Shown in pieces: positions 1 to 60,323 of a stretch of 60,323 bases of DNA. The notes below the pieces were generated by a model. It was not told the origin of the DNA, did not search any database, and saw nothing but the letters and a program-made list of their open reading frames with translations. The stretch is from Bryobacteraceae bacterium (GTDB taxonomy: Bacteria; Acidobacteriota; Terriglobia; Bryobacterales; Bryobacteraceae): the NCBI GenBank assembly GCA_023511855.1, contig JAIMAR010000002.1, positions 1 through 60,323 of the forward strand. The letters run 5' to 3'. Within the stretch, counting starts at the first letter, position 1; each line of letters starts with the position of its first letter. The position numbers and the translations under genes were made by a program.

Positions 1-182
1 ATCTACGGGCTAGTAGTACAGAGGGCACAGAGAACACGGAGAAACACGGAGAAGGCAAACCACAGAGGGCACAGAGGACACAGAGAAACACGGAGAAGGC
101 AAACCACAGAGGGCGCAGAGGACACAGACAAACACGGAGAAGACAAACCACGGGGGACAAGGAGGGCACGGAGAAGGTCAAC
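1..182. repeat. 44-bp tandem repeat array
   Basis: Three or more head-to-tail copies of a 44-base unit rich in CACAGAGG, GACACAGAG and ACACGGAGAAGG blocks lie at about 17-60, 61-104 and 105-148, followed by a decayed copy to about 182. Copies 2 and 3 differ at only a few bases. The strand is almost free of T. No believable gene spans it. Similar CACAGAGGCACAGAG-type intergenic repeats are, from general knowledge, common in acidobacterial and planctomycete genomes. Confidence 0.85.
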
Positions 183-251
183 CGATTCCAGGGTGGCGCT
201 GGGTGAGGGTTGGCGGTGCGCGCCGGGAGGGCGGTGGGTGAAGGGGGCCCA

Positions 252-390
252 GGCCGGCAGGAATGCCGGCCGACAGGCCTGGAGGCCTGCCCCACAAAAC
301 TCGGCCGGCAGACAAGAATGTCTACCGTACAAAAACAGCCTGGTCTACAAAGCTCGGCCGGAGCAGACAAGAATGTCTGCCCCACAATGA
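252..390. repeat. Interspersed GCCGG / AGACAAGAATGTCT repeat family
   Basis: Three diverged copies of a short element follow one another. Each has a CGGCCGG-type core, a small palindrome, and a tail resembling GCCCCACAA. The 13-mer GACAAGAATGTCT occurs at 311-323 and again at 366-378, inside a palindrome with arms AGACA/TGTCT. The first copy (253-298) carries nested GGCCGGCA and AGGCCT palindromes. With the 44-bp array it fills the gene-free stretch 1-465. Function unknown; it resembles REP-type dispersed repeats. Confidence 0.65.
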
Positions 391-465
391 GGCTCGCCCA
401 CAAGAGGAGGCATACGGTATTGGGGCGGGCGCAGGCTGGCAGCCGGCGCCCACCCAAGGCAGGAG

Positions 466-1203
466 TTACTTGATCCGCTCGTCGCGTTCGACTTTGCCGT
501 CGCGGACGTGGATGACGCGGTGGGCGTACATGGCGATGTCGTGCTCGTGGGTCACCAACACGATGGTGTTGCCCTGCTTGTGGAGCACATCAAAGAGGCC
601 CATGATCTCATTGCCAGTGGCGGAGTCCAGATTGCCCGTGGGCTCATCGGCCAGCAAAATGGAGGGGTTGTTCACCAGAGCCCGGGCGATCGCCACGCGC
701 TGCCGCTGACCGCCGGACAACTCGCTGGGCTTGTGGTACATGCGGGACTCCAGGTCCACCATTCGAAGCGCCTCTTTGGCGCGCTCGATGCGGGCCTCGG
801 CGGGGATGCCGGCGTAAATCAGGGGAAGCTCTACATTATGGAGAGCGGTGGCGCGCGGGAGCAGGTTGAAGGTCTGGAAAACGAACCCGATCTCTTTGTT
901 GCGGATCCGGGCAAGCTCGTCGTCGCTCAGATCGGAAACCAACTGCCCATTGATATAGTACTCACCGCTTGTGGGAGTGTCCAAACATCCGATCAGGTTC
1001 ATCAGCGTGGACTTCCCGGAACCGGAAGGTCCCATGATGGCCACATACTCACCACGGTGGATGGTCAAATCAACGCCGGAAACGGCGTGAATCTCCTGAT
1101 CGCCCATCACATAAGTCTTCCAAAGATTGTGGGTCTGGATGACCACTCCCTCGCGCTTCAACTGTTCGCCGCGTTCTCTGATTTCTGAGACTGCTCTTGC
1201 CAT
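466..1203 (-). CDS. ABC transporter ATP-binding protein (LolD/MacB-type)
   Basis: This is a 245-residue ABC ATPase. It has Walker A GPSGSGKS (58-65), a Q-loop Gln near 110, the signature LSGGQ (162-166), Walker B ILLADE (182-187) and a switch His in VLVTHE. The length, the [10 protein letters not shown] stretch and its position behind a membrane-fusion protein fit the LolD/MacB/FtsE group, which powers lipoprotein release or tripartite efflux at the inner membrane. It starts 36 bases after the adaptor gene ends, with a GAAGG ribosome site, so the two are probably one operon. The matching FtsX/MacB permease does not follow within the window; repeats do. Family assignment is firm, substrate unknown. 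Confidence 0.93.
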
Positions 1204-1239
1204 GGTTAACCTTCTCTCACCGGAGACTGGCGGCCCCTT

Positions 1240-2658
1240 TTATAGAGCCTTTGAAGTCTCCGTACGGTTGTCTATTTTCACACGGGTTTCGTTTCGTAAG
1301 GTCCGGATGACCCGGTAGCTGCCCGTGATGATCTCATCGCCTTCTTTCAGCCCGCCTAACAACTCGATATAGGTGGCGCCAGTGATGCCGGTGTCCACTT
1401 TCCGGAAAACGGCCTTCCCGTCCTGGACCACGAAGACCCCTTGAACTTCCTCGCTCAACTCCTTCTGTTTGGCGGGGTCAGTCGCGGCTGCCGCCTGGAC
1501 TCCTTTCTTCGGCTTGGGCAACAAGTCACCCTTTTGCCGGACGGTCAACGCCTGGATCGGAATAGATAAGACGTTGCTGCGGGTGGCTGTGGTTATCTTT
1601 GCGGTGCAAGACAGGCCTGGGCGGATCTCCGGCGGGGGGTTATCCAGCGCGATAACCACTTTAAAATCTTTCGCTTCCTGGCTGGAGATGGCGCTTTGAG
1701 AAGCAGCCAAGCCGGTGGAGCGCAGAATGGCGGTGTTGCCGATCTCGATGACGTGGCCTTTGAAGGTCCGGTTGGGCAGGGCATCGATCGTGATGTCGGC
1801 GATCTGGCCGTTCTGGATGCTGACGATATCGGCCTCATCGACCTTGACCTCGGCGGTGATAAGCGACATGTCGGCGATGGTCATAATGAGGCTGGCGGGA
1901 GAATTCTGGATGCCGGGGACGACGGTCTCGCCCACGCGGACGGGCAGGTTGGTCACGATGCCGTCGATGGGCGAGGTGGCCAAGTGCTTGTTCAAAACGT
2001 CTTTCACCCGAACCAAAGAGGCCTGGATTTGGGCGACCCGCTTCTGGGCCGAGGCTAGGGAGGCGGCAGTTTGCATCCGCTGGGCTTCGGCCTGGGCGAG
2101 GCGGGCTTCGGCTTCGCGCAAGGTCGCGGCGGCCGCTTCAGCCTGGGCCCTGCGTAAGTCAAACTCCTGCTTGGCGATGAGGCGTTCGGCGTAGAGCTGC
2201 TGGCTGCGTTCGAAGTCCAGATTGGCTCGCTGCAACTCAGCACGAGCGCGGTCCACCGAGGCCTTCAAGGTCCGGAGGCTTTCATCGGCGGCCTTCAAAG
2301 CGGCCTCGGCGCCCGTCACTTCGGCTTGAGCGGCACTGAGGTTGGCTAATTGGGCATTGACGTCGGCTCCGGCCTGCACGGACTCCAGTTTGGCTAGCAA
2401 TTGCCCTTTGGTAACGCGGTCGCCCTCTTTGACGAGGATCTCGGTGAGGCGCCCCATGACATTGGCGCCGATGTTGACGTAGTTTCTGGGCCGGATCTCA
2501 CCGGAGGCGGTCACCGTGGCGGTCAGGTCCTGCCGAATGACCTTTCCAGTTTGCACGGTTACGATGTCGGCTTGACTCTTGTTGACTCCGTAGTAGACGG
2601 ATCCCGCCAGGATTGCGGCGACGCCAATCGACAGCCAAATTTTGACCGGTTTTTTCAC
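1240..2658 (-). CDS. Efflux periplasmic adaptor (membrane-fusion protein, MacA/RND-type)
   Basis: A 472-residue adaptor with an uncleaved N-terminal membrane anchor (about 8-25), a biotinyl-lipoyl half (IGANVMGRLTEILVKEGD), a long Ala/Gln/Glu-rich coiled-coil hairpin (about 100-215), the second lipoyl half (SPIDGIVTNLPVRVGE) and a beta-barrel/membrane-proximal region. Such proteins bridge an inner-membrane pump and an outer-membrane channel. The start is GTG at 2658 with an upstream GGAG. Its partner is the ABC ATPase directly downstream, which favours a MacAB-like system over a proton-driven RND pump. Residues 375-400 (KPKKGVQAAAATDPAKQKE) form a low-complexity insertion in the membrane-proximal part. 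Confidence 0.9.
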   Translation of the reverse strand: MKKPVKIWLSIGVAAILAGSVYYGVNKSQADIVTVQTGKVIRQDLTATVTASGEIRPRNYVNIGANVMGRLTEILVKEGDRVTKGQLLAKLESVQAGADVNAQLANLSAAQAEVTGAEAALKAADESLRTLKASVDRARAELQRANLDFERSQQLYAERLIAKQEFDLRRAQAEAAAATLREAEARLAQAEAQRMQTAASLASAQKRVAQIQASLVRVKDVLNKHLATSPIDGIVTNLPVRVGETVVPGIQNSPASLIMTIADMSLITAEVKVDEADIVSIQNGQIADITIDALPNRTFKGHVIEIGNTAILRSTGLAASQSAISSQEAKDFKVVIALDNPPPEIRPGLSCTAKITTATRSNVLSIPIQALTVRQKGDLLPKPKKGVQAAAATDPAKQKELSEEVQGVFVVQDGKAVFRKVDTGITGATYIELLGGLKEGDEIITGSYRVIRTLRNETRVKIDNRTETSKAL

Positions 2659-2744
2659 CGCGTGGGCTCCATGGACAGTAGACGCAGATTAGCGGCCAAA
2701 TGTTCGGGCTTGCGGAGCTAATTTCATGCTACCACGGGAGGAGG

Positions 2745-3701
2745 TCAGGCCCCCAGGCCGCTGAAGAAATTGCCCATGCACCGGAACTTCTGGTAGCGGC
2801 GTTCCAGGAGCTCCGCGGAGGGAAGTGCGCTCAATTCGGCCAGGGCGCGGCGGAGGGCCTCAGCGAGGAGGGCGGCGGCCTGGTCCGGGTTTGTGTGAGC
2901 GCCTTCACCCGGTTCGGGGATGATCTCGTCGATCAAACCGAGGCCTTTGAGGTCCTGGGCGGTGAGCTTCAAGGCGTTGGCCGCCAGTTCCGCTTTGGAG
3001 GCATCCCGCCAGATAATGGCCGCGCAGCTTTCCGGAGAGATGACGCTGTAGACCGCGTTTTCGAGCATGTACACACGGTCGCCGACGCCGAGGGCCAAAG
3101 CGCCGCCACTGCCGCCCTCGCCGATGCAGACGACGATGATAGGCACCGGCAGGCGGGACATCTCGCGGAGATTCACCGCGATGGCTTCCGCTTGGCCGCG
3201 TTCTTCGGCGTCGACGCCGGGATAAGCGCCGGGGGTATCGAGCAAGGTCAGAATCGGCCGGCCGAACTTGGCCGCCAGCCGCATGACTCGCAAGGCCTTT
3301 CGGTAGCCCTCGGGTTTGGGCATACCGAAGTTGCGGTAAAGCTTCTGCTTGGTGTCACGGCCCTTCTGCTGGCCGGCGACCATAATCGGGTGGCCTTCAA
3401 AGAAGCCGAAACCGCACACGATGGCGGGGTCATCGGCGAAGGCGCGGTCCCCGTGAAGCTCGTGGAAGCCGGTGATCAGGCGCTGAATATAGTCGAGCGA
3501 GTGGGGACGTTTGGGGTGGCGGGCGAGTTGGACCCTCTGCCAAGGCCCGCTCGGTGAGACCTCAGCCTGGAGCCTTTTCAACTCGGCCTCGATCTGTTGC
3601 AGCCGCGGCTCCGCCTGCGGGTTAGCCGCGCGGATTGCGGCCAGCTCCCGCTCGAGGGCTTCCACCCGTTGCTTGGCCGATTGCAGATCCATCCTTTTCA
3701 T
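2745..3701 (-). CDS. accA: Acetyl-CoA carboxylase carboxyltransferase subunit alpha
   Basis: This is a 318-residue AccA, the usual length. It transfers the carboxyl group from biotinylated BCCP to acetyl-CoA together with AccD, the first step of fatty-acid synthesis in the cytosol. Diagnostic stretches are the N-terminal coiled coil, [11 protein letters not shown], the oxyanion-hole region TPGAYPG followed by [11 protein letters not shown], and [15 protein letters not shown]. It lies 86 bases downstream of dnaE on the same strand, a dnaE-accA arrangement found in many bacteria. No strong ribosome site is seen before the ATG at 3701; the alternative ATG at residue 4 would change little. Confidence 0.97.
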
Positions 3702-3787
3702 GATAGTCGGTCAGCCCGGCCGGTGGGGGCTCCGCGCTTACAGTTTGACCACAACGGCGATGGTCCATGAGGAGTATGGGCCGAAGC

Positions 3788-7255
<3,468 letters not shown>

Positions 7256-7301
7256 CGCGCTTCCAGTACAGCCACCCGGGGGAAGTAGAGTCCAACTCTG
7301 G

Positions 7302-7375
7302 TAGGGACGGGCAGATTCGAACTGCCGACCTGCCGCTTAGGAGGCGGCTGCTCTATCCATCTGAGCTACGTCCCC
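7302..7375 (-). tRNA. tRNA-Arg (anticodon CCT)
   Basis: A clover-leaf folds on the minus strand: acceptor GGGGACG pairs with CGTCCCT (first pair G-U), D arm GCTC/GAGC, anticodon stem GCCGC/GCGGC around loop CTCCTAA (anticodon CCT), T arm GGCAG-TTCGAAT-CTGCC, discriminator A. It is 74 nt without an encoded terminal A of CCA. It sits between purD and dnaE in the same direction. Confidence 0.93.
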
Positions 7376-7414
7376 GACCTGCTTCGCCGGCCGGCCGATG
7401 GCCTCCAGCAGCCT

Positions 7415-8698
7415 TCATTCTAGCGCAGGCCAACGCTTGAGTCCTTTGAGCCCGATATCGCGGCGGTAGTGCATCCCCTCGAAATGGATCTTGCTTACGG
7501 CGGCGTAGCAGTTCGCGATGGCGGAGCTCAGGTCGGCACCTGCCGCTGTGACGCCCAGCACGCGCCCGCCGGAGGTCACAAGGCGGCCATTCTCAATGCG
7601 GGTTCCTGCGTGGAATACGCACGCGCCCAGACTCTCGGCCTCTTCAATGCCGAAGACTGGATCGCCTTTGCGAGGGGTTCCTGGGTAACCGGCGGCGGCC
7701 AGGACGACGCACACCGACGGGCCTGTGCGCCAGCGGATTGGCCCGGGACGCAATTCCCCAGCCGCGGCGCCCTCCAGCAGCGGGAGCAGATCGTCGTCCA
7801 TGCGGTGCATCAAGGCTTGGGTCTCCGGATCTCCCAGGCGCACGTTGAATTCTAGGACCTTGGGTTCGCCTTCCACCATCATGAGCCCGGCGTACAGGAA
7901 GCCGGAGAAAGGCCGCCCTTCCCGGCGCATGCCCTCGACTACGGGATAGATCACGCGTTCGAGAATGAGGTCATGCTGGCGAGCGGTAAGGATGCGGCTG
8001 TCACAGTAAGCTCCCATGCCGCCTGTATTCGGTCCCTGATCGCCGTCAAAGACCGCCTTGTGGTCCTGGGTAGGCTCCAGGGGAACCACATGAGTCCCGT
8101 CGGTTAGGGCGATGAAGCTTACCTCTTCGCCTTCAAGAAACTCCTCGATGACCAGCCTGCGGCCGGCTTCCCCGACCAGGGAACCAGACATCAGCGCCCT
8201 GGCGGTCTGTTCGGCTTCTTCCCGCGTGCGCGCTATGCAGACGCCTTTGCCGGCAGCCAGACCGTCGGCCTTGAGCACCACGGGGCAAGGAAAACGGCGC
8301 AAGGCGTGGAGGGCGTCCCCGAGATTGTCGGCGCAGGAGTATTGGGCAGTCGGTACGCCGAAGCGGCGCATGGCTTCCTTGGCGAAGATCTTGCTGCCTT
8401 CAAGTTGCGCCGCCGCCGCGGAAGGGCCGACAATTCGCCGCCCGCGGGCGCGAAACAGGTCAACGATGCCGTCCACTAGAGGCGCCTCGGGGCCGACCAC
8501 GGTCAGATCTGCTCCAACGGTTTCGGCTACCGAAAGGAAACCTTCGGGTGTGGGGCTGGCCGGCGCGATGCACTCCGCCAGGCGAGCGATCCCTGGGTTG
8601 CCCGGACTGGCGTACAGCTTCGTCGAGGCCGGGCTTTGCGCCAGCCGCCAGACCAGCGCGTGCTCCCGGCCGCCGCTGCCAACTACGAGGATGGTCAC
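7415..8698 (-). CDS. purD: Phosphoribosylamine-glycine ligase (GAR synthetase)
   Basis: This 427-residue ATP-grasp enzyme joins glycine to 5-phosphoribosylamine with ATP, the second step of purine synthesis. The N-terminus VVGSGGREHAL and later VGPEAPLVDGIVD are PurD hallmarks. The ATP-grasp core follows: VLKADGLAAGKGV, EEFLEGEEVSFIALTDG, GPNTGGMGAY and FNVRLGDPETQ. Start is GTG at 8698 with AAGGAG about ten bases upstream. It diverges from mnmG across 67 bases. Length and motifs are ordinary. Confidence 0.97.
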   Translation of the reverse strand: MTILVVGSGGREHALVWRLAQSPASTKLYASPGNPGIARLAECIAPASPTPEGFLSVAETVGADLTVVGPEAPLVDGIVDLFRARGRRIVGPSAAAAQLEGSKIFAKEAMRRFGVPTAQYSCADNLGDALHALRRFPCPVVLKADGLAAGKGVCIARTREEAEQTARALMSGSLVGEAGRRLVIEEFLEGEEVSFIALTDGTHVVPLEPTQDHKAVFDGDQGPNTGGMGAYCDSRILTARQHDLILERVIYPVVEGMRREGRPFSGFLYAGLMMVEGEPKVLEFNVRLGDPETQALMHRMDDDLLPLLEGAAAGELRPGPIRWRTGPSVCVVLAAAGYPGTPRKGDPVFGIEEAESLGACVFHAGTRIENGRLVTSGGRVLGVTAAGADLSSAIANCYAAVSKIHFEGMHYRRDIGLKGLKRWPALE

Positions 8699-8721
8699 TT
8701 CAACGGGCTCCTTGGGTAGAT

Positions 8722-8751
8722 TTGTTGCTGAGTGTCCAACTTTCTTAGAAT
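8722..8751 (+). promoter_or_regulatory. Putative sigma-70 promoter for mnmG
   Basis: TTGTTG (8722-8727) and TAGAAT (8746-8751) are separated by 18 bases in the purD/mnmG divergent gap, 14 bases before the mnmG TTG start. Recognised by consensus match only. Confidence 0.4.
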
Positions 8752-8765
8752 AGAACTAATCTCCG

Positions 8766-10607
8766 TTGGGCTTCACCAGTCACTTTGACGTCATTGTCGT
8801 CGGAGCCGGCCATGCGGGCTGCGAGGCCGCCCGTGCCGCCGCACGAATGGGTTGCCGAACCGCGCTGGTGACGATGAATCTTGACCTGATCGCCCAAATG
8901 TCTTGTAATCCGGCCGTGGGTGGGATTGCCAAAGGCCATCTGGTGCGGGAGGTGGATGCCTTGGGTGGAGTGATCGGGGAGGTGGCGGACCGGGCGGGCA
9001 TCCAGTTCCGTCTGCTGAATACGAGCCGGGGACCAGCGGTCTGGTCACCGAGGGCGCAGTGCGACAAGCAGCTCTACCGGGCAACGATGAGGGAGGTGCT
9101 GGAGCAAGAGCCGAACTTGCGAATCATGCAAGGTGAGGCCGCGGGGTTGATTTTGAGGGGTGACGTGGAGAGGCGATTCGCCGGCGTTGGTCTCCTCGAT
9201 GGCCGGATTCTGCAAGGCGAGGCGGCCGTGATCACCACGGGGACTTTCTTGAATGGGCTTGCGCACGTAGGTGAAAATACTTACACCTGCGGCAGGAATG
9301 GCGAGCCCGCCTCGGAGCTGCTGGCCACGCAGATCCGCGGTCTCGGCCTGCGTTGGATCCGGCTCAAAACCGGCACCCCGCCACGGCTGGATGGGCGAAC
9401 CATCGACTGGAGCCATTTTGAGCCGCAGGATGGGGACCGGGACCCCACACCGTTTTCTTTCCTGACAGAGCGAATTGATCGAGCTCAGGTTCGATGTCAC
9501 ATTGCTTACACCAATCCCGAGACCCATCGGATTTTGCGGGAGAACATCAGTCGGTCACCTCTTTTCAGCGGCAAGATCCAAGGCATCGGGCCGCGATACT
9601 GTCCCTCCATTGAAGACAAGGTGGTAAAGTTTCCGGACAAGGAACGCCACCAAATCTTTCTCGAGCCGGAAGGCCTGAACACGTTCGAGGTTTACTTGAA
9701 TGGCTTGTCAACGAGCATGCCGTTGGATGTCCAGGCGAAGGTCATCGCGTCTATACCGGGCTTGGAGAGGGCCGAGATGATCCGGCCGGGGTACGCCATC
9801 GAGTACGATGCGGTCGACCCGCGAGAACTGCTCCAAAGCCTTGAGGTGAAAACGATCCGTGGCCTGTTCCTGGCGGGGCAGATCAACGGGACTTCGGGCT
9901 ACGAGGAGGCTGCCGCCCAGGGAATTATGGCCGGCATTAACGCGGTACGGCGGTTGCGGGGCCAGGATCCCGTTGTATTGAATCGGTCAGAGGCATACAT
10001 CGGGATACTCATAGATGACCTTGTGACGAAAGGGGTCGATGAGCCGTACCGGATGTTCACTTCGAGGGCTGAGTTTCGGTTAAAGCTGAGGATCGACAAT
10101 GCAGACGAGCGCTTAACCCCGCTCGCGCACGATCTGGGACTGACGACGGCCAGGCGCTGGTCGCTGCTCCAGCGGAAAATAGCACAGAAGCAAACGATAT
10201 TGCGATGGCTTTCTAACGGGCGCGCCAATTCCGGAGACGGGCTGCGCCTGCGGGATTGGCTCAAACGCCCCGAGAACAGGATCGAGGCGTTGCGACAACG
10301 CATTGAAGCGGACCTGAAAGAGCCGCTCGTGCGTCACGTGCTGACAACCGTAGAGACAGAGCTGAAGTACGAGGGGTATATAGCGCAGCAGGACCGCCTG
10401 GCGGGGCGTTTGCAGGAGGCCGAGAGCCGTCGGATCCCTCCCCATTTCGACTATGGCTCCGTGCCTGGGTTGTCCCGCGAGGTACAGGATAAGCTGATCC
10501 GAGTGCGGCCGCTGACGCTCGGCCAAGCCTCTAGAATCCCCGGCGTGACCCCCGCGGCGATTGCGGTGCTCGATGTATACTTGACGCTTTCGAGCCGGCA
10601 TTCATGA
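8766..10607 (+). CDS. mnmG: tRNA uridine-5-carboxymethylaminomethyl modification enzyme MnmG (GidA)
   Basis: A 613-residue FAD enzyme that, with MnmE, modifies wobble U34 of certain tRNAs using methylene-THF. The Rossmann FAD motif [14 protein letters not shown] spans residues 9-22. Other family blocks are [39 protein letters not shown] and [16 protein letters not shown], and the C-terminal helical tRNA/MnmE-binding domain is present. The start is TTG at 8766; no in-frame ATG lies near it. Its stop overlaps the rsmG start by four bases (ATGA). The order mnmG-rsmG-parA-parB is the classical origin-proximal cluster, although mnmE is not in the window. Confidence 0.97.
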
Positions 10608-11206
10608 GCTTTTTCCGGGAGCTCCTTGCCACAAAGGTGGCGCCATTCCTTGCGCTCAGCGAAAGCCAGCTGCTGATGCTGGAACAGCATTGGGAGTTGT
10701 TGAAGCGCTGGAACCGGAGGCTCAACCTGACGGCGATCACAAAGGAGGCAGATGCGGTTACGCGGCACTACGCCGAGTCGCTGTTTGTCGCTGTTCAGCT
10801 CCCGGCAGGGCAGTTGAAGATTGCAGACATTGGTTCTGGAGCAGGATTTCCCGGGGTACCCGTCGCCGTTGCCCGCCCAGAATGCAGAGTAACCTTGGTC
10901 GAATCCTCGCAAAAGAAAGCAGTCTTCCTAAGAGAGGCAACTCGTGGCTTGAGCAACGTGGAGGTTCTTTGCGCCAGAGCAGAGCAACTCAAGTCGGGAT
11001 ACGACTGGCTTGTCAGCCGCGCGGTTCGGCCGACAGATGTTTTGAGGTGTGCCAGAAGGGTTGGCTGCGGGGCGGCCCTATTGGTACGGACTAAAGATGC
11101 CGATCATCTGAGTGGGGGAGTGTGTCCTACGGGCGCCGTGGCGCCGTTGCCTTGGGACCCGTGGAGCTGTGTATTGCTAGTCCCTCCGGTTTCACGTGGA
11201 ACGTGA
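10604..11206 (+). CDS. rsmG: 16S rRNA (guanine527-N7)-methyltransferase RsmG (GidB)
   Basis: A 200-residue SAM-dependent methyltransferase of the GidB family. It has the N-terminal [16 protein letters not shown] signature, the SAM-binding motif [12 protein letters not shown] (about 75-86), [13 protein letters not shown] and the DWLVSRAV motif. It methylates G527 of 16S rRNA and is translationally coupled to mnmG by an ATGA overlap. Its last codons contain the first parS-like site (11188-11203), so coding and centromere sequence overlap. The C-terminal tail after about residue 165 is less conserved. Confidence 0.95.
11188..11203. promoter_or_regulatory. parS-like ParB binding site 1
   Basis: GGTTTCACGTGGAACG matches the conserved bacterial parS palindrome (TGTTTCACGTGAAACA) at 13 of 16 positions. 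It lies in the final codons of rsmG, 128 bases before parA. Confidence 0.7.
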
Positions 11207-11225
11207 CCCTGGTGACGTGGGAAGG

Positions 11226-11241
11226 AATTTCACGTGAAACA
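11226..11241. promoter_or_regulatory. parS ParB binding site 2
   Basis: AATTTCACGTGAAACA matches the parS consensus at 14 of 16 positions, including the whole TTTCACGTGAAACA block. It lies between rsmG and parA, the usual place for a centromere site near parAB. Confidence 0.9.
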
Positions 11242-11330
11242 GCCTTTTCTGGGTTATCCGAGCCTCTCACCCGCCCTCTACCAACTGGAAAACTTGATAT
11301 GATGAGCTACTCTGGACCGGGAGGCAGGCG

Positions 11331-12113
11331 TTGGGAAGAGTCATCGCAATCGCCAATCAAAAGGGCGGAGTAGGCAAAACTACGACCGCCATCAATCTGG
11401 GCGCTTCATTGGCCGCAAACGATATCCGGGTGCTGGTCATCGACACAGACCCCCAAGGCAACTCCACGACGGGCCTAGGGGTACTTAAAGAGCCTGAGAA
11501 TCCCTCGCTCTATGACGCACTTCTTGGGGAGATGGCTCTTTCAGACGTCATTGTGAGCACGGCCTTTTACGGCTTGGAATTGGTCCCGGCAGACCGCAAC
11601 CTTGTCGGGGCCAATATCGAGCTCGTTGAACTCCCGGACCGGGAGCGGAGATTGAGATCCAAGCTCGAACCCATTCGAGACCGCTACGGATACATCTTGA
11701 TCGACTGCCCCCCCGCTCTGGACTTGCTCACCCTCAACGCCTTAGTGGCTGCGGATTCGGTCCTGATCCCAATCCAGTGCGAATTCTTCGCGCTCGAGGG
11801 AATCTCCCAGCTTCTGGACACAATCGAGAGGATCCGAACCTCTTTCCAGCACCCGCTGCGTATTGAGGGAGTCCTCCTCACCATGTACGACGACCGGACG
11901 AATCTGACGCGCCAAGTGGCGGCGGATTTGCGCGAGTTTTTCCGTGAAGAGGTCTTTGAAACGGTTATTCCCAGGAGCGTGCGCCTGGCGGAAGCCCCAA
12001 GTTTCGGGAAACCAATCCTCTCCTACGACGTCCGCTCCCGGGGAACGGAAGCGTATATCAAGCTGGCTAAGGAAATTCTGAGCAATGACCAACGTATCAG
12101 GGAATCCTCGTAA
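11331..12113 (+). CDS. parA: Chromosome partitioning ATPase ParA (Soj)
   Basis: A 260-residue ParA/MinD-type ATPase. The deviant Walker A KGGVGKTT is at residues 11-18, with the switch motif DTDPQGNSTTG and Walker B YILIDCPPALD. ATP-bound dimers coat the nucleoid and move ParB-parS complexes to segregate replicated origins. Start is TTG at 11331 with GGGAGG ahead of it; the next residues GRVIAIANQKGG fit the family N-terminus. The last 29 bases overlap parB in another frame, indicating coupled translation. Two parS sites lie just upstream. Confidence 0.96.
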   Translation: MGRVIAIANQKGGVGKTTTAINLGASLAANDIRVLVIDTDPQGNSTTGLGVLKEPENPSLYDALLGEMALSDVIVSTAFYGLELVPADRNLVGANIELVELPDRERRLRSKLEPIRDRYGYILIDCPPALDLLTLNALVAADSVLIPIQCEFFALEGISQLLDTIERIRTSFQHPLRIEGVLLTMYDDRTNLTRQVAADLREFFREEVFETVIPRSVRLAEAPSFGKPILSYDVRSRGTEAYIKLAKEILSNDQRIRESS

Positions 12114-12999
12114 AGCGCTTGGTAAAGGCCTGTCCTCCCTGTTAGGCCCCAAACCGCCGGTCGCCGGTGCCCAAACGGCGACCCTGGAACCGACCGCCCA
12201 AACCCCCACCGAGCAGGTAGTTCACATCCGTTTAGAAGACATCGATCCTAATCCATTGCAATGCCGCACGGTGTTTGACAATCAACGACTTCAGGAACTT
12301 GCCGATTCCATCCGATCCCACGGCGTGATTCAGCCGTTGGTTGTACGCCGAAGTGGTGCCCGCTTCCAGCTTGTCGCGGGAGAGCGCCGCTGGCGCGCAG
12401 CCAAAATGGCTGGCATGAAAGAGGTCCCGGCTCTCGTTCAGGACCTTTCGGACAACAGGCTGCTTGAAGTCACGCTGATCGAAAACATCCAGCGGGAGGA
12501 TCTGACCGCGATCGAGATTGCGCACGCATTTGAACGTTTGGTGAAGGAGGTCGGCCTCAGCCACGAGGAGATCGCCCGCAGGACCGGCAAGGACCGAAGC
12601 ACCATCAGCAACATGCTCCGCTTGCTCCGGCTCCCATCCGATGTGCAGCAGTTGGTTTCTGAACACCGCCTTTCGATGGGACACGCCCGGGCGATCCTTT
12701 CGTTGCCGAGTGAAGAGCTACAGCGTCAGGTTGCTGAGAAGACCGCCTCGCAAGGACTCTCGGTCAGGCAAGTGGAGCGGCTGGTTCACCGAATGACGGA
12801 ATCCAGGGAGCCCAAAAGCGCGGATGAGCCATCCCTGGATCCAAACTTGAAGGCCGCGGTTCAAGCACTGGAGGAAGCCCTGGGAACCCGGGTGCGAATC
12901 GTCTCGCGTGCGCAAGGGCGCGGGCGGATCGAGATCGAATTCTATTCCGAGGAGGACTTGCAGCGCCTATACGAGCTGCTGACCGGAGCTAAAAACTGA
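12085..12999 (+). CDS. parB: Chromosome partitioning protein ParB (Spo0J), CTPase and parS-binding
   Basis: A 304-residue ParB with the basic N-terminal ParA-stimulating segment (RKALGKGLSSLLG), the CTP-binding box GERRWRA (99-105), ENIQRED (133-139), a helix-turn-helix near 161-182 (EEIARRTGKDRSTISNML) and a C-terminal dimerisation domain. It loads at parS and spreads as a CTP-dependent clamp. The ATG at 12085 lies within the 3' end of parA, giving a 29-base overlap. No other parB candidate is seen in the window. Confidence 0.96.
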   Translation: MTNVSGNPRKALGKGLSSLLGPKPPVAGAQTATLEPTAQTPTEQVVHIRLEDIDPNPLQCRTVFDNQRLQELADSIRSHGVIQPLVVRRSGARFQLVAGERRWRAAKMAGMKEVPALVQDLSDNRLLEVTLIENIQREDLTAIEIAHAFERLVKEVGLSHEEIARRTGKDRSTISNMLRLLRLPSDVQQLVSEHRLSMGHARAILSLPSEELQRQVAEKTASQGLSVRQVERLVHRMTESREPKSADEPSLDPNLKAAVQALEEALGTRVRIVSRAQGRGRIEIEFYSEEDLQRLYELLTGAKN

Positions 13000-13000
13000 T

Positions 13001-13076
13001 TGGTGCCGGCGGCTGGACTCGAACCAGCGACCTAGGGATTATGAGACCCTCGCTCTAGCCACTGAGCTACGCCGGC
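13001..13076 (-). tRNA. tRNA-Met (anticodon CAT, elongator type)
   Basis: The minus strand folds with acceptor GCCGGCG/CGCCGGC (seven perfect pairs, so not the initiator), D arm GCTC/GAGC, loop CTCATAA (anticodon CAT), T arm GCTGG-TTCGAGT-CCAGC, discriminator A and encoded CCA. The anticodon stem AGGGT/TCCCT leaves a T-T mismatch next to the loop. A lysidine-modified tRNA-Ile(CAT) is possible but less likely. Confidence 0.9.
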
Positions 13077-13226
13077 CCTCTCCCTCAGAACTACCAGATT
13101 ATTCGCCTCCCCCGGTGGTTGTCAAACGACGGACTTGAAATCGGCGTTGCGATTCTGCCGTTCTTTTGCGAAAGCCAGCCTTCCACCTGCAAAATAGGCT
13201 ATGATGCCTCGAGCAGGAGGCGGGAC

Positions 13227-15173
13227 ATGAGACTCCGATTGATGACTCTACTGTTTGGGGCTGCGTGCACCCTTCATTCGCAGGACTCAACCACCCCAGG
13301 ACGTTTCGTTGTCGAACACCCAACCCTCCACAATCTTGGTTTCGAGTGGTGGATCTCCGGAGATGAAAACCGCAACGCGCAAGTGAACGTTCAGTTCCGC
13401 GCCGTTGGGGAAAGCGTTTGGCGCAATGCGCTGCCCTTGCTTCGCATCGGCGGCGAAACCGTGGGCCGAGACAGGGAACAACTGCATTACACCGTGCCGC
13501 ACGGATTTGCAGGTTCGATCATTAACCTCAAGCCGGGCACGGAATACGAATGCCGCTTTACCATGACCGACCCCGATGGTGTCCACGGGGACAATGTCCG
13601 CACCGTCACGGTGAAGACCCGAACTGAACCTCAGGCGTATTCGAACGGCCGCACCCTGCACGTCTACCCGCCCGATCACAAGGGTCCGCGCCAGGAACCA
13701 TCCTTCACCGGGATTCTGGAGGCTTATTACGGAGCAGGCCTCGGGGACTGGAGCGTGGTGTGGGAGAGACCCGCCCAACCCGGGGACATCATCCTCGTGC
13801 ATGCCGGAATGTACCGGCCCGAGCGGCTCAATTATGTCGATCCGCTGGCGGCGCCCTTCGATGGGACTTTCACGCTCACCCTGAAAGGGACGCCCGAAAA
13901 GCCGATCACAATCCGCGCGGCCGGCGATGGTGAGGCAATCTTCGACGGCGCAGGCAATCACATCCTCTTCGACGTTATGGCCACCTCACACCACATCTTC
14001 GAAAACCTGACCTTCCGCAACACCGATGTAGCTATCCTCGCCGGCAAGAAAGGCCTCCTCGGCGCCGTCGGCCTAACGGTCAGAAACTGCCGCTTCGAAA
14101 ATATCGGCTTTGGAGTGTGGACGGAATATGCCGGCTCCAGCGATTTTTACATCGCTGACAACCTTTTCATCGGCCGGGACGACCGCTTCCGCCTCATTGG
14201 ATGGACAGGGCCTCGTTGGGGCGACATCGGACCCTACCCATCCCATTCGTTGACCAGCTATTACGCGATTAAGGTCTATGGACCAGGCCACGTGATCGCG
14301 CATAATGCCATCGCTTACTTTCACGATGCGATCGGCATCTCGACTTATGGCACCCCGGAGAAGGACCCCGAACGGCAAGCCTCCTCCATCGACATCTACA
14401 ACAACGACATCCACATGTCGAACGACGACTTCATCGAGGCGGACGGGGGCGTCCACAATATCCGCGTCTACCAGAATCGTGGAGTGAATGCCTTTCACGG
14501 AGGCTACAGCTCCCAGCCCATTTTCGGGGGGCCGGTTTATTTCTTCCGTAACCTGCTCTACAACGTCCAGTCCGGCGTGGCGTTCAAGCTCGATGCCCGT
14601 CCCGCTGGCTTGTTGATGTTCCATAACACGATCATTGGCGAGCAGGCCGTGCGGAGCCCAACCGGAAACATGCACTGGCGTAATAATCTTTTCCTAGGAC
14701 GTGATACGCCCGGCCGTGGCATTGCCGCCTGGGCCAACGCCACACCACACTACAGCACCGACTACAACGGCTTCCGCCCCAACAGAGGCGTTGAACAGCA
14801 GTATTCTTGGCTCGCTCCTACCAAACCGGGACAGCTCTTGTACCAGAGTTCACGCGACGATTGGCGATTTTTCCGGACCTTGGCGGAGTTCCAGGCAGCC
14901 ACAGGTCAGGAACAACATGGCCGCGAGGTGGATTTCGATATTTTCGAGTCTATGGCACCCCCGGATCATTCCAAAAGACACGCGGTTTACCACGCCATGG
15001 ATCTAAACTTCCGCCTGCGGCCCAACTCGAAAGCGATCGACGCCGGGGTGGCGCTTCCCACCATCAATGACGATTTCACTGGCCAGGCGCCGGACCTCGG
15101 CGCGCTCGAACTTGGCAAGCCTGAACCCCATTACGGGCCAAGATGGATCACTTGGAAGCCTTTCTACCGTTGA
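13227..15173 (+). CDS. Secreted right-handed beta-helix protein
   Basis: A protein of about 648 residues. The start is the ATG at 13227, with AGGAGG six bases upstream and a signal peptide (MRLRLMTLLFGAACTLHSQ); in-frame codons upstream encode no leader. An N-terminal fibronectin-III-like segment (about 25-130: VNVQFRAVGE, LKPGTEYECRFTMTD) precedes a parallel beta-helix with pectate-lyase-like turns (DIILVHAGMYRP, ITIRAAGDGEAIFDGAGNHI, NLTFRNTDVAILAG, HNTIIGEQ, WRNNLFLG). The end contains the typical LRPNSKAIDAG...PDLGALE. Such proteins are often polysaccharide lyases or hydrolases, but no catalytic set could be assigned. It stands alone and converges with the DUF72 gene. Confidence 0.85.
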   Translation: MRLRLMTLLFGAACTLHSQDSTTPGRFVVEHPTLHNLGFEWWISGDENRNAQVNVQFRAVGESVWRNALPLLRIGGETVGRDREQLHYTVPHGFAGSIINLKPGTEYECRFTMTDPDGVHGDNVRTVTVKTRTEPQAYSNGRTLHVYPPDHKGPRQEPSFTGILEAYYGAGLGDWSVVWERPAQPGDIILVHAGMYRPERLNYVDPLAAPFDGTFTLTLKGTPEKPITIRAAGDGEAIFDGAGNHILFDVMATSHHIFENLTFRNTDVAILAGKKGLLGAVGLTVRNCRFENIGFGVWTEYAGSSDFYIADNLFIGRDDRFRLIGWTGPRWGDIGPYPSHSLTSYYAIKVYGPGHVIAHNAIAYFHDAIGISTYGTPEKDPERQASSIDIYNNDIHMSNDDFIEADGGVHNIRVYQNRGVNAFHGGYSSQPIFGGPVYFFRNLLYNVQSGVAFKLDARPAGLLMFHNTIIGEQAVRSPTGNMHWRNNLFLGRDTPGRGIAAWANATPHYSTDYNGFRPNRGVEQQYSWLAPTKPGQLLYQSSRDDWRFFRTLAEFQAATGQEQHGREVDFDIFESMAPPDHSKRHAVYHAMDLNFRLRPNSKAIDAGVALPTINDDFTGQAPDLGALELGKPEPHYGPRWITWKPFYR

Positions 15174-15212
15174 AGCATGGGCCCCGGCAAGGGTCCACCT
15201 CGCCGGACTCCG

Positions 15213-15983
15213 CTATTCGAAGGCCAATTCGTGCAGCCGCCTCGCGTTGTGAACCGCGCAGCCGTGGGCATCATTGTTGAAATAGGCGTAGACGTCCAAC
15301 CCTTCGGCCAGCCATCGGCGGATCCTCCCGGCCCAAAGCCGTAGTTCCGGCTCGCCGTAGCTCGAGGAGAATAGGGCTCCTGGGCCGTGAAATCGCAGAT
15401 AGACGAAGGATGCCGTCGCGCGTAGCGGCGCCTGCGGATATCGCGACGAATCGGCGATTACCATAGCAACCCCATGGTCTTTGAACACCGTTGCCACGCG
15501 CTCTTGAAACCAGCTCTCGTGCCGGAATTCAAAGGCCAACCGTAACCCTCCGGACTCTCCCCGACGGTGAGCGTCCAAGAAATTCTTGACGAGGTCAGGA
15601 TTGCAACGGAAGGATGGCGGGAGTTGTAGGAGCAAGGGCCCCAACTTATCTCCCAGCACGAGCGCGCTCCTCACGAAGTCTGCCCAAGTCTCATGGACAT
15701 CCTCCAGGCGTTTCACGTGAGTAATTGACCGGTGGGCTTTCACCGCAAACTGAAATCCCTCAGGAACCTGCGCGCTCCAGTTACGGAAGGTTTCCGGCCG
15801 GGGGAGATGGTAAAAACTGTAGTTGATTTCAGTTGTGTGGAACTGGCTCGCATAGTACCGCAGGTAGTCTCGACTCGACAGACCCTTGGGATAAAACAAC
15901 TCCTTCCAATGCGGATAAGCCCAGCCCGACATTCCGATCCAAAGGTGCCTCGAAGAAGATCCCTCTCTGCGTCTCTGCAACAA
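15213..15983 (-). CDS. DUF72 (YecE-like) protein
   Basis: A 256-residue DUF72 protein with a TIM-barrel-like fold. It has the N-terminal signature WIGMSGWAYPHWKELFYP, then TTEINYSFYHLP, FQFAVKAHRSITH, LLLQLPPSF, LAFEFRHESWF, YLRFHGP and the C-terminal DVYAYFNNDAHGCAVHNA. The SGW and YFNN...HG blocks are near-universal in the family. The biochemical role is not established. It is transcribed alone, convergent with the beta-helix gene and divergent from the GGDEF-EAL gene. Confident family call, no function claimed. Confidence 0.9.
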   Translation of the reverse strand: MLQRRREGSSSRHLWIGMSGWAYPHWKELFYPKGLSSRDYLRYYASQFHTTEINYSFYHLPRPETFRNWSAQVPEGFQFAVKAHRSITHVKRLEDVHETWADFVRSALVLGDKLGPLLLQLPPSFRCNPDLVKNFLDAHRRGESGGLRLAFEFRHESWFQERVATVFKDHGVAMVIADSSRYPQAPLRATASFVYLRFHGPGALFSSSYGEPELRLWAGRIRRWLAEGLDVYAYFNNDAHGCAVHNARRLHELAFE

Positions 15984-16190
15984 ACCTCAGCCTTCCGCAT
16001 TTAAGATAGTCTGGAATCCACGCGTTCACAAGCGCCTCAACCAAACCACGAGGGGCCGCCGCCCAATCCGACTCGTGCGGCCCAGTCGCGAAAATTATAC
16101 CATTCGTACTAGTACCATCGAGCGCGTTTGCTCCATTGATCGTTCATTCCACTGCGGCTAACTTGGTTGTGACCCGAATGATCGCAATTT

Positions 16191-17822
16191 ATGGTTCTAA
16201 GACTTCGTAGTTCCGGTGATCGTCTGACCACGTACCTGTTGGGCAAGCTGGGCCCCACGCCCAGCGAGCAAGCCCGGAAGGCGGAGCGCCGCAGCCGCAT
16301 CCTACGGCAGCTCGGCACCTCGGATCCGAATCTTTCGGAGCCCATGCCGCCGGCGGAACCCACCACACAACCAACCCAACCAGCCGGAGCACAATTGTTG
16401 TGCCAGCCGCCGCAAAACGGCTCTGGTGGCCTGGCCTCCAATCCAGACCTGGATTTGAGGAAAGCAGCGCTCGAACGTCTCGCCGTAATGTCCAGCCAAT
16501 ATGGTGCTTTGGACCCGGAGCTTTCCTACCGGGCGCACCATGATGCGCTGACCGGCCTGCCCAACCGGCATGCGTTCGAAGAACGCACGAACCATGGCCT
16601 CGCCTACGCCCGGCGCTACGGAAGGCCGATGGCGATCTTGTTTATCGATCTGGATGGCTTTAAGACCGTTAATGACTCACTGGGCCATGCGGCCGGCGAC
16701 GCGGTCCTGCGAGAGGTCGCCCAGCGCCTCCGCTCGGCCTTGCGTGAGAGTGACATCATCGCCCGTTGGGGTGGAGACGAATTCGTGGCCGCCTTATTGG
16801 AGGTGGGCAGTGAACACGATGCGGCCAGGGCGGCTCAAAAGCTCATGGACGCGCTCAAAGAACCCCTTTCGGTTGAAGGCCAACAGATCTGCCTATCGGC
16901 CAGCATCGGCATCAGCCTGTACCCGGAAGACGGAACGGATTTGAGCTCGCTGCTCCGTAAAGCAGATCAGGAGATGTATGAGAGCCGCAGCCGCACCCGC
17001 CAAGCTCTGTCCAAAAGACCCGTGGTCGACCCCATGCAGGCGGGCGACCCACGCTTGATCGAATCTCAACTCAAGTTTGCTTTGCAGCGCGGAGAGTTTC
17101 ACCTCTACTACCAGCCTCAATTCGATCTCCACACGAACCGCGTTTATGCGATCGAGGCCCTCATTCGATGGGATCATCCCAGGCTCGGGATGTTGCAGGC
17201 CGGCTCATTCCTCCCCCTGGCTCAAAGAAGCCGCCTGATGCCCGACATCTCCGCTTGGACGATGGCCGCCGCATCCCGTCAAGCGGCGCGGCTGAAAGCG
17301 ACCGGACTCGGCCAAATTCGCGTGGCCGTGAACATTTCCGCGTCCCAATTTGCCGCCGGCGATTTCGTGACCACGCTGGGCAGGGCGCTAGACGCTGCCG
17401 GCGCCGAACCTGAATTCCTGGAGCTTGATCTCCCGGAGGTGGTCCTGGCGGAAGACTGGCAGACCGCCTTACACAAACTCAACCAGCTCCGCGGCCTCGG
17501 CGTCCACGTCTCCGTAGACGACTTCGGCTCGCTGTTCACGTCGCTGGACTACGTGCAGCGCCTCCCCCTTAGCGGCCTTAAGCTGGATCAGCGCCTGGTC
17601 CGAGGAACGCAAGACCAACAATCATTGCTGATTCAATCCATCATCGCCTTGGCGCAGACTGCCGGCATCCGCGCCATTGCTGAAGGGATCGAAACGGCGC
17701 AGCAATTGCAGCTCGTCCGGAACGCCGGCTGCGATGGGGCCCAGGGCTACCTTTTAGGAATGCCGGTCCCCGCCGAGGAGCTCCATCTGGCGAGCCTGCT
17801 CCCCGCGGCATCGCTCCAGTAG
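16191..17822 (+). CDS. Soluble GGDEF-EAL cyclic-di-GMP enzyme
   Basis: A 543-residue protein with no membrane segment: a Pro-rich N-terminus (1-110), a GGDEF domain (about 112-275) and an EAL domain (about 285-540). The active-site GGDEF (194-198) is intact and an inhibitory RxxD (185-188) sits five residues ahead, so it can probably make cyclic-di-GMP with product control. The EAL half keeps E322, N381, E416, D443-D444, K464, E498 and Q518, but the usual Glu of the ExTE motif is Asp413 and the Thr is Pro415, so phosphodiesterase activity may be altered. It ends nine bases from the convergent recA. A link to the neighbouring polysaccharide genes is plausible but inferred. Confidence 0.93.
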   Translation: MVLRLRSSGDRLTTYLLGKLGPTPSEQARKAERRSRILRQLGTSDPNLSEPMPPAEPTTQPTQPAGAQLLCQPPQNGSGGLASNPDLDLRKAALERLAVMSSQYGALDPELSYRAHHDALTGLPNRHAFEERTNHGLAYARRYGRPMAILFIDLDGFKTVNDSLGHAAGDAVLREVAQRLRSALRESDIIARWGGDEFVAALLEVGSEHDAARAAQKLMDALKEPLSVEGQQICLSASIGISLYPEDGTDLSSLLRKADQEMYESRSRTRQALSKRPVVDPMQAGDPRLIESQLKFALQRGEFHLYYQPQFDLHTNRVYAIEALIRWDHPRLGMLQAGSFLPLAQRSRLMPDISAWTMAAASRQAARLKATGLGQIRVAVNISASQFAAGDFVTTLGRALDAAGAEPEFLELDLPEVVLAEDWQTALHKLNQLRGLGVHVSVDDFGSLFTSLDYVQRLPLSGLKLDQRLVRGTQDQQSLLIQSIIALAQTAGIRAIAEGIETAQQLQLVRNAGCDGAQGYLLGMPVPAEELHLASLLPAASLQ

Positions 17823-17831
17823 AACCCCTGC

Positions 17832-18908
17832 TCAAGGGCCCTGTTTCGGGCGCCCGTTTCCGGGCGCATGGTTGCCGGACTCGGACCGCCTGAGATCTTG
17901 CATCTGAAAACTCCGCGGCGGAAGCTCAAGCCGCTTCCGAAGCTCGGCGTCGATCTTCAGATACACCTCAGGATGGGTTTTCAGGAACTGCTTGGCCCCG
18001 TCCCGCCCTTGCCCCAGGCGGTCCCCTGCATAGCTATACCAAGAGCCGCTCTTTTCGACAACGTTGTGCTGGACCGCGGTATCCAACAGGTCGAGCTCAC
18101 ACGCCAGCCCTTCGCCGTACAGCAGGTCCACTTCGGCGGTCTCAAAGGGCGCCGCGAGCTTGTTCTTTAGGACTCGGATTTTTGTCCGGCTGCCGATGAC
18201 CTGGTCCCCATCCTTCAAAGCCCCGATTCTGCGGACCTCCATCCGCACCGTGCTGTAGAACTTCAGCGCCAACCCCCCGGTCGTGGTCTCCGGATTGCCG
18301 AACATCACGCCAATTTTCTCCCGAAGCTGGTTCAGGAAGATCAGGCAAGTATTGGTGCGCGCCACAGATCCCGTCAGTTTCCTCAGCGCTTGAGACATCA
18401 ACCGCGCCTGAAGGCCCATGGAACTCGCGCCCATCTCGCCGTCCAGTTCCGCCTTGGGCACCAGCGCCGCCACCGAGTCCACCACAACCACGTCCACCGC
18501 CCCTGAGGACACAAGCGCCGCGGTGATTTCGAGCGCCTGTTCCCCATGGTCCGGCTGAGAAAGGATCAAATTCGCCACGTCGACGCCCAGCTTCGCAGCG
18601 TAGACCGTGTCCAGGGCGTGCTCTGCATCAATGAAGACCGCCGTCCCTCCCTTCTTCTGGGCCTCGGCGATCACATGCAGCGCGATGGTGGTCTTCCCCG
18701 AGGATTCCGGTCCGTAGATTTCCACCACCCGGCCGCGTGGAAACCCTCCCACGCCCAAGGCCGCGTCGATCGAAATCGAACCGCTGGGAATAACCTCAAC
18801 CGCCTCAACCGTTCGGGAACCGATCCGCATGACTGCGCCCGGCCCGAATTGCTTCTCCATTTGGAGCAAAGTTGTCTCAATGATGCGCCGCCTTTGAGCG
18901 ACTTCCAT
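17832..18908 (-). CDS. recA: RecA recombinase, paralogue 1
   Basis: A 358-residue complete RecA. Walker A GPESSGKT is at 66-73, with DAEHALD, the Walker B region [23 protein letters not shown], loop L1 ([17 protein letters not shown]) and loop L2 GNPETTTGG all present. RecA forms filaments on single-stranded DNA for strand exchange and LexA/SOS co-protease activity. It begins [20 protein letters not shown], unlike the MDEKERA start of paralogue 2 at 27.3 kb, yet the cores are more than half identical by eye. The C-terminal tail ([16 protein letters not shown]) is basic rather than acidic. AAGGAG lies upstream. It lies 86 bases beyond the last polysaccharide gene on the same strand. Confidence 0.95.
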
Positions 18909-18994
18909 GCTCGCATTTCTCCTTTATGGTGGTTGTGGCCTCAGCGCAGAAATGTTCTCAGGGAATTATCGGGATTCGCAGCAGGATCACTATG

Positions 18995-19702
18995 TCAATA
19001 AGCTCCGTGGCCCCTTAGCACCACCCATACGGTGCGGAACAAGATTCGCAGATCCAACCACGGAGTCCACTCCCGAATGTATTGCAGGTCCAGGCTGACC
19101 CTGTTGCCGTAACTGGTATCATTCCGCCCAGAGACTTGCCACAGGCCTGTCAGACCCGGCCTCACGAGGGTGTACATGCGAAAATGCGGGCCGTACTTCT
19201 GCGTCTCGCCGGGCACAATGGGGCGAGGGCCCACCAGACTCATATCCCCCCGAAGCACATTCCAGAACTGCGGGATCTCATCCAGGCTCCGCCGCCGCAG
19301 GAATCGCCCCACCCGCGTTACCCGAGGGTCGACCTTCAGTTTGTGATCCCTCAGCCACTCCAAAGCGAGATCGGGCCGGCGCTCGAGATGCTCCCTTAGG
19401 ACCTCGTCCGCGTTAACCACCATCGAACGGAACTTGTACAGCAAGAACGTCCGTCCGCCTAGTCCGATTCGTCGATGGGCAAAAAGGACCGGAGCCCCGC
19501 TCTCTAGCCAGATCGCTAGGCCAATTACCACCGCCAGAGGAAGGGAAACGGCCAACAAAAGACAGCCAAGAACCAGGTCGATGAAGCGCTTGAGGCGTCT
19601 GGACCCGACGCCTAGCAGACCGGCTCGCACCTCCGCGGCCGCCCCTCGGGCAGCCGCGGAATCCAACCGCGGCAGGGACGCTCTCTGGGGAACGGGGGTC
19701 AT
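18995..19702 (-). CDS. Initiating sugar transferase (polyprenyl-phosphate hexose-1-phosphate transferase)
   Basis: A 235-residue member of the bacterial sugar-transferase (WbaP/ExoY/PssY) family. One hydrophobic re-entrant or transmembrane segment (about 39-66) is followed by the catalytic domain: [45 protein letters not shown] and [15 protein letters not shown]. It moves a hexose-1-phosphate from a UDP-sugar to undecaprenyl phosphate, starting a repeat unit on the inner face of the membrane. It is the shorter PssY/PglC-like form, lacking the extra N-terminal membrane block. Its start overlaps the preceding glycosyltransferase stop by four bases; it is the last gene of the operon. Confidence 0.93.
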
Positions 19703-20826
19703 CGGCCAGCACCCGGAAGGATTGCCCTTCCTGATAACACCGTAACATATAGGGCCTCAGTTTCGGCGGCTACTCCCTCAAACCGAAACCTCGCCTCATA
19801 CTGCTTCCGCGCCTGGCGGCCGAGCCGCTCGCGAAGCCCCGCATCGTGAAGCAGGCGTCCCAAGGCGGCCCTCAGCGCAACCTCGTCCCCGGGTCTTGTC
19901 AGAAGACCTGTCACTTCTTGCTCGATCGCCTCCGGGATTCCCCCCACCATGCTCGCCACGATGGGCAGCCCGGCCCGCATCGCTTCCAAAATGCTGCGCG
20001 GAAAGCTTTCCGAACGGGTCGAAAGTACAAAAAGCTGAACCCGGCTGAGCACCTCGGCCGGATCGGCCACATACCCCAGGAAATGCACCCTCTGGCTGAG
20101 CTCCAGTTCCTTGGTCAATCTCTGGATCCGCCCGCGCAGCGGCCCATCGCCTACAAGTTCCAATTGCCAGTCGAGCTCCCTCAATCCCGCCAACGCTCGG
20201 ATCAAGGTCTGATGGTCTTTGGGATGCTCGAAGCGGGCCACAGAGACAATTCGCACGGGCGAGCGGCTTGGATCCGCTAAAAGCCCACGCCCCACGTCCT
20301 GCACGCCGTTATGGATGACGTGGACTCTCTCCGGACGGGCGGGCATCGCCGCCATGACGAGCTTTCTCTCGTAATCAGAGGTGCAGACAATCTCCGCGTC
20401 CCACCGGGCAGCCCACCGCTCCGCCAAGCCGAACAGCCGGCTCGCCAGCGGGGAAAACCGTCCGCCAGCCGCCAACCCGTGGGGCGTGTACAGCGCTGGA
20501 ATTCCTATCCTCGCACAAGCCCAGCGGCCCAGCCAGCCGGCCTTGGCAGTGTGCAAACTCACTAAGTCCGGATGCCACTCGCGGAGGGCCGCAAGCAGCT
20601 CCGCCGCTGCCAGCAGATCCCGGATCGGATGGACAGCGCGGCGGAGGCGCCGTAAGCATCGGTACGGAACCCCGGCAGCCTGGAACTGCTCGGTGACCGG
20701 GCCCCTTCCGCCAACGAGCACGATTACTTCGTGCCCGCGGCGCCGCATCTCCCGGGCCAGATCCCGGACATGGATGCTGGCGCCGCCGACCGCATCCGCC
20801 CGCGTCACCACATACAGTATCCTCAT
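19699..20826 (-). CDS. Glycosyltransferase family 4 protein (A)
   Basis: About 375 residues, starting at ATG 20826, which overlaps the methyltransferase stop (ATGA); an in-frame extension upstream lies inside that gene and is rejected. The N-domain begins MRILYVVTRADAVGGASIHV, typical of GT4 with a Gly-rich donor loop. The C-domain has VSVARFEHPKDHQTLIRA, VGDGPLRGRI and the ESFPRSILEAMRAGLPIVAS motif (EX7E). It adds a sugar to the lipid-linked repeat unit; donor and linkage cannot be read from sequence. It is the sixth gene of the seven-gene polysaccharide operon. Confidence 0.92.
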   Translation of the reverse strand: MRILYVVTRADAVGGASIHVRDLAREMRRRGHEVIVLVGGRGPVTEQFQAAGVPYRCLRRLRRAVHPIRDLLAAAELLAALREWHPDLVSLHTAKAGWLGRWACARIGIPALYTPHGLAAGGRFSPLASRLFGLAERWAARWDAEIVCTSDYERKLVMAAMPARPERVHVIHNGVQDVGRGLLADPSRSPVRIVSVARFEHPKDHQTLIRALAGLRELDWQLELVGDGPLRGRIQRLTKELELSQRVHFLGYVADPAEVLSRVQLFVLSTRSESFPRSILEAMRAGLPIVASMVGGIPEAIEQEVTGLLTRPGDEVALRAALGRLLHDAGLRERLGRQARKQYEARFRFEGVAAETEALYVTVLSGRAILPGAGR

Positions 20827-21593
20827 GGGGCCTTTTTCCGGGACAAGAGCACCAAAAACGCCAGCTTGCGGAACACGGCCGCCCCAACATTGTTGACGAC
20901 AGGCACGCCGGCTAGCCACGCCAAGCCGCCCAGTCCTGGGGTGGCTTTCATGCGGTAGCGGATGTATTCCAATTCCCGCGTCTCCGTACGGAAGAATTTC
21001 CCGAATGCCGCGAAGATTTCCGCCCTCGACCGGTACACCGTGTACAGGTCCAGCCATCGCAACTTGTCCTGAACCCATTGACGGCGTGTGGCGGCCTCCT
21101 GTTTCCAGTAGCCGAAGCCCAAGCTCCGCAAAACAAGCGTGTACGGATACCGGAGGCGTGAATCCCTGGGAAACCAGTGCGCGAAAGGAATGCCGATGTG
21201 TCCTTCCCGGAAAACATCCTGTGACGGGAAAATGCTAAGCATCAGCCCGTCGGGATGCAAGACCCGGTGCAGCTCGCGCAGCGTCCCCTCCAGATCCGTC
21301 ACGTGTTCCATCACTTGGTTGTTCGTGATGACGTGAAAGAAGTCCGCTGGAAACGGGAGCTGTCCCCCTTCGATCTCCAGCACGTGACTGCCCAGCAAGC
21401 CCGTTGCAGCCGCCCGTTGGCGGGCGCGCGATCCGGAATAGAATACGTCGGCGCCAAAGACCTCGAGGCCTCGGCGTCTCCCCTCCGCCACCAACTCCCC
21501 CGCCCCACAGCCAAAATCCAGGATCCGTGCGCCAGGCCGTGCCCCGGCGGCCCGCTGAATGAAGTCCAGTATAAACCGGTTGGTCACATCCAT
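20823..21593 (-). CDS. Class I SAM-dependent methyltransferase
   Basis: About 256 residues from ATG 21593 (MDVTNRFILDF); this start overlaps the upstream glycosyltransferase stop by ten bases. SAM motif I is LDFGCGAGELVAEG, followed by FGADVFY, an acidic post-I region and motif IV HVITNNQVMEHVTD; a Methyltransf_11/25-type fold. In this operon it probably methylates a sugar or the chain end of the surface polysaccharide, possibly terminating chain growth, but the substrate is inferred. The C-terminal third includes a hydrophobic stretch (LGGLAWLAGVPVVNNVGAAV) that may contact the membrane. Confidence 0.85.
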   Translation of the reverse strand: MDVTNRFILDFIQRAAGARPGARILDFGCGAGELVAEGRRRGLEVFGADVFYSGSRARQRAAATGLLGSHVLEIEGGQLPFPADFFHVITNNQVMEHVTDLEGTLRELHRVLHPDGLMLSIFPSQDVFREGHIGIPFAHWFPRDSRLRYPYTLVLRSLGFGYWKQEAATRRQWVQDKLRWLDLYTVYRSRAEIFAAFGKFFRTETRELEYIRYRMKATPGLGGLAWLAGVPVVNNVGAAVFRKLAFLVLLSRKKAP

Positions 21594-22702
21594 CGGGATT
21601 CGAGCTCCCGGTAGAGCGCTTCCCATTGCGAGATTACGGACTCCATCTCGAATCTCGCCAGCACATGCGCCCGTGCCGCCTCGCCCATCCGCCTGCGCTC
21701 CTCGACGGGCATGGCCGCGAGCTTCTTCATCGCCCCCGCCAGCGACTCAGGATCGCCCGCCTCCACCAGGAATCCCGTCCTGCCGTGGATCATTACCTCG
21801 CCGGCGCCCCCTGCGCTCGTGGCCACGCAGGGCAGCGCACTGGCGGACGCCTCCAGAAGCGCCATCGGAAGGCCCTCGACGACGGAGGCTTGAACGAAAG
21901 CATCGCAGGCTCGCATCAAATCCGGCATGTCCCGCCGGTGGCCTAGGAATCTAACATTCACCCTCAGCTCCTCGGCCTGTTGCCGAAGCCACTGTTCCAG
22001 TGGACCGGAGCCGGCGATCAACAGCACCCCTTGAGAGAGGCTCGCGAACGCCTCCAGGAGCAGGCCATAGCCCTTCTTCCACATCAGTCTGCCGGCCGCC
22101 AGCCACAGAAACTCCTCCCCGAACCCCAAGGCGCGCCGCACCCTGCGCCGGAACTCCTCATCCGGCCGGAAGACCGTGGTGTCGATCCCGTTGGGGATCA
22201 CCCTGAGCTTGCCGCGGTGCACGGCGCCTGCATTGGCGTGCCGCTCCGCCACAGCCTGAGCGACCGCTACGGTCATGTCGGAAAGGCAATCCGTCCAACG
22301 ATAGAACTTGTCCCGCCAGAAGATTGAACGCGATGCCTGCCCCGTTTCGGCCATGCTGTGCAGCGTCGAGATCAGCCCGGGCACGGGACAAAGCAACCGG
22401 CTTAGGCGTCCGAGCAGGTTGGCGTGGAACATGTGGCAGTGCAGGATTTGGGGCCGAAGACGGCCCAACAAAGCCAGCAGGCGGAGGTAACCTCTGGGAT
22501 CCGGACAACCCGGCTGCATCCTGAGCGAAAATACAGGCACGCCGGCTGTCTTCAGCTCTTCCCGGAAGGCGCTTGGCTCGACTAGCGAGATGACCTGTAC
22601 TTCCCAACCTCGCCGCACCAGCCCCCGCGCAAGGCTGGCCACCTGGCGTTCGGCCCCGCCTTCGGCCAGGTTGGTGGTGAGCAGAATCACTCGCGAGCTC
22701 AT
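21584..22702 (-). CDS. Glycosyltransferase family 4 protein (B)
   Basis: A 372-residue GT-B enzyme. The N-domain begins MSSRVILLTTNLAEGGAERQ, the AEGGAERQ loop being characteristic of GT4. The C-domain has WLAAGRLMWKKGYGLLLEA, IAGSGPLEQWLRQQAEEL, FLGHRRDMPDLMRACDAF and EGLPMALLEASASALPCVAT (EX7E). The start overlaps the previous gene's stop (ATGA). Acts in repeat-unit assembly on the cytosolic face of the membrane. Donor sugar unknown. Confidence 0.92.
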   Translation of the reverse strand: MSSRVILLTTNLAEGGAERQVASLARGLVRRGWEVQVISLVEPSAFREELKTAGVPVFSLRMQPGCPDPRGYLRLLALLGRLRPQILHCHMFHANLLGRLSRLLCPVPGLISTLHSMAETGQASRSIFWRDKFYRWTDCLSDMTVAVAQAVAERHANAGAVHRGKLRVIPNGIDTTVFRPDEEFRRRVRRALGFGEEFLWLAAGRLMWKKGYGLLLEAFASLSQGVLLIAGSGPLEQWLRQQAEELRVNVRFLGHRRDMPDLMRACDAFVQASVVEGLPMALLEASASALPCVATSAGGAGEVMIHGRTGFLVEAGDPESLAGAMKKLAAMPVEERRRMGEAARAHVLARFEMESVISQWEALYRELESRWM

Positions 22703-23811
22703 CGCGCCCTGTCCCGTACTCGCTCAAACAACTCTGCGTAGGCCAAGATCATCTTCTCATCCGAGAACTCGACCGCCTTCTGCCGTGCGGCCGTCCCAAG
22801 CCTACGGCGCATCTCCGGATCCCTGGCCAGCGCCAGAAGCGCCTCGGCCGCGCGGCCGACCTCGCCCGGGGGAATAAGCAGCCCAGTAACCTCATGCTCG
22901 ACCAGCTCCGGCACTCCGCCCACCGCAGCGGCCACCACGGGAAGGCCCGCGGCCATCGCTTCCATAACGGCAAGCGGACTGCCTTCCCACCTGGAACTCA
23001 ACGCGAACAAATCAGACGCCGCCAGCATCGCCGGCACGTCCGTGACCGTGCCCAGAAAATGAGTCCGGCCCCCGAGGCCCAACTCTTCCACCAGCCTGCG
23101 CGCTTCTGCCTCCAGGCTGCCCCGGCCGGCCAGCAACAGGTGGCAACCCGGGACCTCCCCCAAACCGGAGTGGAAGGCGCGAATTAACGCCAGAGGATCT
23201 TTTTGCGGCTCCAGTCTTGCCACCGATGCGATGAGCAGATCGTCTCTCTTAAAGCCGTGCGCCTCCCTCCATGCCGCCCGCTTGCTGGGATCCCGATAAG
23301 CACCCAGATCGATCCCGTTGGGGATCACAGCATGCGGCTCGTAGCCATAAACCCTCCGGAAGGAGCGGGCCATCTCACCGCTGATGGCCACAGCCACGGC
23401 GCCGCTGCGGAACGCCATGCGGTTGAACCACCGCCCGAGGGCATCCACCTCTTTGTCAGCCTCATTGTGGACGGTATGGACGATCGCGATGCGGCCGGCC
23501 ATCCTCGCCGCCGGCCAGACGTACCGCAACACGTAGGAGTGAGTGTGGACGACGTGAGGACTCCAGTCACGCAGGGCCCGCACGAGCCGCGGCCACATCC
23601 GGGGGTCGAGTCCCTTGCGCTTCCCCAGGCTGCGAACTGGAACTCCGGCTTGGTCCAGCTCAACCTTGAGGCTTGCCGGCCCGGGATCAATCAGTGCGGC
23701 GAATGAGGTCTCGAACCGCTCCGGATCGAGCCTGCGGGCCAGCGTCGTCGCGACACGTTCGGCCCCGCCCCGATTCAAGGTGGCCAAGACCTCCATCACC
23801 CGCGTCTTCAT
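22699..23811 (-). CDS. Glycosyltransferase family 4 protein (C)
   Basis: About 370 residues from ATG 23811 (MKTRVMEVLATLNRGGAERV), whose ATGA overlaps the stop of the O-antigen-ligase-like gene; upstream in-frame codons lie within that gene and are rejected. GT4 hallmarks: GGAERVATTLARRL, HTHSYVLRYVWPAAR, VIPNGIDLGAYRD, SVARLEPQKDPLALIRAF, LAGRGSLEAEARRL and EGSPLAVMEAMAAGLPVVAA (EX7E). It is likely a paralogue of glycosyltransferase B, with the same GGAER loop and similar length. Its role is polysaccharide repeat-unit assembly; specificity unknown. Confidence 0.92.
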   Translation of the reverse strand: MKTRVMEVLATLNRGGAERVATTLARRLDPERFETSFAALIDPGPASLKVELDQAGVPVRSLGKRKGLDPRMWPRLVRALRDWSPHVVHTHSYVLRYVWPAARMAGRIAIVHTVHNEADKEVDALGRWFNRMAFRSGAVAVAISGEMARSFRRVYGYEPHAVIPNGIDLGAYRDPSKRAAWREAHGFKRDDLLIASVARLEPQKDPLALIRAFHSGLGEVPGCHLLLAGRGSLEAEARRLVEELGLGGRTHFLGTVTDVPAMLAASDLFALSSRWEGSPLAVMEAMAAGLPVVAAAVGGVPELVEHEVTGLLIPPGEVGRAAEALLALARDPEMRRRLGTAARQKAVEFSDEKMILAYAELFERVRDRAR

Positions 23812-25007
23812 GGCCGTTTCTCCTGTAGGAGAAATGAGCGGGCCCAGACGACCATGATCATCGCGGCGATCCACCATACCGGCTTGCGATGTTCCCAGCT
23901 CAACGTGAGAATCCCCGTGCCGCAGACGGCCAGCATCACCGCCCAGAGCGAGCGCTCCAGCGGAGGCATGAACCACACGAAAACCACCAGCACCGCCGCA
24001 GCCCCTAAGAACAGCGTCCATCCCACCATCCCGCACTCCACGAGCACAGAGAGATAGGTGTTGTGGGCCACATAGCGGTGGCCCGGGCGCGCGGGAACTC
24101 CCAGCCTTGGCCGCACGCTTTCCGGGTAAGCCCCGGCGCCCACGCCATGGATCGGTCTCTGCCGGAAAACGGCCCAGCCGGCTTTCCAAATTTGGGTTCG
24201 ATTGTGGAGCGTGCCCTGAGTGAGTTCTTGTGGCAGAGCTGCAAGACGCTGGCGCGCCGGTGGAGGGGTCATATAAAGAGGGCCAGTGATCAACAGGGTA
24301 AACAAAAACGCCGCCGAAAGCTTTTGGGACTGATCAGAGGCCCTCCACGTCCACACCACGAATAGAAAGGCCATGCAGGCCACCACGAACGCAGTCCGGG
24401 AGGCTGTGACGACCACTGCGGCCACCGCCAGTAAGGTCAAGGTCCGCCACATCCAGCGCCGCCATCCGCGGTCTTGCAAGGCCAAATACAGGCCCAGGGG
24501 GATAGTCAGCGCCACGGTGAGGCCCAGGTCGTTGGGTTCGAAGCCGGCCGCCGCATAACGGCGGTAGTAAGTTTCCAGGCCACGCACAAACCGGGACAGG
24601 GTCAACAGCGAGCCCACCGCCGCGCCTAACACATAGGCTGCGATGAGCCATTGCTGACGGCGGGCCGTAGAGCCGAACTCCCAGATCAACCCCGCCATAA
24701 CCAGAAGCTGGGCAAAAGTGGCGGCCTTTGCCCACGTCGCGCTCGGCGCCAGGCTCCAGAAATAGGTCGCGCCGCTCCATGCCGTAAACAGTGCAAGCAA
24801 TACCAGCGCCAGATTGGGTCGCCGCAGGCGACCGCGCCACACAAGCACTGCCGCGGCCGAAAGCGCCGCCAGCAGGCCCACCAGCCGCGTGATCGTGCCG
24901 ACGCCGGGAACCATCAGGCTCTTTTCCCACGGGATGGTAAAGATCAGCGCCCACAGCAGAGGCCATGCGACCTTGACCTCCAACGTCTGGCGCAAGCGGC
25001 CGTTCAA
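23808..25007 (-). CDS. O-antigen ligase/polymerase-family membrane protein
   Basis: About 399 residues with some ten to twelve hydrophobic segments and a large external loop (about 245-330) holding the Wzy_C-type features RTQIWKAGWAVFRQRPIHGVGAG and GHRYVAHNTYLSVLVECG. Family members either polymerise repeat units (Wzy) or ligate polysaccharide to a carrier (WaaL). The likely start is TTG at 25007, which overlaps the flippase stop as TTGA; a longer reading from 25115 would lie inside the flippase gene and lacks a membrane start. Together with the flippase it suggests a Wzx/Wzy-dependent pathway. Confidence 0.87.
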   Translation of the reverse strand: MNGRLRQTLEVKVAWPLLWALIFTIPWEKSLMVPGVGTITRLVGLLAALSAAAVLVWRGRLRRPNLALVLLALFTAWSGATYFWSLAPSATWAKAATFAQLLVMAGLIWEFGSTARRQQWLIAAYVLGAAVGSLLTLSRFVRGLETYYRRYAAAGFEPNDLGLTVALTIPLGLYLALQDRGWRRWMWRTLTLLAVAAVVVTASRTAFVVACMAFLFVVWTWRASDQSQKLSAAFLFTLLITGPLYMTPPPARQRLAALPQELTQGTLHNRTQIWKAGWAVFRQRPIHGVGAGAYPESVRPRLGVPARPGHRYVAHNTYLSVLVECGMVGWTLFLGAAAVLVVFVWFMPPLERSLWAVMLAVCGTGILTLSWEHRKPVWWIAAMIMVVWARSFLLQEKRP

Positions 25008-26272
25008 CGCACCCTCTCCATCCGGCGCATCGCCTTGCTCAGGATGAGCAACTCGCCGGCAATCTGTATCGAGGCCGTCACCGCGACGGCCAGGGCGGCG
25101 CCCCTCAGCCCCCACCCCGGAATCAGTGACCAGCTCGTCAAAGCGGATGTAGCCGCCACCACCGCCAGCAGCGGCATCTGCGCCAGGAAGGAACGGGCGC
25201 TGGTGATCACGTAACCGAGTGCGGAGGCCACATAGACCAAGCCCGCGGCCACCATCATTTGCGTGAGCAGAGGCCCATAGACGCTATACTCCGCCCGGTA
25301 CAACGTCCCCATGACCCATCCGCCAACGACCGCCGCCAGGACAACGCCCACAACGCCCAAGGCTGCCGCCAACCCGGCCAGCTTCAGGGCCAAACCAACG
25401 AACTGCCGGTCCTCATGTTGGCCGAAATGACGCGCCAGCCGCGGCGTGGCCGACTGCCCGAGGGCATTGACCACGGTGCTGCCGGCGGTCAGGAACGCGG
25501 CCACCGCGGCAAACACGCCCAGCTCCCGCGTGCCCAAGAAGTGCTCCACCGCGTAGCGCGGCACGCTGCTGGTAAAGGAGACCAGCATCAGCACGACTCC
25601 CAGCGGCAAGGCCGTGCGGAAAATCTCCCACTGGGACTCGCGTCCCTGCTGAGCGAGGTCCTCCCCCTGGCTGCCACGGGGACGGTCGAAGAACCACAAG
25701 ACGGCCAGCCGGGCCAGCAGCAGCATCGCCACCGAAGGCAACAAGCTTCGTGTGGCCGCCAGCACCACCCCAAAACTCACCAGAGCGAGCAGCCCTCGCG
25801 CGATCAGCGACCAGGCAATCTCCGCCATACGCTCCCGGCGCAGCATGGCCCCGTAGTAAACGTCGCTGACAATGTCCGCCGTCAGGCTGAATCCGATCAG
25901 GACCATGGAAAACGCAATGGTGGCCCCCCGCCCGCTGGCGAGCGCCATCATCACGATCACCGCCATGGCTGCCGCACTAACCCAGAGACGCACGGTCTGA
26001 TAGTCGCCGAAGGGATGCCGCCGGAAGATGTCCGTCGCCAGTACGGCACGCAAGTTCAAATGTGAGAGCATCGCCACCGGCATCACCAGCGCCAGAGCCA
26101 GAGCGTATTCACCCAGCATCTCCCCCGAACCCAACTTGGCGATGAGGCTCATCACGCCCCATTGGCAAGCGCCGTAGATGCTGTTGCCGGCGAAGGTCCA
26201 GGCGAAGTTGGAGCGCAGGCTGGGAGCAGCCTCGCTCGTCGCTTGGGACTGGCAGGTTCGCGTTTGCATCAC
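25004..26272 (-). CDS. Polysaccharide flippase (Wzx-like, MATE/MOP superfamily)
   Basis: A 422-residue polytopic protein with about twelve membrane helices. The first is NFAWTFAGNSIYGACQWGVMSLIAKLGSGEMLGEYALA, the typical Wzx/RfbX N-terminus. Such proteins flip undecaprenyl-linked repeat units across the inner membrane. It is the first gene of the seven-gene minus-strand operon; the others follow with overlaps of 4-10 bases. The 129 bases upstream, before the DUF1684 gene, should hold the operon promoter, but no clear consensus was found. Confidence 0.88.
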   Translation of the reverse strand: MMQTRTCQSQATSEAAPSLRSNFAWTFAGNSIYGACQWGVMSLIAKLGSGEMLGEYALALALVMPVAMLSHLNLRAVLATDIFRRHPFGDYQTVRLWVSAAAMAVIVMMALASGRGATIAFSMVLIGFSLTADIVSDVYYGAMLRRERMAEIAWSLIARGLLALVSFGVVLAATRSLLPSVAMLLLARLAVLWFFDRPRGSQGEDLAQQGRESQWEIFRTALPLGVVLMLVSFTSSVPRYAVEHFLGTRELGVFAAVAAFLTAGSTVVNALGQSATPRLARHFGQHEDRQFVGLALKLAGLAAALGVVGVVLAAVVGGWVMGTLYRAEYSVYGPLLTQMMVAAGLVYVASALGYVITSARSFLAQMPLLAVVAATSALTSWSLIPGWGLRGAALAVAVTASIQIAGELLILSKAMRRMERVR

Positions 26273-26401
26273 GGTCTAGGCGGTCAGAACTGGCCTCACG
26301 AGCCGGTCCGGGGCAGCCTTCCTGCGAGCGGCCGTGGAGGCCCTCTGAACCCAGTGTATCCGCTCAGACTCTCCCGGATCTGGACGTTTGCCCGAACCGG
26401 A

Positions 26402-27283
26402 CTAATGCGCGGCCGCCGGGTGATTCATCTCCCCAGCGGGGATGCGGACCGGCAGGCGGTTCTGGGGGAGAGGAAGCGGGCATGTGGCGTAAGCGGTGAA
26501 AGCGCAGGGCGGACTGTAAGCCCGATTGAAATCCAGGGTAACGTAGCCGCCCTCGGGAGGGTCGGCGTAGAGGAAGCGTCCTGCCGGATAGGTTTCCTTG
26601 CCTGCCGTCGCGTCACGAAAGACAAAAAACAACCGCCCGCCCTCCTGCGTGGGCTCCAGCCGGTATTCCTTCCCTGCGATCTCGAACGCGGCATAGCCGG
26701 GGCAAAGCGCCTCTTCGGTGATCCCCACGATATTGAGCACGGAGACTTTCTTGGGTGGGTTGTAGGGCACCCAGCGGGCGCGGATGCGCCAAGTTTCATC
26801 GATGTCGAACCACCGCAGCCCTTGGAACTGCTTGCGCGCGGGCGCGTTCAAATCCCGCAGCCGGATCGCGTAGCGGTCACCCCGCCGGATCACCCACATC
26901 GAAAGCGCGCCGGTGCGCAGCACATCCGGCGTTCCCTCGGCGTCCGAGCGGAGCGCCGCCTTCCGCACGGGCTTCCCATCCAGGGTCACTTCGACGCCCG
27001 CTTCGGCGGTGAACGTGGTGCTCCCGTTTCGGAATGTGAACACTCCGATCCGCGCCGGAGCGGAGCCTGGGGGCAGAACGATCTCGTTGGTGGAGGCCGT
27101 TCCGGCCCGGTTTTCGCCCTCTTTCAACCAGTACAGGCCCGCCACGGTCAGCCAGCCATCGTCCCTAACCAGGCTGGCCTCGCGCTCCTTCCGCCACTTC
27201 TCGATCTCCTGGCGGTAGGAGGCCTGCGCGAGCAGGAAACCCGCCCCGATGGCCCCGGCGACGATGATGGTAATCGAGCGCAT
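26402..27283 (-). CDS. DUF1684 protein with N-terminal signal
   Basis: A 293-residue protein with a signal or anchor peptide (MRSITIIVAGAIGAGFLLAQ), then the DUF1684 block: YRQEIEKWRKEREASLVRDDGWLTVAGL in two adjacent parts, YWLKEGENRAG, RWFDIDETWRIRARWVP and the C-terminal GRFLYADPPEGGYVTLDFNRAYSPPCAFT. The last stretch, with its Cys and Asn, is the most conserved part of the family. Function is not established; it is probably periplasmic. It begins three bases after the recA paralogue 2 stop, so the two may be co-transcribed, although the pairing has no obvious functional meaning. Confidence 0.9.
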   Translation of the reverse strand: MRSITIIVAGAIGAGFLLAQASYRQEIEKWRKEREASLVRDDGWLTVAGLYWLKEGENRAGTASTNEIVLPPGSAPARIGVFTFRNGSTTFTAEAGVEVTLDGKPVRKAALRSDAEGTPDVLRTGALSMWVIRRGDRYAIRLRDLNAPARKQFQGLRWFDIDETWRIRARWVPYNPPKKVSVLNIVGITEEALCPGYAAFEIAGKEYRLEPTQEGGRLFFVFRDATAGKETYPAGRFLYADPPEGGYVTLDFNRAYSPPCAFTAYATCPLPLPQNRLPVRIPAGEMNHPAAAH

Positions 27284-27286
27284 GCT

Positions 27287-28351
27287 TCAGCGTCCCCGAT
27301 TCGCCCCAGCCGGCGCGCCCTTGGCGCTCTGCGCGGCTTCCGCCGGCGCCGGCTCCCGGATCAAACCCAGCAAGCGGCGCAGTTCCGTGTCGATCTGGCG
27401 GCTCACGTCCGGATTGTCGCGGAGGAACTGGCGGGCATTCTCCCGCCCTTGGCCGATCCGCTCGCCCTTGTAGCTGTACCAAGAGCCGCTCTTTTCGAGA
27501 ACGTTGTGCGCCACGCCCAGATCCAGCAAGTCCCCTTCGCGCGAGATGCCCTGGCCATAGAGAATGTCGAACTCCGCCTCCCGGAACGGCGGCGCCAGCT
27601 TGTTCTTCACCACCTTGACCTTGGTCCGGCTCCCGATCACCGTCTCGCCCTCTTTGATGGCCGCTACGCGCCGGATGTCGGCACGTACGGTGGCATAGAA
27701 CTTCAGAGCCCGGCCGCCGGTCGTAGTTTCCGGATTGCCGAACATGACGCCGATCTTTTCGCGGATCTGATTGATGAAGATCAGGCAGGTATTGGACTTG
27801 GAAACGACGCCGGTAAGCTTGCGCAATGCCTGCGACATTAGCCGCGCCTGCACACCCATGTGCGCGTCGCCCATTTCTCCATCCAGCTCCGACTTGGGGA
27901 CGAGCGCAGCCACCGAGTCGATCACCAGGACATCAATGGAGTTGGAAGAGATCAGCGCGCTGGTGATCTCGAGGGCCTGCTCAGCGTAGTCCGGCTGCGA
28001 GACCAGGAGATTGTCGACGTCGACGCCCAGCTTGCGGGCGTAGATCGGGTCCAGGGCGTGCTCAACATCGATGAAGGCCGCCACGCCGACCGCCTTCTGC
28101 GCCTCGGCCACGACTTGCAGCGCGACGGTGGTCTTCCCTGAAGACTCCGGCCCGAAGATCTCGGAAATCCGCCCGCGGGGAAATCCCCCGACCCCCAGCG
28201 CCGCATCCAGGGAAATAGAACCTGTGGAGATGGCCGAGACCGGCACGATGGCCTCTTTCGCTCCCAGGCGCAGCACGGACCCCTTGCCGAACTGCTTCTC
28301 GATCTGGCTCAAGGCGAGCCCCAACATCCGTGCCCGTTCTTTTTCGTCCAT
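27287..28351 (-). CDS. recA: RecA recombinase, paralogue 2
   Basis: A RecA of about 354 residues. The start [20 protein letters not shown] at 28351 matches the family N-terminus and has GAGGG upstream; an ATG 15 bases earlier is possible. Walker A GPESSGKT (67-74), L1 ([17 protein letters not shown]), L2 GNPETTTGG and [15 protein letters not shown] are intact. DVEHALD replaces the usual DAEHALD. The Ala/Pro-rich tail differs from paralogue 1. This copy looks closer to the standard RecA, so it is probably the main recombinase. With paralogue 1 it brackets the polysaccharide operon, both copies in the same orientation. Confidence 0.96.
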
Positions 28352-28411
28352 AATAGCCGCCCTCATCCCGAAGGAAGGTGAAATGATGATTGTACTGCGC
28401 TGGAGAGCAGC

Positions 28412-29359
28412 TTAGAGACGGGGTGCGTAGTAACCTTTGCGCGCGCGCACCACCAGGTTGCTCCGCCCCTGGACCCTGACCTCCACGGTTTGATAGCTGC
28501 CGTCCGTCTTCAGGGGTTCGGGCCGGTACAAGATGTTGTACTGGTGCCGCAGTTCGTTGGCGATGTTCTCAAAGGACTGCGAGAGGTCCGTGACCTGGAA
28601 GGGGAAAAAGGTGGTACCGCCCGTCTCCTCGGAAAAATACTTCAGCACGCGGTCCCCGCGCGTGTTCGAGACCCCACCCTGGACTGCGCTGGTGGAGATG
28701 CTGTAGATGACCACGTCAGCCTTTTGAGCCATCTCCAGGGCCTGGTCACGGCTGAACCGGCTCTGGTTGTCCTCGCCGTCGCTCAGGATGATCATCGCCC
28801 GGCGGAACTTGTGCATCGGTTGATCCTGCATCAATTTGTCACGCGCGGCGTAAAAGATCGCGTCATAAAGGGACGTGCCTCCCCCTGGCCGCAGCTCGCG
28901 TATTTTGTTGGTCAGCAATTCCAGGTTATCCGTCAAATCCGCTTGCAGTTCTGGGGCCGTGTCAAAGCTGATGATCGCTGCTTTGTCCTGACCGGGTCGC
29001 AGCACGCTGTTCAAGAACTCGATGGCCGCCTCCTGGATGAAGCGGAAGCGGTCGCGCACGCTGTTGCTGGTGTCAATGAGGATCACCAAGCGGAGAGGCA
29101 GGTCGCTTTCGGCGGTGAACTCGAGAATCTTTTGCGGATACTTGCCCTCGCGAACGATGAAATCGTCCTTGGTCAGGCCGGTCACAAAGCGGCCGCGCCG
29201 GTCGGTCACGGTGAACAGCAGATTGACGCGCGTAACCTCCAGTACGATGCGCGTTTGATCGTCACTGGCTGCCGGGGGCGATTGCTGGGCACTCCCGTCG
29301 GCTGCGCTCATCAGTCCCGGCAGCCAGGAGAGCAACAAGGCTGCCGTTAATAGCTTCAT
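28412..29359 (-). CDS. Secreted VWFA-domain protein (acidobacterial type)
   Basis: About 315 residues from ATG 29359 (MKLLTAALLLSWLPGLMSA signal peptide), with AGGGAAAAC upstream and a TATAAT-like hexamer before that. An N-terminal segment (RIVLEVTRVNLLFTVTDRRG...FVTGLTKDDFIVREG) precedes a von Willebrand A domain with the metal site DTSNS, a Thr in GGGTSLYDAI and LSDGEDNQSR. The C-terminal part reads YNILYRPEPLKTDGSYQTVEVRV and ends GYYAPRL. This architecture matches the VWFA-related family amplified in acidobacteria. It probably binds protein partners outside the inner membrane; ligand unknown. It overlaps no gene if this start is used. Confidence 0.9.
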   Translation of the reverse strand: MKLLTAALLLSWLPGLMSAADGSAQQSPPAASDDQTRIVLEVTRVNLLFTVTDRRGRFVTGLTKDDFIVREGKYPQKILEFTAESDLPLRLVILIDTSNSVRDRFRFIQEAAIEFLNSVLRPGQDKAAIISFDTAPELQADLTDNLELLTNKIRELRPGGGTSLYDAIFYAARDKLMQDQPMHKFRRAMIILSDGEDNQSRFSRDQALEMAQKADVVIYSISTSAVQGGVSNTRGDRVLKYFSEETGGTTFFPFQVTDLSQSFENIANELRHQYNILYRPEPLKTDGSYQTVEVRVQGRSNLVVRARKGYYAPRL

Positions 29360-29376
29360 TGTTTTCCCTGATTCAA

Positions 29377-30309
29377 TTATAAAGGAAGTCCTTCCAACCA
29401 TCCCTCCAGCTCGGGCGGTAAGGGCGCCTCCACGCTAACCTCCATCCCGCTCGACGGCTGCCGGAAGCGGATCCTCCAGGCATGCAGGAAATACCGCCCC
29501 AACGTGGGACGGCCTTCGACTTTGGCTGGCGCACCATAGAGCCTGTCCCCCACGACCGGATGGCCGCAAGCGGCCAAGTGGGTCCGGATCTGGTGCGTCC
29601 GGCCGGTCTTGATCCGCACCTCCAGCAGGGTGAAAGACTGGAACCTCTTGAGCACGCGGTACTCGGTTACGGCAGCCCGGCCCTGGGCCAGCCGGGCGGT
29701 CATCCGGATCCGGCGGACCGGGTCCCGCGCGATGGGCCGCTCCACCCGCCCGGTCTCGCCCTTCACGTTTCCATGAACGAGCGCCAGGTAGACCTTCTCC
29801 ACTTCCCGGCGAGCGAATTGTTCCGCCAGCCTTCGGTGCGCGGCGTCGTGTTTGGCGACCAGGATGACTCCGCTGGTGTAGCGGTCCAGCCGGTGGACGA
29901 TCCCCGGCCGCAATTCTCCGCCCAGGGTGGAGAGCCGGCCGAAGTGGTGCAGCAGGGCGTTGACCAGCGTTCCGCTGCGGCAGCCGGCGCCGGCGTGCAC
30001 GACCATTATGGCAGGTTTGTTCACCGCCGCCACGTCCTCATCCTCGTACAGGATTTCCAGGGGGATTGGCTCCGGCTCGGCGCGCAGCGGAGCCAGCGGA
30101 GCCGGTTCCACCTCGATCTCCTCCCCTCCCCGCAGCAAATAGGAGCTCTTTTCCACCTGGCCTCGCACGCGGATGCGCCCGGCGCGGATCCACTCCTGAA
30201 TCCGGGTCCGGCTGTAATCCGGCAACTGTTCGCTCAAGAACCGGTCTAAACGTTTCCCGGCGTCTGCGTCTTGTGTTTTAAGCTTCAATCTGTGTCCATC
30301 CTTACACAT
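29377..30309 (-). CDS. RluA-family 23S rRNA pseudouridine synthase (RluD-like)
   Basis: A 310-residue enzyme with an N-terminal S4 RNA-binding domain (about 18-75: KRLDRFLSEQLPDYSRTRIQEWI, shown here as the start of that domain) and the RluA catalytic core. The catalytic Asp lies in HRLDRYTSG (about 138-146), followed by VYLALVHG, RAAVTEYRVL and GRTHQIRTHLA. The S4 domain and length fit RluD or RluC; RluD (helix 69 of 23S rRNA) is the better guess. It diverges from galU with only 29 bases between the starts, so their promoters must overlap each other or the genes. Confidence 0.92.
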   Translation of the reverse strand: MCKDGHRLKLKTQDADAGKRLDRFLSEQLPDYSRTRIQEWIRAGRIRVRGQVEKSSYLLRGGEEIEVEPAPLAPLRAEPEPIPLEILYEDEDVAAVNKPAIMVVHAGAGCRSGTLVNALLHHFGRLSTLGGELRPGIVHRLDRYTSGVILVAKHDAAHRRLAEQFARREVEKVYLALVHGNVKGETGRVERPIARDPVRRIRMTARLAQGRAAVTEYRVLKRFQSFTLLEVRIKTGRTHQIRTHLAACGHPVVGDRLYGAPAKVEGRPTLGRYFLHAWRIRFRQPSSGMEVSVEAPLPPELEGWLEGLPL

Positions 30310-30326
30310 TCCGAGGCAAGGGCCGC

Positions 30327-30332
30327 TATATT
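30327..30332 (+). promoter_or_regulatory. -10-like hexamer six bases before galU
   Basis: TATATT is followed by six bases and the GTG start. No ribosome site is visible and no good -35 was found, which fits a leaderless transcript. Weak evidence on its own; see the related sites at 36.2, 44.2, 44.9 and 46.3 kb. Confidence 0.35.
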
Positions 30333-30338
30333 CAATAT

Positions 30339-31223
30339 GTGATCCAGTGCGCCATCGTACCCGTCGCCGGTCTCGGCACGCGGCTCATACCAGCTACGAA
30401 GAGCCAACCCAAGGAAATGCTGCCCGTGGCCCGGAAGCCCATTGTGCAGTACGTCGCCGAGGAGCTTGTCGCTAATTCCATTGAAGAGATCTTGTTCGTC
30501 ACCGGCCGCAACAAGACGTCGATCGAAGACCACTTTGACCCCGACCCGGAGTTGATGCGCCTGTTGCAGGAGCGGGACCACAAGAGCCTGATCGAGGAGC
30601 TGCGCTTTCAGGAATTGCAGGCCCACTTTTATTACACCCGCCAGAAATCCCAGTGCGGTCTAGGCGACGCCGTGCTGTGCGGGGAAAGCTTCGCCGGCGA
30701 GCGCCCGTTCGCCGTGGCCCTGGGCGACTCGATTCTGGGCTTGAATGGAAGCTCGCGGTCGTTGAGCCGCATGGCCGAGATCTTCTCGACGCGCCACGCC
30801 AGTTGCGTTCTGGCGGTCGAAGAGGTTCCCAAAGATCAAGCGGCTCACTATGGCATCGTCCAGCCCGCCGACGGGGACGGCCAGTGCTTCCGGGTCAAAA
30901 CCGTCATTGAGAAGCCTCGCCCCGAAGAGGCGCCCAGCAGTCTGGCTATTGCCGGCCGGTACATCTTCTCGCCAGTCATCTTCGACATGATCCGCAAAGT
31001 GCAGCCCGACAGCCGGGGAGAAATCCAGCTCACCGACGCGATCCGTGGTCTGTGCGAAGAGGGCAAGCGGGTGCTGGCCTTCCGCCTGCCGCCCAGCGAG
31101 CGCCGTTACGATATCGGGAACTTTTCCAGCTACTTCCAAACCTTCGTCGAATTTGCTCTGGCCGACCCGGTCTACGGCGAAGAGTTGAGGCAATACTTGC
31201 TGCACCTGCTCCAGCCCCGGTGA
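30339..31223 (+). CDS. galU: UTP-glucose-1-phosphate uridylyltransferase
   Basis: A 294-residue GalU making UDP-glucose from UTP and glucose-1-phosphate. It shows the nucleotidyl-transfer loop GLGTRLIPATKSQPKEMLPV (about 11-30), KPIVQYVAEE, the GLGDAVLC motif, VALGDSIL, and LTDAIRGL near the end. Start is GTG at 30339; the overlapping ATG is out of frame. Its product feeds galE downstream and probably the glycosyltransferases of the polysaccharide operon. Converges with a Tat-exported isomerase-like gene. Confidence 0.96.
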   Translation: MIQCAIVPVAGLGTRLIPATKSQPKEMLPVARKPIVQYVAEELVANSIEEILFVTGRNKTSIEDHFDPDPELMRLLQERDHKSLIEELRFQELQAHFYYTRQKSQCGLGDAVLCGESFAGERPFAVALGDSILGLNGSSRSLSRMAEIFSTRHASCVLAVEEVPKDQAAHYGIVQPADGDGQCFRVKTVIEKPRPEEAPSSLAIAGRYIFSPVIFDMIRKVQPDSRGEIQLTDAIRGLCEEGKRVLAFRLPPSERRYDIGNFSSYFQTFVEFALADPVYGEELRQYLLHLLQPR

Positions 31224-31256
31224 CCCCTGACGGCTCACCGCCGTTGTCCAGCCGCT

Positions 31257-32204
31257 CTATTCGGGCACGAACTGCCGCAGAAAGGCGTGCGCCACCCGGA
31301 AGCCGGCCTTGTAAGGCTCGGTGAAGTTGTCGCCTTCGTAGGGCGGGTAGTAGAAGGCGTCTTCGTGTTCGATGTTCATGGCCCCCTGGTAGCCGGCCTC
31401 TTGCAGCACGGCAAAGAAACCTTTCCAGTCGACGATGCCCTGGCCGGGCAGCCGGAAGCGCCACCAGCGGGAATTGTCGAGGGGGTTGATTCCCGTGCGC
31501 CGCAGCACGTGCCAGAGGATCTCGCAGTCTTTCAGGTGCACGTCCCAGATGCGGTCCACCCAGTCGCGCGCGCACTGCACCGGGTCCATGAACTGCCATT
31601 GCAGATGGGAGGGATCGAACAAAAGCCCGATGAGCGGCGAATTCTTGAAGCCCCGGAACAGCGCCTCGTAGCCGACCGGGCCGGTGGCGAGGTTCGGACC
31701 CCCGGCCCAAGGCTCCCAAACGATCTTGATGTTGTGCTTTTCGAGCACCGGGAAGTACTTCTCGGTGTAGACGCGGACGATCTCATCCACCTGTTCCTGA
31801 AGCTTGCGCCCGGGCAGATTGCCCGACATGGCCCCGACGTAAGGGACACCCAGCTTGGCGGCCAGCTCGATGGTCTGGATGAAGCGCTGGTTGATGGCGG
31901 CTCGCTGGGCCGGATCCGGATGCGTGTGGTTCTCGCTGGTCATGAGGGAGGAGACATAGAGGCCGGTGCGGCGGATCGTCTCCCTCACCCGGGCGACGTG
32001 TTCATCGGAGGCGTTGGGCGGCAGCCCCGGTCCGACCGACAACTGGATGCTCGTGAAGCCCTCCTGGCGGGCGAATTCGAGGTTGCTCTCCGAGTAGCGC
32101 GTCAGAATGCCAAGTTTCGGTTTCCAGTTCCGCGGGCGGCCGGCCTGCGCGAAAGCCGTGGTGGCGGCCAAGGTTTTTAATAGCGCGCGTCGAGTGTGGG
32201 TCAT
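31257..32204 (-). CDS. Exported sugar phosphate isomerase/epimerase-like TIM-barrel protein
   Basis: A 315-residue xylose-isomerase-like (AP endonuclease 2) TIM barrel. The N-terminus MTHTRRALLKTLAATTAFAQA is a twin-arginine-type leader (TRRALLK), so the folded protein is probably exported. Core motifs: ILTRYSESNLEFARQEGF, GVPYVGAMSG, IVWEPWAGG, LLFDPSHLQWQ, WDVHLKDCEI and MNIEHEDAF, giving the Glu/Asp/His/Glu metal-site pattern. Similar exported isomerase-like proteins are numerous in acidobacteria and planctomycetes; substrates are mostly unknown. It converges with galU and diverges from galE. Confidence 0.85.
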   Translation of the reverse strand: MTHTRRALLKTLAATTAFAQAGRPRNWKPKLGILTRYSESNLEFARQEGFTSIQLSVGPGLPPNASDEHVARVRETIRRTGLYVSSLMTSENHTHPDPAQRAAINQRFIQTIELAAKLGVPYVGAMSGNLPGRKLQEQVDEIVRVYTEKYFPVLEKHNIKIVWEPWAGGPNLATGPVGYEALFRGFKNSPLIGLLFDPSHLQWQFMDPVQCARDWVDRIWDVHLKDCEILWHVLRRTGINPLDNSRWWRFRLPGQGIVDWKGFFAVLQEAGYQGAMNIEHEDAFYYPPYEGDNFTEPYKAGFRVAHAFLRQFVPE

Positions 32205-32375
32205 CGATTTTACCTGCCTGGTGCTGATTACGACTCAGCCGCAGACCAGTTTACAGCAACGGGAAGCTCGCAGAGTTCCAAAGACACTGTGCCCGCCTTG
32301 GCCCGGAGCTTCGCCGCGAGTGTCGGAGTTGGGCGAAAGCAGCCCGCATTGTTACCATGACGCTAAGAGACTCAC

Positions 32376-33350
32376 ATGCGCAAAGTTCTGGTGACAGGTG
32401 GCGCCGGCTATATCGGCGCCGTGACGGTCCATCATCTGCTTCAGGCGGGCTACGAGCCTGTTGTGGTGGACAACCTCTCGCGGGGCCACCGCCACAACGT
32501 GGACGCGCGGCGCCTGCACGTGCTGGACCTGGCCGAGACCGGCGCCCTTGTCGAGCTGATGCAGTCGGAAAGCATCTCGGCCGTGGTTCACTTCGCCGCC
32601 TTCGCGGCAGTGGCCGAGTCGGTCGAAAACCCTGGCCTTTATTTCTCCAACAATGTGGCGGGAAGCATCTCCCTGTTGCGGGCCATGGAGCAGGCGGGCG
32701 TCCGGCATCTGGTCTTTTCGTCCACCGCCGCCGTCTACGGCACGCCCGATTCTGTCCCGATCCCGGAGGATGCACCGCTCGCGCCGGTGAACCCTTACGG
32801 CGAGTCAAAGTTGATGGTGGAGAAGATCCTCGGCTGGCTGGACCGTTGCCGCGGCCTGCGCAGCATTTCCCTGCGCTACTTCAACGCCTGCGGCGCGGAT
32901 CTGGAAGCCGGCCTGGGTGAGGAGCACGAGCCCGAGACTCATCTCATTCCGCTGTTGCTGCGCGCGGTGCGCACGGGCCAACCCGCCACCGTGTATGGGA
33001 ACGACTACCCCACCTCGGATGGGACCTGCATCCGGGACTACATCCACGTCACCGATCTGGCCCAAGCCCATGTCTTGGCCTTGCAGGCGCTGCGCCGTGG
33101 GGCATCCAGCGCCGCCTACAATGTTGGCACGGGAAAAGGCCATTCCGTTCTGGAAGTCCTCCGGGCCGTGGAGTCGGTGACGGGGCAGTCCGTGCCCCAT
33201 CAAATCGGCCCCCGCAGGCCCGGCGATCCCCCCTCGCTTGTGGCCGATCCGGCCCGCCTCAAGGCCGCCTTTAGCTGGACGCCCCGGTACACGAAGATCC
33301 ACGACATTATCGCCACCGCTTGGGAATTCGAACGCAAGCGGAACGCCTGA
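32376..33350 (+). CDS. galE: UDP-glucose 4-epimerase
   Basis: A 324-residue extended SDR epimerase converting UDP-glucose and UDP-galactose. It has NAD-binding GGAGYIG (8-14), HFAAFAAVAESVENP, the catalytic Ser/Thr in FSSTAAVYG, YxxxK in PYGESKLM, NACGADLEAGLGEEHEPETHL (the last part in shortened form) and RDYIHVTDLAQAHVLAL. NVGTGKGHSVLEV is also diagnostic. It is read in the same direction as galU 1.2 kb away; both supply UDP-sugars. The start is the ATG at 32376; no strong ribosome site is seen. Confidence 0.95.
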   Translation: MRKVLVTGGAGYIGAVTVHHLLQAGYEPVVVDNLSRGHRHNVDARRLHVLDLAETGALVELMQSESISAVVHFAAFAAVAESVENPGLYFSNNVAGSISLLRAMEQAGVRHLVFSSTAAVYGTPDSVPIPEDAPLAPVNPYGESKLMVEKILGWLDRCRGLRSISLRYFNACGADLEAGLGEEHEPETHLIPLLLRAVRTGQPATVYGNDYPTSDGTCIRDYIHVTDLAQAHVLALQALRRGASSAAYNVGTGKGHSVLEVLRAVESVTGQSVPHQIGPRRPGDPPSLVADPARLKAAFSWTPRYTKIHDIIATAWEFERKRNA

Positions 33351-33410
33351 GGCCCGGCGGATCGCCAAGCCAGAGACGGCTGCCGCGCCGGGGGAGGCTT
33401 GTGTCGGCGG

Positions 33411-33438
33411 TTGCTCGCCGGAAGGTTGAGGGTATACT
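33411..33438 (+). promoter_or_regulatory. Putative promoter of the enolase-superfamily gene
   Basis: TTGCTC (33411-33416) and TATACT (33433-33438) are 16 bases apart, just after galE and 46 bases before the ATG at 33485. Confidence 0.4.
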
Positions 33439-33484
33439 GGCAGGCGGCCATAGCAGACGGCCATTCATGAAGGAGAGAAAGACC

Positions 33485-34897
33485 ATGCCTAGATTCAACC
33501 GAAGCAGGCGCAGGCTGCTGGCCGGAGCGTTGGGAAGCGCGGCGCTCGGTTCGGCCCTTCGGAGTGCGGAGCAGGCGGACACGCAACAGGCTCGGACCAT
33601 TCCCTTGAACAAGTACTCCGCCCCGAGCAAGCTCCGCATCACCGACATGCGTGCCTGCCGGATCGCGTCAGGCCTTGATTATCCGATCATTCGCATCGAT
33701 ACCAACCAAGGGGTGTCCGGCTACGGAGAGGTGCGCGATGCGGGGGTGGAGGGCATCGCTCTGGTGCTCAAGCCCCACATCGTCGGCAGGAACCCGCTGG
33801 ACATCGAGCCGCTTCTGGACTCCATCCGCCGGTACGCCAACCACCAGCATTTGGGCGGCGGCTACAGCGCGGTCGACATCGCCTTGCATGACATCGCGGG
33901 CAAGGTCTATGGCGTTCCTTGCTGGAGGCTTTTCGGATCGCGGTACCGCGAGCGCGTCAAGGTTTATTGCCATCTGCCCTCGACAAGCGATCCGAAGGCG
34001 TTCGCAGCGGGAGTGAAGCGGCGCAAGGAACTCGGCTTCACCTTTTTCAAGACGAGCTGGTCCGCCAGTCTGGTCTCGAAGGTTCCGGGAGCGGTCAACG
34101 AAGACGGATCGGCGACGGACAAGGGCCTCAAGCTGATGTGCGAGGTGCTGGACATGATCCGGGATGCGATCGGCTGGGAGGCCTCGCTGGCGCTGGATCA
34201 CATTGGGAGCCGCTTACGGGTCAAGGACGTCATCCGGTATTTGAAGGCCCTTGAGCCGTACAAGCTGGCGTTCGCCGAGGATGTGCTGCCGGCGCTGCCC
34301 GGCGAACCCGGCTATGGGGGCAACATCGCCCGGGACTGGAGGCGATTCAAAGAGATCCGGGAGGCGACGACTACGCCCATCGCGGCCGGCGAGGACATGT
34401 TCGGGCTGGAGGAGGGTTTCCTTGAGTTCATAGACAACCGCGCCATCGACATCGTGCACATCGAGCCGCTCACCGCAGGGGGTATGCGGGAGACCAAGCG
34501 GATCGCCGATTACGCTGCGATCCGGAGCATGCCCACAGCGGTGCACTGCTGTGTATCTCCCTTGGGGACGATCGCCAACGTGCACGTCATCGCAACCATG
34601 CGCGACTTTCTGGCGCTCGAGAGGGACAGCGTGTTCCTGGCCTTGCCCTGGTGGCAGGACATCGTGACCGGAATCCCGAAACCGATCATTCAGAACGGAT
34701 ACATCCGGGTCCCCGACGGTCCCGGCCTAGGGGTGGAACTCAACGAGGAGGTCGTCCGGCAGCATTTGCGGGTGCCGGGCTACTTCGAGCCCACGCCGGA
34801 ATATGACAAGTTCATCTTGACCACGTACCGTCCCGGCGGCACCGTCTATCCGCGGGTGGACGAGTTCGGCAACACGATTGTCAAGCCGGGCGAGTAG
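33485..34897 (+). CDS. Exported enolase-superfamily (mandelate racemase/muconate-lactonising type) protein
   Basis: About 470 residues from ATG 33485, chosen because AAGGAG (33470-33475) lies nine bases upstream; the ATG at 33467 overlaps that site. The N-terminus RSRRRLLAGALGSAALGSA is a twin-arginine-like leader. The enolase-superfamily core follows: GYGEVRDAGVEG, GGYSAVDIALHDIAGKVYGVP, FTFFKTSW, the metal ligands in SLALDHIG, LAFAEDVLP and AAGEDMFG, and a possible catalytic His in PTAVHCCVSP. Family members abstract a proton next to a carboxylate (acid-sugar dehydratases, racemases). It may act on acid sugars related to those handled by the operon at 36-44 kb. Its stop codon falls at the edge of a tRNA-like fragment. 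Confidence 0.87.
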   Translation: MPRFNRSRRRLLAGALGSAALGSALRSAEQADTQQARTIPLNKYSAPSKLRITDMRACRIASGLDYPIIRIDTNQGVSGYGEVRDAGVEGIALVLKPHIVGRNPLDIEPLLDSIRRYANHQHLGGGYSAVDIALHDIAGKVYGVPCWRLFGSRYRERVKVYCHLPSTSDPKAFAAGVKRRKELGFTFFKTSWSASLVSKVPGAVNEDGSATDKGLKLMCEVLDMIRDAIGWEASLALDHIGSRLRVKDVIRYLKALEPYKLAFAEDVLPALPGEPGYGGNIARDWRRFKEIREATTTPIAAGEDMFGLEEGFLEFIDNRAIDIVHIEPLTAGGMRETKRIADYAAIRSMPTAVHCCVSPLGTIANVHVIATMRDFLALERDSVFLALPWWQDIVTGIPKPIIQNGYIRVPDGPGLGVELNEEVVRQHLRVPGYFEPTPEYDKFILTTYRPGGTVYPRVDEFGNTIVKPGE

Positions 34898-34953
34898 GGG
34901 GGCGGATTCGAACCCGCGAGCCCCAGCCTTGGGATTACAGGGTCCGTGAGGTT
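34896..34953 (-). pseudogene. Degenerate tRNA 3'-half-like sequence
   Basis: Read on the minus strand, a T-arm-like GCGGG-TTCGAAT-CCGC followed by a C-rich acceptor-like strand lies at 34898-34920, preceded by an anticodon-arm-like CCTGTAATCCC and a 15-nt variable-arm-like segment. No D arm or 5' acceptor strand can be folded, so this is not a working tRNA. It loosely resembles a decayed tRNA-Tyr with anticodon GTA. 3' fragments of this sort often mark the far end of an island integrated at a tRNA, but no integrase was found here. Confidence 0.4.
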
Positions 34954-34985
34954 ACGGATTGCCGGCGGCTGTGTGCCGCCATGCC

Positions 34986-35345
34986 TCATAAGGCAATTGC
35001 ATCCCGGTAGACGGACTCGCGCTTCGAAGGCTTCACCCAGCCATCACCGGCTATGTCCACCTTTCGCCCCAGAAGCTTTTCAAGCTCCAAAACGAGCGCC
35101 GCCTAGTCCAGGAGACTGGTCCCCTCTCGCCAAGTCACGAGAAAATCGACGTCGCTGTCCGGACGGGCTTGGCCCCAGGCAACGGACCCGATGACGCGGA
35201 CCTGAAGGGCGCCGTATTTGGCCGCGATGCGCAGGATCGCATCACGGTTTTTGCGTATGCTATCGAGGGCCGTCTTGACCGCCACTGCAACCCCCTCGGA
35301 ATTATACTGCCGGCCTGATTCCAGTCTGACTTCCCAGACGGACAT
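34986..35345 (-). pseudogene. Nucleotidyltransferase (MNT/antitoxin type) broken by an amber codon
   Basis: Reading from ATG 35345 gives a Pol-beta-fold nucleotidyltransferase with the diagnostic GSVAWGQARPDSDVDFLV (GSxxxG...DSDVD). The reading frame hits TAG at 35103-35105 just after TSLLD. In the same frame beyond the stop, the protein continues with AALVLELEKLLGRKVDI and VKPSKRESVYRDAIAL, the normal C-terminus of the family, until TGA at 34986-34988. So a single codon interrupts an otherwise intact gene of about 119 codons. Such proteins usually pair with a HEPN/DUF86 toxin as MNT-HEPN modules; no partner is next to it. It lies between the tRNA-like fragment and the first GntR gene. Confidence 0.8.
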
Positions 35346-35439
35346 GCGGCGTAGGGCTTGGTGGGATTGGAATGCTGTTCCGGGTTTCAAAGGCCGAAAA
35401 AAGGAACACGCAGCCCTGCTTCCGCCTTCTACGGCCTCA

Positions 35440-36186
35440 TCAGCGCGGGAGGATCGTGACTCGGGGCCCGCCGGGAGAAACTCCATGCAGCAGGCTGTCG
35501 AGCAGGAACTGGGAGGCGTGATCAAAATGCTGGTGGATAATTGCACAGGCGCCCTCCGGATCGCGGGCGATCAACCGGTCCAAAATCGCCAAGTGCTCGC
35601 GGTGCGAGGACAGGATTTTCTCGGGCAGTTTGATCGAAAGGCTCCGGAAGCGGGTAAAGTGATCCTGAAGCGAAAGAATGAGCCGGCGCAACTGTTCGTT
35701 TTCGCAGTGTTCGACAATCAGTTGATGGACGCGCTGCCCGGTTTCGGACATGCCCTGGGTGTCGATTTCTCCCGTTTCGCTGAACGTGGACAGCCTCCAC
35801 CGCAGTTGCTCGAGGGCTTCGATGGGCGCGCGAAGCGCCGCCTCGCGCGCGGCCTCCCCTTCCAGAAGCCGCCGTACCCGGTACAGGTCCCGGATCTGGC
35901 GCAGATCGAGGTGCGAGACGAACGTGCCCATCCGGGCGCGGATTTCAATCAGCCCCTCGCGCTCCAGCCGGAGGGTCGCTTCGCGGACCGGCGTGCGGCT
36001 CAGGCGGAGCTCCTTCACATATCTCTCAATGGGCACCGCATCGCCCGGCCTCAGCCGGTTGGACAGGATATCGGCCTTGATCGCCTGGTAGGCCAGTTCG
36101 ACGGCGGAAGGCGCCTCCGGGGAGTCATTCGAGGCTTGGGCGGAGCGCGCGCGCCGCAGGCTTCGGGAGATCACTTTGCCGCTCAT
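35440..36186 (-). CDS. GntR-family regulator, FadR/FCD subfamily (copy 1)
   Basis: About 248 residues: an N-terminal winged helix (AYQAIKADILSNRLRPGD, LRLSRTPVREATLRLEREGLI in two parts, MGTFVSHLD) and an all-helical FCD ligand domain with the metal-binding pattern (LLEGEAAREAAL, HQLIVEHCENEQL, SSHREHLAILD). FCD regulators sense organic or sugar acids. A TATAAT (36196-36201) precedes ATG 36186 by nine bases, which favours that start over the ATG six bases upstream. It diverges from the MFS gene heading the catabolic operon. It is strikingly like the second regulator at 44.2 kb; both probably control this locus. Confidence 0.93.
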   Translation of the reverse strand: MSGKVISRSLRRARSAQASNDSPEAPSAVELAYQAIKADILSNRLRPGDAVPIERYVKELRLSRTPVREATLRLEREGLIEIRARMGTFVSHLDLRQIRDLYRVRRLLEGEAAREAALRAPIEALEQLRWRLSTFSETGEIDTQGMSETGQRVHQLIVEHCENEQLRRLILSLQDHFTRFRSLSIKLPEKILSSHREHLAILDRLIARDPEGACAIIHQHFDHASQFLLDSLLHGVSPGGPRVTILPR

Positions 36187-36195
36187 TGTCATCTC

Positions 36196-36201
36196 ATTAT
36201 A
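36196..36201 (-). promoter_or_regulatory. -10 element of GntR copy 1
   Basis: A perfect TATAAT (minus strand) ends nine bases before the chosen ATG, consistent with a very short or absent 5' leader. No convincing -35 at 17 bases (GCGACT). Confidence 0.45.
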
Positions 36202-36241
36202 TCGGAAACGGATGTGGCAGTCGCGCGCAAGGCGGAAAATC

Positions 36242-36264
36242 TTGTGACATGTTTGTGATATATT
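36242..36264 (+). promoter_or_regulatory. Extended -10 promoter and TGACATG half-site of the catabolic operon
   Basis: TGA-TATATT (36256-36264) is an extended -10 hexamer ending eight bases before the MFS ATG. A TGACATG heptamer (36245-36251) lies directly upstream; the same heptamer or its complement recurs at the promoters at 44.9 and 50.9 kb. It is a candidate operator for the GntR/FCD pair. Confidence 0.45.
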
Positions 36265-36272
36265 CTTCTCAT

Positions 36273-37580
36273 ATGAACATGCCTCAAGCCACGCGTCCCG
36301 CGGAGGCGGCCGCCGCGGCGGCTCCGTCGTCCCCTCCCGGACGGCGGCGGATCGAGCTGACCCTGTGGCAGTGGAAGCTGTGCGGGTTGCTTCTGTTGGC
36401 GACGGCCTTGAGCTATTTGGACCGCCAGGCCCTCAGCGTCGTGGCGCCCGTCGTTGCCGGGGAGCTGAACCTGGACAATGAGCAGCTCGGGCGGCTCCTG
36501 TCGGCCTTCTTCTACGCCTACGCCGCAATGCACATCGCCGTGGGCTGGATTCTCGACCGCTACAATATCCGCTATACCTACGGGCTGTTCGTAGCGCTAT
36601 GGTCCTGCTCGCAGGTGCTGGCCGGCTTCGCGCGGGGTTTCCGGGAGCTGTTCCTGTGCCGCCTGTTGCTGGGAGCGTTTGAGACGGCCGGACAGACCGG
36701 CGCGGCGCGCATTATTGCCCGCACGTTGCCTCCGCAGGAGCGCGCCTTCGCCAACGGCCTGATGATGAGCGGCGGCAGCATCGGGGCGATGTTGGCCCCG
36801 GTATTAATGATCTTCTTGGCCAACCGCTACGGCTGGCGATTCGGCTTCATCGTTCTCGGCGCGCTGGGCCTACTCTGGGCAAGCGCATGGGTGTGGTGGT
36901 TCCGGCCTCCGGCGGCGGTTCTTCAGGGCACGTCGAACCGGGCCACGCTGAGCGAAGCCGACCGGATCCGGGTCATCCTCCGCAATCCGCGCTTCTGGGC
37001 CTGTGTCGCGGGAGCGGCATGCACCATCCCGATTCTTCACATCAGCGCCGCCTGGGTTCCCACCTATTTCGTGCAGGAGTGGGGGATGAAAGTCAGCGGG
37101 GCTCTGAGCGGCTATCTGTTTCTGGTTTACGCCGGACTTGACATCGGGTTTATCGGCGGCGGGGCGGCGGTTTCCTGGCTGATTTCGCGGGGGGATTCGG
37201 TGGCGCGGGCGCGCGTGCGGATCATGTGGATCGCGGCAGCTCTCATGATGACGGCGGGGCTGGTGCCGTTCGCGCCGGCTGTCGGTTTCGCCGTCGCCGG
37301 CATCTTCCTGCTGAATGTCGGCCGCGCCTGCTGGGGCGCTCTGTTTCTGGCATTCAATCAGGACATCGCTCCGGGCCGGGTCGGACTGGTTGCAGGGGTG
37401 ATGGGCTTCCTTGGATCGCTGATGGGTGCGTTGCTTGTGTGGCTGATTGGATGGATAACCAAGACTCGGGGCTTTGATGGGCCGTTCTGGATGATCGCCG
37501 TACTGGTGCTGGCAGGCACGATTCCGGTGGCAACGGCCCGCTGGGAGGATACCAAACAGGAGGCTCCAAAGAACCTATGA
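36273..37580 (+). CDS. MFS transporter, anion:cation symporter (hexuronate/acid-sugar) type
   Basis: About 435 residues with twelve membrane helices. The first helix region SYLDRQALSVVAPVVAGEL and GWILDRYNIRYTYGLFVALWS match the ACS family (ExuT, GudP, GarP), importers of sugar acids. The start ATG 36273 has no ribosome site and follows a -10 hexamer by eight bases, so a leaderless message is possible; an ATG six bases later is an alternative. It is the first gene of an eight-gene operon and its stop overlaps the next start (ATGA). Its specificity is inferred to be a four-carbon or related acid sugar from its neighbours. Confidence 0.92.
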   Translation: MNMPQATRPAEAAAAAAPSSPPGRRRIELTLWQWKLCGLLLLATALSYLDRQALSVVAPVVAGELNLDNEQLGRLLSAFFYAYAAMHIAVGWILDRYNIRYTYGLFVALWSCSQVLAGFARGFRELFLCRLLLGAFETAGQTGAARIIARTLPPQERAFANGLMMSGGSIGAMLAPVLMIFLANRYGWRFGFIVLGALGLLWASAWVWWFRPPAAVLQGTSNRATLSEADRIRVILRNPRFWACVAGAACTIPILHISAAWVPTYFVQEWGMKVSGALSGYLFLVYAGLDIGFIGGGAAVSWLISRGDSVARARVRIMWIAAALMMTAGLVPFAPAVGFAVAGIFLLNVGRACWGALFLAFNQDIAPGRVGLVAGVMGFLGSLMGALLVWLIGWITKTRGFDGPFWMIAVLVLAGTIPVATARWEDTKQEAPKNL

Positions 37581-38626
37581 AACATCCCGTAGCTTTAGCC
37601 GCAGGCGATGGAATCGGGCCCGAGCTGGTGGAGGCCTGCCAAGAAGTCTTCCAGGCCGTGGGCGCACCTGTGGAGTGGGTTGAGACGCCGGTCGGGAGGT
37701 CGGCCGTGGCCCGCTTCGGCGAGGAGCTGCCCTGGTCCTCGCTGGAAACCATGAAGGAACTGGGCGTCGTGCTGAAAGGCCCCCTGATCGCGGAACGTCT
37801 CAGCGGCGGCGCCATCGTGCGCGCCCCAAATGGCACGCGCGTCCATCCCAGCATTAACAACGGGTTGCGCCGGGAGCTGGATCTGTATTGCAATCTTCGG
37901 CCGGTCCGGGGTTTTGCCCCTGTCTCCGGCTGGTATTCGTCGATGGACCTGGTCATCGTCCGGGAGGTGACGGAGGACATCTACAGCGGCATTGAGCGCA
38001 GCATCGGCGAAGATTGCGCCGAAGCGGTGAAAAGGATCACGCGCCAGGCGAGTCGCCGCATCGCCCAATTCGCTTTCGAATACGCCGTGCGATACGGCCG
38101 CCGGCGGGTGACGGCCGTCCACAAGGCCAATGTACTGCACAAGACCGATGGATTGTTTTTGCAGTGCGTCCGCGAAGTGGCCGCCTCGTATCCCGGCATC
38201 GCCAGCGACGACAGAATGGTGGACGCCGCCAGCTACTACATGGTGAAAGATCCGGCGGCGTTCGACGTACTGGTGATGCCAAACCAATATGGCGACATCC
38301 TGTCGGATCTGGCGGCGGGCCTGGCCGGCAGTCTCGGACTGGCACCGGGCGCGAACTTCGGCGAAAAGACGGCGATGTTTGAAGCGGCTCACGGAGCGGC
38401 CCCGGACATTGCAGGCAAAGGCATCGCCAACCCGATCAGCCTGATCCTTTCCGGGGCCTTACTTCTCGACCATCTGGGCGAACGGGAGGCGGCCGACCGC
38501 ATCCGGCTCGCCGTCGAGCTCGTTCTCGCCGAAGCCCGCGTGCTGACGCCCGATCTGGGCGGCTCGGCGACCACCCGGCAACTGACCCAGGCCATCTGCC
38601 TGGCTTGTGAAAAGGTGGCCGCATGA
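37577..38626 (+). CDS. Isocitrate/isopropylmalate dehydrogenase-family oxidative decarboxylase
   Basis: A 349-residue beta-decarboxylating dehydrogenase. It starts VALAAGDGIGPELVEA and shows the catalytic Tyr/Lys region (VREVTEDIYSGIE; VHKANVLHKTDGLF), metal aspartates in MPNQYGDILSDLAAG, and the nucleotide loop EAAHGAAPDIAGKGIANP, whose sequence suggests NAD rather than NADP. Relatives oxidise isocitrate, isopropylmalate, tartrate or malate. In an operon with a DUF1537 kinase and class II aldolase it occupies the place usually taken by a threonate/erythronate dehydrogenase (LtnD/DenD type). Substrate not known. Both ends overlap neighbours by four bases. Confidence 0.9.
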   Translation: MKHPVALAAGDGIGPELVEACQEVFQAVGAPVEWVETPVGRSAVARFGEELPWSSLETMKELGVVLKGPLIAERLSGGAIVRAPNGTRVHPSINNGLRRELDLYCNLRPVRGFAPVSGWYSSMDLVIVREVTEDIYSGIERSIGEDCAEAVKRITRQASRRIAQFAFEYAVRYGRRRVTAVHKANVLHKTDGLFLQCVREVAASYPGIASDDRMVDAASYYMVKDPAAFDVLVMPNQYGDILSDLAAGLAGSLGLAPGANFGEKTAMFEAAHGAAPDIAGKGIANPISLILSGALLLDHLGEREAADRIRLAVELVLAEARVLTPDLGGSATTRQLTQAICLACEKVAA

Positions 38627-39438
38627 CGCTCCAGGGGGCCATCGACACGCACGTGCACGCCGGGCCGGATGTGCGCCCGCGCAAGTCCACGGCCTACGAA
38701 CTGGCGCGGGCGGCGCAGGCCGCCGGCATGCGGGCCATCGTGTTGAAGAACCACCATTGCTCGACCGTGCCCCTGGCCGCCGCGCTGAGTGAGGCGCTGC
38801 CCGGCATTCGCGTCCTCGGCGGGCTTGTGTTGAACCACGCCGTGGGCGGATTCAATCTCGAGGCCGTCGACGCGGCCCTGCGCATGGGGGCCGCACAAAT
38901 CTGGATGCCGACGTTGTCGGCCGAAAACGAATGCGCCTACCGCGGCCATGCCGGCGCCGGACTGCAAGCTCTCGATGAAGCGGGCCGCCCGCGGCCGGAG
39001 CTGGTTGCAGTTATTCGCCGGATCGCCCGCTCCGGAGCCGTGCTCGGCACGGGTCATCTCTCCGCCCGGGAGACCGCCGCGGTGGTCGAACTGGCCCGGC
39101 AAGAGGGGGTGCGCGCCATTCTGGTCACACATCCCGAGATCGACTTCATCGCCATGGATCCGGAGGTGCAGTGCGCCCTGCGCGGACCGGGACTCTTCTT
39201 CGAACGCTGCTTCTGCCGCACCGGATTCCGGCGCGACTGGGCGGGACTCGCCGCCGACATCCAGCGCGTGGGCGTCGAGTCCACCGTGTTGGCTACGGAC
39301 CTGGGCCAGCCGGATAATCCCCATCCTGTCGATGGGCTCGAAATCATCGCGGTCCGGCTGACCGAACAAGGCATCGGCACCGACGCCCTGCGGCGCATGA
39401 TGGTGGAGAATCCCGCGATCGCCCTCGGATTGGACTAG
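38623..39438 (+). CDS. DUF6282 protein, amidohydrolase-like metal site
   Basis: A 271-residue protein recognised as DUF6282. It begins GAIDTHVHAGPDVRPR, giving an HxH pair (H10, H12); other likely metal ligands are H44-H45 (KNHHCST), H145 (GTGHLS), H170 (VTHPEID) and D226 (ATDLGQ), an amidohydrolase/PHP-like pattern. A lactonase or hydrolase step on a sugar-acid intermediate is possible but unproven. Its ATG overlaps the dehydrogenase stop (ATGA), and three bases separate it from the racemase-like gene. Confidence 0.8.
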   Translation: MTLQGAIDTHVHAGPDVRPRKSTAYELARAAQAAGMRAIVLKNHHCSTVPLAAALSEALPGIRVLGGLVLNHAVGGFNLEAVDAALRMGAAQIWMPTLSAENECAYRGHAGAGLQALDEAGRPRPELVAVIRRIARSGAVLGTGHLSARETAAVVELARQEGVRAILVTHPEIDFIAMDPEVQCALRGPGLFFERCFCRTGFRRDWAGLAADIQRVGVESTVLATDLGQPDNPHPVDGLEIIAVRLTEQGIGTDALRRMMVENPAIALGLD

Positions 39439-39441
39439 CCT

Positions 39442-40095
39442 ATGCACCTGGCCCTGATTCACACCTCTCCGGCCGCCATCACGCCGTTGGCGCGCTACTA
39501 TGCGGAGCACGAACCCGAATGGCGCCTGACCCATCTGCTCGACGACGGGATTCTGCACCTGTTTCGGGAATCCCGCGAAAGCGACATCGAGGCGGCGCTC
39601 GCCAGCCTTGTTGAGCGTGCGGCCGGCTACGGCGCCCGCGCCGCCATCGTCACTTGCTCGGCGGTGACTCCGGCCCTGTTGTCCCGCTTGCAGATGCGCT
39701 CGCCCATGCCGCTGATCAAGATCGATGAGCCCATGGCACGGGCCGCGGTCTCGCAGGCTCGCCGCATCGGCGTGCTGATCTCGTTCCCCCCCACGTTGCA
39801 GCCCACGGTCTCGCTGCTCGAGGACACGGCTGCCTCCCTGGGCCGCCGGGTGGAGATCGTCCCCCAGGTGTGCGACGGAGCCTACGCGGCCCTGCTGGCC
39901 GGCGACACCGCAACTCATGACCGGATTCTGCATTCCGGCGCCCGGCAACTCACCGCACAATCCGCGGAAGCCATTGTTCTCGCGCAAGTCTCCATGGCCC
40001 ACCTGCGCGACGAGCTTGCTGAGGCGCTTTCGCTTCCGGTGTTTTCCAGCCTCGAAACCAGCCACGCCGCCGTCCGGGAGGCCCTCGGCCTATGA
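39442..40095 (+). CDS. Aspartate/glutamate racemase-superfamily protein
   Basis: A 217-residue protein with the two-lobed Asp/Glu racemase fold. The first catalytic Cys is present (VTCSAVTP, C72), but where the second Cys is expected the protein has LAQVSMA (Q182). One-Cys members of this superfamily include decarboxylases and isomerases, so a true two-base racemase is unlikely. In this operon it may isomerise or lactonise an acid-sugar intermediate; no substrate can be assigned. Its stop overlaps the next start as ATGA. Confidence 0.8.
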   Translation: MHLALIHTSPAAITPLARYYAEHEPEWRLTHLLDDGILHLFRESRESDIEAALASLVERAAGYGARAAIVTCSAVTPALLSRLQMRSPMPLIKIDEPMARAAVSQARRIGVLISFPPTLQPTVSLLEDTAASLGRRVEIVPQVCDGAYAALLAGDTATHDRILHSGARQLTAQSAEAIVLAQVSMAHLRDELAEALSLPVFSSLETSHAAVREALGL

Positions 40096-40919
40096 TCCGG
40101 CTTTGCTATACGGTCGCCACACCCGACTGTGAAGACCCCAATATGCTCGCCCTCCGCGGGCCGCTCGAGCGCAGCTTCGCGCTGCTCGCCCACGCTGGAT
40201 ACTCCGCAGCGGAGCTGATGGTGCGGGACCCGCAGTTGCTCGACGCGCGGCAAATCCGCCGGCAGGCTTCCGATGCCGGACTCGAGCTGCCCGCCGTCAG
40301 CACCGGACAGTTGAGAAAGGAGCGCGGGCTGCAATTGTGCGCGCTGGACCCGGCCTTGCGCGGCGCGGCTGTGGATGCTCTGCTCTGCGTCGTCGATTTT
40401 GCGGCTGAGATCGGTGCGGGCGTCGTCAACATCGGCACGCTGCGCGGCCACCTTCCGGCCGGCTCCGAACGTCGCACGGCCCGCGCGGCGGCCGCCCGTG
40501 CGCTGGAAACTGCTCTGGCGCACGCGGCAGCGGCGAGCATCGCGATCGCGCTCGAACCCCAATGCCGTTACGTCAGCAACTGGCTCAACACCGTGGGCGA
40601 AACCCTGGCGTTTCTCCATGGTTTCTCCGGTCCCCGCCCACGTATGGTCTTCGATTGCTACCACGCCCTGCTGGAAGAGCGGTCTGTGGCCGCAGCCCTG
40701 ATTCGCGCCTTTCCTCATCTGGCCTGGGTCCAGGTTTCCGATAGCAATCGAGGGGCCCCCGGCTCGGCCCAGCATAACTTTGGCGAGTTGATTCGGGTCC
40801 TCAAAGCCCTCGGCTACGAAGGCTACCTATCGGTAGAGTGCCTGCCGTCGGCGGATCCGGCCGCCGCGGTGCAGGCCGCGCAAAGACACTTGATGCCATT
40901 TTTGGAGGAAAACGAATGA
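40092..40919 (+). CDS. Sugar phosphate isomerase/epimerase-like TIM barrel (possible OtnI role)
   Basis: A 275-residue xylose-isomerase-like TIM barrel without a signal peptide, thus cytosolic. Probable metal ligands are E155 (ALEPQ), D188 and H191 (FDCYH), D217 (SDSNR) and E249 (SVECLP). In known four-carbon acid-sugar clusters a hydroxypyruvate-isomerase-like protein (OtnI) converts 2-oxo- to 3-oxo-tetronate; this gene sits in the same neighbourhood with DUF1537 and aldolase genes. The match is to the fold and context, not to OtnI itself. Both ends overlap adjacent genes by four bases. Confidence 0.82.
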   Translation: MIRLCYTVATPDCEDPNMLALRGPLERSFALLAHAGYSAAELMVRDPQLLDARQIRRQASDAGLELPAVSTGQLRKERGLQLCALDPALRGAAVDALLCVVDFAAEIGAGVVNIGTLRGHLPAGSERRTARAAAARALETALAHAAAASIAIALEPQCRYVSNWLNTVGETLAFLHGFSGPRPRMVFDCYHALLEERSVAAALIRAFPHLAWVQVSDSNRGAPGSAQHNFGELIRVLKALGYEGYLSVECLPSADPAAAVQAAQRHLMPFLEENE

Positions 40920-42064
40920 TGTTACGAACTCTGCTGTTGTCGGCGCTGCTTGCCGCCGCCAGCGCCACGAGCTTGAAGGCGATCGAGATTGCCACCGGCA
41001 AGATGCTCGGGCCAAGATACGACCAGCGGGCATTTTACGTCCGGGAACCGGGGGGCCAGTGGCAAAAAACTTACACCGGACCGCAATACCGGCCGGAAGC
41101 CGCCGGGAGGCTGATGAATCTACGCATCGCGCAGGCGCTGTTCCACGACGAATGGCTGACCGAAGGCACGGTCGACCCTGACCAGAACACCGACCGGGTC
41201 ATCGCCGCTCTCGATACGTACCGCAAACATGGCATTCTCGCCCTCAACGCGAGCCTCCAGTGCGGCAACCCCGGCTACAACCGCGAAGTGCCCGAAATCA
41301 AACGTGTGAATGCCGCCAAGGCCGGCCCCGGCAAGGGATACCTGTGCAGCGCCTTCCTGCCCGACGGCACAATGAAACCGGCCTGGCAGAAACGGTTGCT
41401 TCGGCTGGCGCGCGCGCTGGACGAACGCGGTATGATCCTCAACTTGATGTATTTCTATCAGTCGCAGGACGAGGTTCTCAAAGACCCGCAAGCCATCCGC
41501 AACGCCGTGAGAAACGCCACCGACTTCCTCATTGACAACAACCTCCGCAACGTGATCATTGAAATCGCCAATGAACAGGACGTGCGCGGGTGGGACCACG
41601 ACCTGTACATCGAACGCGACACGGGCGAGCTCATCGCCATTGCGCGCGAGCGCTTCCACCTTAAGAATGCGCCGTTCCGCCTTCCGATTTCCGCATCCTC
41701 GGGACCGTCCATGAAGCTTTTCGACAGTACGACCGTGCACGCCGACTTGACCATCATTCATGGCAACAACCGGCGCATCGTCGAGAAGTACGAAAGGGTC
41801 CGATTTCTGTACGGCCATCCGCTGGCGCCCGGCCCAATTCTCATGAACGAGGACGACAACGGCCGCGAGACGAGCGAAGAAAACCTCCGCAACGAGCTGG
41901 CCAGTTGCGACGCGGTGTGGGATGGCGGCGGGAGCTGGGGCTACATGCCCTGGCGCCAGACTCAGATGTATCCGTTCCGCTATTACAACCCCACGGGGGA
42001 TTCGCAGGACGAGCGCTACTTCCGGGCCGTCCTGGAGCACATTAGGAAGAAAGTGTTCCGCTGA
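40916..42064 (+). CDS. Secreted glycoside hydrolase-like protein (TIM-barrel, clan GH-A-like)
   Basis: About 382 residues from ATG 40916, with GGAGG upstream and ATGA overlap with the preceding stop. A signal peptide (MMLRTLLLSALLAAASATSLKA) is followed by a cellulase-superfamily-like barrel: HDEWLTEGTVDPDQ, LNLMYFYQSQDE, IIEIANEQD (putative acid/base E220) and ILMNEDDNG (putative nucleophile E312). Spacing of about 92 residues fits a retaining glycosidase. The exact GH family was not recognised. An exported enzyme inside a chain of cytosolic catabolic genes is unusual and suggests that it releases the sugar the operon consumes. Confidence 0.75.
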   Translation: MMLRTLLLSALLAAASATSLKAIEIATGKMLGPRYDQRAFYVREPGGQWQKTYTGPQYRPEAAGRLMNLRIAQALFHDEWLTEGTVDPDQNTDRVIAALDTYRKHGILALNASLQCGNPGYNREVPEIKRVNAAKAGPGKGYLCSAFLPDGTMKPAWQKRLLRLARALDERGMILNLMYFYQSQDEVLKDPQAIRNAVRNATDFLIDNNLRNVIIEIANEQDVRGWDHDLYIERDTGELIAIARERFHLKNAPFRLPISASSGPSMKLFDSTTVHADLTIIHGNNRRIVEKYERVRFLYGHPLAPGPILMNEDDNGRETSEENLRNELASCDAVWDGGGSWGYMPWRQTQMYPFRYYNPTGDSQDERYFRAVLEHIRKKVFR

Positions 42065-42067
42065 GCC

Positions 42068-43333
42068 ATGCCCGCCGGCCCGCTGCAATTCGCCGCCATC
42101 GCCGACGATTATACCGGCGCATCGGATCTCGCCGGGATGCTGCACCTGGCCGGCGTTCCGGCCGTGCAAGTCTTCGGCGTACCGGAGGATCCCGTGGAAG
42201 AGGCTGGGGTGGCCGGCGGCGCGGTCATCGTGGCCCTCAAGACGCGCTCGGCCCCGCGCGAAGAGGCAGTGGAGCTTTCCCTACGAGCCCTTCGGCAACT
42301 GCGGAAACTCGATCCGCGCCAAGTCCAATTCAAGTACTGCTCCACCTTTGACTCCACCCCGCGCGGCAACATCGGCCCCGTCACCGAGGCGCTGCTCGAC
42401 GCCATGGGCGTGGCCTGCACGGTCGCTGTACCCGCTCTGCCCGTCAACGGCCGCACGCAGTATCTCGGCCACCTTTTCGTCGAAGGGCGCCTGCTGGCCG
42501 AGTCTCCCCTCCGCGACCATCCCCTGAATCCTATGACGGACTCCAACCTGGTCCGCTGGCTGGCCGGCCAGACCAGCGCTCGCGTGGGTTTGGTTCCCTT
42601 GCCCGTCGTGCTCGCCGGGCCCGGCGAGATTCAGCGGGTTTTGCGGGAACTGGAGTGCCAGGGCGTCCGCATCGCGCTGGTCGATGCGGTCACCGACGCC
42701 GACCTTGACGCCATCGCCGCCGCTGTCGCCGACATGCCGCTCATCACCGGCGGCAGCGGCATCACCCTCGCCCTGGCCCGGCTTTGGCAGCGCCAAGGCG
42801 GCCTCGGCTCTCCCCCCGCAGCACCGCGGCTGCCGCGCGGCAGGGGAACCCTCATCTTGGCCGGCAGTTGCTCGGCCGCCACCCTCGAACAACTCGACCG
42901 CTGGGAGGCCGCCGGGCACGCCATTTTGCGCGTCTGCGAGCCGGCGCAAGTCGCCTCGGCGGCCGGCTATGCCCGCGCGGAAATCGCCCGCACGGGCATC
43001 GCCACCATCGCGTCTAGCGCCACACCTTCCCGCCGCCACGCCGACCCTCAAGCCGCCCGGGCATTTGAAACCGCCTTCGGCGGCCTGGCTGCACAGGTGG
43101 TGCGCGAGGAGTTGGCCGACAACATCATCGTCGCCGGCGGCGAAACTTCCGGCGCCGTCGTGGACGCCCTAGCCGTCAAGGCCGCCCGGGTCGTCGGCCT
43201 GGTCGCTCCCGGCGTGCCTTCCCTGCTCAGTCTCGACGGGCGCGGTCTCTGGCTGGTTCTCAAATCCGGCAACTTCGGAGGCCCGGACTTCTTCGCCGAC
43301 GCCCTCCGCCAGCGCGAGGAATTATGCAACTGA
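42068..43333 (+). CDS. DUF1537 four-carbon acid sugar kinase (OtnK/DtnK family)
   Basis: A 421-residue DUF1537 kinase. The N-terminal substrate domain starts IADDYTGASDLAGMLHLAG (family hallmark ADDxTGA-D), then KYCSTFDSTPRGNIGPV. The C-terminal nucleotide-binding domain has ILAGSCSAATLEQL and IIVAGGETSGAVVDAL. The family phosphorylates four-carbon acid sugars, 3-oxo-tetronate (OtnK) or D-threonate (DtnK), at the 4-hydroxyl. With a class II aldolase rather than PdxA2 next to it, the OtnK reaction is more likely. It ends ten bases inside the aldolase gene, so translation is coupled. Three bases separate it from the hydrolase gene. Confidence 0.92.
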   Translation: MPAGPLQFAAIADDYTGASDLAGMLHLAGVPAVQVFGVPEDPVEEAGVAGGAVIVALKTRSAPREEAVELSLRALRQLRKLDPRQVQFKYCSTFDSTPRGNIGPVTEALLDAMGVACTVAVPALPVNGRTQYLGHLFVEGRLLAESPLRDHPLNPMTDSNLVRWLAGQTSARVGLVPLPVVLAGPGEIQRVLRELECQGVRIALVDAVTDADLDAIAAAVADMPLITGGSGITLALARLWQRQGGLGSPPAAPRLPRGRGTLILAGSCSAATLEQLDRWEAAGHAILRVCEPAQVASAAGYARAEIARTGIATIASSATPSRRHADPQAARAFETAFGGLAAQVVREELADNIIVAGGETSGAVVDALAVKAARVVGLVAPGVPSLLSLDGRGLWLVLKSGNFGGPDFFADALRQREELCN

Positions 43334-43962
43334 AGGAAATGCTCCAGGAGCTTTGTGACGCGGCCGCGTCCTTCTATGCTCGCGGCTATGCCTTCGGCTC
43401 GACCGGAAATCTCAGCATCCGCTGCGGGGACGAGGTCTGGATCTCTCCCACCGGCGCTTCGCTGCGCGCCCTGACGCCGGACGAGCTGGCCTGCATCGAC
43501 GCCAACGGCGCCCGGCTCAACGCCAAAAGTCCCTCGAAGGAGTATCCATTTCACCTGGCCGCCTACCGCGCCGCCGGCGCACGCGCCAGCGCGATTGTGC
43601 ATCTGCACTCGACCCACGCCGTCGCGCTTTCGTGTCTCGACTCGCTCGACCCGGCCGAGCCGCTGCCGGTCTTTACGCCTTATTACCTGATGCGCGTCGC
43701 GCCTCTGGCCGTCATCGACTACTTTCCTCCGGGCTCGGCCGAGCTGGCCGCCGCCATCGGCCAAGCGGCCGCGGCCCACGATTGCCTCCTGCTGCGCAAT
43801 CACGGCCTGGTCTGCCTGGGAAGGACGATGGCGGTGGCCGTGGACCGCGCCGAAGAGCTGGAAGAAACCGCCCGCCTGTATTTCCTGCTGCGCGGCGAGA
43901 AGGTGCGGCTGCTCAGCCCCGCCGAGCGCGATCACATCGCGCACGCTTATCCCCGGCGTTGA
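43324..43962 (+). CDS. Class II aldolase/adducin protein, probable 3-oxo-tetronate-4-phosphate decarboxylase (OtnC-like)
   Basis: A 212-residue zinc enzyme of the FucA/AraD fold: ARGYAFGSTGNLSIR, ISPTGASLRAL, catalytic Glu E73 (SKEYPFH), zinc ligands H93 and H95 (VHLHSTH) and a third in LLLRNHGLV. OtnC relatives decarboxylate 3-oxo-tetronate-4-phosphate to dihydroxyacetone phosphate, which enters glycolysis. Fuculose-type aldolase activity is the alternative. It is the last gene of the operon. A GGCGGCG-AAGG-CGCCGCC hairpin (43981-43998) follows but lacks a T tract. Confidence 0.9.
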   Translation: MQLKEMLQELCDAAASFYARGYAFGSTGNLSIRCGDEVWISPTGASLRALTPDELACIDANGARLNAKSPSKEYPFHLAAYRAAGARASAIVHLHSTHAVALSCLDSLDPAEPLPVFTPYYLMRVAPLAVIDYFPPGSAELAAAIGQAAAAHDCLLLRNHGLVCLGRTMAVAVDRAEELEETARLYFLLRGEKVRLLSPAERDHIAHAYPRR

Positions 43963-43980
43963 CAGCAGGGCGGAGCAACA

Positions 43981-43998
43981 GGCGGCGAAGGCGCCGCC
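43981..43998 (+). terminator. Hairpin after the catabolic operon
   Basis: Seven-base perfect stem GGCGGCG/CGCCGCC with loop AAGG lies 18 bases after the aldolase stop. No T run follows, so factor-independent termination is doubtful; it may be an RNA-stabilising or rho-assisted end. Confidence 0.35.
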
Positions 43999-44133
43999 CA
44001 CAGAGAGGATGCGCCAGTTCCCCGCGTGGGGATTTTGGCAAACGGCGGTGAATGCCGGCGCAGCCCTTGGTCTACTCATCGTCCCAATCCGGATCAACAG
44101 AATGCAAGCTGAATTTCACGCGTTGCACGGCTG

Positions 44134-44163
44134 TTCATCTCTGGCCGTCGAGTCGAGTACAAT
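44134..44163 (+). promoter_or_regulatory. Putative promoter of GntR copy 2
   Basis: TTCATC (44134-44139) and TACAAT (44158-44163) are 18 bases apart. The -10 hexamer ends seven bases before the ATG at 44171, again leaving almost no leader. Confidence 0.4.
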
Positions 44164-44170
44164 GCATCTG

Positions 44171-44914
44171 ATGCGCCGCAAGTCCGCCCGCGCCCATTCT
44201 CGAAACTCCAGCAAGCCGAGTGAATCCGGGTCCGCAACCAGCGGGCTATCGGCCAAGGACCGCGCTTACCAGGCCCTCAAGGCCGACATCCTGACCAATC
44301 GTCTCCGGCCAGGGGATCCCGTCCCGGTGGAGGAGTATGTGAGGGATTTGCGCTTGAGCCGCACGCCGGTGCGGGAAGCGGCATTGCAGCTCCAACGCGA
44401 GGGCCTCATCGACATCCACCCGCGGCTGGGCACGTTCGTCTCCTATCTGGATCTGCGGAAGATCCGCGAGATGTACCGCGTCCGCACGCTTCTGGAAGGG
44501 GAAGCCGCACGCGAGGCGGCCCTGCGGGCGCCCACCGAAGCGCTGGAGGAGTTGCGGCGGGATCTGGCCGCGTTCAACCAGACCGGAGAAATCGACGTGC
44601 GGGGCATGTCGGAAACGGGCAAACGGGTCCATCAGATCATCGTCGGACACTGCGGCAACGAGGTGCTGCGTTCCATGATCCTCTCCATGCAGGATCATTT
44701 CACCCGCTTTCGCAACCTGTCGATCCAACTGCCCGAGAAGGTTCTTTCCTCGCACCGCGAGCATCTGGCGATCGTCGACAGCCTGATCGCCCGGGACGGC
44801 GACCGCGCCGCGGCGCTGATCCAGGAGCATTTCGAGCACGCCTGCCAATTTCTGCTCAACAGCCTGCTCGACGGATCGGCGGCCACAGGCGCCCGGCTGA
44901 CGATCGCTTCCTGA
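44171..44914 (+). CDS. GntR-family regulator, FadR/FCD subfamily (copy 2)
   Basis: About 247 residues from ATG 44171; an in-frame ATG at 44162 overlaps the -10 hexamer and is less likely. Winged helix (AYQALKADILTNRLRPGD, LRLSRTPVREAAL, LGTFVSYLD) plus FCD domain (LLEGEAAREAALRAP, MSETGKRVHQIIVGHC, LSSHREHLAIVD, HFEHACQFLL). It is a close paralogue of the regulator at 35.4-36.2 kb, alike through both domains and differing mainly in the first 30 residues. The pair brackets the catabolic operon, each reading outwards from it. It probably responds to a pathway acid and may share operators with copy 1. Confidence 0.92.
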   Translation: MRRKSARAHSRNSSKPSESGSATSGLSAKDRAYQALKADILTNRLRPGDPVPVEEYVRDLRLSRTPVREAALQLQREGLIDIHPRLGTFVSYLDLRKIREMYRVRTLLEGEAAREAALRAPTEALEELRRDLAAFNQTGEIDVRGMSETGKRVHQIIVGHCGNEVLRSMILSMQDHFTRFRNLSIQLPEKVLSSHREHLAIVDSLIARDGDRAAALIQEHFEHACQFLLNSLLDGSAATGARLTIAS

Positions 44915-44923
44915 GCCCGCGTC

Positions 44924-44964
44924 TTGACGCCGCTGTTGCATGTCAGTAGAATATCACTGTCATG
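44924..44964 (+). promoter_or_regulatory. Promoter and palindromic operator of the phosphatase-like gene
   Basis: TTGACG (44924-44929), 17 bases, TAGAAT (44947-44952): a strong promoter ending nine bases before the ATG. A 26-bp near-palindrome, CATGTCAGT-N8-ACTGTCATG (44939-44964), covers the -10 and the start codon; arms match at 8 of 9 positions. The arm CATGTCAGT also occurs at the TonB receptor promoter (50943-50951). Confidence 0.6.
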
Positions 44965-46245
44965 TACAGATGCTTAAGCGTGCTGGCGACCCTTCCGCTA
45001 TGGCTGGCCGCGCAGACCGCGCCCGCGCCTTCGGATCAGATCCACCTGGCCTGGACGCGCGATAGCGCGACAACGATTACCGTTGTTTGGAGAACCATGG
45101 ACGCCTCCGTCCCGTCCACCGTCGAGTACCGGCGGCAAGGAGAGAGCCGGTGGCGCCGCGCGACCGGCGGTCCCCGTCCCAGCGGCACAGAGGGCCGGTT
45201 GCACGAGGTCCTGGTGCAGGGTTTGGAGCCGACTTCGAGATACGAATACCGCGTGGCGGGACCCCAGGGCAGTTGGAGCGCCGTTTACTCATTCCTCACC
45301 GCACCCCGGCCGGGCGGGTCCTTTGAAGCCGTCTTCGTCGCCGACACAGGGTTGGACGGAAGACTGGACGGCCTTTCAACCGGCACCCGCGAGGTGATCG
45401 AGGCCGTGGCCAAGCTCAACCCCACAGTGATTCTCTGGGGCGGCGACGGCGCCTACTATGACACCGACAAGCGCTTCGGCACACTGGACAGAACCATCGA
45501 CTACTGGTTCAACATGGTGATGCCGTTCGCCGTGAAGGCGCCGATCATGCCCACCTACGGGAATCATGAGATCTTTCTGAAAGAAGGCTATCTGTTCTGG
45601 GCCGACCGGTTCCCGACGCCGGAGGGTTTTGACAACCGGCGTTACTATTCGTTCGATGTGGGCGACGCGCACTTTGTGTCGATCCTGGCCGCCGATTCGG
45701 AAAGCGGCGCGTTGCCGGAAACGGTCCTGCGCTGGATCGACGCGGACCTGGAAAAGGCCCGCAAATCCGGTAGGAAGTGGCTCGTCCCCTATCTTCACGT
45801 GGCGCCGTTTTCCGACGGCTCCAATCACCCTTCCAACCTGGACTACCGAAGACAACTTGGCCCCATTTTTGAAAAACATGGCGTGCGCCTCGTGCTGACC
45901 GCTCATGACCAGTCCTACGAGAGGACCTTCCCGCTGCGAGGCGTGCCGGACAAGATCGAGATCACCAGCAACGCCAAGGACTGCTTCGGCGCGAGCGACG
46001 GCACCGTGTACCTGAAGGTGGGACCGGGCGGCAAGCAGAGCAACATCAACCGCGGATTCGCCAACTTCAAGACGAATCCGCCGCCCGCGCACACCGCGTT
46101 CCGTGACAACACCGCTCATCATTTCGCAAGGCTGATTTTCGAACCGCAAAGCGTCCGCGTTCAGATCTTCGCCGTGCTGCGCGGCAAGCCCGAGTGGGTA
46201 CAGGACGAGTTCCTCTACACGCTGGGCTCCTGCGGGGGACGCTGA
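44962..46245 (+). CDS. Secreted purple-acid-phosphatase-like metallophosphoesterase
   Basis: A 427-residue protein: signal peptide (MYRCLSVLATLPLWLAAQ), an N-terminal fibronectin-III-like domain (about 25-115: ITVVWRTMD, VQGLEPTSRYEYRV) and a calcineurin-like metallophosphoesterase domain. Metal residues appear at D128 (ADTG), D162 (GGDGAYYD), N201-H202 (GNHE), H279 (YLH) and H315 (TAHDQSYER). The usual final GHxH is AHDQ here, so one His is Gln317, and activity may be altered. It probably releases phosphate from a phospho-compound outside the cytoplasm. It starts 47 bases after GntR copy 2 but has its own promoter and operator. Confidence 0.88.
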   Translation: MYRCLSVLATLPLWLAAQTAPAPSDQIHLAWTRDSATTITVVWRTMDASVPSTVEYRRQGESRWRRATGGPRPSGTEGRLHEVLVQGLEPTSRYEYRVAGPQGSWSAVYSFLTAPRPGGSFEAVFVADTGLDGRLDGLSTGTREVIEAVAKLNPTVILWGGDGAYYDTDKRFGTLDRTIDYWFNMVMPFAVKAPIMPTYGNHEIFLKEGYLFWADRFPTPEGFDNRRYYSFDVGDAHFVSILAADSESGALPETVLRWIDADLEKARKSGRKWLVPYLHVAPFSDGSNHPSNLDYRRQLGPIFEKHGVRLVLTAHDQSYERTFPLRGVPDKIEITSNAKDCFGASDGTVYLKVGPGGKQSNINRGFANFKTNPPPAHTAFRDNTAHHFARLIFEPQSVRVQIFAVLRGKPEWVQDEFLYTLGSCGGR

Positions 46246-46319
46246 CAGCCGCCCCGCGCTCGGGGAATCCAAGCTCAAAACCCGAAACCGCGACCCCCGG
46301 GCGCAACAAAAAGCTGATA

Positions 46320-46325
46320 TATACT
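46320..46325 (+). promoter_or_regulatory. -10-like hexamer before the secreted beta-sandwich gene
   Basis: TATACT lies six bases before the ATG at 46332, with no ribosome site and no clear -35. Same geometry as the other presumed leaderless starts in this region. Confidence 0.35.
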
Positions 46326-46331
46326 GTACAT

Positions 46332-46976
46332 ATGTCTACCATGACACGCATGATCTCACTGTCCGCCTTGATTCTGCTGGCGATTCCGCTGCGGGCCGCC
46401 GCAGCCTCCGCCGTTTGCCCCATCGATGAGGACTTCACCACCGGGCGCACGGCTGCCGCGCGTCCGCGCGATCCCGGCGAATTCACCCCGGAGGGGTGGA
46501 GAGTCCGCAGCTTCGAGTCGCAGCTCAAGTACGACCTCGGCAGGCATTACCGGAAGGGGCTGGTCGAGATCGAGATCCGGGGCCCGCTGAAGCACATGCC
46601 CAAACATTCGCTCTTTTCCGCCTGGAACGAAGAAGCTGCCTCCGACGGCGCCCGCAAGACGCAGGGTTTCTACCAGCTCCGGCTGATCAATGAGGGGATG
46701 ATGCTCCGGCTCACCTATAGGCCGGGCGGGCGCAGCTTCGAGGGCGAGGTTGCGCCGCTGGAGTGGGAGGACAAATGGTACCGGATCGAGGGGACGTGGG
46801 ATACGGCAGGGGGCGATTCCACCCTCAAGCGCGACGGCGTCTTGCTCAAAACAGGCAAGATCCATTCGCCGTTCGAGGGCTTCCGCTGGATCTTCATCGG
46901 CACGGACAACTACCAGGACTTCCGCGCGATTCCGGGCATGGTTTACCGGCGCCTGAAAGTTTGCGTGAGTGATTGA
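46332..46976 (+). CDS. Secreted protein, probable concanavalin-A-like beta-sandwich
   Basis: About 214 residues: signal peptide (MSTMTRMISLSALILLAIPLRAAAA), then alternating strands such as LVEIEIRGPLK, KHSLFSAWNEEA, FYQLRLINEGMMLRLTY, WYRIEGTWDT and FRWIFIGTDN, which suggest a LamG/jelly-roll lectin-like fold. No catalytic residues or named family recognised. It follows the phosphatase-like gene by 86 bases and is probably part of the same carbohydrate-use locus. Two more in-frame ATGs (46341, 46350) would also leave a signal peptide. Homology search for a ConA-like fold would settle the call. Confidence 0.6.
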   Translation: MSTMTRMISLSALILLAIPLRAAAASAVCPIDEDFTTGRTAAARPRDPGEFTPEGWRVRSFESQLKYDLGRHYRKGLVEIEIRGPLKHMPKHSLFSAWNEEAASDGARKTQGFYQLRLINEGMMLRLTYRPGGRSFEGEVAPLEWEDKWYRIEGTWDTAGGDSTLKRDGVLLKTGKIHSPFEGFRWIFIGTDNYQDFRAIPGMVYRRLKVCVSD

Positions 46977-47277
46977 GCCTGGCGGGCGCGTGTGCCGGCG
47001 CACGGGCCGGGTCACACGGCTGCCGCCGGGAAGATCCATGGCCCCCTAATCTTGCGACGCAGAACAGACTACGCAGGGCCGGACAGCTCCAGCAGGTCAT
47101 GCCCGTAGGATGAGATCTGGGAGCCAGACGCCGGTCCCACCGCACGTATGGGTTACCCCGCCTGAACAAAGATTGGAAAGCCAATGAATACCGCCGGCAA
47201 AGTAAGGCTTGGCCTTGCGGATGCCGACCTGCCTCACCCAACAGCGTAGAGGCTTACCCCGGGCTGAGCTGGAAACG
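46977..47277. other. Gene-free stretch with possible mobile-element remnant
   Basis: No convincing coding region is seen. Around 47122-47156 a GAGCC-AGACGC...GCACGTA-TGGGTT arrangement resembles the stem of group II introns (GAGCC...GCACG...GGTT), but pairing is imperfect and no reverse transcriptase or domain V was found. It may be a decayed element; the evidence is weak. Confidence 0.25.
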
Positions 47278-47339
47278 CCAAGGGGCTCCCCGCAGCGGCC
47301 CGGTGGTTGATACCCAGCCGCTGCGAAGGAGCCCCTTGG
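47278..47339. repeat. 62-bp nested inverted repeat
   Basis: Perfect 12-bp arms CCAAGGGGCTCC (47278-47289) and GGAGCCCCTTGG (47328-47339) enclose a second inverted pair, GCAGCGGC and GCCGCTGC. The whole can form one long hairpin 39 bases beyond the TonB receptor stop. No T run follows on either strand, so it is either a bidirectional transcript end, an mRNA 3' protector or a small mobile repeat. Confidence 0.7.
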
Positions 47340-47378
47340 TCCAGGAGGTCAGTTTCTCAGCCAGCAGGCGCCAGGCGC

Positions 47379-50300
47379 CTACCAGATGATCTTCGCCGCG
47401 ATTTGAATGTTGCGGGTTCCACTTCCGCTGGTGATGGTTCCGACACTGCCGCTGCTGATGCTGGTGTCGGGGCCGCCCAGATTGAAGTGGTTGAAAGCGC
47501 TGAAGGCCTCGGCGCGCAACTGGAAGTTGTAACGCTGCTCGGGCCCAAAATAGGTGTTCTTCATCAGCGCCAGGTCCGTACTATTGGTCCCGGGAGACCG
47601 CACGTCCGGCAGGGTGCGGGCCACGTTGCCGAGCGTGAAGGCGGCCGGCTGCGAGAAGACCGTGTAGTCGAACCACTTGGCCATGCGTTGATCTTTGCTA
47701 TGGCCGCTGTGGTCGATGAAGGCGCTCCGCCCGTTGTTGTTGGCGCGCTGGCTGACGGTGAAAATGTTGGTGTTGTTGGTCACACCGCCGACGATCAACG
47801 GCAGCCCTGTCTGGAAGGTGGTAATGCCACTCACCTGCCAGCCCTTCACCACGGTGTCGAGCCAGCCCGGGAGATTGCTGAACAAGGCCCGGTTGCGCCC
47901 GAACGGCAGATCGTAGATGTAGCTGATCACCGCCCGCTGCGAAATGTCAAACGAGGACAGCGAACGCTCGAGCTTCCAGTTGTAGATGTCGAGGTGCGTT
48001 CCGGCGATGGTGCCGAGGAAGTTCACAGCCGAGGAGCAGTCGTCGATCAACTTGCTGTTAGTGTATGCGAACAGCAGCGTCAGTCCGTTCTTAAAGCGCT
48101 TGTCCACGCGGACGGTCAGAGCATGGTAGATCGAGTACCCGTTGGGCTTGCGGAACGACTGGAGGCTCGTGTACTGAGGGAAGGGCCGCAGCAATTGACC
48201 CCTGGAGACCTTAGGTTGAGCCAGCGAGCCCGTCGTATACGGGATCTTTCCGTAGAAGGGATTGTCCACCTGGTCCTGTAGAGCCACCCCGAAGGCTTGA
48301 TAGGAGACCGGGAGCTGGTTGTACTGACGCCCCGCTTCCCCGTCAATCAGTCCGATGGAGTGATTGCCCAGATAGCCGATCTCCACCACCATGTCGCCCG
48401 GGAAGGCCCGCTGGAGGCTCAGGTTCCACTGCTGGACGTAAGGGTTCTTGTAGGCATCAAAGAAATCGCCGATCTCTTGTCCGAGATTTGTGCTGGCTCC
48501 GAGAGCGCTGCCGGTGGGCAGGGTGTAGCCATCGGGGAACGGGTTGCGCAGGTAGGTGCGGATCGTCCGCATGTTGTCGAATGTGAAGTAGGCATCGGAA
48601 TTGCTGCTGAAACCGGTCGTGCCGGCCGCGCCTGTCGGCCCTGCTGCCTGCAACGCCGATGGAGCGTACGTGATGCCGTATGCGCCACGCAGCACCATAT
48701 TGCGGGCGAAGTTGTAGGCGAACCCGAAGCGGGGGCCCCAATTGTTGGCGTCCGTGGGGGCCTGATGACGATTGTCGGGAGTCGTAAACTTCACTTGCCC
48801 CCTCAAATTGCCGCAGTTCAGGCACGCCGAGGCGGGGATCACGCCCTGAAGCGGCGAGGGAGCATTGATATCAAAGTAGGAGAGTTGGTTATACCGCTCG
48901 GTCCGCGGCACGTCCACGTCGTAGCGAATGCCGAGATTCAGGGTCAGCTTCGGCGTCACCTTCCAGTCATCCTGGAAATACCCGGCGAAGTATTTGCTTG
49001 CGGAAGCCGCCGAAGGCTCATGCGTGAGACGGCCGCTGGCGGCCAAGCCAAGCAAGAACGAGGCCAGTCCGACGCCCTGGGTGCTGCTGGAGGTGTTGAT
49101 TTCCCGCTGGGTCCAGCCGCGGTTGAACTGATAGAGGCCGGAGGGTCGGCCATATTGGGAGTAGTTTAGAAGGAGCACACGGTACTCGCCGCCCCACTTG
49201 AAGGTATGCCGGCTGGTGATCTTGCTCATGCTGCCGGTAAGGGAGTGGTTCATTGGATAATTGAACATTCGCGTGTAGCCGGGCTGTCCCAGGCGGGTCA
49301 GCGTGAGGTTACTGCTCAGTTCGACACCCGGAAACTCCAGGCCGCGCTGCGCGGCGATCTTCATATATTCGGGGCTGAAGCCGAGTTTAGTCAGATCGAT
49401 GCCGTTGGAGAAGGGCACGCGCTCATAGGCGTACCGGCTGAAGGCGTAGCGCAAGTTAGCGATCAGCCTGGGACTGAGAGTGTAGGTGTGGTCCATGGAG
49501 ACCTGCACTCTGCGCTCCGTCGATGGCCCATCGCCAATGGAACTCCCCAGCGTGCCAAAGCCGTTGAACGGGGTGTTTTTGCTTCCGGCAAACGACAGCC
49601 GGAGCCACATGCGCCACTGCTCCGTCCAGTTATGATCCCAGCGCGTGTTTTGCCGCCAACCGTCATTCTTGGCCGGCCCGCTGTTGATGAAGTTGTCCTG
49701 CTGGGTGTAGACGTTGCGCGGCGGGAAGTTCGGCGTGGGCCAATAGGCGGCCAACTTTTGGGCAACCGGATCGATCCGGCTCGGGGGAATCCGGTTGTTC
49801 ATGAACGGATCGCGGATCCACTTGGTCGGATCGTTGGGATCTTGCCGCACCGTAGTCGGATCGTAGATCGTGATCAACGTAGTTCCGCTGCTGTTGCGCA
49901 AATTGGAGAAGTCGCCGGCCAGCCACTCGGGCAGCGGGACGGTGGCCGTGGCGTTCGATGTGTTGCGGTTGATCGTCCCTTCATAGTCCGTGAAGAAGAA
50001 CGACTTGTTGCGCCCGTCGAACAGGCCGGGAATGTAGACCGGTCCGCCCACGGTGTAGCCGAACTGGTTGATCTTCGCGCCGCTGCGCTTGCGGCCCTGC
50101 CGATTGTTGATGAAACCATTGGCGTTGAGCACGGGGTTGCGCAGGAATTCAAAGGCCGTGCCGTGGAATTCGTTGGTGCCCGACTTGGTCACCACGTTGA
50201 TCACGCCGCCCGAGAACCGACCATACTCAGCCTGAAGGGAGTTGACTTGGACGCTGAACTCCTGCACGGCGTCCACCTGCGGGTCGTAGACGCGGGTGTT

Positions 50301-50891
50301 GATTCCGACGTTGTTCTCCGGGGCGATGTTGGTGGCGCCATCGATCTGGATCTCGCTGGTGGCGTTGCGGCCGCCACCCATGCCCGGCGTGGCCCCGCCG
50401 CCCGTCGGATTGACGCCCGGCGTCAGGTTGGCCAGCGCGATGACGTTCCGGCCGAGCAGCGGCAGATCCATGATCCGCTTGGTGTCCACAACCTGTCCCA
50501 TGGAGGAGGTGTTGACGTCCACCACCGGCGGCGCCGCCTCCACGCGGATCTCCTGGGTGACCGCGCCGACCGACAAGGTCAAATCCACCGTGCGGTTTTG
50601 AGCCACGTCGAGACGAACGTTCTCCTGGCGCAAAGTCTGAAAACCGGGCTTCTCAACCGTGATCCGGTAATTGCCCGGCAAGAGAAACGGCTGTAGGTAG
50701 CGTCCCGTCGCGTCCGTGTTCAGCGTGCGGGACTCTCCCGTATCGGTGTTTGTGATCCTGATTTTCGCGTCTGGCACCACCGCTCCGGTGGGGTCTTTAA
50801 TCGTCCCCTGGAGCGTGCCGGTGGGCGTTTGCGCCCAAAGCGCGCCGAGCGACACGGCCAGCGCGAGTGTTAAAAGCAAAAGTCTTTGCAT
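47379..50891 (-). CDS. Oar-like TonB-dependent outer-membrane receptor
   Basis: A 1,170-residue outer-membrane receptor. Signal peptide MQRLLLLTLALAVSLGALWAQ, an N-terminal carboxypeptidase-regulatory-like beta domain (about 25-105: GTLQGTIKDPTGAVVPDAKI, TDATGRYLQPFLLPGNYRI), a plug (about 110-240: VDTKRIMDLPLLGRNVIAL, QAEYGRFSGGVINVVTKSG) and a long beta barrel ending RNIQIAAKIIW. This is the Oar/SusC-like architecture abundant in acidobacteria for uptake of oligosaccharides or other large substrates. A ribosome site AGGGGG precedes ATG 50891, with a consensus promoter at 50933-50961. No SusD partner is seen. Position next to secreted hydrolases suggests a sugar-derived substrate. Confidence 0.95.
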   Translation of the reverse strand: MQRLLLLTLALAVSLGALWAQTPTGTLQGTIKDPTGAVVPDAKIRITNTDTGESRTLNTDATGRYLQPFLLPGNYRITVEKPGFQTLRQENVRLDVAQNRTVDLTLSVGAVTQEIRVEAAPPVVDVNTSSMGQVVDTKRIMDLPLLGRNVIALANLTPGVNPTGGGATPGMGGGRNATSEIQIDGATNIAPENNVGINTRVYDPQVDAVQEFSVQVNSLQAEYGRFSGGVINVVTKSGTNEFHGTAFEFLRNPVLNANGFINNRQGRKRSGAKINQFGYTVGGPVYIPGLFDGRNKSFFFTDYEGTINRNTSNATATVPLPEWLAGDFSNLRNSSGTTLITIYDPTTVRQDPNDPTKWIRDPFMNNRIPPSRIDPVAQKLAAYWPTPNFPPRNVYTQQDNFINSGPAKNDGWRQNTRWDHNWTEQWRMWLRLSFAGSKNTPFNGFGTLGSSIGDGPSTERRVQVSMDHTYTLSPRLIANLRYAFSRYAYERVPFSNGIDLTKLGFSPEYMKIAAQRGLEFPGVELSSNLTLTRLGQPGYTRMFNYPMNHSLTGSMSKITSRHTFKWGGEYRVLLLNYSQYGRPSGLYQFNRGWTQREINTSSSTQGVGLASFLLGLAASGRLTHEPSAASASKYFAGYFQDDWKVTPKLTLNLGIRYDVDVPRTERYNQLSYFDINAPSPLQGVIPASACLNCGNLRGQVKFTTPDNRHQAPTDANNWGPRFGFAYNFARNMVLRGAYGITYAPSALQAAGPTGAAGTTGFSSNSDAYFTFDNMRTIRTYLRNPFPDGYTLPTGSALGASTNLGQEIGDFFDAYKNPYVQQWNLSLQRAFPGDMVVEIGYLGNHSIGLIDGEAGRQYNQLPVSYQAFGVALQDQVDNPFYGKIPYTTGSLAQPKVSRGQLLRPFPQYTSLQSFRKPNGYSIYHALTVRVDKRFKNGLTLLFAYTNSKLIDDCSSAVNFLGTIAGTHLDIYNWKLERSLSSFDISQRAVISYIYDLPFGRNRALFSNLPGWLDTVVKGWQVSGITTFQTGLPLIVGGVTNNTNIFTVSQRANNNGRSAFIDHSGHSKDQRMAKWFDYTVFSQPAAFTLGNVARTLPDVRSPGTNSTDLALMKNTYFGPEQRYNFQLRAEAFSAFNHFNLGGPDTSISSGSVGTITSGSGTRNIQIAAKIIW

Positions 50892-50928
50892 GGTTGAACC
50901 CCCTTGCTTACGGTTGTTGATGCAACAA

Positions 50929-50961
50929 TGACATTATAGTAACATGTCAGTACCATGTCAA
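50929..50961 (-). promoter_or_regulatory. Consensus sigma-70 promoter with overlapping operator, TonB receptor gene
   Basis: On the minus strand TTGACA (50956-50961), exactly 17 bases, TATAAT (50933-50938): a perfect consensus, 42 bases before the start. Two copies of CATGTCA on the plus strand (50943-50949, 50954-50960) lie in the spacer and -35, and an inverted pair TGACAT/ATGTCA (50929-50934, 50944-50949) straddles the -10. This strong promoter therefore looks repressor-controlled. Confidence 0.75.
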
Positions 50962-51192
50962 CTCTTCCCGGCCGGCCGTCCGCATCGTGCCCGGAGCTCT
51001 TAGTGGCCTGCCCTGCCAACCACCAGGGGCGTCGCCCCGGGGCCGCCCGCCCAGCGGGTGGTCTGGCGTCCTGCACGAGAGCCTGGCGCAAACCGTTCGC
51101 ATTTCCGGCAATCGGCAAGGGCGCGGTGCGGGAAGGGCAGGCGCGCGGCGGGCAACCGGCGGCGATCGGGCGACAATGAACTGAGACACAAC
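50962..51192. other. Intergenic region, no feature recognised
   Basis: Very GC-rich sequence between the divergent TonB receptor and oxidoreductase genes. Apart from the receptor promoter at its left edge, no gene, repeat or clear promoter for the oxidoreductase was recognised. Confidence 0.5.
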
Positions 51193-52212
51193 ATGAGCGC
51201 ACAAGAACCATACGAACGCAGGCCTCTTCGCGGCGCACTGTTCGGCTGCGGGATGATCTCGGAGTACCATCTCCGCGCCTGGGCCCGCATCCCCGAAGTG
51301 CAGATCGTCGCGCTGGGCAACCGGACCGTGGAGAAGGCGGAGCGACGACGCCGGGAGTTCTGCCCAGGGGCGGCGGTTTACGGATCCCTGACCGAGCTGC
51401 TGGAGCGCGAGCGACCGGATTTGGTCGATATTCTGTCAGCCCCGGAGGCGCACGAGGAGCACTGCCGGCAAGCGGCGGAAGCGGGCGCAGCGGTGATCTG
51501 CCAAAAGCCGCTGGCGGCGGATTGGGATGCGGCGTTGCGAGTGGCTGAGGTGCTCTCGGCCCCGGGCGTGGTTGCCGCGGTGCATGAGAACCACCGGTAC
51601 CGTCCGTGGTTCCGACGCGTGCTGGAGGCCCACCGCAGCGGTCTGCTGGGGCGAGTGCGGTTCCTGCGCATCGAGCATTTCAATGCCACCTCGCCGGCGG
51701 AGCCGTACAAGCTCACCTCGCCGACCGGCGTGTGGCTCGAGTACGGCAGTCATCTGGTGGACATGATGCGCGCGCTGCTGGGCGAGCCGACCAGGGTGTT
51801 GGCGCAGGGCTATCGCGTGAGCCGGTCGATTGCGGGCGAGAGTTTGGTGGCCGCGCAGTACCAATTGGACGGCGCTACGGCGAGCATCGAGGTGGGTTGG
51901 AAGGAGTCGGCGCTCACGCAGGGCAGCTTGCTGGCGATCGGCGATGAGGGAGAGGCATGGTTTGAAGGGACGATGACTCGGTGCGGCGCAACCCGCTTCC
52001 GCCTGGTTCACCGGCAGTCCGTCGTGCTGGATGAGACGCGCGACGCCATGGCCGACTACAACGAAAGCTTCTACCTTCTGGAACGCGAGTTCATCGACGC
52101 ACTGAAGGGCGCGGCCACGATTACCCAAACGCCGGCGGAGCACCTGGCCACGCTGCGCGCCGTGTTCGCGGCCTACCGCTCGATGGAGTCCGGCACGCTT
52201 GTACCGGTGTAA
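51193..52212 (+). CDS. Gfo/Idh/MocA-family NAD(P)-dependent oxidoreductase
   Basis: A 339-residue dehydrogenase. The Rossmann start RGALFGCGMISEYHLRAW holds the GxGxxxxxH motif, followed by AVICQKPLAADWDAA, where the EKP-type motif reads QKP, with the catalytic Lys retained. The C-terminal half has YGSHLVDMMRALLG, giving the usual GxHxxD. Family members oxidise hydroxyls of sugars, inositols or trans-dihydrodiols. Start ATG 51193 is chosen because upstream in-frame codons are low-complexity and Arg/Ala-rich. Divergent from the TonB receptor, so it probably belongs to the same sugar-use locus. Confidence 0.9.
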   Translation: MSAQEPYERRPLRGALFGCGMISEYHLRAWARIPEVQIVALGNRTVEKAERRRREFCPGAAVYGSLTELLERERPDLVDILSAPEAHEEHCRQAAEAGAAVICQKPLAADWDAALRVAEVLSAPGVVAAVHENHRYRPWFRRVLEAHRSGLLGRVRFLRIEHFNATSPAEPYKLTSPTGVWLEYGSHLVDMMRALLGEPTRVLAQGYRVSRSIAGESLVAAQYQLDGATASIEVGWKESALTQGSLLAIGDEGEAWFEGTMTRCGATRFRLVHRQSVVLDETRDAMADYNESFYLLEREFIDALKGAATITQTPAEHLATLRAVFAAYRSMESGTLVPV

Positions 52213-52434
52213 CGTCTCCCCAGGTCAAAACCCGCTGCGCCGCGCCGCATGGCTTCAGCGTTCGGCCGCACTGGCGGGATCGCCCGTTGGGTGCGCTCCC
52301 CGGTACGGCTTTCCTTAGCCTTTGCACCCGTCTGCCGGGGCTAGGGTGCATCGCTATGGACTCAGGCTAAGACCGACGCCGGGCATGGGATCCCGGTGAA
52401 GGGCTGGGATAGGCAGGTAAACGATTGAAAAATC
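52213..52434. ncRNA. Candidate structured RNA with H-type pseudoknot potential
   Basis: GGGTGC (52289-52294) can pair with GCACCC (52324-52329), and CCCCGG (52298-52303) with CCGGGG (52335-52340), interlocked as a pseudoknot around a GGCT-6-AGCC hairpin (52307-52320). A second GGGTGC at 52344-52349 offers an alternative partner for GCACCC. No known RNA family was recognised and the strand is not settled. No protein-coding gene is seen between the oxidoreductase and tRNA-Gly. Confidence 0.3.
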
Positions 52435-52510
<76 letters not shown>

Positions 52511-52840
52511 CCTGCCTACACCGTATTCTCGCTCCATTCGCGGCCGACTGTCAAATGCCTTGCGGCAACAAAGCTGAGAACTTTTGTTTGGGAGGCTAAC
52601 CCGCTTTTCACAGGACTGTCACACAATGTTTTTACGGCTTGTATCCCATTGACCAGAGAGGAGAAATTTTTGTTCCTTAGAGGGGATCCTTTGGAGCTCT
52701 TTGTGTGCTAGACTGTGATCCGTTCGATCCTGTGCGGTCGACAGAACGCTTTAACCAAGCGGTCCAACCCGAGAAAACCTGAGGTCCATGTAAGATTTCC
52801 TCAGGGTGTGGAAAGCCTGTGGAAAACGAAAGGATCTAGT
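52511..52840. promoter_or_regulatory. dnaA upstream region, possible oriC part
   Basis: This gene-free 330-base stretch before dnaA is less GC-rich than its surroundings and contains T-rich patches (around 52628-52634 and 52665-52674). Two DnaA-box-like 9-mers, TGTGGAAAG (52807-52815) and TGTGGAAAA (52818-52826), lie just before the start; the second differs from TGTGGATAA at one position. TGC-TAGACT (52706-52714) could be an extended -10 for dnaA. Further DnaA-box-like sites lie after dnaA. Origin function is inferred from position and motifs. Confidence 0.5.
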
Positions 52841-54166
52841 GTGTCCACTGATTCTTTGAACCTTTGGGAGGAGATCAAGTCCCAGCTCAAGACCCGCCTC
52901 AATCCGGAGAGCTACCAGAACTGGCTGGCCAAGACCTCGTTCCTGCGCCTCGAAGATGGCGTCCTATTCGTCGCCGTGCCCGATCAGGCCACACGGGATT
53001 GGATGCAGGAGGAATACGCCGAGCTGATTCACCAAGCGGTCCAGTCTCGTTCCCTGCCCATTCAAAGGATCGTCTATGAGTTGCCGCCGGCCGCACTCCC
53101 ACAACCAAGGGAGGCGCCGGACAACGGGGACTCGCACCTTTGGCTTACCGGCGCCTCCTTAAATCCCAAATTCACCTTCGACAACTTTGTCGTCGGCCCA
53201 TGCAACCAGCTGGCCCACGCCGCTGCTAAAGCCGTCGCCACCAACACCTCGCGCAGCTACAACCCGCTGTTCATCTACGGGGGCGCTGGTCTCGGCAAGA
53301 CTCACCTGATGCACGCCATCGGGCACGCCTTGCTGGCCAGAACCAACGGGACTCGCGTGGTCTACACCTCGAGCGAGCGCTTCATGAACGAGCTCATTCA
53401 ATGCATCAGCCAGCAGCGCATGCCCTACTTCCACCAACGCTACCGCCGCGCGGACGTGCTGCTCGTCGATGACATCCACATCATCGCAGGAAAGGAACGG
53501 ACCCAGGAAGAGTTCTTCCACACGTTCAACGAACTGTACGACCATCAGAAGCAGATCGTCATCAGCAGCGACAGCCCGCCCAAAGACATCCCTGGACTCG
53601 TGGAACGGCTCCGGTCCCGCTTCGAGTGGGGTCTAATGGTTGATCTCCAGCCCCCTGACCTCGAGACCAAAATGGCGATTCTGGACCGCAAGGCGGACTC
53701 GGAAGGCGTACGGCTGCCCGACGAAGTGCGCGTCTTTATCGCCACCAAGACCAAGTCCAGCGTGCGAGAGTTGGAAGGCGCCCTAATAAAAGTGATCGCA
53801 TACGCCTCCGTGAACAACCTGCCGATCAACCTCGACGTCGCCAAGCATTGCCTCCGTCACCTCTTCTACCCAGCCGAAAAGCGCATCACCATCGAGAGCG
53901 TCCAAAAACTGGTCGCCGACCACTACGGCATTCCGGTCGCGCAGCTCAAACAAAAAAGCAACAGCAGGCGCATTACCGAACCCCGCCAAGTGGCTATGTA
54001 CATCGCCAAGGAGGTCACCGGCTCCTCCTTGCCGGAAATCGGCCGCGCCTTCGGCGGCAAGCACCATACCACGGTCCTGCATTCCATCCAAAAGATCGAG
54101 GCCTGGTGCCAGCGCGACCCTGAATTCAACAGGATTATCCAGAAGCTAATCGACTCATTCTCTTGA
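52841..54166 (+). CDS. dnaA: Chromosomal replication initiator DnaA
   Basis: A 441-residue DnaA from GTG 52841 (STDSLNLWEEIKSQLKTRL), with AAAGGA upstream; longer in-frame readings would cover the DnaA-box-like sites. Domain I (1-75) is followed by a short linker. AAA+ domain III has Walker A GGAGLGKT (147-154), Walker B LLVDD (207-211) and the Arg-finger region LRSRFEWGL. Domain IV carries the box-binding signature GGKHHTTV (405-412), in which His replaces the common Asp (GGRDHTTV). It unwinds oriC and also regulates genes. It is followed by dnaN and gyrB in the same direction. Confidence 0.97.
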   Translation: MSTDSLNLWEEIKSQLKTRLNPESYQNWLAKTSFLRLEDGVLFVAVPDQATRDWMQEEYAELIHQAVQSRSLPIQRIVYELPPAALPQPREAPDNGDSHLWLTGASLNPKFTFDNFVVGPCNQLAHAAAKAVATNTSRSYNPLFIYGGAGLGKTHLMHAIGHALLARTNGTRVVYTSSERFMNELIQCISQQRMPYFHQRYRRADVLLVDDIHIIAGKERTQEEFFHTFNELYDHQKQIVISSDSPPKDIPGLVERLRSRFEWGLMVDLQPPDLETKMAILDRKADSEGVRLPDEVRVFIATKTKSSVRELEGALIKVIAYASVNNLPINLDVAKHCLRHLFYPAEKRITIESVQKLVADHYGIPVAQLKQKSNSRRITEPRQVAMYIAKEVTGSSLPEIGRAFGGKHHTTVLHSIQKIEAWCQRDPEFNRIIQKLIDSFS

Positions 54167-54403
54167 TCTTATGCCGATTTCCACAGGCCATGCCTGCAAG
54201 CTCCGAGGAAAGCTGTGGACGATGCTGCGGCTCGAAGATTTTGCCCGCGGAAGCTCTGCGCTTCCCACATCGCTGTGGGACAAGAAGGGCTAGAATTTTG
54301 TATAATTTAGAAGGAATTCAACATTTCAACAGCGCCTATGAATACGACTCCGGAACAGATTCTTTAAACCACCTCAAGACAGAACAATGGGAGAACCCTG
54401 GCG
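54167..54403. promoter_or_regulatory. dnaA-dnaN intergenic region with DnaA-box-like sites and dnaN -10
   Basis: DnaA-box-like sequences ATTTCCACA (54177-54185) and TGTGGACGA (54214-54222) occur in this 237-base gap. A perfect TATAAT (54301-54306) in an AT-rich patch is the likely dnaN -10; no good -35 accompanies it. In many bacteria this gap holds the unwinding part of oriC. Confidence 0.5.
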
Positions 54404-55519
54404 ATGGAATTCACCGTAAGCAAAGCAGACTTGGCGCGGGAACTCAGCCTCTCGCAGGCTATCGTAGAAAAGAAAACCACTATTCCCATCCTCTCGAACA
54501 TCCTCTTTCAGGCAGACGGGGATCACGTCGTGCTCACGGCGACGGACCTGGAGCTCGGCCTTCAGTCCACCTGCCCTGCACGCGTACAAAAGGCCGGGTC
54601 GGGAACCATCCCGGCTAAGCGGCTGCTGGAGTACGTCGCTTTGCTCCCAGAGGCGGATATCCACGTCAAGTTCCTCGAGAACCAGTGGGCGAGCCTGGTT
54701 TGCGGCCGCTCACGCACGCGCATCGCCGGCATCTCAGCCGAAAACTATCCTGAACTTCCGGCTATGCCGGAGCCCGTGGCTGAATTTCCGCTTTTGACCC
54801 TTGCGGCCCTGATCAACCGCACAAGCTTCGCCATTTCACTGGAGGACTCCCGGTTCAGTCTGGGCGGCGCGCTGTTGATCGTCAAGGAGCAGAGCCTGGC
54901 GATGGTTTCCACTGACGGGCATCGCTTGGCCTACGCCGAGTCGGCCGGACACTTGCCTGGCTTGCGTGGGTCCTATCGCGCTTTGGTGCCACGCAAAGCC
55001 ATGGACGAGCTTCGCAAGCTGGCGCAGGATGCGGATCCGGAGGTTATGGTCCGTTTTGCGGGGGACGAGAATCATCTGTTTTTCCAGACTGGCGGGCGGC
55101 TGTTTGTCAGCCGCAGGCTCTCTGGGAATTTTCCGGATTTCGAACGTGTCCTTCCCAAGGAACATCCCTACTCGGTTACCTTGTCCCGGGAGGATTTCCG
55201 GAACGCCGTGCAGCGCGTGCAGGTCTTCTCCGACGAACGTTCGCGCGCAGTCCGCTTGCAGGTAGGACCGGGCGAGCTGAAGATCCATTCCTCTCTCTCA
55301 GAAGCGGGCGAAAGCGAAGAGAGCATCCCTGCGGAGTATGAGGGGCCAACGGTCGAGCTGACCTTCAATGCTCACTACCTCACGGACTTCCTTCGGGCCG
55401 TGAGCAACGAGAAAGTGGCCTTCCAGTTCCGGGACCGCGAGGCGGCCGGCGAGTTTAATCCGAGCGGGGAACCTGCGGATTTTCTCTACCGCTACATTGT
55501 GATGCCGATGCGCGTTTGA
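54404..55519 (+). CDS. dnaN: DNA polymerase III beta sliding clamp
   Basis: A 371-residue beta clamp of normal length with three repeated clamp domains. Typical stretches: EFTVSKADLARELSLSQAIVEKKTTIPILSNI (family N-terminus, abbreviated), FAISLEDSRFSLGGALL, VSTDGHRLAYAES, LVPRKAMDELRKL, and the C-terminal YRYIVMPMRV (the partner-binding pocket end M-P-M-R). It encircles DNA and tethers DnaE, also encoded in this window. Ribosome site GGGAG precedes the ATG. gyrB follows after 54 bases, without the recF gene usually found between them. Confidence 0.97.
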   Translation: MEFTVSKADLARELSLSQAIVEKKTTIPILSNILFQADGDHVVLTATDLELGLQSTCPARVQKAGSGTIPAKRLLEYVALLPEADIHVKFLENQWASLVCGRSRTRIAGISAENYPELPAMPEPVAEFPLLTLAALINRTSFAISLEDSRFSLGGALLIVKEQSLAMVSTDGHRLAYAESAGHLPGLRGSYRALVPRKAMDELRKLAQDADPEVMVRFAGDENHLFFQTGGRLFVSRRLSGNFPDFERVLPKEHPYSVTLSREDFRNAVQRVQVFSDERSRAVRLQVGPGELKIHSSLSEAGESEESIPAEYEGPTVELTFNAHYLTDFLRAVSNEKVAFQFRDREAAGEFNPSGEPADFLYRYIVMPMRV

Positions 55520-55570
55520 AGCGAAGGTTTCGCGCGGTGTTTCGGCGGGAAGAGATTTGGGACCTACTGA

Positions 55571-58045
<2,475 letters not shown>

Positions 58046-58265
58046 GGCGTTCCGAAGCCCCTCCGCTCCCTTGGGGGTGAACAGGCCCGCCATCCCGCCA
58101 CAACCCCAAAGGGCTGGCCATGGCCAAAGGGTTTGCTGCGGCGATACAATCAAGGCGACCGGCGGCGCAGGACAGCTTGGGCGACCGGCCGTATTGAAAT
58201 CAGTTCCAGACGGCTCGTGTCATAGGTCGGCGGGAGGCTCGGGCGGATCATGGCGCCGCTGGGGG

Positions 58266-59960
58266 ATGAAAGTGGCCATGATCAACAAGAAACTGATCTG
58301 CCTCGTACTTCTGCCGTTTTTGGCGGCGGCGCAGGTTCCGCAGAAAGTGAGGGTTCGCGTCGACGCCGGTGCCCCCAGCGGGCCATGGGTCCCGGTCTTC
58401 CGCTACTTCGGCTACGACGAGCCGAACTATACCTACATGCCCTACGGCAAAAAGCTGGTCGGAGAGCTGGCCGCCATCTCCTTCGCGCCGGTCTATTTCC
58501 GTACCCACAACCTGCTGGTGACAGGCGACGGCACGCCCGCCCTGAAATGGGGTTCCACCAACGCCTACACCGAGGACGCCTCCGGCAACCCGGTCTACGA
58601 CTGGTCGATCGTCGACAAGATCTTCGATACCTACCTCCAGGCGGGCGCCAAGCCCCTGGTCGAGATTGGGTTTATGCCCAAGGCTCTTTCGGTGAAGCCC
58701 GAGCCGTACCAGCACAGTTGGGCTCCGGACAAGCAGTACAACCAGATCTTTACCGGCTGGGCCTATCCTCCCAAGGACTACGGCAAGTGGGCCGAACTCG
58801 TTTACCAGTGGGTGCGGCACTCGGTGGAGCGCTACGGCCGCCAGGAAGTGGAGAGCTGGTGGTGGGAGCTCTGGAACGAACCCGACATCGGCTACTGGCA
58901 GGGCCTGCCGGAGGAGTACAACAAGCTCTACGACTACACCGCAGATGCCGTGAAGAGGGCTCTCCCGTCGGCCCGCGTGGGTGGACCTTCCACGACGAAT
59001 CCCGGCTCGCCTAAGGCTGCGGCGTTCCTGCGCCAGTTCCTCGAACACTGCTTGAATGGCAGCAACGCTGTGACGGGAAAGATCGGCGCCCCGCTGGATT
59101 TTATTAGCTTCCACGCGAAGGGCTCGCCGCAGGTCGTCTCTGGCCGTATCCAGATGGGCACGGCGGTCGAACTGCGCCATGTGGACGCCGGCTACCAGAT
59201 CGTCGCATCCTACCCCGCGCTCAAGAACCTGCCCATTATCGTCAGCGAGTGGGACCCGGAGGGTTGCGCAGCGTGCTCGGCCCGCATCTACCCCCAGAAC
59301 GCCTACCGCAACACCACGCTCTATCCGAGCAACACGGCGGTCCTACTGAAGCACAGCATCGATCTGGCGGAGCGGCGGGGCGTCAACCTGGAAGGTCTGC
59401 TAACTTGGGCCTTTGAATTCGAGGGGCAGCCCTATTTCGACGGATTCCGGACGCTGGCCACCAACGGCATCGACAAGCCTGTCCTGAACATTTTCCGGAT
59501 GGCCGGCCTGATGCAGGGCAACCGGGTTCGCCTCGCCAGCGACGGAGCTCTGGGGTTGGAAGAGATCCTGGGCAACGGAGTACGGCGCCAGGCGGACATT
59601 GACGGCATGGCCACGGCGTCGGACCGTCAGGTAGCGGTAATGGTTTGGAACTACCATGATGACGCCAGTCCAGCGCCTCCGGTCCAGGTGCAAACCGAGA
59701 TCTCGGGGATTCCTGTGGGGCTGACCAGAGTTCTCATTGAGCACTTCCGCATCGACGAACGCCACAGCAATGCCTTTACGGTTTGGAAAGAAATGGGCTC
59801 CCCGCAAGATCCCTCGCCGGAGCAATACGCCCGCCTGGAAGCCGCCGGCCGCCTGGAGCTCCTTGAATCTCCCCGCTGGGTCCCTGTGGCGAAGGGGACC
59901 GTGTGGCTGGAGTTCAGCTTGCCTCGCCACGGCATCTCGCTGCTGCGCTTAACCTGGTAG
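58266..59960 (+). CDS. Secreted glycoside hydrolase family 39-like enzyme
   Basis: About 564 residues from ATG 58266 (an in-frame ATG at 58278 is equally possible). Signal peptide (MINKKLICLVLLPFLAAAQ), then a GH39-type barrel: FRTHNLLVTGDG, YDWSIVDKIFDTYLQAGAKPLVEIGFMP (in two parts), WWWELWNEPDIGYW with acid/base E205, LDFISFHAKG, and IIVSEWDPEG with nucleophile E328. The C-terminal beta-sandwich resembles that of beta-xylosidases. Known GH39 enzymes are beta-xylosidases or alpha-L-iduronidases. It follows gyrB after 220 bases with no sign of co-transcription and may serve the carbohydrate locus to its left. Confidence 0.9.
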   Translation: MKVAMINKKLICLVLLPFLAAAQVPQKVRVRVDAGAPSGPWVPVFRYFGYDEPNYTYMPYGKKLVGELAAISFAPVYFRTHNLLVTGDGTPALKWGSTNAYTEDASGNPVYDWSIVDKIFDTYLQAGAKPLVEIGFMPKALSVKPEPYQHSWAPDKQYNQIFTGWAYPPKDYGKWAELVYQWVRHSVERYGRQEVESWWWELWNEPDIGYWQGLPEEYNKLYDYTADAVKRALPSARVGGPSTTNPGSPKAAAFLRQFLEHCLNGSNAVTGKIGAPLDFISFHAKGSPQVVSGRIQMGTAVELRHVDAGYQIVASYPALKNLPIIVSEWDPEGCAACSARIYPQNAYRNTTLYPSNTAVLLKHSIDLAERRGVNLEGLLTWAFEFEGQPYFDGFRTLATNGIDKPVLNIFRMAGLMQGNRVRLASDGALGLEEILGNGVRRQADIDGMATASDRQVAVMVWNYHDDASPAPPVQVQTEISGIPVGLTRVLIEHFRIDERHSNAFTVWKEMGSPQDPSPEQYARLEAAGRLELLESPRWVPVAKGTVWLEFSLPRHGISLLRLTW

Positions 59961-60323
59961 CGGGGACACGACGGCGCCGCCTACCAGCGCCTCGCCCACG
60001 CAATCCATCGGGCCCTTCGCCTCGACAAGCCCGACATAACCTCGTACCCGTCTAGTCGGCGCTCAAGAGCCGCAGAGTGGACTGCGGACCAGCGCGCCTA
60101 GGTCCTTGAGGCGTGCGCCCGACAAGCGACTGACCGCGGAGGTTAGTGCCTCCAGACCCCGGAACCCTTAGGAAAATCAAGCTGGCTCCGGGGTTCAGCG
60201 GTAGCCGCGCCAACCGCACTTCAGGCGGGATGATTCGCAAAAGACTCCAGTGATTCCTTAAACGGGTGGGAGCTGCGGATTCCAAGGCGTTGATTCGCGG
60301 TGCGTTTTTCAGCCAGCGTCCGT
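59961..60323. other. Right-end stretch without a recognised gene
   Basis: No convincing coding region or RNA gene. An 8-bp inverted repeat, ACCCCGGA (60156-60163) and TCCGGGGT (60187-60194), could form a stem after the GH39 gene but has a 23-base loop and no T tract. Confidence 0.4.

Follow-up and report, generated by a model that had tools for sequence, protein, structure and literature searches.

A probable secreted glycosidase, of a family unrecognised by Pfam and NCBIfam, that perhaps works with an acid-sugar pathway in a soil Acidobacterium

Introduction

Why would a gene for an apparently exported protein lie in a tight run of genes that seem to serve the breakdown of a small acid inside the cell? 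This question is raised by positions 40916-42064 of the window, by which we mean the whole 60,323-nucleotide stretch of DNA analysed here, from a soil Acidobacterium. A preliminary description of this gene had claimed a signal peptide, a paired NE/NE-type catalytic signature and an unrecognised glycoside hydrolase (GH) family, and had proposed that the release of an extracellular glycoside is coupled to its breakdown by cytosolic enzymes encoded alongside. Our analysis of the sequence and of a structural model points to a real and probably secreted glycosidase, which is perhaps working with an acid-sugar pathway. The family to which it belongs counts hundreds of members at least, spread over many bacterial phyla and the haloarchaea, most of which are nameless in Pfam and NCBIfam where scanned. 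Its recurring dehydrogenase and kinase neighbours provide a short list of testable substrates for an orphan glycosidase, and may give access to a pathway by which Acidobacteriota use acid sugars in the decay of plant litter.

Results and Discussion

The gene and its operon

The target gene is part of an eight-gene run on the plus strand (36273-43962), with seven junctions of -4, -4, +3, -4, -4, +3 and -10 bases, which by its spacing is one operon. The features of this run and its flanks are as follows.

35440..36192, minus strand: GntR/FCD protein (PF00392 and PF07729), divergent from the operon and likely its regulator
36273..37580, plus strand: MFS transporter (PF07690; start from our own gene calling)
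37577..38626, plus strand: Iso_dh-family (isocitrate/isopropylmalate/tartrate type) dehydrogenase (PF00180, 311 bits)
38623..39438, plus strand: DUF6282 protein (PF19799, 213.5 bits)
39442..40095, plus strand: Asp/Glu/hydantoin racemase-like protein (PF01177)
40092..40919, plus strand: AP_endonuc_2 TIM-barrel isomerase or epimerase, by family assignment
40904..40909, plus strand: likely ribosome-binding site GGAGGA, read off the sequence, inside the gene upstream of the target
40916..42064, plus strand: target, probable secreted clan GH-A-type glycosidase (ORF, 382 aa), with signal-peptide-like residues 1-22, putative acid/base E220 and putative nucleophile E312
42068..43333, plus strand: 3-oxo-tetronate kinase, OtnK (NF043035, 423.5 bits, cut-off 350; PF07005 and PF17042)
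43324..43962, plus strand: class II aldolase, OtnC-like (PF00596; NF043034 is the best family, at 216 bits below its cut-off of 250)
44009..44914, plus strand: second GntR/FCD regulator (PF00392 and PF07729), downstream

The junctions of the target ORF are as tight as had been described: an ATGA forms a 4-base overlap with the upstream gene (40092-40919), a 3-base gap separates the target from the kinase ORF (start 42068), and GGAGGA lies 6 bases ahead of the target ATG. Each of the seven other products can be assigned to a Pfam family; one of them, the MFS protein, is a transporter and so belongs to the membrane and not to the cytosol. The nearest NCBIfam subfamily of this transporter is that of the D-galactonate transporters (TIGR00893, 161.7 bits, below the cut-off of 395). 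The dehydrogenase passes no curated NCBIfam cut-off, and its nearest solved relatives are NAD-isocitrate dehydrogenases; the DUF6282 protein has one match among PDB sequences (E 0.094) and, judging by its operon slot only, might be a hydrolase or lactonase; and the AP_endonuc_2 protein falls short of both IolO (167.6 bits, cut-off 300) and OtnI (NF043033, 51 bits, cut-off 325). As far as its gene families tell, the operon probably serves the breakdown of a small acid sugar.

The secreted-type N-terminus proposed for the target is borne out by hydropathy, the 12-residue Kyte-Doolittle maximum being 2.2 at residues 6-17 and 1.1 beyond residue 30. Furthermore, residues 2-17 form a helix in the AlphaFold model, and a signal-peptide-like N-terminus is likewise predicted by hydropathy in the eight clade orthologues that were compared with the target. 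The GH family was indeed not recognised: the target has no match in Pfam at E 1, falls into 0 NCBIfam families and, when searched alone against PDB sequences, returns chance matches only (actinohivin, E 0.4 and 0.63). Sequence and model together suggest that the target is probably an exported glycosidase of a family unrecognised by Pfam, NCBIfam and PDB sequences. Among the titles and opening lines of abstracts listed, mostly from outside subscription journals, neither the target family nor a cluster of glycosidase, Iso_dh and DUF1537 genes was found.

Distribution of the family and conservation of its neighbourhood

Matches to the target occur in 50 of 101 related genomes and in 9 of 396 genomes sampled across the phylum, its own genome being counted in both cases, and one contig scan matched at least 594 stretches, at least 550 of them encoding relatives. 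The 80 stretches that were kept derive from Acidobacteriota, Bacteroidota, Verrucomicrobiota, Planctomycetota, Poribacteria, Latescibacterota, Chloroflexota, Armatimonadota, Kiritimatiellota, Hydrogenedentota, a Streptomyces and three haloarchaea. NCBIfam names none of four relatives scanned, and Pfam misses most of the relatives scanned. In a quick tree, which left out L060, L076, L091, L107, eight loci sharing contigs with others, and L045, L070 and L077, at which no target gene was called, the clade of the target comprises 26 rows, all of them Acidobacteriota or of its own family or order (SH-aLRT 99). A further member, 37% identical to the target, is encoded on a different contig of the window genome.

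Some relatives are fused to other domains. The target domain lies behind a glucuronyl-esterase domain in L152 (6660-8966), a two-domain order that is our interpretation of the search output, and before a GH115 C-terminal domain in L149 (861-2915), and it is combined with beta-lactamase-family domains in L119, L121 and L153. Parts of the family therefore belong with plant-wall decay. By hydropathy, two of the haloarchaeal relatives, L097 and L126, are without a hydrophobic N-terminus, so export is not a family-wide trait.

Neighbours were counted as same-strand genes within 8 kb (tblastn, 1e-10) at 112 loci, a count that does not include the window itself, drops eight same-contig duplicates as well as L045 and L077, and ignores contig ends. 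An Iso_dh gene is present at 14 of these loci, in Acidobacteriota and Bacteroidota, and none at the other 98; further partners are Amidohydro_2 (10 loci), Gfo/Idh (8), MFS (7), DUF1537 kinase (5) and Cyclase-family hydrolase (3) genes, and 86 loci show no queried partner. Within 5 kb, an Iso_dh gene accompanies at least 9 of 63 family members in the related genomes (66 matched places minus three second fragments of one gene), the window being one of the nine, against about 0.4 expected; the corresponding P of 3.5e-10 is rough, having been computed with rounded values (3.3 genes per genome, 6.1 Mb). On the tree, linkage to Iso_dh switches state at least 10 times, gains and losses not being told apart. 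Because some relatives adjoin the same kind of dehydrogenase, the enzyme and the pathway may work together.

The linked clusters differ in their make-up. The second copy in the window genome stands in a run of target, Iso_dh, Amidohydro_2 and MFS genes with 4-base overlaps, that between target and Iso_dh included, and in the related genome G057 the target is followed by Iso_dh, Amidohydro_2, Gfo/Idh, apiosidase-like, OtnC-like and OtnK-like genes, in that order; L063 is a linked cluster with an apiosidase-like gene. In Bacteroidota, the clusters at L150, from the cultured Lunatibacter salilacus, and L152 start with target, Iso_dh, Cyclase and DUF1537 kinase, and that at L095 has the same genes rearranged, the DUF1537 kinase being present in all three. 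The gene after Iso_dh thus varies between DUF6282, Amidohydro_2 and Cyclase, and we infer that these share a task such as lactone opening. The Amidohydro_2 neighbour has no match among PDB sequences at E 0.001, and the Cyclase neighbour matches kynurenine formamidases.

Orthologues of at least 50% identity are present in nine genomes, the window's own counted, and catabolic partners lie beside four of them (G000, G005, G016 and G010). They were not seen beside the other five, where some contigs are about 5-10 kb long. The nearest orthologue (80%), in G005, keeps MFS, Iso_dh, DUF6282 and racemase-like genes, and the gene that follows its target belongs to the ThuA family; kinase, aldolase and AP_endonuc_2 genes are absent from this cluster, and OtnK has no match at E 1e-30 in this 84%-complete genome. 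Across the 101 genomes, OtnK is present in 17. Genome G055 lacks the target but carries an Iso_dh gene that is 61% identical, and no further operon gene was seen in the stretch concerned (L162). The operon link of the preliminary description is therefore partly lost in relatives, with no partners seen beside five of nine orthologues, and partly stands, in that Iso_dh recurs beside family members. Both GntR/FCD regulators that flank the operon match one and the same gene of the G005 cluster (L044; 75% and 69%) and hence look like paralogues.

These patterns bear on a reading in which the target is an active secreted glycosidase whose substrate is unrelated to the acid-sugar enzymes, having been placed among them by chance or being co-induced with them on plant litter. 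We consider this possible, if doubtful. The Iso_dh link is unseen at 98 of the 112 loci, the nearest orthologue retains only part of the run, and the glucuronyl-esterase, GH115 C-terminal and beta-lactamase-family fusions are partners in wall decay; however, Iso_dh recurs above chance, its linkage having changed 10 times or more along the tree, in two phyla and with kinases alongside.

Fold and relationship to known glycoside hydrolases

The AlphaFold model of the target, made with 78 aligned sequences, is a TIM barrel (pLDDT 91.7) whose strands, numbered by counting the listed elements of the model in order, are residues 68-70, 109-113, 174-180, 213-218, about 258-262, 279-282, 308-312 and 340-343. 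The model accords with clan GH-A in its (beta/alpha)8 barrel, in an Asn-preceded Glu after strand 4 as the putative acid/base (strand 213-218, followed by N219-E220) and in a Glu that ends strand 7 as the putative nucleophile (strand 308-312, ending in E312). The paired NE/NE-type signature is present just as it had been reported, at N219-E220 and N311-E312, and its Glu pair is conserved.

Among 999 chains picked by Foldseek and aligned by VIA-align, 995 have a Z of 8 or more, and the best 50 of the 999 are mostly GH5, GH1 and GH140. Foldseek ranks a GH5-type exo-mannosidase first (E 1.4e-8, TM about 0.5) and a GH140 apiosidase eighth. By VIA-align, it is this apiosidase, 8t9w, that matches best (Z 25.4, rmsd 2.9, 282 residues aligned), followed by a putative glycoside hydrolase (Z 24.1), GH5 enzymes (Z 22-24) and BT_1012 (5msy, Z 23.4). 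An hhalign comparison of the target-family profile with four apiosidase-like proteins gives 82.8%, E220 and E312 being aligned with Glu residues that are invariant in those four, and when an 18-member profile is searched against the PDB, a GH5 cellulase is matched with an E of 0.13, the alignment covering the NE motif.

Compared with the GH140 apiosidases (8t9w and 5msy/BT_1012; PF13204), the target is thus alike in fold and in its aligned Glu pair, but its identity is about 10% and PF13204 is matched at E 1 by none of the 18 members scanned (the target and 17 relatives), the likeness being one of fold and profile only. The GH5 mannosidases, mannanases and cellulases are similarly close in fold and are weakly matched in profile searches around the NE motif, whereas the target has no match to PF00150 at E 1; Pfam Cellulase is weakly matched by 4 of the 18 (best E 0.0056), and its cut-off is passed by one relative only, L093 of Streptomyces (25.1 against 23.5). 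Since the target reaches the gathering score of neither PF00150 nor PF13204, only a resemblance to GH5 and GH140 is claimed here. A divergent GH140 (apiosidase) or GH5 member with the usual substrates would fit the 8t9w match, the aligned Glu pair, the Streptomyces relative and the apiosidase-like gene in the L063 cluster; we nevertheless deem it quite unlikely, given the lack of any Pfam match of the target at E 1, the absence of PF13204 from all 18 members, and the modest scores with Cellulase and the GH5 profile. Judged against Pfam, NCBIfam and PDB sequences, the target may represent a new GH family, as the preliminary description had suggested.

Conservation of the catalytic pair

Both Glu residues are present in 94 of 108 aligned members; E220 is lost in 13, of which 11 also lack E312, and one row is cut off. 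In alignment A4, for which L091, L107 and L153 were left out of the 80 stretches and proteins over 420 residues were cut to 400, E220 is invariant in 78 rows, although this invariance is partly built in, the named loci having been picked by patterns holding both motifs. As both motifs were thus part of the scan patterns, a fairer test is offered by a crosswise check and by rows picked by BLAST. In the former, among the named loci, finds made with the E312 pattern only carry E220 in 11 of 11 cases and those made with the E220 pattern only carry E312 in 20 of 20, and in the latter (n=37) both Glu are present in 23 rows, E220 is missing from 13 (E312 also from 11 of these) and one row is cut off. 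All 13 losses of E220 amount to a single change on the tree, on one branch, and such joint decay of both positions in the same branch would be the behaviour expected of a catalytic pair.

That the target is not a hydrolase, and is a carbohydrate-binding or otherwise non-catalytic barrel, is highly unlikely: the persistence of E220-less members across one related family, where many genomes carry them, does indicate that the fold can be kept without the Glu pair, but the target keeps N219, E220, H282, N311, E312 and W341, and the loss is confined to one branch. The E220-less clade (L050-L059 and L078-L080) is still conserved, mostly in one related family (f3), and possibly consists of non-catalytic barrels; several of its members adjoin a Gfo/Idh gene and a fumarase-type lyase.

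A candidate acid-sugar pathway

Among the matches listed, Iso_dh-family genes number one to eight per genome in 100 of the 101 genomes, and the window genome has five matches in all. The window enzyme was considered as a plain housekeeping isocitrate dehydrogenase, NAD-isocitrate dehydrogenases being nearest among solved proteins. This seems less likely in view of the five matches in the genome and of the strong divergence of the linked enzymes, the window type being 30-44% identical to those from beyond its own clade. The 12 linked dehydrogenases that were aligned share R98, R108, R129, K183, D216, D240 and D244, which we take to bind and act on the malate-like core in the Iso_dh superfamily, and these residues therefore point to a tartrate- or malate-like acid. 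As for tartrate dehydrogenase itself (TIGR02089), the linked Bacteroidota enzyme of L150 just passes the cut-off (470.8 against 470.4), whereas the window enzyme, at 220.2, is far below it. In 8 of the 12 (L061, L063, L065, L069, L074, L095, L150 and L152), Phe stands where the window enzyme has the Tyr of its TEDIY motif. The idea that the Phe-bearing dehydrogenases need no isomerase is a weak one, as L044 and L046 keep the Tyr yet no AP_endonuc_2 gene was seen in these stretches.

A four-step route for threonate and erythronate, through LtnD, OtnI, OtnK and OtnC, is outlined in PMC12540250. OtnK is encoded in the operon by its NCBIfam score; the scores for OtnC (216 against 250) and OtnI (51 against 325) remain below their cut-offs, and the operon dehydrogenase is of PF00180 Iso_dh type, an LtnD-type enzyme not being found in the operon. 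The operon therefore resembles this route, as outlined there, in OtnK, in an OtnC-like class II aldolase and in an AP_endonuc_2 isomerase-type protein, but differs from it in having Iso_dh for LtnD and in the addition of the DUF6282, racemase-like and secreted glycosidase proteins. From these pathway genes, a glycosylated acid sugar, at which the preliminary description had hinted, is plausible as the natural substrate.

The reading that we prefer, and to which we would give about an even chance, is that the exported glycosidase frees a tetronate- or tartrate-like acid, or a precursor sugar, which is burned by the operon to triose phosphate. In this scheme, for which we infer export, activity, a retaining mechanism, the substrate and every pathway step, the target would hydrolyse a small glycoside by the two-step retaining mechanism, with E220 as acid/base and E312 as nucleophile, and would release a tetronate- or tartrate-type polyhydroxy acid, or else a sugar that is converted into one. 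The MFS protein would bring this product into the cell, where the Iso_dh enzyme would oxidise an alpha-hydroxy acid, a metal hydrolase, whose family differs between clusters, would open a lactone and the AP_endonuc_2 protein would act as isomerase; phosphorylation by OtnK and decarboxylation by the OtnC-like aldolase would then yield dihydroxyacetone phosphate. An exported glycosidase with a coupled pathway is favoured by the fold, the Glu pair, the recurring neighbours and the OtnK score above its cut-off. It is weakened by the 98 of 112 loci without Iso_dh, the five of nine orthologues without partners and the OtnC and isomerase cut-offs that were missed, as well as by an Iso_dh enzyme in the place of LtnD whose nearest solved kin act on isocitrate, by the lack of a hydrophobic N-terminus in L097 and L126, and by a Foldseek TM of only about 0.5 with an exo-mannosidase, not an apiosidase, in first place.

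A more specific version, which we regard as unlikely, is that this family, new to the libraries covered here, releases a tartrate-type branched C5 acid from plant glycosides, that Iso_dh converts it to an oxo-tetronate, and that OtnK and OtnC carry this on to dihydroxyacetone phosphate. The Iso_dh enzyme would here both oxidise and beta-decarboxylate the acid, and Phe in place of the TEDIY Tyr could release the enediol as the 3-oxo form, making the isomerase dispensable. An example of such an acid is 2-C-hydroxymethyl-tartrate, a carboxylated relative of apiose. We know of no pathway of this kind leading from a branched C5 acid through Iso_dh to OtnK and OtnC. Aceric acid, hydroxycitrate and ascorbate-derived acids are other conceivable substrates.

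Additional observations

Two homologues titled as Acidimicrobiia, L084 (VFZE01000033.1) and L120 (VFZE01000025.1), cluster with Acidobacteriota, and their title is probably wrong. In the haloarchaeal stretch L126 (4670-16007), the target homologue lies amid genes for the use of sugar acids, which encode an enolase-superfamily protein, Ldh_2, DUF6807, a class II aldolase and an FGGY kinase, and in L097 (7932-13783), also haloarchaeal, it is near an RraA-like protein. Finally, the operon of the window is followed at 44962-46245 by a gene for a putative secreted fibronectin/phosphatase-type protein (here labelled PAP), and a gene 63% identical to it is found at L046 (238-1509), immediately before the target homologue.
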